35,963 nt of DNA from assembly GCA_021740045.1 (NCBI GenBank), contig JAIPAP010000036.1, positions 1-35,963 on the forward strand, in the 5' to 3' direction. Each line of letters starts with the position of its first letter. Position 1 is the first letter of the stretch. A program made the position numbers and the translations under genes. Below the pieces are notes generated by a model. The model worked only from the letters and a program-made list of their open reading frames with translations. It was not told the origin of the DNA and made no database searches. This DNA is from Bacteroidales bacterium (GTDB lineage: Bacteria > Bacteroidota > Bacteroidia > Bacteroidales > JAIPAP01). Below, in pieces: positions 1 to 35,963 of this stretch.

Positions 1-476
1 AAACAGGATTTGGTGCAGTTGGCATCGGCAACAACAGCTGCCGAGTCCAGCTTTTTACCCACCTTGAGCTTATAGTGCATTAAAAAATACATCGTAAGAA
101 TAGATATGGAAGAGATGATCACCCCGACAATGGTGGTAGTGGGTTCGGATTGCTGAATAATCTTCAGCACTCCTCCCACAACCAAACCGGCTGTTAAGAG
201 ATAAAAGGCAAATCCGGTAATGCGCAAAGCTTGCCGTTCAAATTGATCGTGCATTTCGATGTCATGCTTTTTTTGTCGCATACGAAAGATCATATGCGCA
301 ATCCCAATACCGGAGATCACCTCCACAAAGCTATCTACACCAAACCCCAGCAAGGCAAGGGTTTCATCTTCCATTCCGAAAAATATGGAAATCACACCTT
401 CAATAAGGTTATATCCTATAGTAACAAAGCTCAGGACCAGTGCTATCCTGAGCAGTTTATTGCGATCATTGGTCAT
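1..476 (-). CDS. Cation-efflux-like membrane protein, 3' end cut by window edge
   Basis: Translated by eye from the ATG at 476 (reverse strand); 158 codons are visible and the frame is still open at base 1. The protein begins MTNDRNKLLRIALVLSF and has four hydrophobic stretches in the visible part. The second carries GFGVDSFVEVISG, the pattern of the first metal-site helix in cation-diffusion-facilitator-like and TMEM163-like transporters. Near the cut there is DANCTKSC, a cysteine motif I associate with bacterial proteins of this group. Likely role: export of a divalent metal across the inner membrane; the metal cannot be named. The start lies 9 bp after the stop of the E1 dehydrogenase gene on the same strand, so the two are probably co-transcribed, although no functional link is obvious. 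The missing C-terminus limits certainty. Confidence 0.7.
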   Translation of the reverse strand, partial: MTNDRNKLLRIALVLSFVTIGYNLIEGVISIFFGMEDETLALLGFGVDSFVEVISGIGIAHMIFRMRQKKHDIEMHDQFERQALRITGFAFYLLTAGLVVGGVLKIIQQSEPTTTIVGVIISSISILTMYFLMHYKLKVGKKLDSAAVVADANCTKSC

Positions 477-485
477 AGTCTTATC

Positions 486-2939
486 TTAAAAGATTTTTGG
501 ATACTTGTATGGATGAAATTCATGCATCAGGTTATAAACGGCCTCGAACACATCTTCAGCATTCGGATTGGAAAAATAATCCCCGTCGGTGCTATAAGCC
601 GGCCGGTGAGCCTTCGCAGTGACAGAACGGGGTTCCGAATCGAGATAATAATATGCTTTTTGTCCCTCGAGCACCTTTTGCATCATATAGGCCGTAGCGC
701 CACCCGGAACATCCTCATCAAAAAAGATCACCCGGCTGGTCTTCTTGACGGATTCAGTGATCTTATGGTGAATATCGAAAGGTTCCAGGGTTTGCACATC
801 GATCACCTCGGGAGTAATGCTAAACTCGCGCAGTTGTTTGGCCGCATCCATAGCAATGCGCACGCAAGAACCGTAAGTGACTATGGTAACGTCGTTGCCT
901 TCCATCATCACTTCAGGCTCACCTACAGGGATGCGGAATTCGCCAATGTTTTCGGGCTTCTTTTCGCGCAGGCGATACCCATTAAGCGGTTCGATCAATA
1001 AAGCCGGTTCATCCGAAGCGATCATTGTGTTATATAATCCGGCGGCCTGTGTCATATTCCGCGGAACCAACACATGAACACCACGAACGGAGTTAATAAC
1101 CATACTCAATGGCGAGCCGGCGTGCCAGATGCCTTCCAGCCTATGCCCCCGGGTGCTGATGATCATGGGGGCCTTTTGGCCGCCACGGGTACGGTATTGC
1201 AAGGTTGCCAGGTCATCACTGATCACCTGAAGGGCAAACAACAGGTAATCGAAATACTGGATCTCGGCTATGGGGCGCAGTCCACGCATTGCCATACCAA
1301 TACCTTGCCCAATGATAGTGGCTTCACGGATACCGGTGTCGAATACCCGGTGTTCACCGTATTTCTGCTGCAAGCCTTCCCAGCTTTGGTTTACACCACC
1401 GATCTTTCCAACATCCTCACCAAAGGCGATCACTTCGGGATTTTGCTCCAGTATTTTATCAAAGTTATCCCGCAAAATTTCACGACCGGGCACTTCTTCT
1501 GAATCATCTTTATATACAGGTGCAACCGGTTCCACATTTTTAACAGCTTTTTCTGAGCGGCTGTAGAGGTAAGTATTATAACGTTCGGTATTATCCCGCA
1601 TTTCTTCGTTAAGCCAGTTGGTTACGTTCTCCTTTAGCGAGTTGCTCGGATCGCTGCACGAATCACATATCAGGCGCAGGATACGCTTGGCCGATGAAAT
1701 GATATCCTTGCGGCTGGGATCAGCCACACGTTCCAATTCCGTTTTGATGGCGTTGATCTTTTCAGTTTTGGCGCAATTGCAGGTGGTGGTATCCACCATT
1801 TTCAGGAATTGGTCGCGTTTCTTTTTCAGGGGATCCATATAATTCTTCCAGGCCTTCTTGCGGGCTTCCTTAGCACGTTTTTGTGCCTCTTTTTCGATTT
1901 GATCAAGCTCTTCGGCCGTGGCAATATCGTTTTCGATCATCCATTCGCGCATCTTGTGGATGCCGTCGTTTTCCTCTTCCCACTTCAGGCGTTCCTTGCT
2001 TTTATAACGCTCATGTGAACCCGAGGTGGAGTGGCCCTGTGGCTGCGTTAATTCATCTACATGAAATAGCACCGGGACATGGTCTTTGCGGGCTGCGGAT
2101 ATGCCTTCTTCATACATCTCTATTAATGCCGGATAATCCCATCCTTTTTCTTTGTAAATGAGATAACCGTCGTACTGCTTATCCCGTTCAAAACCTTTCA
2201 TAATGGCTGAAATACTCTCCTTGGTGGTTTGATATTTCTTTTCCACCGAAATGCCGTAATCATCATCCCAAACACTTAATGCCATTGGAACCTGCAACAC
2301 ACCGGCAGCATTCACGGTTTCCCAGAAATGCCCCTCGGAGGTACTGGAGTCGCCAATAGTGCCAAAAACCACTTCACGACCACCATTAGAAAAGTGCTTT
2401 AGATGCGTAATCTCCGGGGTTTGCCGAAACATCTTTGAAGCAAGGGCCAATCCCAACATACGGGGCATTTGCCCGGAAGTGGGCGATATATCGGCCGAAC
2501 TGTTTTTTTGGCTCATCAGGTTTTTCCACACACCTTTTTCATCCAGGCTTCGGGTGGCAAAGTGGTTATTCATCAAGCGTCCGCCGTTGGCCGGGTTGGC
2601 TTCCAAGTCGGTGTCGCCGTATAGCTGGGCAAAAAATTCTTCCAGGGTCATTAATCCGGCTGCCATCATAAAGGTTTGGTCGCGGTAATAGCCGGCTCGC
2701 CAGTCGCCGTTTTGAAACAACTTAGCCATAGCCAGTTGGGGAATCTCCTTGCCATCCCCAAAAATGCCGAATTTAGCCTTGCCGGTAAGCACCTCCCGCC
2801 GGCCGATATAGCTGGCCTGACGGCTTTCGTTGGCCAAGCGGTAATCATTGATAATCTCTTCGTTTGTGATAGAAGCTAAAATAGACGATCGTGTTTTTTT
2901 TCTGAAATCAGCTTTAGTTGCGGTATTATTTAGGCTCAT
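486..2939 (-). CDS. Fused alpha/beta 2-oxoacid dehydrogenase E1 component (TPP-dependent)
   Basis: 817 residues, the sum of an E1-alpha (about residues 30-400) and an E1-beta (about 490-817) subunit in one chain. The alpha part has the thiamine-diphosphate/Mg loop GDSSTSEG (196-203), followed by WDDDYGIS (224-231) where classic E1-alpha proteins end the motif with NN or NQ. The beta part has FGEDVGKIGG, FDTGIREATIIGQGIGMAM and DVQTLEPFD, typical of branched-chain/pyruvate E1-beta. The linker has two cysteine pairs (TCNC and CDSC), which are unexplained. Known family: such fusions are common in Bacteroidota, where they are usually assigned to branched-chain 2-oxoacid or pyruvate oxidation; E2 and E3 are not in this window, so the substrate is uncertain. 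The cation-transporter gene follows 9 bp downstream. The start at 2939 precedes a plausible N-terminus; no convincing promoter was seen upstream. Confidence 0.88.
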   Translation of the reverse strand: MSLNNTATKADFRKKTRSSILASITNEEIINDYRLANESRQASYIGRREVLTGKAKFGIFGDGKEIPQLAMAKLFQNGDWRAGYYRDQTFMMAAGLMTLEEFFAQLYGDTDLEANPANGGRLMNNHFATRSLDEKGVWKNLMSQKNSSADISPTSGQMPRMLGLALASKMFRQTPEITHLKHFSNGGREVVFGTIGDSSTSEGHFWETVNAAGVLQVPMALSVWDDDYGISVEKKYQTTKESISAIMKGFERDKQYDGYLIYKEKGWDYPALIEMYEEGISAARKDHVPVLFHVDELTQPQGHSTSGSHERYKSKERLKWEEENDGIHKMREWMIENDIATAEELDQIEKEAQKRAKEARKKAWKNYMDPLKKKRDQFLKMVDTTTCNCAKTEKINAIKTELERVADPSRKDIISSAKRILRLICDSCSDPSNSLKENVTNWLNEEMRDNTERYNTYLYSRSEKAVKNVEPVAPVYKDDSEEVPGREILRDNFDKILEQNPEVIAFGEDVGKIGGVNQSWEGLQQKYGEHRVFDTGIREATIIGQGIGMAMRGLRPIAEIQYFDYLLFALQVISDDLATLQYRTRGGQKAPMIISTRGHRLEGIWHAGSPLSMVINSVRGVHVLVPRNMTQAAGLYNTMIASDEPALLIEPLNGYRLREKKPENIGEFRIPVGEPEVMMEGNDVTIVTYGSCVRIAMDAAKQLREFSITPEVIDVQTLEPFDIHHKITESVKKTSRVIFFDEDVPGGATAYMMQKVLEGQKAYYYLDSEPRSVTAKAHRPAYSTDGDYFSNPNAEDVFEAVYNLMHEFHPYKYPKIF

Positions 2940-3650
2940 GATAGTTCCGATTTTTAAGAAAGAACAAAAATTGTTGGCTATGGTTCAAGGGGGAGGTGGT
3001 GAGCTTTAATGAATAGTGAGGAGGGGAGGTATGGTATTGGCTATGGGGTGTGAATTATGATAGTTGGTAGCCGGTAGTTGGTGGGTAAAGCTACTAGTCC
3101 ACCTATGCTCACCCCCAACCCCCTAAAGGGGGCTTTTTTCAGAGCATGCTTGCTGTATTCCTGATAAAACAATAGTTGCAGCGCCCAAAGTCCCCTTAAG
3201 GGGATTTAGGGGTAAGGATAGCTGGCAATTGGTAGCCTTCAGTTAAAGGTGATATAGTAAACTCCTGCTTGGGGATTCGTATAATATCCACCCCAGGCAA
3301 AAATTAACCGGAAAATCAACCAGGAAAATGGTTATAAAAACAACTATAGGTAAAAAACAATATTCCACTTTTTCACGCCCCCAACCCCCTAAAGGGGGCT
3401 TTTTTCAGAGCATGCTTGCTGTATTCCTGATAAAACAATAGTTGCAGCGCCCAAAGTCCCCTTAAGGAGCTTTAGGGGCTATATTGGAGTCACTTTCCTG
3501 ACGGTTTAATCTACAGCATTGATTGCTTAAAATAATCTCAGATACAAAACAAAAAAAGATTCGCGCCAAATTCCCCTTCTATTTCAATATCTGATGCAGA
3601 ATTGCTTCTAATAATCAATCCGGCATTTGTAGAGCGTATAAAGCAGTATG
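2940..3650. other. Gene-free stretch holding repeat array 1
   Basis: 711 bp without a supported gene. 2940-3110 is the leader side of the E1 gene and has G-rich low-complexity text but no recognisable promoter. 3111-3478 is the first P-Q-P repeat array. 3479-3650 is AT-rich sequence downstream of the DUF559 gene. It contains a short open frame on the plus strand with no start codon, which I do not call a gene. Confidence 0.7.
3111..3478. repeat. Repeat array 1: P-Q-P modules
   Basis: Three modules: P1 3111-3213, Q1 3214-3376, P2 3377-3478. P1 and P2 lie 266 bp apart and are nearly identical. Each P starts with CCCCCAACCCCCTAAAGGGG and ends with a CCCCTTAAGGGG-like palindrome followed by ATTTAGGGG. 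The two ends are imperfect inverted repeats of about 27 bp (compare the left end with the reverse complement of the right end, ACCCCTAAATCCCCTTAAGG). Q1 contains a potential stem TGCTTGGGG (3266-3274) / CCCCAGGCA (3291-3299). The right end of P2 has changed (AAGGAGCTTTAGGGG). Non-coding mobile or REP-like sequence is the best reading. The same modules recur at 4217-4848. Confidence 0.9.
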
Positions 3651-4019
3651 CTACATATGTTTACGGATTTCATTTAACACACAATCTATATTTTCTATTA
3701 CCTCTTCATTTTTAAATCTTAGGATTTTTATATCATACTTATTGATTTCAGCGGCTCTGCCAATATCATATTCTCTTTTCTGTTTATGAATGCCACCATC
3801 TATTTCAATCACCAACTTCAACTTATGACAATAAAAATCAACTATAAACCTATCAATAGGATGTTGAGCCTTAAATCTCACCCCGAGTTGGTTCTTCCTT
3901 AATCTTTCCCAGAGAATTTTTTCAGGCATTGTCATATTCTTTCGCAGCTCTGCTGCTTTCTGAAAAATCCATGAAGGAGCATTATAGAACATCGACCGAT
4001 TAACAGAACGTCTTTTCAT
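3651..4019 (-). CDS. DUF559 (COG2852) endonuclease-like protein
   Basis: 122 residues. The sequence fits the DUF559 family of small PD-(D/E)XK/Vsr-like nuclease-fold proteins: MPEKILWERLRKNQLGVRF (about 31-49), then DRFIVDFYCHKLKLVIEIDG (56-75) with candidate metal ligands D61, E72 and D74, then GGIH and the REYD..R helix, and a final KILRFKNEEVIENID strand-helix. The length is the usual one for the family and all core segments are present, so the gene looks intact. Family members occur in many copies in Bacteroidota and their biological role is not established; DNA nicking or cleavage is inferred from the fold. The gene sits alone between two arrays of the same P/Q repeats (ending 3478 and starting 4217), with no methyltransferase or mutS/mutL neighbour. 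Start chosen at the first ATG (MKRRSVNR); M10 is an alternative. Confidence 0.88.
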   Translation of the reverse strand: MKRRSVNRSMFYNAPSWIFQKAAELRKNMTMPEKILWERLRKNQLGVRFKAQHPIDRFIVDFYCHKLKLVIEIDGGIHKQKREYDIGRAAEINKYDIKILRFKNEEVIENIDCVLNEIRKHM

Positions 4020-5000
4020 TTTATTTCAAATTTGTGAGTATTAAGATACTCATTTATGTTTGATTTAATTCAAAAATAACTTCAAGTTAAGTAAACTATC
4101 TATATTTATTTAAACAGAAACATATTCTCTTAAAGGGTTGAGAGGCATATTTTAAGAAATATGAAAAAGTCCTTTTGAAATAAATTAAACGAATAAATCA
4201 ATAACCACCTTTGCTCACCCCCAACCCCCTATAGGGGGCTTTTTTCAGAATGCACCGGCCGTTTCCCCATTAAATCAATAGATGCATTGCCCAAAGTCCC
4301 CTTTAGGGGATTTAGGGGTAAGGATAGCTGGCAATTAGTAGCCTTCAGTTAAAGGTGATATAGTAAACTCCTGCTTGGGGATTCGTATAATATCCACCCC
4401 AGGCAAAAATTAACCGGAAAATCAACCAGGAAAATGGTTATAAAAACAACCATAGGTAAAAAGCAACATTCACTTTTTCACGCCCCCAACCCCCTAAAGG
4501 GGGCTTTATTCAGAGCATGCTTGCTGTATTCCTGATAAAACAATAGTTGCAGCGCCCAAAGTCCCCTTCAGGGGATTTAGGGGTAAGGATAGCTGGAAAT
4601 TGGTAGCCTTCAGTTAAAGGTGATATAGTAAACTCCTGCTTGGGGATTCGTATAATATCCACCCCAGGCAAAAATTAACCGGAAAACCAACCAGGAAAAT
4701 GGTTATAAAATCGATTATGGGAAGAACTAATATTCCACTTTTTCTCGCCCCCAACCCCCTAAAGGGGGCTTTTTTCAGAGCATGCTTGCTGTATTCCTGA
4801 TAAAACAATAGATGCATTGCCCAAAGTCCCCTTTAGGGGATTTAGGGGCATACATAGAAGCACCAATCTAACAACCTGATTTCCAATATCCACCTTTTAT
4901 CCAGATACAAATTTATCAGAAGCTTAGCACAAAACCCGTGCTCTTCTTCAACTTTCAAATAGACTCTAGGGACTAGCCAAACTTATCACCAATAAATTCA
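4020..5000. other. Gene-free stretch holding repeat array 2
   Basis: 981 bp without a supported gene. 4020-4216 is AT-rich leader of the DUF559 gene. It has one weak match to the Bacteroidota -7 pattern on the minus strand (TATTTTTG, complement of 4071-4078) but no -33 TTG at a good distance. 4217-4848 is repeat array 2. 4849-5000 is unremarkable sequence downstream of the aconitase gene. Confidence 0.65.
4217..4848. repeat. Repeat array 2: P-Q-P-Q-P modules
   Basis: Five modules in the same orientation as array 1: P3 4217-4319, Q2 4320-4481, P4 4482-4584, Q3 4585-4746, P5 4747-4848. The P-to-P distance is 265 bp in both steps. Q2 is close to Q1; Q3 differs mainly in its last 40 bases. P3 is the most divergent P in its centre (GAATGCACCGGCCGTTTCCC in place of the consensus) but keeps both palindromic ends. 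P3 and P5 share the variant ending CAATAGATGCATTGCCCAAA, whereas P1, P2 and P4 have CAATAGTTGCAGCGCCCAAA. Arrays 1 and 2 also share the outer left flank CCACCT(A/T)TGCTC (3099-3110 and 4205-4216), which internal P copies lack. Confidence 0.9.
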
Positions 5001-7265
5001 TTATTTATTCTGCTTCCTGATCAAATTCAAGGCGCTTCCTGCTTTGAACCACTCGATCTGCACTTTCGAATAGGTATGATTGGCTTTGAATTCCTCGGTG
5101 GAGCCGTCTTCGTGGTTTAGTACCACGGTGAGTTGACGGCCGGGGGCCAGTTCTTTCAGGCCTTTTATATCGATATGATCCTTTTCCCTGATGCGGTCAT
5201 AATCCCCTGGATTATCAAAGGTTAAGGCCAAAACGCCTTGTTTTTTCAAATTGGTTTCGTGGATGCGGGCAAAGGATTTCACTAATACTGACTTTACATT
5301 CAGATGGCGGGGTTCCATGGCGGCATGTTCACGGGAAGAGCCTTCACCGTAATTTTCATCACCTACAATGATAGAGCCTAAGCCTCGCTGCTTATAATCA
5401 CGTGCCACATCCGAAACTTCATCGTATTCGCCGGTTTCCTGGTTCATCACCAGGTTGGTTGTGTCATTAAAGTCATTGACGGCACCCATCAGCAGGTTGT
5501 CGGAAATGTTGTCCAAATGACCGCGGAAGCGAAGCCACGGACCGGCCATGGAAATATGATCGGTGGTACATTTGCCTTTAGCCTTAATGAGCAATCGCAA
5601 ACCCTTAAAATCATCACCATGCCAGGGATCGAAGGGATCGAGCAACTGCAAGCGGTTGGAATTGGGATCTACTTTGATCTCTACTTCCTCACTGCTTTCT
5701 GCAGGAGGCACGTAACCTGCATCTTTTACCTCAAAACCTTCGGCCGGTTTTTCAATGCCGGTAGGTTCTTCAAATCTCAACTTTTCACCCTTCTCGTTTT
5801 CAAGGGTATCGGTTAGCGGGTTAAAGGTAAGGTCACCGGCAATGGCCATGGCCGTTACGATTTCCGGTGACGCCACAAATGCGTGCGTGTTCGGATTGCC
5901 ATCGTTACGCTTGGCAAAATTCCGGTTAAAGGAGGTGATAATGGAATTTTTCTTGTCCGGGTCCTGGTTGTGGCGCTTCCATTGCCCAATGCATGGTCCG
6001 CAGGCATTGGCCAAAACCGTTCCCCCAACATCTTCAAAAACTTTCAATAAACCATCGCGCTCAGTGGTATAACGGATTTGTTCCGATCCCGGGGTAACTG
6101 TAAATTCAGAAGCTGCTTTCAAGCCCTTATCTTTGGCTTGCTTTGCTACACTGGCTGCACGGGTAATATCTTCATAGGATGAGTTGGTACAACTACCTAT
6201 CAATCCCACTTCAAGCTTTTGTGGATAATTTTTCTCCTTCACAATCTTCACAAATTCCGATACCGGATGAGCGGCATCAGGGGTATAAGGCCCGTTGATA
6301 TGCGGCTCCAGCTCGGAAAGGTTGATCTCGATGAGTTCATCATAGTAGTTATTCGGATTATTATAAACATCCTCATCAGAGCGCAGGTAGGGCATGATCT
6401 GATCGGCCAGATCAGCTACCTCGGCACGATTGGTATCGCGCAGGTAATTGCTCATGCGGTTATCATAACCGAAAATAGAAGTAGTGGCTCCGATCTCTGC
6501 CCCCATATTGCAAATAGTGCCTTTACCGGTTGCCGATATCGAGTCGGCTCCATCGCCAAAATATTCCACAATAGCTCCGGTACCACCTTTAACACTGAGC
6601 AGTCCCGCCACTTTCAGGATAACATCTTTAGAAGCCGTCCAACCATTTAATTTACCGGTGAGTTTAACACCGATCAATTTAGGCATCTTCAATTCCCAGG
6701 GCATGCCGGCCATTACATCCACGGCATCGGCGCCGCCTACGCCAATAGCTACCATACCCAAACCACCCGCGTTCGGTGTGTGAGAGTCGGTTCCTATCAT
6801 CATACCACCCGGAAAAGCATAATTTTCAAGCACTACTTGGTGAATAATGCCGGCACCAGGCTTCCAAAAGCCAATGCCATATTTGTTCGAAACTGACTGG
6901 AGGAAGTCATATACTTCGTTGTTGGATTTTTTGGCCTGCGCCAAATCTTTCTCAGCTCCAACTTCTGCCTGTATTAGGTGGTCACAATGGACAGTGCTGG
7001 GAACAGCGGTTTTATCCTTACCGGCATTCATAAACTGCAGCAAGGCCATCTGTGCCGTTGCATCCTGCATGGCCACACGGTCGGGGGCGAAATTCACATA
7101 ATCTTCAAGCCTTTTGTATGCATTTGAGGGAAGTTGATCATACAAATGGGCATAAAGGATTTTTTCACTCAACGTTAACGGGCGCCCCAGCATTTTTCTC
7201 ACTGCATCAATGCGTTGGGGCATTTTCTCATAAACTGTTTTGATTAAATCAAGATCGAATACCAT
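5001..7265 (-). CDS. acn: Aconitate hydratase, mitochondrial type
   Basis: 754 residues. Interconverts citrate and isocitrate in the TCA cycle using a [4Fe-4S] cluster. The cluster ligands are visible as C359 ([13 protein letters not shown]) and C422/C425 ([11 protein letters not shown]), essentially the spacing of animal mitochondrial aconitase. The swivel domain carries [20 protein letters not shown] with the substrate-binding Ser-Arg. [13 protein letters not shown] and the N-terminal HCDHLIQA are also present, so the enzyme looks complete and active. The start MVFDLDLIK fits the family. Length and motifs separate it from AcnA (about 890 residues) and AcnB (about 860). It appears to be a single-gene unit: the next gene upstream ends 357 bp away and a good promoter candidate lies at 7456-7487. 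Repeat array 2 begins about 150 bp beyond its stop. Confidence 0.96.
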
Positions 7266-7622
7266 ATGTTTTCCTGTTGTTTAATTCCGAATTAGTAACA
7301 TTTAAGCCTATAAAAAGTTTTCGCCCTATTATTACGCTGGAAATATGGAAATATTTTAATACCTGTATGTGAAAGATGTTATAGGATTGAAAAGAAAAAG
7401 ATACATTATAACATCCCTATCTTAGCATTGATTGTATGGACTCAAGCACTTCACTCAAAGATAAGCAATGTCTGTATAAAAAATCAATAATAATCCTCCT
7501 TAGCCAATTGCCTTTTATCTTTCTCGGCCCTTCCCCTATTTGCATATATACCAATACACCTTCATCCCTGAAAAACATACAACAAAGTTAATCAATTCGA
7601 AATGAGATTGAGGGAGCGTACA
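7266..7622. other. Intergenic region upstream of aconitase
   Basis: 357 bp AT-rich spacer between the aconitase start and the stop of the TPR lipoprotein gene. It contains the promoter candidate at 7456-7487 and a second lone -7 match on the minus strand (TAACTTTG, complement of 7583-7590). No gene or clear terminator hairpin was seen. If the first promoter is used, the aconitase mRNA has a leader of roughly 180 nt. Confidence 0.6.
7456..7487 (-). promoter_or_regulatory. Candidate promoter for aconitase
   Basis: On the minus strand TTG (7487-7485), a 21-nt spacer, then TATCTTTG (7463-7456). This matches the Bacteroidota sigma-ABfr pattern TTG-N19-21-TAnnTTTG exactly. It points towards the aconitase start at 7265. 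Confidence 0.5.
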
Positions 7623-8684
7623 CTACTTACAATACTTCGCAATTGCATTGGATGCCATCTGATTGCCAAGGTCTTTGGCTTGTTGCCAATCCTCGCAGGC
7701 GCCTTGCTTATTGCCCGACTGGTATTTGGCAATGCCTCTGTTAACCAGTACATTCAGCTTGGTTGAATCCATTTTATAAGCCCTTGAAAAATCCTTAATG
7801 GCCTGCTCATATTGCTTCGTGTATACAAAGGCATTTCCCCGGTTAATCAATGCAGCAGTGTAATTAGGGCTGATCTCCAGGGCTTTATCAAAATGATCGA
7901 TGGATTCATTGAAGTTGCCCTGCTGGGCCATTGCCAAACCAATGTTATAATGGGCTTGGGCAAATTCGGGTTTCTGATCAAGAGCTTTCCGGTAGTCCTT
8001 AATGGCTTCCTGGTGCATACCCAGGTTGGCCTTAGCAACGCCCCGGTAATTGTAAGCCTTTGCATAATTCGGTTCGGCATCAATTGCTTTGGTAATATCT
8101 TCAATAGCTTGCCTGTAATCACCCATATCAATATAAGTGCGGCCACGGTTATAGTAACCCCGATGGTTACCTGGTTTCATTTCCAGCACCTTGTCGAAAT
8201 CATCGATGGCCCCATCATAATTACCGAGTTCGGCTTTCGACTTACCCCGGTATAAATAGCCCGTAATCTCCTCAGGAGCCATCTCTATAGCTTCATTAAA
8301 GTGTTCGATCGACCCTTTGAAATCACCGTTGCGGGCTTTCTTCAATCCCTCCTCTATGGGCTTGAAGATTTCGGTGTAGGATGGTTCACGGCTTTTGCTA
8401 GCGGTATCGTCTTTTGCTTTTAGCGGAATGGCTTCTTCGTCCGATTCGTCAAAATAATCCTTTACACCCTGCTTGCCAGCCGCCTCAGCTTTCTCACCGG
8501 ATTGCTCCTGTTGTTTCTGCTCATGGCTTTTAACGGTATCACCGGAAGGCTTTACCTGTTCCACGTTGTTTTTTGCAGATTGCTGCTCATTGGCTGTGTC
8601 TTCATTACTTGTATCTTGCTGTTGCCCACAAGACGCCAAGAATACTCCGGAAATGATCAATATGGCTATCCAATTAAGTTTCAT
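7623..8684 (-). CDS. TPR-repeat lipoprotein
   Basis: 353 residues from the chosen start. The N-terminus MKLNWIAILIISGVFLASCG is a lipoprotein signal with the cysteine in LASCG, so the protein is probably anchored to a membrane facing the periplasm. A low-complexity, Gln/Glu/Lys-rich linker of about 90 residues follows. The rest is six to seven tetratricopeptide repeats, recognisable from recurring YNRGxxxxxxGxYxxAIxDxxKAIxxxPN units, ending in a short ACEDWQQAKDLG cap. TPRs bind other proteins; no partner can be named. An upstream ATG at 8708 would add eight residues, but the ATG at 8684 gives a cleaner signal peptide; either way the gene overlaps the end of lpxB, which argues for coupled translation. 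Confidence 0.88.
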   Translation of the reverse strand: MKLNWIAILIISGVFLASCGQQQDTSNEDTANEQQSAKNNVEQVKPSGDTVKSHEQKQQEQSGEKAEAAGKQGVKDYFDESDEEAIPLKAKDDTASKSREPSYTEIFKPIEEGLKKARNGDFKGSIEHFNEAIEMAPEEITGYLYRGKSKAELGNYDGAIDDFDKVLEMKPGNHRGYYNRGRTYIDMGDYRQAIEDITKAIDAEPNYAKAYNYRGVAKANLGMHQEAIKDYRKALDQKPEFAQAHYNIGLAMAQQGNFNESIDHFDKALEISPNYTAALINRGNAFVYTKQYEQAIKDFSRAYKMDSTKLNVLVNRGIAKYQSGNKQGACEDWQQAKDLGNQMASNAIAKYCK

Positions 8685-9819
8685 ATTTAGCTGTTTTGCT
8701 GTTTTCATTCAAATATTCAACCATCAGGCGGGCAGCATGCTCCGAAGCTCCCTTTCCGCCTAATTTCTTTTTTAATAACTTATAATCATCGAGCATCTTA
8801 TTTCTAATCTGCCCGTTATGTAAAATTTTATCCAGTTCATGTGCCAGGTTATCGCTGGTAAATTCGTTTTGAATCAATTCCTTAATGATCTCCCTTTTCA
8901 TGATTAGATTCACCAGCGAAATATAATCAACTTTTACCAATCGCTTGGCAATTTGGTAAGAAACCCCGCTGCCTCGGTAACACACTACCTCAGGAACTTC
9001 CATTAAAGCTGTTTCCAGGGTGGCTGTTCCTGAGGTTACCAGGGCTGCTTCTGCATGAGATAACAAGGCATACGTTTGATCGATGATAATTTTGATGCCA
9101 TGCTCTTTGGTAATCTTATCATAGAAAGCTTTAGGTATTGACGACATACCGGCAATTACAAATTGATAGCCGGAAAACCGGTCAGCCACCTCGAGCATCA
9201 CGGCCAGCATGCCGGCAATTTCCTGCTTACGGCTACCCGGTAGCAAAGCCACTATGGGCTTTTCGGGTAGATCATTCTTTTTAAGAAATTCCTCGCGATC
9301 CGGGGGATGTATATCTTCTTCAATGGCATCGAGTAAGGGATGCCCCACAAAATCGACAGGAAAGTTATGTTTTGCATAAAATTCCTGTTCAAAAGGCAGG
9401 ATCACAAACATGCGTTCAACATATTTCTTGATCTTCTTCACACGGCTTTGTTTCCAGGCCCACACCTGTGGTGAGATGTAATAAAACACCCGGTAACCTG
9501 AGTTGTGGGCAAATTCGGCAATCCGGAGGTTAAAACCCGGATAATCAACCAAAATAATAACATCAGGTTCATAGCGCACAATATCATCCTTGCAGAAACG
9601 GATATTTCGAAGGATGGTACGCAGGTTCATCACCACTTCGGAAAATCCCATAAAAGCCAGGTCGCGGTAGTGTTTAACCAGCTCCTGACCTTGTGCCTGC
9701 ATCTTATCGCCACCCCAAAACCTGAACCGGGCCTCCGGGTCATGGCTTTTGATATGCTTCATAAGATTTGCGGCGTGAAGATCGCCCGATGCTTCACCTG
9801 CTATAATATAATATTTCAT
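8674..9819 (-). CDS. lpxB: Lipid-A-disaccharide synthase
   Basis: 381 residues, the usual length. Glycosyltransferase family 19: joins UDP-diacylglucosamine to lipid X to give the lipid A disaccharide at the inner face of the cytoplasmic membrane. Family signatures visible: IAGEASGDLHAANLM at the start, YYISPQVWAWKQSRVKKIKK in the middle, FVGHPLLDAI, ALLPGSRKQEI, and the late TSGTATLETAL donor-binding segment. No truncation. It lies 29 bp after the small membrane-protein gene and overlaps the TPR lipoprotein gene that follows. With surE it forms a neighbourhood I recognise from other Bacteroidota. Confidence 0.96.
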   Translation of the reverse strand: MKYYIIAGEASGDLHAANLMKHIKSHDPEARFRFWGGDKMQAQGQELVKHYRDLAFMGFSEVVMNLRTILRNIRFCKDDIVRYEPDVIILVDYPGFNLRIAEFAHNSGYRVFYYISPQVWAWKQSRVKKIKKYVERMFVILPFEQEFYAKHNFPVDFVGHPLLDAIEEDIHPPDREEFLKKNDLPEKPIVALLPGSRKQEIAGMLAVMLEVADRFSGYQFVIAGMSSIPKAFYDKITKEHGIKIIIDQTYALLSHAEAALVTSGTATLETALMEVPEVVCYRGSGVSYQIAKRLVKVDYISLVNLIMKREIIKELIQNEFTSDNLAHELDKILHNGQIRNKMLDDYKLLKKKLGGKGASEHAARLMVEYLNENSKTAKYET

Positions 9820-9848
9820 CCGTCAGCGTTCTGTCGCAGCAAGGCTTT

Positions 9849-10151
9849 TTACAACAAGCTCAATCCGCGGTTATGCACAAAAATAAAATAGAGTATGCCC
9901 AATACAAAGGTTACCAGTAATATTCCCCTTCCCGTTCTATCGAATTTAAGGCTTACCAGGTAATAGCGCATGGGCAGTAAATTGATAAAAACGCTCACCA
10001 GCAACAATTTATCATCATTGAGTATATTACCGCCTGCGACATCACTGATAAAAAGAAATCTCACCAGAAATATCAGGGCAATAATTATTATAGGTATGAG
10101 AATTCCTAAAATCCCACCAAGGAGAAATGAATCTTTTTTAAATATCGACAT
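9849..10151 (-). CDS. Small membrane protein between surE and lpxB
   Basis: 100 residues, function unknown. After MSIFKKDSF it has a long hydrophobic segment (about residues 10-34), a second (about 48-65) and a third near the C-terminus (about 76-92), with a positively charged loop (KFDRTGRG) between the last two. This predicts a three-helix inner-membrane protein. The start is 3 bp after the surE stop and its stop is 29 bp before lpxB, so it belongs to that transcription unit. A similarly placed small membrane protein occurs in related genomes, to my recollection. A link to lipid A or envelope assembly would be guesswork from position only. Confidence 0.75.
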   Translation of the reverse strand: MSIFKKDSFLLGGILGILIPIIIIALIFLVRFLFISDVAGGNILNDDKLLLVSVFINLLPMRYYLVSLKFDRTGRGILLVTFVLGILYFIFVHNRGLSLL

Positions 10152-10154
10152 AAA

Positions 10155-10934
10155 CTATTTGTCTTCACCGTTCAGGTTCCACTTTTTAAGGGTGTTGATC
10201 ACATGATGCGCCGTAAGGTCAAGCTGTACCGGCACTACCGATATGTAATTGTTGGCCAGGGCATGTTCATCGGTATCTTCTCCCTGATCCAGGTTTTTAA
10301 ACACTCCTGTAAGCCAGTAATAATCCTTTCTTCTCGGGTCAACGCGGCTTTCAAAGGTTTCATCCCAATATGCCTTGGCCTGCCGGCATACCTTAGTACC
10401 CTTGATTTCGCCACCGTTCACCGAAGGAATATTCACATTAAGGCAAATGCGTTCAGGCAAGCCGTTATTAACCACTTGTTCGATAATCCTCCTGATGTGT
10501 TTTTCAGCATGATTGAATTGGGCATCCATGGAATAATCGACCAGCGAAAAACCTATGGAAGGGATTCCTTCGGCTGCACTCTCAAGCACTGCCGCCATGG
10601 TCCCCGAATAAATCACATTGATAGAAGAATTGGAACCGTGATTGATCCCTGACACAAGCAGATCGGGGTTCCGTTCCAAGATGATCTTCTCGCCTGCTTT
10701 TACACAATCAACAGGGGTTCCGTTGCAAGCATATTCTTTATAACCTTCTTCTTCATGAATTTTCTCCAACCGTATGGGTGTTGATATGGTAATGGCGTGC
10801 GCCATACCCGATTGAGGCTTATCCGGTGCAACCACCACCACATCGCCATAATCGCGTACAATATTTATCAAATGACGCAAACCAGGCGCCATTATTCCAT
10901 CATCATTCGTAACCAGTATTGTGGGTCTTGTCAT
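10155..10934 (-). CDS. surE: 5'/3'-nucleotidase SurE
   Basis: 259 residues. SurE-family metal-dependent phosphatase acting on nucleoside monophosphates. Metal and active-site residues are visible: N10-D11-D12 in LVTNDDGI, S42 in DKPQSGMAHAIT, and N98 in SGINHGSN. CNGTPVDCVK is also a family hallmark. The C-terminal YISVVPVQLDLTAH segment is intact. First gene of the apparent surE - membrane protein - lpxB - TPR operon. The start is fixed by the conserved TRPTILVTNDDG N-terminus. The likely promoter is the TAATTTTG box at 10974-10967, back to back with that of the acyl-CoA ligase gene. Confidence 0.95.
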   Translation of the reverse strand: MTRPTILVTNDDGIMAPGLRHLINIVRDYGDVVVVAPDKPQSGMAHAITISTPIRLEKIHEEEGYKEYACNGTPVDCVKAGEKIILERNPDLLVSGINHGSNSSINVIYSGTMAAVLESAAEGIPSIGFSLVDYSMDAQFNHAEKHIRRIIEQVVNNGLPERICLNVNIPSVNGGEIKGTKVCRQAKAYWDETFESRVDPRRKDYYWLTGVFKNLDQGEDTDEHALANNYISVVPVQLDLTAHHVINTLKKWNLNGEDK

Positions 10935-10966
10935 AGTATAACCTTCTTCTTTTAAAAATGGAGGTG

Positions 10967-10974
10967 CAAAATTA
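10967..10974 (-). promoter_or_regulatory. Candidate -7 box for surE operon
   Basis: CAAAATTA on the plus strand reads TAATTTTG on the minus strand, matching TAnnTTTG; the surE ATG is about 33 bp downstream. No TTG was found at the usual -33 distance. It forms a mirror pair with 10983-10990. Confidence 0.4.
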
Positions 10975-10982
10975 CAAATAAT

Positions 10983-10990
10983 TAATTTTG
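10983..10990 (+). promoter_or_regulatory. Candidate -7 box for the acyl-CoA ligase gene
   Basis: TAATTTTG matches TAnnTTTG. The expected transcription start (about 10997) lies just upstream of the chosen ATG at 11024 and downstream of an in-frame TTG at 10988, which helps exclude the longer reading. No clear -33 TTG. Confidence 0.4.
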
Positions 10991-11023
10991 CCTTATCTTT
11001 ATGCTAAAACTAAGAAAATAAGA

Positions 11024-12934
11024 ATGACTAGCATTCCTCAATTTTTTGAAAAAAACGCAGCGCGTTACGCTCAAAATACCCTGATGTGGGAAAAGAAAGA
11101 TGGCAGCTATGAGGGTAAGACTTATGAAGAAATCCGGCAAATGGTCTACCGTTTTTCGGCCGGATTGATCGCAAATGGTGTTAAAAAGAATGATAAAATC
11201 GCCTTGCTTGCCGAAGGTCGCACTGAATGGCTGGTAAGCGAATTGGCCGTATTATACGCCGGAGCTACCTGTGTACCCTTGTCGGTTAAACTTGAAGAAG
11301 GCAGTGAGTTGATTTTCCGGCTAAAGCATTCGGAATGTCGCATGGTAATTGCCTCGGGCAGGCATGCCGGTAAAATCCGGAAAATCAGTCAAGAGCTTCC
11401 CGACCTGGAACAGATCATCCTGCTCGATCCACCGGCAGAGGGCGAAAATGAATTGGCATATCATGAAATTGTCGAGGAGGGTAAAAAGTTTCTGAAAGAT
11501 GCCCCGGATGATTTTGAAAATACCTGGCAGCGTGTTTCGCCCGAGGATTATGCCAACATCAGCTACACCTCAGGAACCACTTCCGATCCCAAAGGCATTT
11601 TGCTCAGCCACCGGAATTATACGGCCAATGTGGAGCAGGCAATCGGTTTGATGGATATTCCACAGGATTACAAAACCTTACTCATTCTTCCGTGGGATCA
11701 TTCCTTTGCCCATACAGCAGGTTTGTACAGTTTTATCGAGATGGGCGCCAGTATTGCCTGCATTGAGGTTGGTAAAAGCCAGCTCGAAACCCTTAAAAAT
11801 ATCCCTAAAAATATTAAGGAGATCAAACCCAACATAATTCTCAGTGTTCCTTCGCTGGCCAAGAATTTCCGCAAAAACATCGAGCGGGGGATCAGTCAGA
11901 AAGGAAAAACCATTGAAAAGCTATATCACCATGCTCTGAATATTGCTTATCAGCTAAATGGTGATGGGTATCAGCGCCATGATGGGTTCCAGTTGCATAA
12001 AAAGCTTCTGCTTAAATTATATGATCGTCTTATCTTTAAAAAAATACGTGATAATTTCGGGGGAGAACTAAAATTTTTCATTGGTGGCGGCGCTTTGCTC
12101 GATATTGAGTTGCAAAAGTATTTCTATGCCATTGGCATGCCCATGTACCAGGGATACGGCCTTTCGGAAGCCGCTCCCATTATTTCTTCCAATGCACCCC
12201 ATAAGCACAGGCTGGGATCATCGGGTTTCCTGGTGGAAAACCTCGACCTTAAGATCATGGATGAAAACGGGCATGAACTTCCCGAAGGAGAAAAGGGCGA
12301 GATTGTTATTCGCGGCGAAAATGTGATGAAGGGCTATTGGAAAAATGAAAAAGCCACTCATGAAACCATCAAGGATGGCTGGCTATACACCGGTGATATG
12401 GGTTATATGGGCAAAGACGGCTTTTTATATGTATTGGGGCGTTTTAAAAGCCTGCTTATTAGCAGCGATGGCGAAAAGTTCAGTCCCGAGGGAATAGAGG
12501 AAAGTTTAACCGAACATTCGCCTTATATCGATCAAATTATGCTTCACAACAACCAGGATCCGTATACCATCGCCCTGATCTATCCCAATATAGAAGCCAT
12601 TAAGAAATTGCTGGCAGATAAAGGTCTGGAAGCTTCCGATCAGCAAACCGCCGAAGCAGTGGTCAATGTTTTGCAGGAGGAGATCAACCGTTACCGCAAA
12701 GATGGCGAATTCGAAGGTGAATTCCCCGAGCGCTGGATGCCGGCTACCTTTGGTTTGCTTGAAGAGGGCTTCACACAGGAAAATAAATTAATGAACAGCA
12801 CCATAAAGATCGTCAGGGGCCGGATTAACGAACGTTATAAAGATTTGATCAAATATCTGTATTCACCCGAAGGAAAAAATGTGATAAACACCCGCAATCT
12901 TGAAGTAGCGGGAAAATTATTGGGCCATGAGTAA
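11024..12934 (+). CDS. AMP-dependent synthetase, long-chain acyl-CoA ligase type
   Basis: 636 residues. Adenylate-forming enzyme that activates a fatty acid with ATP and transfers it to CoA. The phosphate-binding loop YTSGTTSDPKG lies near residue 181. GYGLSEAAPIIS is the acyl-adenylate motif and YTGDMGYMGKDGFLYVLGR the hinge. KFSPEGIEE is where the catalytic lysine region is expected, in the form usual for FadD15-like Bacteroidota ligases. I chose ATG 11024 (MTSIPQFFEKN) over an in-frame TTG at 10988 because the promoter box overlaps the latter and family members begin with a similar T(x)IPxxFExN. The 3' end overlaps the serine hydrolase gene by 8 bp. Substrate chain length cannot be read from the sequence. 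Confidence 0.92.
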   Translation: MTSIPQFFEKNAARYAQNTLMWEKKDGSYEGKTYEEIRQMVYRFSAGLIANGVKKNDKIALLAEGRTEWLVSELAVLYAGATCVPLSVKLEEGSELIFRLKHSECRMVIASGRHAGKIRKISQELPDLEQIILLDPPAEGENELAYHEIVEEGKKFLKDAPDDFENTWQRVSPEDYANISYTSGTTSDPKGILLSHRNYTANVEQAIGLMDIPQDYKTLLILPWDHSFAHTAGLYSFIEMGASIACIEVGKSQLETLKNIPKNIKEIKPNIILSVPSLAKNFRKNIERGISQKGKTIEKLYHHALNIAYQLNGDGYQRHDGFQLHKKLLLKLYDRLIFKKIRDNFGGELKFFIGGGALLDIELQKYFYAIGMPMYQGYGLSEAAPIISSNAPHKHRLGSSGFLVENLDLKIMDENGHELPEGEKGEIVIRGENVMKGYWKNEKATHETIKDGWLYTGDMGYMGKDGFLYVLGRFKSLLISSDGEKFSPEGIEESLTEHSPYIDQIMLHNNQDPYTIALIYPNIEAIKKLLADKGLEASDQQTAEAVVNVLQEEINRYRKDGEFEGEFPERWMPATFGLLEEGFTQENKLMNSTIKIVRGRINERYKDLIKYLYSPEGKNVINTRNLEVAGKLLGHE

Positions 12935-14093
12935 ACGAGCAAAAATAGTTTTGGTATTCTTTTTCATCCTGGTTGTGATCCCGGGTCTTGTCCTGATCTT
13001 TTCACCCATATACCTGCGTAAGGCACTTTTTTATCAAAAGGCTGGCATACTGGATTATAAATTCTTCGATAACCGCACCATCAGGAAAGCGCAAAAGCCT
13101 GACCCGTGGCCGAAGTCGAAGGCTTATGGAAAACTCCGGATATCGGATGACTACATGAAAGCATTCAAAAGCCTGGAAACCAGCTCTTACCTGGTTATTC
13201 ACAATGATTCCATACTTTACGAAAAATACCTGTACGGATTCGACACCAACACCATTTCCAATGCTTTTTCGGCAACCAAGAGCATCGTATCGCTATTGGT
13301 GGGCATTGCCATCGATCACGGGTACATACAATCTGTTGACCAGCCTGTGGGTGATTTTATTCCCCGGTTTAAAGCAGGCATGAACCGGCAACTTACCATT
13401 AAACACCTGCTCACCATGAGCTCGGGCCTCAATTGGGATGAAAGCTATGAAAGCCCTTTTTCCGTCACCACCCAGGCTTATTATGGGGAAGACCTCAGGG
13501 ACCTGATCAAAGAAATGGAGGTGGTTGATCAACCGGGTGAATATTATAAGTACCAGAGTGGCAACACCCAACTGCTGGCCTTTATCCTTGAAAAAGCAAG
13601 CGGGAAATCCGTTTCGGAACTAACAGAAAAGTATTTATGGAAACCGATGGGTGCTACGCATAAAGCCTTATGGAGCCTCGATAAAAAGGACGGTATGGAA
13701 AAAGCTTATTGCTGTTTCAATGCCACGGCCAGGGATTTTGCCCGCATTGGGCAGTTGATTGTAAATGACGGGAAGTGGAATGGGCGGCAACTGATTTCAA
13801 AATCATACCTGGATCAGGCTCTGCAGCCGGCATCTTACCTTAAGGAGCCACTAAATAATAATCCTGTTGATTTTTATGGCTATCACTGGTGGATCATGCA
13901 ACGGCATGGTATGAAAATCCCTTATGCACGGGGTATCCTGGGACAATATATCATTCCGGTAAAAGAAAAGAATATGGTGATTGTGCGTTTGGGTAACAAG
14001 CGCAGCCCGGAGCGTGTCAATTACCACGTACCGGATGTGTTTACTTATTTGGATGCTGGAATGACGTTGCTGGAGAAGCAATCGGTTGATTAA
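12927..14093 (+). CDS. Serine hydrolase of the beta-lactamase (class C-like) family
   Basis: 388 residues. One N-terminal hydrophobic segment (about 7-27) suggests a membrane-anchored periplasmic protein. The catalytic Ser-x-x-Lys is S115-A-T-K118 in NAFSATKSIVSLLVG. HLLTMSSGLNWDE (about 160-172) is typical of the esterase/6-aminohexanoate-hydrolase branch, and Y209 in YKYQSGN is the likely second catalytic residue (a YxS form rather than the YxN of true class C enzymes). The C-terminal half is complete, with a YHWWIMQ segment. Known members are esterases, amidases or peptidases; beta-lactamase activity is unlikely. It overlaps the ligase gene by 8 bp, so translation is probably coupled; substrate unknown. 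Confidence 0.88.
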   Translation: MSKRAKIVLVFFFILVVIPGLVLIFSPIYLRKALFYQKAGILDYKFFDNRTIRKAQKPDPWPKSKAYGKLRISDDYMKAFKSLETSSYLVIHNDSILYEKYLYGFDTNTISNAFSATKSIVSLLVGIAIDHGYIQSVDQPVGDFIPRFKAGMNRQLTIKHLLTMSSGLNWDESYESPFSVTTQAYYGEDLRDLIKEMEVVDQPGEYYKYQSGNTQLLAFILEKASGKSVSELTEKYLWKPMGATHKALWSLDKKDGMEKAYCCFNATARDFARIGQLIVNDGKWNGRQLISKSYLDQALQPASYLKEPLNNNPVDFYGYHWWIMQRHGMKIPYARGILGQYIIPVKEKNMVIVRLGNKRSPERVNYHVPDVFTYLDAGMTLLEKQSVD

Positions 14094-14148
14094 ATGCCAT
14101 TTGACAGTTAGCCATTAACAACTCGATTGGCTTGTTTGTATAAGTCTT

Positions 14149-14754
14149 TCAGCGTTCTTCTTCATCCTCCACAAATGCCAGCAACTTATCAAATAATTGT
14201 TCCACGGGTAGCCCAACCACGTTGAAAAAGGAGCCTTCAATGCGGTCGATGCCCACGTAGCCAATCCATTCCTGTATACCATAAGCGCCGGCCTTATCAA
14301 AGGGTTTGAACTTTTTAAGGTAATAATCGATGACTTCATCGCTCAATTGCTTGAAATGAACTGTTGTTGATGCAAAAAAGGTCTTTTGCTTATCTTTCGA
14401 CCTGATGCAGACACCTGTTATTACTTCATGCTTATCACCCGAAAGCTGCTTTAGCATTTGATATGCGTGTTTGTAACCGGCCGGTTTGGCCAAATCGGAG
14501 TTTCTGTGCCAAACAACCGTATCGGCAGTTATTACAAGGGTTTGATCATCCAGATCTTCCTCATTGAATGCTCCGGCTTTTAACTCAGCAAGATAAACAG
14601 CAATCTGCTCTGCTTTAAGGTACTGCAGATAAGTTTCATCCACATTTACCGGTCTTACATCAAATTCAAGCCCAAGCTTTTTTAAAAGATATTGCCTCCT
14701 GGGTGAAGCCGATGCCAGTATGACCTTGAAATCCTTCAGTTTTTCTTTCAGCAC
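14149..14754 (-). CDS. maf: Maf-like nucleotide pyrophosphatase
   Basis: 201 residues, usual size. The Maf signature LASASPRR is at 13-20, with conserved DVRPVNVDET (about 32-41), ADTVV (77-81, catalytic Asp78) and the late GAYGIQ..G segment. Family members hydrolyse non-canonical or modified nucleoside triphosphates (dTTP/UTP type or m7GTP type) in the cytoplasm as a house-cleaning step. The subtype cannot be set with confidence here. The gene is 67 bp downstream of the MalY/PatB gene on the same strand and converges with the serine hydrolase gene, leaving a 55-bp spacer without an obvious terminator hairpin. Confidence 0.93.
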   Translation of the reverse strand: MLKEKLKDFKVILASASPRRQYLLKKLGLEFDVRPVNVDETYLQYLKAEQIAVYLAELKAGAFNEEDLDDQTLVITADTVVWHRNSDLAKPAGYKHAYQMLKQLSGDKHEVITGVCIRSKDKQKTFFASTTVHFKQLSDEVIDYYLKKFKPFDKAGAYGIQEWIGYVGIDRIEGSFFNVVGLPVEQLFDKLLAFVEDEEER

Positions 14755-14821
14755 GCTTTATGCAATTTCAATTGTTAAGTATTATTTCTGTTGATCTTCA
14801 CTCAAATAGTATAATAGCCTT

Positions 14822-15985
14822 TTATATTGCTTTCCGCAATTTCTCCATAGCCATTTCCACGGTACTCCTGGGGCAAGCAAAGTTAACGCGCTGAAACTGT
14901 TCACCCCCGGGCCCGAAGGTGGAACCATGGCTAAATCCAAGGCCGGCTTTGTGGATCATGAATTTTCTTAAACCCTCATCATTCAAGCCCAATCCTGAAC
15001 AATCGAGCCAAGCCAGGTAAGTGGCCTCCGGTTTCACCATTTTAATTTGTGGTATGTATGTTTGCAGAAACTCATCCATATAATCGACATTTGCCTGTAA
15101 GTACTCCAGTAATTGTTCCAGCCAGTCTTCCCCATGTCGGTATGCCGCTATCAATGCTTCGGTACCAAAAAGATTCCCGATATATAGATGATAATTTTCC
15201 AGCATCTGGTCATAGCGGTTTTTAAGCTTTTCATCCGGGATCACCACAAAAGAAGTAGTGAGGCCGGCAAGGTTGAATGTTTTGCTGGGCGCCATAACCG
15301 TTATGGTCCGCTCGGCCATCTTGGGGAAATGCTGAACAACAGGATAATACTTATTTCCCGGAAGGATCAGATCATTATGCAAATCATCGGAGATGAGGAA
15401 CAAATCGTTTTCAATACAGATCTCCGACAATTGCTTCAACTCCTCCTTCGTCCAGGAGCGCCCCACGGGATTATGGGGATTGCATAATATCAGCATACGG
15501 GTGCGTTTATCAATCTTAGCTTTCATGTCCTCAAAATCGATGCGGTAATGCCCATTTTCGTTCTTAAGCTGATTATAAACCAACTGCCGGCCATTGTCCT
15601 TTACTGCTCCGAAAAAAGGAAAATAAACCGGCGGCTGCACGATCACCTTATCACCAGGCTGGGTGTTGGCCAATAATGCCATGGTCACGGCAGGAACCGC
15701 CCCGGGACTATAGCCAATCCAGTTTTTCATTACCTGCCAGCCATGCCGCTTATCCAGCCATGAAATGATAGCCTTCTGAAATTCATCGGGGCGTATAGTG
15801 TAACCATATATTTCATGCTCAGCCCGTTTTTTCACGGCATCAGTAACAAAACCGGGCGTACGGAAATCCATATCGGCTACCCACATGGGCAGTACATCTT
15901 CCTTTCCGAAATAAGCCTTGCGTAAATCGTACTTCACCGTGTGAGTATTGCTTCTATCAATCTGTTCATCAAAATTGTAGGTCAT
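14822..15985 (-). CDS. MalY/PatB-type PLP-dependent lyase (cystathionine beta-lyase family)
   Basis: 387 residues. Fold-type I aminotransferase-like enzyme. The N-terminus DVLPMWVADMDF is the hallmark of the MalY/PatB branch. PLP contacts are D200 (LISDDLHNDL) and the Schiff-base lysine K235 in MAPSKTFNLAGL; CNPHNPVGRSW and the C-terminal RVNFACPRS arginine region are intact. Members cleave C-S bonds of cystathionine or related thioethers; some act as aminotransferases, so the substrate is open. Start fixed by the MTYNFDEQIDR N-terminus. It lies between the radical SAM gene (202 bp upstream) and maf. Confidence 0.93.
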   Translation of the reverse strand: MTYNFDEQIDRSNTHTVKYDLRKAYFGKEDVLPMWVADMDFRTPGFVTDAVKKRAEHEIYGYTIRPDEFQKAIISWLDKRHGWQVMKNWIGYSPGAVPAVTMALLANTQPGDKVIVQPPVYFPFFGAVKDNGRQLVYNQLKNENGHYRIDFEDMKAKIDKRTRMLILCNPHNPVGRSWTKEELKQLSEICIENDLFLISDDLHNDLILPGNKYYPVVQHFPKMAERTITVMAPSKTFNLAGLTTSFVVIPDEKLKNRYDQMLENYHLYIGNLFGTEALIAAYRHGEDWLEQLLEYLQANVDYMDEFLQTYIPQIKMVKPEATYLAWLDCSGLGLNDEGLRKFMIHKAGLGFSHGSTFGPGGEQFQRVNFACPRSTVEMAMEKLRKAI

Positions 15986-16187
15986 AGGTCTCCTGCTTCA
16001 TTCGGTTTGTAATACACTTCCTGTTGAAAAACAGCATTACACATTGCTTTGTTTCAACAACAGGCTGATGCAAGTATAAACAAATTCATGGAATGGTTTC
16101 AGAATAAAACCGGATGATGAAGGGTGCCCGAAATTGGTTTTACATTCTAAATAAAGCTAATGAAAGGCCTCATGCCATATCCCCGGC

Positions 16188-17204
16188 TTATTTGAGAACA
16201 ATCCCTTTTACCGGCGATTTACAATTGCTGCACTGTTTGTTTTCATTTATCCCGGTAAGGTTGGTATAATAACCGCTGCGTTCGATCAATTCATGACCGC
16301 AATCAGGACAATAGGTGTTGCTTTCTCCTTTTGAAGTATGCATATTACCCGGAAAAACATAGTTGAGATGTTGCCGGGCTATCTCATCGAGTTTCAGTAA
16401 TGTATCGACCGGGGTGCTGCGGATATTCAATTTATATACCGGGAAATAGCGTGAAATATGAAGCACCGTGTTTTCACCAACCTCGTTTTTAATCCATTTT
16501 ACTAACTCTTCAAATTCCTGTGCATCATCATTTAAGGTGGGGATGATCAGATTGGTGATCTCAATATGTTTATTTTCCTTAGCCAGGGTTTTTAAAGTTT
16601 CGAGCACCGGTTTGAGGGAAGAGCCTGTTTGCTTTTTATAAAAATCTTCGTGAAAGGCCTTTAAGTCCACCGCAAAGGCATCCATTACGGTTAATAACTG
16701 ATGAAGCGGCTCTTCTGTTATGAAACCATTGGTAACAATTACATTTTTCAACCCTTTATCCTTTGCCTGGCGGGCCATATCATACATGTACTCAAACCAG
16801 ACAATGGGTTCGTTGTAGGTGTATGCTAAACCTAAATTGTTCTTTTTAGCTGTGGCATTATCAACAACGGTTTGCGGTTTATATTTGCGGCTTTCCACAT
16901 AATCGGGTACACACGACTGGCTGATCTCAAAATTCTGGCAAAACTTACAACTCAAATTACAGCCATAACTCCCCACTGATAAAATAGTGCTTCCCGGATA
17001 GTAATGGTAAAGTGGTTTTTTCTCGATGGGATCGAAATTGAGGGCCGAAACCACGCCATAGGTTTCGGCATCGAGTTCGCCATTTACATTTTTCCGCACC
17101 CTGCAGATGCCCCGTTTTCCATCTTTGATTTTACAGTAATGCGGACATAAATGACAATTGAGTTGCTGATTCTCTAGCTTTTTATAAAAAGATGCTTCAT
17201 GCAT
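16188..17204 (-). CDS. AmmeMemoRadiSam-type radical SAM protein
   Basis: 338 residues. The radical SAM cluster motif is C82-x3-C86-x2-C89 in GCNLSCKFCQN. An N-terminal cysteine set (C17, C20, C24, C34 in CHLCPHYC...GIC) and a C-terminal zinc-ribbon-like pair of CxxC motifs (CPDCG and CSNC) flank the barrel. The text NEPIVWFEYMYD and HISRYFP matches the family called AmmeMemoRadiSam system radical SAM enzyme (also annotated as PflA-like), which is usually found with an AMMECR1-domain and a Memo-like protein. Neither partner is in this window. The reaction is not established. The neighbouring DksA-like gene ends 157 bp upstream on the same strand. Confidence 0.9.
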   Translation of the reverse strand: MHEASFYKKLENQQLNCHLCPHYCKIKDGKRGICRVRKNVNGELDAETYGVVSALNFDPIEKKPLYHYYPGSTILSVGSYGCNLSCKFCQNFEISQSCVPDYVESRKYKPQTVVDNATAKKNNLGLAYTYNEPIVWFEYMYDMARQAKDKGLKNVIVTNGFITEEPLHQLLTVMDAFAVDLKAFHEDFYKKQTGSSLKPVLETLKTLAKENKHIEITNLIIPTLNDDAQEFEELVKWIKNEVGENTVLHISRYFPVYKLNIRSTPVDTLLKLDEIARQHLNYVFPGNMHTSKGESNTYCPDCGHELIERSGYYTNLTGINENKQCSNCKSPVKGIVLK

Positions 17205-17361
17205 AAGTCTTTCTTATTTTCATTACACTTTTCGAAATTAAGATAAACAGTTAAAGATTCCAAGTATAGGTTGCACGAGCGTATCAATTTCACTATGAAC
17301 GCAAAAAGTCTGAAACCAATCATAAGAAATGAAGAAGCCAAATTCAGGAATTCACAAATAA

Positions 17362-17691
17362 TCAGGAGCAGCGGATACACTTTCCACTTTCAGGCACGAG
17401 CAATAATCTTCCCATGGGTATGTCATTGCCGCAACGCACACACTTGCCAAAATTGGCAGTATCCATATTTTGAAGAACATGATTTAGCCCGTTTAACTTG
17501 TTTCGTGCTTGTCGGAGGGCAGCTTCATTCACACTCCGGTTGTTGATGGCATCCATCCTGGAAACGCGCCCAATGGCATTTTCAGGAGCAATTGGTTGGG
17601 TTAGTTCCTCAAGTTCCGTTATATGCGAATTCAGCTTTTCAATTTTATCCTCTACCATTTGCCGGAATTTTTCCTTTTCTTCTTTAAGCAT
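17362..17691 (-). CDS. DksA/TraR-family zinc-finger protein
   Basis: 109 residues. A basic/acidic coiled-coil N-terminal half (residues 1-75) is followed by the C4 zinc finger C84-x2-C87-x17-C105-x2-C108 that ends the protein. This is the DksA/TraR architecture: members bind RNA polymerase through the secondary channel and alter promoter activity, often with ppGpp. It is shorter than E. coli DksA (151) and longer than TraR (73). Asp69/Asp72-like tip acids cannot be assigned safely. The ATG overlaps the 3' end of prfC by 8 bp, suggesting coupled expression from the prfC promoter. Confidence 0.88.
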
Positions 17692-19303
17692 AGGACCCTA
17701 TATTTGTTGTGTTCGATTTCACATTAAATTCAGTACTTAGATGAAATTCAATCTCCGGGTATGATTCTTTAGTTGTTTGCAATATCCAGGGGCTTTCCGC
17801 AAAAAACACAGGTTGTCCGGATTTATCATAGGCGATGTGGCGGCCTTTTACCCGTATAATTTTTTTCATAGCTGCTTCATTATTTGAAGTCATCCAGCAA
17901 GCTTTATAATAGTTAAGAGGAGTGAAAGAGCAAGAAGCCCCATATTCATTCAATAGCCTGAACTGGATAACTTCAAACTGCAATTCGCCTACCGTTCCGA
18001 TAATTTTTCTGTTGCCGGGTTGTTGGGTAAATAACTGAGCCACGCCTTCGTCTGTAAGCTGTCTGATTCCCTTTTCAAGTTGTTTTGATTTAAAAGGGTC
18101 TTTATTTTCGAGTTCTCTGAATATTTCAGGAGAAAAATTTGGAATTCCTTGATAGTAAAGCTCTTCACCTTCGGTAAGGGTGTCCCCGATTTTAAAATTA
18201 CCACTGTCGTAAAGTCCCACCACATCTCCCGGCCAGGCTTCCTCGGTTTTCTGTTTCTGGTTAGCCATAAAACGGGTGGGATTCGTAAAGCGCATTTTCT
18301 TATTGAGGCGTGTATGGTAATAAAACTTGTTGCGCTCAAATTTACCGGAGCAAATGCGGCAAAAGGCTATCCGGTTCCGGTGGTTGGGGTCAAGATTAGC
18401 ATGAATTTTAAAGATAAACCCACTAAAAGTGCTTTCGGCAGGCTTTACTTCCCTAATTTGTGTTTTTCTGGGAGCAGGAGAAGGTGCTATTTTTACAAAT
18501 GTTTCCAATAGTTCCCTTACTCCAAAATTATTCAATGCACTTCCAAAAAAAACCGGGGCCAGGTAGCCATCCTGATAAAGTTCGGGATTAAGGGGCTCAT
18601 ACACGGAATTGATCAGCTCCACATCTTCTGTTAACTGCAGTGTATGCCTGTCACCAATCATTTCCCTGAGATTTTCGTCTTTCAAACTTCCTATCTCTAC
18701 AACATCTTCGGGTAAGCCTGTTTTAGCCGGCCGAAAGAGTTGCAGATTTTGTTTCTCCAGATTAAACACACCCTGAAAAGCCGGTCCCATACCCACAGGC
18801 CAGCTCATAGGGGTCACGTTGATTTTCAGCTCTTCTTCCAGTTCGTCCAACAGGTCAAACGGGTTGCGGCCTTCCCGGTCCATTTTATTGATAAAAATAA
18901 TAACCGGCGTATGACGCATCCTGCAAACTTCCATCAAACGGCGGGTTTGCTCCTCAACACCTTTAACACAGTCAATTACAAGAATTACACTATCCACTGC
19001 GGTCAGGGTCCTGTAGGTATCCTCTGTAAAATCTTTATGCCCCGGTGTGTCTAATATATTGATCGTATAATCTGCATACTCAAAACCCATTACCGATGTG
19101 GCCACTGAAATGCCCCGTTGCTTTTCTATTTCCATAAAATCGGAAGTGGCGGTTTTTTTGATCTTATTGTTTTTTACGGCGCCGGCAGTTTGTATGGCGC
19201 CTCCAAACAAGAGAAGTTTTTCAGTAAGGGTTGTTTTACCGGCATCCGGGTGACTGATAATTCCGGATGTCCTTCGCTTTGTTATTTCGTTGTTGTTTTT
19301 CAT
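17684..19303 (-). CDS. prfC: Peptide chain release factor 3 (RF3)
   Basis: 539 residues from the chosen start. A translational GTPase that removes RF1/RF2 from the ribosome after termination. G-domain motifs: SHPDAGKTT (17-25), the switch I region ending [14 protein letters not shown] (G3), NKMD (G4), followed by the RF3-specific insert and the C-terminal [14 protein letters not shown] segment. An open frame extends to 19339, but ATG 19303 ([12 protein letters not shown]) fits the family N-terminus and is preceded by AAGG at 8 nt. The gene overlaps the DksA-like gene by 8 bp. A promoter candidate lies at 19474-19503. Confidence 0.95.
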
Positions 19304-19473
19304 TTTAATACCTTGTGCCATCCATATCACTCCGGACAAAGATGAAAAAAATTACAATTTAGCTTTATATATTGAAAACATAGGCTGTACCAGCCTGCAC
19401 TATGATAATGAGGAAGGGTACATCAAGGTGTAGTAGATTTGTTATGTGCTAGTGACCTTTTCATTTGAGGTTG

Positions 19474-19503
19474 CAAAATTAGTTTTATTTTGTATTTAGC
19501 CAA
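19474..19503 (-). promoter_or_regulatory. Candidate promoter for prfC and the DksA-like gene
   Basis: On the minus strand TTG (19503-19501), a 19-nt spacer, TAATTTTG (19481-19474), matching the Bacteroidota pattern. It would give a leader of about 165 nt before the prfC ATG. Confidence 0.45.
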
Positions 19504-19576
19504 GCTTTAAAAGCTACCCTTTACAACTCACAATAGCAGCAGAAAATTTCAGAGCTTCATGATTAAAAAGAGCTTT

Positions 19577-20257
19577 TCACTCCAATCGCCAATCGATCTC
19601 CTCTTTTCCTTGCCGGCGAAGGATTTCGTTGGTTTTGGAGAAATGCTTGCACCCGAAAAAGCCATAGCTGGCCGAAAAAGGTGATGGATGAGGGGCTTTC
19701 AGTACAAAATGTTTGTTTGTATCAATAAGTTCCTCTTTGGCCTGGGCATAACGGCCCCAGAGGATAAAAACCACGCCTTCTTTTTTATCCGACACTTCAC
19801 GGATAATACGGTTGGTAAACTGCTCCCAGCCCTGTCGCTGATGCGAACCTGCTTGTCCTGCCCTTACAGTTAGTGTGGCATTGAGCAACAACACACCCTG
19901 ATCGGCCCATTGTTCCAGGTTACCATTTTTCGGGATCGGGATATCAAGATCACTGTTCAGTTCCTTAAAAATATTCTGTAATGAAGGGGGTTGGCGGATC
20001 CCATCCGATACCGAAAAACAAAGCCCATTGGCTTGACCTTTCCCATGATATGGATCCTGTCCTAAAATCACGGCTTTAACATTATTAAAAGGGGTATGAT
20101 CGAGCGCCGCAAAAATGCGTGAACCGGGCGGGTAAATGGTATACTTCTTCTTTTCACCAATGAGAAATTGTTTCAGTTTCAGAAAATAATCGGTGTTGAA
20201 TTCATCGTAAAGGACTTCTTTCCAACTCGGTTCTATTTTAGGGTCAACTTGCTGCAT
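19577..20257 (-). CDS. ung: Uracil-DNA glycosylase, family 1
   Basis: 226 residues. Removes uracil from DNA as the first step of base excision repair. The water-activating motif GQDPYHG (66-72, catalytic D68) and the second motif HPSPFSA (190-196, catalytic H190) are both intact, as are the LLLNATLTVRAG uracil-binding strand and the FILWGRYAQ segment. Full length for the family. Start MQQVDPKIEPSW is the first ATG. The gene is divergent from the small lipoprotein gene at 20359 and about 273 bp from prfC. Confidence 0.97.
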   Translation of the reverse strand: MQQVDPKIEPSWKEVLYDEFNTDYFLKLKQFLIGEKKKYTIYPPGSRIFAALDHTPFNNVKAVILGQDPYHGKGQANGLCFSVSDGIRQPPSLQNIFKELNSDLDIPIPKNGNLEQWADQGVLLLNATLTVRAGQAGSHQRQGWEQFTNRIIREVSDKKEGVVFILWGRYAQAKEELIDTNKHFVLKAPHPSPFSASYGFFGCKHFSKTNEILRRQGKEEIDWRLE

Positions 20258-20282
20258 AGTGGTTCTAAATTTTTTAGATTTG
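20249..20282 (+). promoter_or_regulatory. Candidate promoter for the small lipoprotein gene
   Basis: TTG (20249-20251), a 23-nt spacer, TAGATTTG (20275-20282). The -7 box matches TAnnTTTG; the spacer is slightly long. Transcription would start near 20289, about 70 nt before the ATG at 20359. Confidence 0.4.
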
Positions 20283-20358
20283 CAAATATCAATAACAATA
20301 TTTTGAAATCAAGCGTGTTTATACTAAGCATAAACTACAGGATAAAATTAAGTAAAAT

Positions 20359-20487
20359 ATGAAAAAAGCAGCTATTCTATTGGTAAGCTTGTTTATTGCA
20401 GCGATTTTGTTCTCCTCGTGTAAATCGCAGGAAAAATGCCCGGCTTACGGCGAAGTGGATCAATTCAAGAAAGAACAAAGTTACTAA
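20359..20487 (+). CDS. 42-residue lipoprotein
   Basis: Read directly from the sequence: ATG at 20359, TAA at 20485-20487. MKKAAILLVSLFIAAILFSS precedes C21, a textbook lipoprotein signal, so the mature peptide is only 22 residues (CKSQEKCPAYGEVDQ...). The second cysteine in KCPAYG is notable: short Bacteroidota lipoproteins with a C-P-A-Y-G motif are familiar to me, but no function is known. A plausible promoter lies upstream. The gene sits between ung (divergent) and the beta-barrel-like gene (start 20604) on the same strand, 116 bp apart. Confidence 0.7.
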   Translation: MKKAAILLVSLFIAAILFSSCKSQEKCPAYGEVDQFKKEQSY

Positions 20488-20603
20488 GACTACTCTTCAT
20501 CCCCTGCTACAAAGCCGTTGCGTTGTAAAGTGGTTCCGGTTCCGGATTATTGCCGGCGAGAACCATTTTTACTGTATATTGTTAACATAAAAAGTAATGT
20601 ATC

Positions 20604-21392
20604 GTGTACCGGCTTGTAAAAATATCGATTTTTATTTTGGCGCTTCTGCTGCTGAAGGCCATATCAGTAAGGGGTCAGTTAATTCCTGAAAATATCTCCG
20701 ACACAGCCAGCAACAATATTTTATTTCAAAAAGCCATAAGCGGGGGTGTATTTCTGCATACCACAGGATGGGGACTGCAGTTCAGAAAATGGGATAATAT
20801 CACATTTTTCAAGCAGCGCATGCTGGAGCTGGAATTTGAAGAGATTAAATCGGCCAAGGAAAAAAAGACCATTAACCCTTACTTTGCCAATGCTAAACGT
20901 TACGTTTTCGGGAAGCTCAATAATTTTTATGTGTTGCGAGCCGGATATGGCATTCAAAATCTGTTAAATGAAAAGCCTTATTGGGGCGGGGTTTCTGTAA
21001 GCTATTTCTACTATGGGGGCTTGGCAGCAGGCATTGTAAAGCCGGTTTACATTTATATGATCGAATACGATATAATTTCTACCTATTACCTCGAATATTC
21101 CCTTGTTAGCGAACGCTACGATCCCGACAAACATTTTGCCGATAACATTTATGGCAAAGCCCCTTTTACCGATGGCATTGAAAATATCAAATTCCGGCCG
21201 GGGCTCTACGGTAAGTTTGGTTTTTCCTTTGAGTTCGGCGATCGTAACCAATCCATAAAAACGCTGGATGTAGGTGCCAGCCTCGAGTTTTACCCCAAGG
21301 GCATCCAACTGATGGCCTTTAATCCCACTCAAAATTTCTTCCTTAACGGCTATGTGGCGTTTAGCTTTGGTAAGCGGTATAATAGTGAGTAA
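20604..21392 (+). CDS. Exported, probable outer-membrane beta-barrel protein
   Basis: 262 residues, family not recognised. N-terminal signal peptide (VKISIFILALLLLKAISVRG, cleavage near GQ). The rest alternates hydrophobic and polar residues with many aromatic positions (GVSVSYFYYGGLAAG, FGFSFEFGD, NGYVAFSFGKRY) and ends in a short strand, as in small outer-membrane barrels; I infer outer-membrane location. Start codon is GTG at 20604, because the frame is closed upstream (TAA at 20595) and the first downstream Met would remove the signal peptide. Converges with miaA after an 87-bp spacer. Similar conserved hypothetical barrels exist in Bacteroidota; function unknown. Confidence 0.8.
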   Translation: MYRLVKISIFILALLLLKAISVRGQLIPENISDTASNNILFQKAISGGVFLHTTGWGLQFRKWDNITFFKQRMLELEFEEIKSAKEKKTINPYFANAKRYVFGKLNNFYVLRAGYGIQNLLNEKPYWGGVSVSYFYYGGLAAGIVKPVYIYMIEYDIISTYYLEYSLVSERYDPDKHFADNIYGKAPFTDGIENIKFRPGLYGKFGFSFEFGDRNQSIKTLDVGASLEFYPKGIQLMAFNPTQNFFLNGYVAFSFGKRYNSE

Positions 21393-21479
21393 AGGTTCTA
21401 AGTTTCTGGTAATGCTAACGTTTAGGCACCTGAGCAAGTAAACACCTAAAACATTCTTCGGCTACCACTTGTGTACTTT

Positions 21480-22403
21480 TCACCCGCTTGCTTCCCCAAT
21501 TAGCTTCATGGCCTCATCAACTTTCTCATTCATACATTTTTCACCGTCTATCCAATGTATGTTGAAGCCCCTGCGCTCCATACGCCTGAACCAGGTCATC
21601 TGGCGCTTGGCGAATTGATGGATGGCGGTATTCAGTTTTTCAAACATGGTATTATAAGAAATGACTCCCGTTAAATATTGGGTGATATACCGGTACTCGA
21701 GGCCGTAAAATTCCAGGGTTTCGGGTTCGATACCGCTTTGCAGCAAGCCCTGTACCTCCTCTATCATTCCTTCGTCCAACCTCGATTTCAATCGCGCGGT
21801 AATGCGCTCCCTCACTCGCTTTCGCTCAAAGCTGATGCCCAGGGTAAGGCTCCTGATATCCGGAAAATCACCTGTTTCACCCTGATGATCTAGCTCATAG
21901 CGGGCAATTTCCAAGGCCCTGATCAAACGGTTACGGTCATTTGTGTCGGTGGTGTTATGAAGAGGCCGGTATTGTTTTAGTTCATCAACCAGTTCTTCAT
22001 CCTTAAGCGTCGACACCTCAGCCCTTAGTTCAGGATTTTCAGGCACTTTGCTCAGGCGGTAGCCTTTTAAAACTGCTTCAAGGTACAATCCTGTGCCTCC
22101 ACACAAAACAGGCATTTTCCCTCTATTGTGTATGGGATCAAAAACATTCAAAAAATCCTGTTGAAACTCATATACATTGTATTCATAACCCGGATCAACA
22201 ATATCGATCAAATGATGGGGGATTTTTTCTCCATGAACAAGGTAGTCATTTAAATCTTTTCCGGTACCGATGTCCATTTGCCGGTATACCTGCCGGGAAT
22301 CGGCGCTTATGACCTCTCCATCAATTTCAAAGGCTAAATGAGCGGCAAAAGAAGTCTTGCCGGTAGCTGTAGGTCCAAGTATAGTGATCAGGTTATAATT
22401 CAT
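21480..22403 (-). CDS. miaA: tRNA dimethylallyltransferase
   Basis: 307 residues. Transfers dimethylallyl to A37 of tRNAs that read codons starting with U. The P-loop GPTATGKT (10-17), DSRQVYRQMDIGTGK (about 35-49), GGTGLYLEAVLKG and the C-terminal KRQMTWFRR are all present, so the enzyme is complete. The start is fixed by MNYNLITILGPTATGKT. It is divergent from the ACIII operon across 285 bp. Confidence 0.96.
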   Translation of the reverse strand: MNYNLITILGPTATGKTSFAAHLAFEIDGEVISADSRQVYRQMDIGTGKDLNDYLVHGEKIPHHLIDIVDPGYEYNVYEFQQDFLNVFDPIHNRGKMPVLCGGTGLYLEAVLKGYRLSKVPENPELRAEVSTLKDEELVDELKQYRPLHNTTDTNDRNRLIRALEIARYELDHQGETGDFPDIRSLTLGISFERKRVRERITARLKSRLDEGMIEEVQGLLQSGIEPETLEFYGLEYRYITQYLTGVISYNTMFEKLNTAIHQFAKRQMTWFRRMERRGFNIHWIDGEKCMNEKVDEAMKLIGEASG

Positions 22404-22444
22404 GCGCTAATTATACAAATTTCATTAATATCAAAGTAATTTTT

Positions 22445-22562
22445 ACTTATTTTAAATAAGTGGAAAAAGTATTGAAAGTAAAACCCTTATCACGAAAGTT
22501 TTACCTGCATAGTCCTCTATAGGTCAAGACCATATTTATTTCTTTTAATGATCATTGATCAA
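22445..22562. promoter_or_regulatory. Palindromes in the miaA-actA divergent region
   Basis: Three symmetric elements: ACTTATTT-T-AAATAAGT (22445-22461), GTAAAAC (22478-22484) facing GTTTTAC (22498-22504), and two overlapping perfect palindromes, AATGATCATT (22547-22556) and TTGATCAA (22555-22562). They could be operators for the respiratory operon. No strict TAnnTTTG box was found ahead of actA; TATTTTAG and TATCTTAG near 22613-22629 are one mismatch away. Symmetry in AT-rich DNA also arises by chance. Confidence 0.3.
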
Positions 22563-22688
22563 AAAGCCACATAAAACGTTATTTAGAAAGTTTTATTATT
22601 TCAAAAGCCGCTTATTTTAGCTATCTTAGCAGCTTGTAACGCTTAATTAAATATATTTATCGGTTGAAAAGTAACAGGTAAAAAATTT

Positions 22689-23834
22689 ATGTTTAAGCCC
22701 ATGTATAAAAATTTTACACACTACTCGCAAACAGCCATAATAATTCTGGCTGTGATCTTTTCAGTTAGTAACCTTAAGGCTTCGGAGAAAAAGCACGGCG
22801 ACGCTCCTTACACCGGTCATCAGATCGATCGCGGCCAACGGCTTTTTTATGGGCTTGCAGTGTTTGAAAGCGGAAAACACAACTGTCAATCATGCCATTA
22901 CACACAAGTTCCCAAGGAGGTCAATTGGAACCCCTCGGCCGTGGACCTGGCGGATAAAGCCTTGAAAACAAAAGACTACAACCTAAAAAAAGTAATGGAT
23001 AACCCTTCGTCGAAGGTTATGCGAAAAGCACATGAAAAAATAAAAATAACCGAAGAAGAAGCTGAACTGTTAAAAGCTTACTTTTACAAAGTTGAACAAA
23101 AAGGGCTTGAACCCTCGAAACCATTTCCCAAAAATTTATTGATCTTTCTTACAACAGGGATTTTGATGGCCCTGGCTATTATCGACCTATTGTTTACGCA
23201 CAAAATCCGTTTTAAAGCCATCCCTGTTTTGATCCTGCTGATATCACTTGCCTTTCATATCAAAGTTATTGCTAATGAAGCGATTATGCTGAGCCGTACA
23301 CCCGGCTATCAGCCGGATCAACCCATCAAGTTTTCTCATAAGGTGCATGCCGGTCAAAATAACATCGACTGCGAGTACTGTCACAGCTCGGTAAATGATA
23401 GTAAGGTTGCCGGAATACCTTCTAACCAGCTATGCATGAATTGTCACAATGTGGTTAGAGAAGGATCGCGTACCGGTAAATTCGAAATCGCTAAAATCCA
23501 TGAGGCGGTAAACAACAACAAACCTATAGAGTGGATCAAGGTCCATAATCTCCCCGATCATGTTTTCTTTAGCCATGCACAGCATGTAAATGCGGGCAAG
23601 GTCGAGTGCCAGACCTGCCATGGAGAAGTGGAAGAAATGCACATGGTAAGACAGGTGAAAGACCTCTCCATGGGATGGTGCATTAATTGCCACCGGGATA
23701 CCAAGGTGCAATTCCTCGAAAACGATTATTATTCAACATATCACTCATTACGTAAAGCTTTGGAAACCGGAAAGAAAGATTCCATTACCGTGGAGGACAT
23801 CGGGGGAGAGAATTGTATGAAATGTCATTACTAA
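22689..23834 (+). CDS. actA: Alternative complex III subunit ActA, multiheme cytochrome c
   Basis: 381 residues. Heme-bearing subunit of the ACIII quinol:cytochrome c oxidoreductase, on the periplasmic side. Six CxxCH motifs: C66 (CQSCH), then five in the C-terminal half at C228 (CEYCH), C249 (CMNCH), C307 (CQTCH), C331 (CINCH) and C376 (CMKCH). An N-terminal signal (about 15-31) precedes a single-heme cytochrome c-like domain (about 40-138; M103 or M111 may be the axial ligand). Two transmembrane helices (about 149-170 and 177-196) then lead into the pentaheme domain. The C-terminal pentaheme part is standard ActA; the heme-bearing N-terminal domain makes this a hexaheme version. First gene of the act operon. 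ATG 22689 chosen; M5 is an alternative. Confidence 0.93.
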   Translation: MFKPMYKNFTHYSQTAIIILAVIFSVSNLKASEKKHGDAPYTGHQIDRGQRLFYGLAVFESGKHNCQSCHYTQVPKEVNWNPSAVDLADKALKTKDYNLKKVMDNPSSKVMRKAHEKIKITEEEAELLKAYFYKVEQKGLEPSKPFPKNLLIFLTTGILMALAIIDLLFTHKIRFKAIPVLILLISLAFHIKVIANEAIMLSRTPGYQPDQPIKFSHKVHAGQNNIDCEYCHSSVNDSKVAGIPSNQLCMNCHNVVREGSRTGKFEIAKIHEAVNNNKPIEWIKVHNLPDHVFFSHAQHVNAGKVECQTCHGEVEEMHMVRQVKDLSMGWCINCHRDTKVQFLENDYYSTYHSLRKALETGKKDSITVEDIGGENCMKCHY

Positions 23835-23878
23835 CAATTTCCAAAACCTATGTTGAACTGTAAAACCAAAAACGATCT

Positions 23879-26854
23879 ATGAGTAAGAAATACTGGCAGA
23901 GTTTAGAGCAATATCACGAAGAACCTGATATTGATCAACATAAATCCGAAAGTAAGCAAAAAAACGATTTAATGGAGTTGATGGGTGATGAAGCCCTTCA
24001 AAAGAAATCATCGCGCCGCAACTTCCTCAAATTTTGCGGATTCACCGTGTCTTCGGCCGCCATTGCTTCGAGTTGTGAAAACCCGGTGAAAAAGGCCATT
24101 CCTTTTCTTAACCGTCCGGCAGAGATGACGCCCGGTGAAGCCGATTTTTATGCTTCTACTTTTTTCGATGGCAATGAGTTTTGCAGCATCCTGGTAAAAA
24201 ACCGGGACGGCAGGCCTATTAAGATCGAAGGAAACGACCTGTCGCCCTTTACCAAAGGAGGAACCACGGCCAACGTGCAATCTTCCATATTAAGCCTTTA
24301 TGATTCAGGCGGGCGCTACAAGCAACCCATGAAAGAGGATAAACGCTCCTCATGGAAACAAGTGGATCCGGAAATTAAAGATAAGCTGGAAGCCATTAAG
24401 GAAAAAGACGGGGAAATCGTGTTGTTGACTTCCTCTATCATCAGCCCCACTGCCAAACAAAGCATTGCCGATTTCAGAAAATATTATCCCTCCGCAAAGC
24501 ATGTAACTTATGATGCCGTTTCACAAACAGGTATGCTCAGAGCCAATAAGCGCTCCTTTAATAAACAGGTTATTCCTTCCTATCATTTCGATCAAGCGGA
24601 TGTAATTGTAAGCTTTGGCGCCGATTTTCTGGGTACGTGGATATCACCGGCCGAATTCACCCTGCAATACAGCAAAAACCGCAAGCTTAATGCCGGCAAG
24701 GATACCATGTCGCAACACATACAATTTGAAGCCGGCATGAGCCTAACCGGAAGTAATGCCGACCGCAGAATCCCTATCAAACCCTCGGAGGAAGGTATTC
24801 AACTGGCCAATCTTTATAATATTATTGCCCGCAAGATGGGCGAAACCTCCTTTAATGTGCCTTCGGCCCGCATCAACATGAAAAATGTTGCCGCCAAACT
24901 AATGAATAACCGGGGAAGATCATTGGTGGTATCGGGCAGCAACGATGTAAATATTCAGGTGCTGGTAAATGCCATTAATCAATTGCTGGGTAATTACGGC
25001 AAAACTATCGATCTGAGCCGCCCTGTTTATATCAAGCAAGGTATCGACAGCGAAATGCGCGATTTGGTAAACCGGATGAACCAGGGCAAGGTGGAAGCCC
25101 TTATCATGCACAATGTAAATCCGGCTTATGATTACCCGGATGCCGGCGAATTCAGCAAAGGTCTTAATAAGGTAGACCTTACCATCCATATGGGGCATGC
25201 CAAGAACGAGACCAGCAAGAAGGCCACTTATGTTTGCCCTGACAACCATTACCTGGAATCATGGGGCGATGCCCTCCCGAAAGAGGGATTCTACAGCCTG
25301 CAGCAACCCCTTATTCGTAAATTATACACCACACGTCAGTGGCAGGAATCACTACTGAAGTGGGCCGGAAAAAGCATTAACTACCTTGATTATTTGAAAA
25401 AACATTGGGAAACAAATATCTATCCCAATAAAGCTGGTTTGGAAAGTTTTTCAAGCTGGTGGAACAAAACTCTTCAAAAAGGGGTACTCGATACCGGCAA
25501 AGACAACGGTCAACCGGACTACACAACCCGGGGACTACGACAGGCCGCTAATTCAATTAAGAAATCGAATAACAAGGGTTTTGAGCTGGTTTTTTATGAA
25601 AGTGTTGCCCTGCGCGACGGTAAACAAGCCAACAACCCCTGGCTGCAGGAATTACCCGACCCCATTGCCAAAATATCCTGGGATAACTTTGCAGCTATTC
25701 CCGTTCAATGGGGAGAAGAAAAGGGATTGAAAAACGGCGATATCATCAAGGTTGATGGTATAGAGTTACCCGTATTTCTCCAGCCCGGGCAAGCCAAGGG
25801 AACTATTGCAGTGGCATACGGCTATGGCAGAAGCGAAACCGGCAAAGTGGCCGATGGTGTGGGCAAAAATGTATTTGCCCATATCCCGTTTCAGAGTGGC
25901 ATCCGCTATAACACCAAACCTGGTGTGGAAGTGTCAGTTACCGGCAAACATATGGAACTTGCCCTTTCACAAACACACCATTCCATGGAGGGCCGCGACA
26001 TTGTGCGCGAAACTACCCTGGATGAATACAAAAAAGACCATGCCGCCGGTAACCACGCCCACGAAGAATTTGTAAAACATCATAAAGAATCACTTTATAA
26101 AAAGCAGGAATTCCCGGGTCATCACTGGGGATTGATCGTCGACCTGAACTCCTGTATTGGCTGCAGCAATTGCATGGTGGCCTGTCAGGCCGAAAACAAT
26201 GTACCGGTTGTCGGAAAGGAACAGGTTAAAAACCGCCGTATTATGCATTGGATCAGGGTTGACCGCTATTTCAGCGGCGATACCGAAGATACCGGTACTC
26301 ATCACCAACCGGTTATGTGTCAGCATTGTGATAATGCACCCTGCGAAAATGTGTGTCCGGTTGCCGCTACCATGCACAGCGACGAAGGCCTGAACCAAAT
26401 GGCATACAATCGCTGCATTGGCACAAAATACTGTATCAACAACTGTCCTTACAAAGTGCGCCGTTTTAACTGGTACCGCTATGTGACCAACAATGAATTT
26501 GATTATAACATGAACGACGAAGTTGGCCTGATGGCGCTTAATCCTGATGTAACGGTAAGGGAGCGTGGTGTTGTGGAGAAGTGCACTTTTTGTGTTCAGC
26601 GCATTCAGGAAAAGAAACTGCAGGCCAAGAAGGAAGGCCGCCCGTTGAAAGACGGTGACGTACAGCCCGCCTGCGTTCAATCATGCCCGGCAAAAGCCCT
26701 TACTTTCGGCGACTTGAACGACCCGGACAGCGAAGTATCGAAATTGGTAAAAGACAAGCGTAACTACGGTTTGTTAGAACAATTGCACACCTTGCCATCG
26801 GTTAATTACCTGACCAAGGTAAGGAACAAACCGGAGGAACTGGAAGAAGTATAA
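23879..26854 (+). CDS. actB: Alternative complex III subunit ActB, molybdopterin-like/iron-sulfur protein
   Basis: 991 residues. An extended N-terminus (KYWQSLEQYHEEPD) precedes a Tat-like signal RRNFLK (46-51), the extended Tat arrangement typical of these proteins. About residues 70-730 resemble a molybdopterin oxidoreductase; in ACIII this part is known to lack the cofactor. The C-terminal part is ferredoxin-like with cysteine groups C759/762/765/769, C814/817/822/826, C846/852/856 and C902/905/932/936. The third group has only three cysteines (CIGTKYCINNC), which suits a [3Fe-4S] cluster next to three [4Fe-4S] clusters, as described for ACIII. It passes electrons from the quinol site to the hemes. 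It starts 44 bp after actA. Confidence 0.95.
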   Translation: MSKKYWQSLEQYHEEPDIDQHKSESKQKNDLMELMGDEALQKKSSRRNFLKFCGFTVSSAAIASSCENPVKKAIPFLNRPAEMTPGEADFYASTFFDGNEFCSILVKNRDGRPIKIEGNDLSPFTKGGTTANVQSSILSLYDSGGRYKQPMKEDKRSSWKQVDPEIKDKLEAIKEKDGEIVLLTSSIISPTAKQSIADFRKYYPSAKHVTYDAVSQTGMLRANKRSFNKQVIPSYHFDQADVIVSFGADFLGTWISPAEFTLQYSKNRKLNAGKDTMSQHIQFEAGMSLTGSNADRRIPIKPSEEGIQLANLYNIIARKMGETSFNVPSARINMKNVAAKLMNNRGRSLVVSGSNDVNIQVLVNAINQLLGNYGKTIDLSRPVYIKQGIDSEMRDLVNRMNQGKVEALIMHNVNPAYDYPDAGEFSKGLNKVDLTIHMGHAKNETSKKATYVCPDNHYLESWGDALPKEGFYSLQQPLIRKLYTTRQWQESLLKWAGKSINYLDYLKKHWETNIYPNKAGLESFSSWWNKTLQKGVLDTGKDNGQPDYTTRGLRQAANSIKKSNNKGFELVFYESVALRDGKQANNPWLQELPDPIAKISWDNFAAIPVQWGEEKGLKNGDIIKVDGIELPVFLQPGQAKGTIAVAYGYGRSETGKVADGVGKNVFAHIPFQSGIRYNTKPGVEVSVTGKHMELALSQTHHSMEGRDIVRETTLDEYKKDHAAGNHAHEEFVKHHKESLYKKQEFPGHHWGLIVDLNSCIGCSNCMVACQAENNVPVVGKEQVKNRRIMHWIRVDRYFSGDTEDTGTHHQPVMCQHCDNAPCENVCPVAATMHSDEGLNQMAYNRCIGTKYCINNCPYKVRRFNWYRYVTNNEFDYNMNDEVGLMALNPDVTVRERGVVEKCTFCVQRIQEKKLQAKKEGRPLKDGDVQPACVQSCPAKALTFGDLNDPDSEVSKLVKDKRNYGLLEQLHTLPSVNYLTKVRNKPEELEEV

Positions 26855-26875
26855 AAGAGTTGAAAAACATTTTGT

Positions 26876-28237
26876 ATGTATAAAACAAAAATACGCGGAC
26901 CATTGATCTTAGGGGGCAAAACGCTCCGTAACATATCGGAAGATGTCATTGCCCCGATTTATCAAAAAGCACCATTATGGTGGTGGATCATGCTAGGCCT
27001 CAGCCTGCTGATGTCAGCCTTTGGGCTGTGGGCTATGTATGTGACCATTTCCACCGGTATCGGTACCTGGGGTGTTAATAACTCCGTAGGTTGGGGATGG
27101 GCGATTATCAACTTTGTGTGGTGGATCGGTATCGGACACGCCGGTACCGCTTTTTCCATCTTCTTGCTGGTATTGAGGCAAAAATGGAGGACCTCCATCA
27201 ACCGGGCAGCGGAAGCGATGACGGTTTTTGCCGTGGGTGCAGCCGCTTTGTTCCCGGCCCTGCACATGGGCCGAATTTGGCTGGCCTTCTACATCATTCC
27301 CTACCCCAATACCCGGGGTCCCCTCTGGGTGAACTTCAACTCACCCCTGTTCTGGGACTTCGCCGCCATTAGTGCTTATCTGCTTATTTCGGTTTCATTC
27401 TGGTATTTCGGAATGTTACCCGATTTTGCCACCATCCGCGACCGGGCCACCTCCAAAATTAAAAAGTCGGTATACGGAATCCTGGCATTTGGCTGGAAAG
27501 GCTCCATCAGGGACTGGAAGAACTACGAAAGCCTTGCTTTTATTTTAGGCGGGATTGCTGCCGTACTGGTAGTTTCGGTACACTCCATTGTGGCTACCGA
27601 CTTTGCCGTGTCGGTTATTCCCGGGTGGCACACAACCATTTTCCCGCCCTATTTTGTGGTGGGCGCTATTTTCTCAGGTTTTGCCATGGTATTAACCCTG
27701 ATGATCCTCATCAGGAAACTGTATAATTTCGAAAATTATGTTACCGACAGCCACCTGAACGCCATTGCCAAAATATTGATCTTTATTTCATTGATCATGG
27801 GTACGGGCTATGCAACGGAGGTCTTTATAGCTTGGTACTCAGGCAACGAATTTGAAATGTTCACCTTCTTTCATAACCGCATAACCGGCGAATATACCTT
27901 TATGTTCTGGGCCATGGTGGTATGTAATGCGCTGGTGCCCCAGCTTTTCTGGTCGAAAAAGATAAGAAGTAACTTAACGGCCCTGTTCATCATTTCAATC
28001 ATTATCAACATCGGAATGTGGTATGAACGCTTCAACATTGTGGTTACTTCGCTTGCCAATGATTACCTGCCGGCCAACTGGGTTAATTATGAACCCACGC
28101 TGGTGGAAGTAGGCATTTATGTAGGCACCCTCGGAATTTTCATCCTGGGCATCCTGCTCTTTATGAAGTTTGTCCCGATGATGGCCATCAGTGAGCTAAA
28201 GGGGATTTTGAAATTCAACAAGGAACAAAAGCATTAA
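26876..28237 (+). CDS. actC: Alternative complex III subunit ActC, NrfD-like membrane protein
   Basis: 453 residues with about ten hydrophobic helices, NrfD/PsrC family. ActC is the quinol-binding membrane subunit paired with ActB. Conserved features visible: PLWWWIMLGLSLLMSAFG, WWIGIGHAGTAFSIFLLV and HMGRIWLAFYIIPYPN, all in the usual order. The chain ends with a charged tail (KGILKFNKEQKH). It is 21 bp downstream of actB and 3 bp upstream of actD, consistent with one transcript. Confidence 0.95.
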   Translation: MYKTKIRGPLILGGKTLRNISEDVIAPIYQKAPLWWWIMLGLSLLMSAFGLWAMYVTISTGIGTWGVNNSVGWGWAIINFVWWIGIGHAGTAFSIFLLVLRQKWRTSINRAAEAMTVFAVGAAALFPALHMGRIWLAFYIIPYPNTRGPLWVNFNSPLFWDFAAISAYLLISVSFWYFGMLPDFATIRDRATSKIKKSVYGILAFGWKGSIRDWKNYESLAFILGGIAAVLVVSVHSIVATDFAVSVIPGWHTTIFPPYFVVGAIFSGFAMVLTLMILIRKLYNFENYVTDSHLNAIAKILIFISLIMGTGYATEVFIAWYSGNEFEMFTFFHNRITGEYTFMFWAMVVCNALVPQLFWSKKIRSNLTALFIISIIINIGMWYERFNIVVTSLANDYLPANWVNYEPTLVEVGIYVGTLGIFILGILLFMKFVPMMAISELKGILKFNKEQKH

Positions 28238-28240
28238 GTC

Positions 28241-28774
28241 ATGACGAATAAGTACATTATAGGCGTGTTCGATGATGAGGAAACCCTTCTCGATGCTGTA
28301 AGAAAGGTGAAGGAGAAGGATATCGATATCCGCGATGTGTATACGCCCTACCCGAGCGAAACATTGCTGGAGATCCTCAAGATCAAATCGTATTTTACCT
28401 ATTATGCTTTTCTTTACGGCTTTGGCGGGGCATTGGCCTTGCTGGCATTTATGTATTATGCCGCCGTAATTGACTGGCCGATGAATTTTGGCGGAAAGCC
28501 CTCCGAGGCGTTCCCGTCATTCATCATTGTAACCATTGTTCTCACCATATTCCTGATCACTGTGCTCAGTCTGTTTACCTTTTCGGTGCGAACCGACATA
28601 TACCCGGGCCGCAAGGCCATAATGCCCGATCCGCGTTCGACCGATGATAAATTTGTGATGGTGGTTGCTAAAGACCAAATCAGGAATATGGAGGAAGAAT
28701 ATCATCAAATGCTCAAAGACAGCGGGGCATCGGAAGTTTATGAAAAAGAAATGGAACTAAAGATCAAACCCTAA
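28241..28774 (+). CDS. actD: Alternative complex III subunit ActD (DUF3341)
   Basis: 177 residues. The DUF3341 pattern: an N-terminal soluble part starting KYIIGVFDDEETLLDAV, two central membrane helices (about 56-76 and 94-117) separated by NFGGKPSEAFPSF, and a C-terminal soluble part with DDKFVMVVA. The N- and C-terminal parts are cytoplasmic in solved ACIII structures. The stop codon overlaps the ATG of actE by one base (TAATG). Confidence 0.93.
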   Translation: MTNKYIIGVFDDEETLLDAVRKVKEKDIDIRDVYTPYPSETLLEILKIKSYFTYYAFLYGFGGALALLAFMYYAAVIDWPMNFGGKPSEAFPSFIIVTIVLTIFLITVLSLFTFSVRTDIYPGRKAIMPDPRSTDDKFVMVVAKDQIRNMEEEYHQMLKDSGASEVYEKEMELKIKP

Positions 28775-29388
28775 TGCAGCAAAATACCATGATACAAAAC
28801 ACAAATATTAGAACCGGGCCGGCATACCTTGCTGCTATACTGGCAGTATTCATGATCATATTCAGCTCCTGCGACCGGACACGAAACGATAAGGGGTATG
28901 AATATTTTCCGGATATGGCCCATTCATGGCCCTATGATACCTATTCGGAAAACCCGGTTTATGAAGATGGGAAAACCGCCCAGCCGGTTCCCGAGGGTAC
29001 GGTTCCAAGAGACGAAATCCCTTACCAGTATCCGGGAAGCTTCGAAGGACGCGAGTTAGCCGCCAAAGAGCTTAAGAATCCTTTTGAGCCCACGGCCAAA
29101 CTCATAAAACGTGGTAAGGAACAATATGATATCTTTTGTGTGAACTGCCACGGACCCGAAGGAAAAGGCAACGGCAACCTCCACACAAGCGGATTATACA
29201 TCATTAAGCCCAAATCATTGGTGAATGATAAAATGAAGAATGAAGTTACCGACGGCGAGATCTTCCATGTGATCACACGGGGATGGGGTGTTATGGGAGC
29301 CCATGGCGCGCAGATCGATCCCGACGACCGCTGGGCTATTGTAAATTATATCAGGGAAGAATTACAGGCAAATTCAGATAATCAATAA
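28774..29388 (+). CDS. actE: Alternative complex III subunit ActE, monoheme cytochrome c lipoprotein
   Basis: 204 residues. The signal segment ending IIFSSC is a lipoprotein signal (cysteine about residue 33), so the protein is anchored at the periplasmic face. One heme c site, C122-V-N-C-H126, is followed by GPEGKGNG; GAHGAQIDPDDRWAIVNYI is the typical C-terminal helix of the fold, with the preceding GVMGAHG methionine as a likely axial ligand. It would carry electrons from ActA towards the oxidase. ATG 28774 overlaps the actD stop; M6 (28789) is possible. Confidence 0.94.
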   Translation: MQQNTMIQNTNIRTGPAYLAAILAVFMIIFSSCDRTRNDKGYEYFPDMAHSWPYDTYSENPVYEDGKTAQPVPEGTVPRDEIPYQYPGSFEGRELAAKELKNPFEPTAKLIKRGKEQYDIFCVNCHGPEGKGNGNLHTSGLYIIKPKSLVNDKMKNEVTDGEIFHVITRGWGVMGAHGAQIDPDDRWAIVNYIREELQANSDNQ

Positions 29389-29399
29389 AACGGATTAAG

Positions 29400-30560
29400 A
29401 TGGACACCAAATTTACCCTTACATCCAAATACAAATACATATCAGGGGCGCTGATCCTGATAGGTGTAGCAGCTTTTGTTTATGGGTTTATTACAAATCC
29501 CGGCCGAAGTTGGGCCAACCTGCTGCTCAACAACTATTACTTTCTGTCACTGGCCATAGGGGCATCGTTTTTCATCGGGATACAATACATAACCCAGTCG
29601 GGCTGGTCAACGATGTTTAAACGGGTACCCGAAGCCATGACCAGTTATATTCCCTTTGCCGCTGTTTTTATGCTGCTGATCTTTTTCGGCATGCAGGCCC
29701 TTTATCACTGGTCGGATCCCGGTGCCGCCGCCCATGATGAACTTATTGCCCACAAATCGCCCTATCTGAATGTACCCTTCTTTTTTATTCGGATCGTGTT
29801 GTTTTTTGGCCTCTGGATCCTTATGAGCCGCTTTCTGCGCAAGCTTTCCCTTAAAGAAGACCTGGAAGGCGGTTTGAGATATTTCGAAAAAAGCGAATAC
29901 TATTACAAGGTTTATATCTTTATACTGGCCATTACCTTTTCGCTGGCAACCTTCGATTGGATCATGTCGATAGATGTGCATTGGTACAGCACCCTGTTTG
30001 CCCTGAAAGATTTTGTGGCCGCCTTTTTCCATGCTGCTGCCATCATTACCCTGATCATCCTTCTACTGAACGATCGCGGCTATTTTAAGGACCTGAACAA
30101 AAGCCACCTGCTCGATTTTTCGCGCTATATTTTTATGCTGTGTATTATCTGGGGGTATTTCTGGTTTGCCGAATTCATGCTGATCTGGTACGCCAACATC
30201 CCCGAAGAAACCATGTATATTGCCCAGCGCTGGGAAGACGGATGGATCTACCTGTTTTACGGCAACATTTTCATCAACTGGTTTATACCATTTCTATTTC
30301 TGATGTCGCGCGATATCGACCGGAGCAAACTGGGCCTTAAGATCATCAGCATTATATTGATATTCGGTTACTGGATTGACTTGTATATACAAATATTCCC
30401 CGGTACTGTGGGTGAATTTTCCATTGGCTTTATTGAAATAGGGGCATTTCTGGGGTTCGGCGGATTATTTGCATTGCTCACGGGCATTGCCCTGAGCCGG
30501 GCCGCGCTGATCCCAAAAAATCACCCCTACCTGGAGGAAAGCTTGTATCATCACGCATAA
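29400..30560 (+). CDS. actF: Alternative complex III subunit ActF, NrfD-like membrane protein
   Basis: 386 residues, about ten membrane helices, a distant relative of ActC. Characteristic text: GWSTMFKRVPEAM, SLATFDWIMSIDVHWYSTLFALKDF, WGYFWFAEFMLIWYANIPEE, and HPYLEESLYHHA at the end. ActF supports the membrane core of ACIII and may contribute to proton movement. It starts 11 bp after actE and ends 10 bp before the UbiA-like gene, so the latter is likely read from the same transcript. Confidence 0.94.
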   Translation: MDTKFTLTSKYKYISGALILIGVAAFVYGFITNPGRSWANLLLNNYYFLSLAIGASFFIGIQYITQSGWSTMFKRVPEAMTSYIPFAAVFMLLIFFGMQALYHWSDPGAAAHDELIAHKSPYLNVPFFFIRIVLFFGLWILMSRFLRKLSLKEDLEGGLRYFEKSEYYYKVYIFILAITFSLATFDWIMSIDVHWYSTLFALKDFVAAFFHAAAIITLIILLLNDRGYFKDLNKSHLLDFSRYIFMLCIIWGYFWFAEFMLIWYANIPEETMYIAQRWEDGWIYLFYGNIFINWFIPFLFLMSRDIDRSKLGLKIISIILIFGYWIDLYIQIFPGTVGEFSIGFIEIGAFLGFGGLFALLTGIALSRAALIPKNHPYLEESLYHHA

Positions 30561-30570
30561 GCAACAGATT

Positions 30571-31446
30571 ATGGAGCAGCAACCCTTATGCAGGGAGAAT
30601 ATTAAACACATAAGCTGGATCGACAAATTCCACATCCTTAGCCTCGACATCGCCCTTGGCACGCTTGGCGGTGGCGCACTAGCCAAGACCGTTACCCAGG
30701 TTTCGCTTCCCTTGACTTATTGGATCATCCTCCCCTTAACCGTTTGGGCTATATATACCACTGATCACCTTATCGATGGCTTAAAAGTAAAGGAGAATGC
30801 CAAAACCCTTCGCCATTACTTTCACTATATTCATGCTAAAAAACTGGCAGTAGCCGGGGCGTTAAGTGCTACTATTGCAATAAGCCTTGCCATTGCTTAT
30901 TTTAATATCCTTTTGATCTATTTTGGGCTGGGGCTGGGAATGGTGGTGCTGCTCTATTTTGTCGTTATCAAAATAAGTGAAAATAAACAATATTGGCTGT
31001 TTCAAAAGGAATTTACCATAGCCTTTGCCTATACCGCGGGCATATGGGGTGCCCCTGTCATCATAGCGCATTTTAACCTAAATTTAATTGAATGGCTGAT
31101 GATTGGGGTGTTTTTTCTGATTGCCCTTTCGAACTTATTGCTTTTTTCATGGTTTGAATATGATGTGGATAAAAACAGCAATTTTAAATCATTTGTGCGG
31201 ATGATCGGAAAACAAAACACAACGGTAATACTGCGCTATGTTTTTCTCACTGTTTTAATCGTCGAGCTTACCCTAACGGTTAAGTTATTTAACGATGCAG
31301 GGAATACGGCTCCTGCCATAATTCTTTTGATGATGACGGTTGTACTCAGTACCCTTTTTTTAGCGCCGAAATTTTTTGTAAAAAAGCACAAATACCGTTT
31401 TGCCGGCGACTGTATATTTATTTTACCGATCATGCTGTTAATTTAG
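30571..31446 (+). CDS. UbiA-like multi-helix membrane protein
   Basis: 291 residues with about eight hydrophobic segments. I do not recognise a named family with certainty. D65-H-L-I-D69 in IYTTDHLIDG and D198-V-D200 in WFEYDVDKN occupy the places of the two aspartate-rich motifs of UbiA prenyltransferases (prenyl diphosphate/Mg binding), and KEFTIAFAYTAGIW (146-159) resembles their conserved helix. The motifs are weaker than in CtaB, whose gene starts at 35818. If it is an enzyme it would prenylate or modify a lipid or quinone; it could also be a non-catalytic relative. It directly follows actF and is followed by 90 bp containing a new promoter, so it closes the ACIII unit. Confidence 0.6.
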   Translation: MEQQPLCRENIKHISWIDKFHILSLDIALGTLGGGALAKTVTQVSLPLTYWIILPLTVWAIYTTDHLIDGLKVKENAKTLRHYFHYIHAKKLAVAGALSATIAISLAIAYFNILLIYFGLGLGMVVLLYFVVIKISENKQYWLFQKEFTIAFAYTAGIWGAPVIIAHFNLNLIEWLMIGVFFLIALSNLLLFSWFEYDVDKNSNFKSFVRMIGKQNTTVILRYVFLTVLIVELTLTVKLFNDAGNTAPAIILLMMTVVLSTLFLAPKFFVKKHKYRFAGDCIFILPIMLLI

Positions 31447-31447
31447 A

Positions 31448-31480
31448 TTGATTTTAATTTATATAATATTATTACTTTTG
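31448..31480 (+). promoter_or_regulatory. Promoter of the SCO-oxidase operon
   Basis: TTG (31448-31450), a 22-nt spacer, TACTTTTG (31473-31480), a full match to TAnnTTTG. It starts just after the stop of the UbiA-like gene and lies about 56 bp before the SCO start at 31537, indicating separate transcription of the oxidase genes. Confidence 0.55.
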
Positions 31481-31536
31481 CATATGAAATTTATTCTATA
31501 TTTAAGTGAAATAGATATTAAATTTCGGGGGATCCT

Positions 31537-32334
31537 ATGAAATACATTAAACGACTTACATTCATTATTTTAATACCCTTCCTGTTCACATTGCAGGAAG
31601 CCGGCGCACAAAGCTCCGATTCAGACCGCGAGATTGGCATTGTTGAAAAACTTAACACCTATGTTCCCGAGGGTATCCGGTTGATCAACTCCACCGGCGA
31701 TACGGTTATGCTGAAAAAAACCATTGATAAGCCCACGATCTTAAACTTCGTTTATTACCGGTGCCCCGGTTTATGCAGCCCACTTATGGATGGCCTGGCG
31801 GAAGTTATCAGCAAAACCGACCTGAAAATCGGTAAAGATTACCAGGTTCTTACGGTCAGTTTCGATCCCAGTGAACCCATTGGTCTGGCCAATAAGAAGC
31901 GGGCAAATTACCTGAACCAGGTGAATAAAAAGATTGATGAGTCAGGGTGGCGGTTCTTTGTATCGGACAGTGCCAGCATTGCCAAAGCTACCAATGCCAC
32001 CGGTTTTAAATACAAAAAAACGGGAAAGGACTTTTTGCATTCAGCCTCCTTGATCGCTATCAGTCCCGAAGGCAAAATAACCCGTTACCTGAACGGCACT
32101 TATTTTCTGCCTTTCGAATTCAAGATGTCGATAGTAGAGGCTTCGGAAGGAAAAGCCGGCCCCACCATCAACAAAGTACTGCAATATTGCTACGCTTACG
32201 ATCCCGAAGGGCAACAATATGTGCTTAACATTACCAAAGTTGCCGGAACCCTCATTATCTTTATAGCGGTAGTATTATTTGTAGCGCTCGTATTGAAATC
32301 AAAAACCAAACGTAAACCACAAAAGGAAGCATAG
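31537..32334 (+). CDS. SCO1/SenC family copper chaperone
   Basis: 265 residues. Delivers or reduces copper for the CuA site of cytochrome oxidase subunit II. The thioredoxin-like domain has the copper-binding C76-P-G-L-C80 in YYRCPGLCSPLMD and the third ligand H168 in FLHSASLIAI. An N-terminal signal (about 5-25) and a C-terminal membrane helix (about 236-256) followed by KTKRK place the domain in the periplasm; the C-terminal anchor, not an N-terminal one, is typical of the Bacteroidota form. First gene of the oxidase unit, 3 bp before ctaD. Confidence 0.94.
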   Translation: MKYIKRLTFIILIPFLFTLQEAGAQSSDSDREIGIVEKLNTYVPEGIRLINSTGDTVMLKKTIDKPTILNFVYYRCPGLCSPLMDGLAEVISKTDLKIGKDYQVLTVSFDPSEPIGLANKKRANYLNQVNKKIDESGWRFFVSDSASIAKATNATGFKYKKTGKDFLHSASLIAISPEGKITRYLNGTYFLPFEFKMSIVEASEGKAGPTINKVLQYCYAYDPEGQQYVLNITKVAGTLIIFIAVVLFVALVLKSKTKRKPQKEA

Positions 32335-32337
32335 TAC

Positions 32338-33942
32338 ATGACAGCAAATTCGCATACCCATCATGAGCCCAGTTACCTGGAGGTAAAACCGCGCAAAGGT
32401 ATATGGAACTGGCTTTTATCAACCGATCATAAGCGCATCGGTTTGCTATACTTGTATTCCATCCTGATCTTTTTTGCGGTTGGTGCTTTATTGGGACTCT
32501 CCATGAAACTTGAGCTTATTGCGCCCGGCGAAACCATAATGGGTGCTCAAACTTACAATGGGTTCTTCACTCTTCACGGCATCATCATGATCTTCTTGAT
32601 CGTGATACCCGGCCTGCCCGCCGTCTTCGGGAACTTCTTCCTCCCCTTGATGATCGGGGCCGATGATGTAGCTTTTCCGAAGCTCAACCTGCTTTCATGG
32701 TATATTTATATTCTGGGGGCGCTTATTGCCATCTCATCGCAATTTATGGGTTCCGGGCCTCCCGATACCGGCTGGACCTTTTATGCACCTTATAGTTTCC
32801 AAACCAACACCAACATGCTTCCGGCAGTTACCGGGGCTTTTGTGCTCGGATTTTCATCCATCCTTACCGGCCTGAACTTTATTGTAACCATGCACCGCAT
32901 GCGGGCGCCGGGTATGAACTGGATGAAAATGCCCCTGTTCCCCTGGACGTTATACGGAACGGCCTGGATACAGATACTGGCAACCCCGATAGTGGGAATT
33001 ACCTTGTTGATGATCGTGGCTGAACGGCTGTTTCAGATCGGATTTTTCGACCCGGCATTGGGTGGTGATCCCATCCTGTACCAGCATTTGTTCTGGATTT
33101 ATTCCCACCCGGCCGTTTATATTATGATATTGCCGGCTATGGGCGCCATATCGGAAGTGATTCCCGTATTTGCCCGCAAAACGATCTTCGGTTATAAGGC
33201 CTTGATCATATCGACTATGGCCATCGCTTTTGTGGGATACTTCGTTTGGGGGCATCATATGTTTACCTCGGGCATGTCGGGCGAAGCCCTGGTATCGTTC
33301 TCGCTACTAACATTCCTGGTAGCCATCCCCAGTGCCATCAAAGTGTTTAACTGGATATCCACCATATACAAAGGAGCAATACATTTGGAACCGCCCTTTT
33401 ATTGGGCACTGTCGTTCATTTTTGTATTCATGATAGGAGGGTTATCGGGATTGGTACTTGGATCGCTGGCAACCAACGTACATGTGCACGATACCAATTT
33501 TGTGGTGGCCCACTTCCATTATATTGTCTTTGGGGGTACAGGCTTTGCCTTTATGGCTGCCCTGCATTACTGGTTTCCCAAGATCTGGGGGCGGATGTAT
33601 GACAAAGCCTGGGCCAATATCGGCTGGCTGACCTTCTTTATCGGTTTCAATGCTTTGTATTTCCCCATGTTCTATTTGGGCATCATCGGTATGCCACGCC
33701 GCTATTATGATTACCTGCCCGAATATCATGGCCCCAATATCCTGTCATCATTGGGCGCTATTGTAATGATCGCAGGGCTTTTAATTATTATCACCAATTT
33801 GGTGCGTTCCACCAAATCGGGCGAAAAAGCCGAAGCGGACCCATGGAATGGTAAAACCCTGGAATGGAAAACAACTTCGCCGCCACCGCTTGAAAACTTC
33901 GATAAACAACCAGTAGTAGATAAAGGTCCATACGAGTATTAA
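32338..33942 (+). CDS. ctaD: Cytochrome c oxidase subunit I (A2-type)
   Basis: 534 residues, twelve predicted helices. Reduces O2 at the heme a3-CuB centre and pumps protons. Heme/copper ligands are visible: the early FTLHGIIMIF histidine, H257 of the Tyr-His pair (with Y261), HH in WGHHMF, and the two histidines of VAHFHYIVFGG. Helix VI reads Y255-S256-H257-P258-A259-V260-Y261: the glutamate of A1-type enzymes (HPEVY) is replaced and the Tyr-Ser pair that marks A2-type enzymes is present. HDTNF replaces the more common HDTYF. A K-channel lysine is kept in PSAIKVFNW. It follows the SCO gene by 3 bp. Confidence 0.97.
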   Translation: MTANSHTHHEPSYLEVKPRKGIWNWLLSTDHKRIGLLYLYSILIFFAVGALLGLSMKLELIAPGETIMGAQTYNGFFTLHGIIMIFLIVIPGLPAVFGNFFLPLMIGADDVAFPKLNLLSWYIYILGALIAISSQFMGSGPPDTGWTFYAPYSFQTNTNMLPAVTGAFVLGFSSILTGLNFIVTMHRMRAPGMNWMKMPLFPWTLYGTAWIQILATPIVGITLLMIVAERLFQIGFFDPALGGDPILYQHLFWIYSHPAVYIMILPAMGAISEVIPVFARKTIFGYKALIISTMAIAFVGYFVWGHHMFTSGMSGEALVSFSLLTFLVAIPSAIKVFNWISTIYKGAIHLEPPFYWALSFIFVFMIGGLSGLVLGSLATNVHVHDTNFVVAHFHYIVFGGTGFAFMAALHYWFPKIWGRMYDKAWANIGWLTFFIGFNALYFPMFYLGIIGMPRRYYDYLPEYHGPNILSSLGAIVMIAGLLIIITNLVRSTKSGEKAEADPWNGKTLEWKTTSPPPLENFDKQPVVDKGPYEY

Positions 33943-33954
33943 TCATAAAGATAC

Positions 33955-34572
33955 ATGGAACAACACACACAACATGTCGACGAGCATTATGATCACATCG
34001 GATCCAAGATGGGGATGTGGTTGTTTATATTTACCGAATTAATCCTGTTTGGAGGCTTATTTATCGTTTATTCGGTATACCGGTTTATGCATCCCACGGC
34101 TTTTCACTTGGCAGCCGAAGAGCTTGATGTAGCAATAGGAACCATCAACACCGTTATTCTGCTCATCAGTAGCGCCACTATCGCTATGTCGATAACAGCC
34201 ATGCAACAGCGTAAGAAGAAGCTTTGCCTCGGGTTTATGTTTGCTACCATATTCCTGGGCCTGGTTTTCCTGGTGAACAAATATTTCGAGTGGAAAGTAA
34301 AATTTGAACATGGGCACTATCCCGGCTCGGATACCCTTCATGAGCTGGGGCATGGCGATACTTTGTTTTACGGGCTTTATTTCTTCATGACCGGCCTGCA
34401 TGCTCTGCACATTGTTGTAGGGCTAATTATCATTGGGTTTGTGGTCCGTTACGTTATAAATGACAAAGTGAACCCCGAGCGTTTTGCCCTGCTCGAAAAC
34501 GGCGGCCTTTACTGGCACCTGGTAGACGTTATCTGGATCTTTTTGTTTCCCTTATTTTATCTTATTCATTAA
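33955..34572 (+). CDS. ctaE: Cytochrome c oxidase subunit III
   Basis: 205 residues, about five helices, the short form without the first two helices of mitochondrial subunit III. Signatures: KMGMWLFIFTELILFGGLF at the start, FFMTGLHALHIVVGLIIIG and the terminal NGGLYWHLVDVIWIFLFP. Structural subunit that stabilises subunit I. It follows ctaD by 12 bp. Confidence 0.95.
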   Translation: MEQHTQHVDEHYDHIGSKMGMWLFIFTELILFGGLFIVYSVYRFMHPTAFHLAAEELDVAIGTINTVILLISSATIAMSITAMQQRKKKLCLGFMFATIFLGLVFLVNKYFEWKVKFEHGHYPGSDTLHELGHGDTLFYGLYFFMTGLHALHIVVGLIIIGFVVRYVINDKVNPERFALLENGGLYWHLVDVIWIFLFPLFYLIH

Positions 34573-34587
34573 TAAAAACCGAATGCG

Positions 34588-34872
34588 ATGAGTAAAGATG
34601 ATCAACATATTACAAGTTATAAAACGATCAGCCTGGTTCTTTTGGGGCTACTGTTTTTCACATTTTTAACCGTGGCTATTACGCGGGTTGAACTCGGGCC
34701 CTATAATACCTCCGCCGCAATGATCATTGCCGGGCTTAAAGCCGCCCTGGTATTGGTGTATTTTATGCACCTCAAATTCGATCAGAAGGTGTTCGGCATC
34801 ATGGTCATTTTTGTATTATTAGTATTTTTAGCCGTTATTGTGGTAACATTTTTTGACTATTTATATCGCTAA
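34588..34872 (+). CDS. Cytochrome c oxidase subunit IV family protein
   Basis: 94 residues with three hydrophobic helices (about 13-30, 40-60, 68-90). ALVLVYFMHLKFDQKVF between helices two and three is the recognisable piece of the prokaryotic subunit IV family (CtaF/CoxD type). It assists assembly or stability of the oxidase. It lies 15 bp after ctaE and 14 bp before ctaC. Confidence 0.9.
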   Translation: MSKDDQHITSYKTISLVLLGLLFFTFLTVAITRVELGPYNTSAAMIIAGLKAALVLVYFMHLKFDQKVFGIMVIFVLLVFLAVIVVTFFDYLYR

Positions 34873-34886
34873 ATCGATAAAAAGAT

Positions 34887-35831
34887 ATGTATCAAGGTAT
34901 TTCCAATTATTCAGAAGGTGTCGACACTGCTTTTATGGTGATCCTGGGAATTTCGTTTGCATTCCTTATCGGATTAACGGTAACGATGATCTACTTTGTG
35001 ATCCGTTATAATAAAAAACGTCATCCCAAGGCCACCCAAATTAAAGGAAGCACGGCACTCGAAATAGTCTGGACTGTAGTCCCCACCATCCTGGTGCTGG
35101 TAATGTTCTATTTTGGCTGGTCAGGTTGGCGCCCCATGCACGATATTCCCGAAGATGCCATGAAGGTTAAATCCATTGCCCGGATGTGGAAGTTTTCCTT
35201 TGAATATGAGAACGGGAAAACCAGCGAAAAGCTTTATATTCCCAAGGGTGAACCTGTGGTCCTCGACCTGATCTCAAGGGATGTTATTCATTCATTATAT
35301 ATACCGGCATTCCGGGTAAAAGAAGATATGGTTCCCGGAAGGACCAAACAAATGTGGTTTCAGGCCAATAAAACGGGCAGCTTCGATCTTTTCTGCGCTG
35401 AATATTGCGGCTTGCGGCACTCCTACATGACCACCACCGTTGAGGTGTTGCCCCAGGAGGAGTTTAAAAGCTGGATAGCCGATACTACCGGAGTAGCGAC
35501 AGCCGAAGGGGAAGAAGCCAAACCCGGCACAGCCGGAAAGCAAATCATTGAGCGCCTGGGCTGCGTCTCTTGCCATTCATTGGATGGCACCAAGCTCGTT
35601 GGCCCCACCTTTAAAAACCTTTGGGGTAAAACCGAAATGGTAACCACCGATGGTGATGAACGCCAGATCACCGTGGATAAGGAATACATTAAACGATCCA
35701 TATACCAGCCTAATGTTGATATTGTTGAAGGCTACCGCGAAGGTCAAATGGTTTCATACAAAGAGGAGCTCTCCGATGCGGATATCGATGCCATTGTTGA
35801 ATTCTTGAAAACCATTGATGAAGAAGAATAA
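34887..35831 (+). CDS. ctaC: Cytochrome c oxidase subunit II with fused cytochrome c (caa3 type)
   Basis: 314 residues. Two N-terminal membrane helices (about 14-38 and 55-75), then the cupredoxin domain with CuA ligands H135, C170, E172, C174, H178 and M181 (FCAEYCGLRHSYM). A linker of about 30 residues leads to a C-terminal cytochrome c domain with C226-V-S-C-H230 and a probable axial Met (M288 in GQMVSY). This fusion defines caa3-type oxidases, which take electrons directly from ACIII or a small cytochrome. No lipoprotein cysteine at the N-terminus. It is the last oxidase subunit here; its 3' end overlaps ctaB by 14 bp. Confidence 0.96.
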   Translation: MYQGISNYSEGVDTAFMVILGISFAFLIGLTVTMIYFVIRYNKKRHPKATQIKGSTALEIVWTVVPTILVLVMFYFGWSGWRPMHDIPEDAMKVKSIARMWKFSFEYENGKTSEKLYIPKGEPVVLDLISRDVIHSLYIPAFRVKEDMVPGRTKQMWFQANKTGSFDLFCAEYCGLRHSYMTTTVEVLPQEEFKSWIADTTGVATAEGEEAKPGTAGKQIIERLGCVSCHSLDGTKLVGPTFKNLWGKTEMVTTDGDERQITVDKEYIKRSIYQPNVDIVEGYREGQMVSYKEELSDADIDAIVEFLKTIDEEE

Positions 35832-35963
35832 GCAGCAACCTACTTTATTTAAAGACATATTATCCCTTGGTAAAATAACCATTGCATTGCCGGTAGCGTT
35901 TTCGGCATTTACAGGCTACATGGTTTACGCTAAAGCATTCGAATGGGCTGGATTGGCTGCCAC
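35818..35963 (+). CDS. ctaB: Protoheme IX farnesyltransferase, 3' end cut by window edge
   Basis: Translated by eye: ATG at 35818, 48 codons visible, open to the window end. MKKNKQQPTLFKDILSLGKI runs into a first membrane helix (TIALPVAFSAFTGYMVYA). The pattern of a short charged N-terminus, K(I/P)xxxLP and a Gly-Tyr near the helix end fits CtaB/CyoE, the UbiA-family enzyme that converts heme B to heme O on the way to heme A. Position after ctaC supports the call; aspartate motifs lie beyond the window. It overlaps ctaC by 14 bp, suggesting coupled translation. Confidence 0.7.
   Translation, partial: MKKNKQQPTLFKDILSLGKITIALPVAFSAFTGYMVYAKAFEWAGLAA

Follow-up and report, generated by a model that had tools for sequence, protein, structure and literature searches.

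A candidate homing-type selfish element in a Bacteroidales genome: a DUF559 nuclease gene between REP-like palindromes

The systems closest to the locus described here are the REP/REPIN elements with their RAYT (TnpA-REP) proteins, which are HUH tyrosine transposases encoded by a small gene between inverted REPs, and the homing endonucleases of the EDxHD family such as I-Bth0305I. In Rickettsia, palindromic elements are inserted in frame and translated within genes, and we know of none that encodes a nuclease. The origin of the GC-rich intergenic palindromes found outside RAYT hosts is largely unexplained. DUF559, on the other side, is a domain without an assigned function that occurs very commonly. 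It was earlier placed in the EDxHD homing family (PMC9403480), and its E. coli member YcjD was earlier stated to be a PD-(D/E)XK protein (PMC1189080). The small part of the literature naming DUF559 or EDxHD that we covered held no apparent link to palindromic repeats.

We analysed a stretch of 35,963 nucleotides (the window; contig C40) from a 3.9-Mb draft genome of a Bacteroidales bacterium, in which a DUF559 gene is surrounded by two arrays of repeats (Table 1). As described in the original prediction, five P and three Q modules alternate around the intact gene in the order P-Q-P, DUF559 gene, P-Q-P-Q-P, and the gene was confirmed to be alone between the arrays, where it is flanked by two complete P modules and occupies the position of a Q. 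The P-to-P spacing along the array is 266, 840, 265 and 265. No matches were found in Rfam and tRNA scans of the window. Positions 22689–35831 hold a long respiratory cluster, ordinary by eye, that resembles alternative complex III (multihaem cytochrome, molybdopterin/FeS protein, NrfD-like, DUF3341-like and cytochrome c members), followed by a haem-copper cytochrome oxidase.

Table 1 Features of the P/Q array locus (positions in the window)
Feature	Position	Strand
P1, REPIN-like module, two inverted hairpin half-elements	3108..3212	+
Q1, spacer, unique to locus	3213..3369	+
P2	3370..3479	+
Interval with nuclease gene between two P modules, replacing a Q spacer	3480..4209	.
DUF559 nuclease gene, 122 aa, E33/D61/E72/D74/H78 intact	3651..4019	-
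P3	4210..4318	+
Q2	4319..4474	+
P4	4475..4583	+
Q3	4584..4739	+
P5	4740..4850	+

The P copies share 80–95% pairwise identity, with P3 being the most divergent, and the Q copies share 91–97%. P is a REPIN-like module, at which two half-elements form an inverted pair (CCCCCAACCCCCTAAAGGGGGCTTT...AAAGTCCCCTTTAGGGGATTTAGGGG), each consisting of a short hairpin (CCCCTTTAGGGG and variants) and a C/G tail. The hairpins exceed chance expectation: for the three P copies tested as single strands, 0, 4 and 0 of 200 shuffles folded equally well. Beyond the window, P was detected at only one other place in the same genome, as two side-by-side copies on contig C50, while no copies of Q were found elsewhere in this genome. 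Q is thus a locally multiplied spacer rather than a dispersed module, and its role as a component of a dispersed composite repeat was rejected; of the two modules named in the original prediction, P belongs to the general system and Q does not.

Not all of the REP-like matches in the genome are P copies, as we had considered, since about 13 of them are parts of a separate MITE ~180 bp in length. This MITE, with ends TAGAGTCTGTCTACAAACTTCC / GAGACTTTATAGACAAGCACTA, encloses a sister-type REP pair and lies on at least 12 contigs (L011–L023). A second nested palindromic element, AGTCTAAAAAGCCTTCAAACTGCTGATTTTTA ... GGCTTTTTAGACT, has a P-type REP inside (L010, L357, L360–L368) and is common to genomes of at least 4 families, with apparent compensatory changes in its stem. 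An apparent degenerate REP is also read in frame (APKSLKEDL) in a gene of the same genome judged by eye to be hypF-like (L019 1480–1530; G000:C92 near 6309).

The window gene is the only DUF559 copy in its genome. The encoded protein matches the DUF559 family of Pfam with an E value of 3e-33, and all the family-invariant residues (pattern E/D/ExD/H/D) are intact; Pfam matched DUF559 only, with no Y1 transposase domain (PF01797). Its AlphaFold model (pLDDT 86.7) has the structural-genomics protein NGO0050 (3hrl) as best structural match, followed by the catalytic domain of I-Bth0305I (3r3p, TM 0.76), with PvuRts1I and Vsr ranking after the latter. The sequence profile agrees with the fold comparison (E 2e-6 against 3r3p). 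Going by the predicted model, the homing endonuclease I-Bth0305I is thus the nearest structural relative whose function is known, and the protein shares with the EDxHD/Vsr-fold homing endonucleases a homologous catalytic domain and its acidic and His residues. In the DUF559 insert of Pedobacter hisF, described below, dN/dS is ~0.16; the nuclease is under purifying selection.

The original prediction suggested testing whether DUF559 genes are enriched close to such palindromes relative to other genes, and the outcome was strongly positive in two samples and in several phyla. Without using any motif, we compared the 500 bp left of each gene with the 500 bp right of it and counted a gene when the two matched, directly or inverted, with a score of at least 20. 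In the first sample (40 loci of the same order, with other genes >2 kb away on the same contigs as controls), shared flank repeats were found at 19/35 DUF559 genes against at most 8/260 controls. In the second, independent sample, taken from named genomes after excluding three overlapping loci, they were found at 25/50 DUF559 genes against 18/379 controls (Fisher about 1e-15); by this strict measure, only about half of the DUF559 genes are positive. Within 500 bp of the gene, a simple REP-like motif was present at 60/83 DUF559 loci, compared with 14/83 at 1.5–2 kb, and the P-type REP core was present at 19/83 DUF559 loci and at 0/20 loci of Y1 (RAYT-type) transposases. RAYT was rejected as the mobiliser of P, the flanks at these 20 Y1 loci having no P-type cores. 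The Y1 genes of Bacteroidota (L329–L342) are often bracketed by direct repeats (10/18), which are of another type than the REPs of DUF559 genes.

Reading the flanks, we identified minimal units of half-REP, gene and inverted half-REP (L069, L072, L099 and L104), as well as arrays similar to that of the window (L073, L093, L088, L105, L103, L070 and L095). Plasmid records of Picosynechococcus and Azospirillum also contain REP-flanked DUF559 genes, and weaker cases were seen in Deinococcus and next to ycjD of E. coli. The cyanobacterial repeat CCCCTAAATCCCCgattTGGGGACTTT shares the core of the window's P, and the REPs most similar to that of the window are those at DUF559 genes of Ancylomarina, Spirosoma, Chitinophagaceae and Marinifilum. 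Across the 83 loci, near-flank similarity rises with DUF559 protein identity (Spearman 0.26, Mantel p 0.001), whereas the far flanks at 1.4 kb do not track it (Spearman 0.01, p 0.38). Such co-divergence would be expected of a co-inherited mobile unit and is not by itself proof of recognition.

YcjD is a DUF559 protein present in E. coli K-12 among others, its gene being found in 3366/5426 genomes. Directly behind ycjD, in the sapF-fabI region, there are three REP-like hairpins (CCCTCACCCCAACCCTCTCCC...; L321 1490–2080). We dropped ycjD as a clean insertion polymorphism and hence as evidence of movement, as genomes without it carry eefRABCD at that place (PMC12817139).

Among 198 genomes of the same order, DUF559 is present in 81 and P-type REPs in 30; DUF559 was found in 23 of these 30 genomes against 58 of the 168 others (Fisher 3e-5). 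Three genomes (G037, G159 and G029) contain 15–54 P-type REPs each and no DUF559. The original prediction had named the free occurrence of P in genomes lacking DUF559 as an observation that would speak against the link, and in part this was found; P-type REPs also lie inside other MITEs. Both facts indicate that REPs can persist without the gene. A putative DUF559 remnant in the REP-rich G029 was rejected, as the weak match proved to be a Vsr gene with a C5 methyltransferase next to it.

The DUF559-REP unit is mobile within genomes and between species. One genome (G161) has two DUF559 copies that are 98% identical; their surroundings are unrelated, and ACCCCTATCCCCGGCC... REPs border each of them. 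In other genomes, REP-DUF559-REP units are inserted in frame within ileS, leuS, hsdR, hsdM and ribE, or fused to hisF and argB. In the Pfam scan of nine such host proteins, DUF559 either interrupts the host domains or is joined to them, and no splicing (Hint) domain was found. REP-derived peptides, SPTPALPKGKG and KVLPFGEDLGG among them, form the joints on both sides of the in-frame inserts. The hsdR insert lies directly before the Walker A motif in one cyanobacterium and in one Bacteroidota genome, and in one Patescibacteria genome ribE has two inserts, one of a REP only and one of REP-DUF559. At one leuS site, most genomes have the short form, five (and two more) have DUF559 with REPs, and several have the REP only; G160 carries the REP-only allele, and G052 of the same family carries the full insert. 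The leuS gene of G160 (L196/L236) encodes three tandem copies of the REP-derived peptide SNKVLSxxDNLGG. Weak DUF559 matches were also observed at another LeuS site, which follows the editing domain, in the LeuS proteins of ~1040 aa from G080, G184, G176 and G100 (L246, L247, L248 and L200), where the DUF559-like stretch is possibly an old domesticated insert.

At the hisA-hisF junction of Pedobacter, several allele states were found as well. In most of 144 Pedobacter genomes the hisF frame is 250–290 aa long, in 19 it reaches ~400 aa and includes DUF559, and in a few a decayed DUF559 copy was detected. The exact DNA borders are the hisA stop followed by CCCCCC..., the gene, and ...GGGGGG followed by hisF codon 2, with the hisF start codon being lost. 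On the hisF tree, at least 7 changes between the filled and empty states are forced by well-supported branches and 15 are given by parsimony, figures which are counts and not rates because the rows were partly chosen for their allele state. Synonymous divergence (pS) of DUF559 is lower than that of hisF in 110/136 species pairs and lower than that of hisA in 112/136, with the caveat that GC3 is slightly lower in the insert, which may reduce its apparent divergence a little; hisA and hisF do not differ from each other (54/136). In one example pair, pS is 0.13 for the insert against 0.42 and 0.47 for the flanking genes. Filled and empty alleles thus occur at one site, and the insert spreads independently of its host gene, as in a homing element. 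The empty alleles seen are without the element's REP, which indicates that REP and gene arrive or leave together. The empty hisA-hisF spacers (L270–L298) are crowded with other repeats, of the CGTCATTGCGAGGCACGAAGCAATC and CATGCTGAATTTATTTCAGCATC types, so that this spacer looks like a repeat hot spot.

In all, the gene is associated with REPs and diverges along with them, the sites occupied by the unit are precise and many are in-frame positions within conserved genes, and empty, filled, decayed and REP-only alleles exist. The explanation we favour, to which we give a probability of roughly 60%, is that a selfish element of homing type, in which REP-like palindromes enclose a DUF559 nuclease gene, is widespread and that the locus is one of its copies. 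The element's simplest form would be half-REP, gene and inverted half-REP; short REP pairs without a gene (REPINs such as P) would be the non-autonomous form, and in the window the P modules would have multiplied in tandem together with the local spacer Q. We infer that the DUF559 protein nicks or cuts REP or REP-like target DNA, the candidates being hairpins in single-stranded DNA or else the empty site, and that the break would be repaired by copying the element, as in homing. The REPs may serve as ends, as with RAYT, as landing sites, as for REP-targeting ISs, or as both. The broader claim, that DUF559 with its REPs constitutes a separate selfish class crossing phyla, is more tentative, and we consider it possible but somewhat doubtful. 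Such a class would be a REPtron built on a homing-type PD-(D/E)XK nuclease, which would generate and spread many of the GC-rich intergenic palindromes of bacteria, with a range that takes in Bacteroidota, cyanobacteria and E. coli (ycjD). It would also be the source of the nuclease domains placed in frame within aminoacyl-tRNA synthetases and biosynthetic enzymes.

The REPs could instead be targets and not ends, with DUF559 being a free-standing homing endonuclease gene that preferentially invades pre-existing REPs spread by other factors. The genomes holding REPs without DUF559 and the REP-only inserts at the leuS site are in line with this, and there is a precedent, as other elements are known to target REPs (PMC1525189, PMC8450116); IS1397 or ISPpu9 invade them. 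Yet the REP class co-diverges with the nuclease and the empty Pedobacter hisF alleles seen have no such REP, which makes this reading rather unlikely. Some of the dispersed REPs lie inside larger MITEs with terminal repeats of their own and may have been spread by another transposase.

In our view it is improbable that HUH (Y1/RAYT) transposases use the REPs as their substrates and that DUF559 is a passenger. Y1 genes occur in 134/198 genomes of the order, with four in the genome of the window, and in 28/30 genomes with P-type REPs against 106/168 others, an enrichment that includes the three REP-rich genomes without DUF559; however, the Y1 flanks are different, with direct repeats at 10/18 and the P-type core at 0/20, and it is the nuclease with which the REP co-diverges. 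We regard it as highly improbable that DUF559 is a Vsr-like repair or restriction enzyme beside ordinary terminators or repeat hot spots. The Vsr/PD-(D/E)XK fold would suit such an enzyme, and the Caulobacter DUF559 protein VsrA was linked to DNA damage when the cytosine methyltransferase is missing (PMC12907096). Against it, the palindromes lie on both sides of the gene and within reading frames, ileS, leuS and ribE contain the unit as an insert, and size-matched neighbour genes have no such flanks; matches to the curated defence families of PADLOC are weak and partial (E 2e-5 or worse), with no defence partner gene at the locus.

A link to palindromes would give a large nuclease family a role, and would explain the odd 'nuclease-aminoacyl-tRNA synthetase' and 'nuclease-HisF' fusions in databases. 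The filled and empty hisA-hisF pairs of Pedobacter are natural material for direct tests of homing. Compared with known systems, the element is similar to inteins in being inserted at conserved sites of essential genes (aminoacyl-tRNA synthetases, ATPases), but the DUF559 insert is without a splicing domain and would stay in the protein. With the Rickettsia palindromic elements it shares, as a likeness of form, the in-frame palindromic inserts in coding genes. The analogy to RAYT and REP drawn in the original prediction stands for anatomy and co-evolution: a gene flanked by REPs that evolve with its protein, and gene-less REP pairs and tandem modules elsewhere. It does not extend to the enzyme, since the PD-(D/E)XK/Vsr fold of DUF559 is unrelated to the RAYT transposase, nor to the in-frame insertion into essential genes. 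Unlike the EDxHD homing endonucleases and free-standing homing genes, the DUF559 element has no intron or intein, encodes ~120 aa without extra DNA-binding domains, and has palindromic borders and REP-only derivatives; as with them, there are a homologous catalytic domain, occurrence at the same site in distant taxa, empty, filled and decayed alleles, and an insert less diverged than its neighbours.
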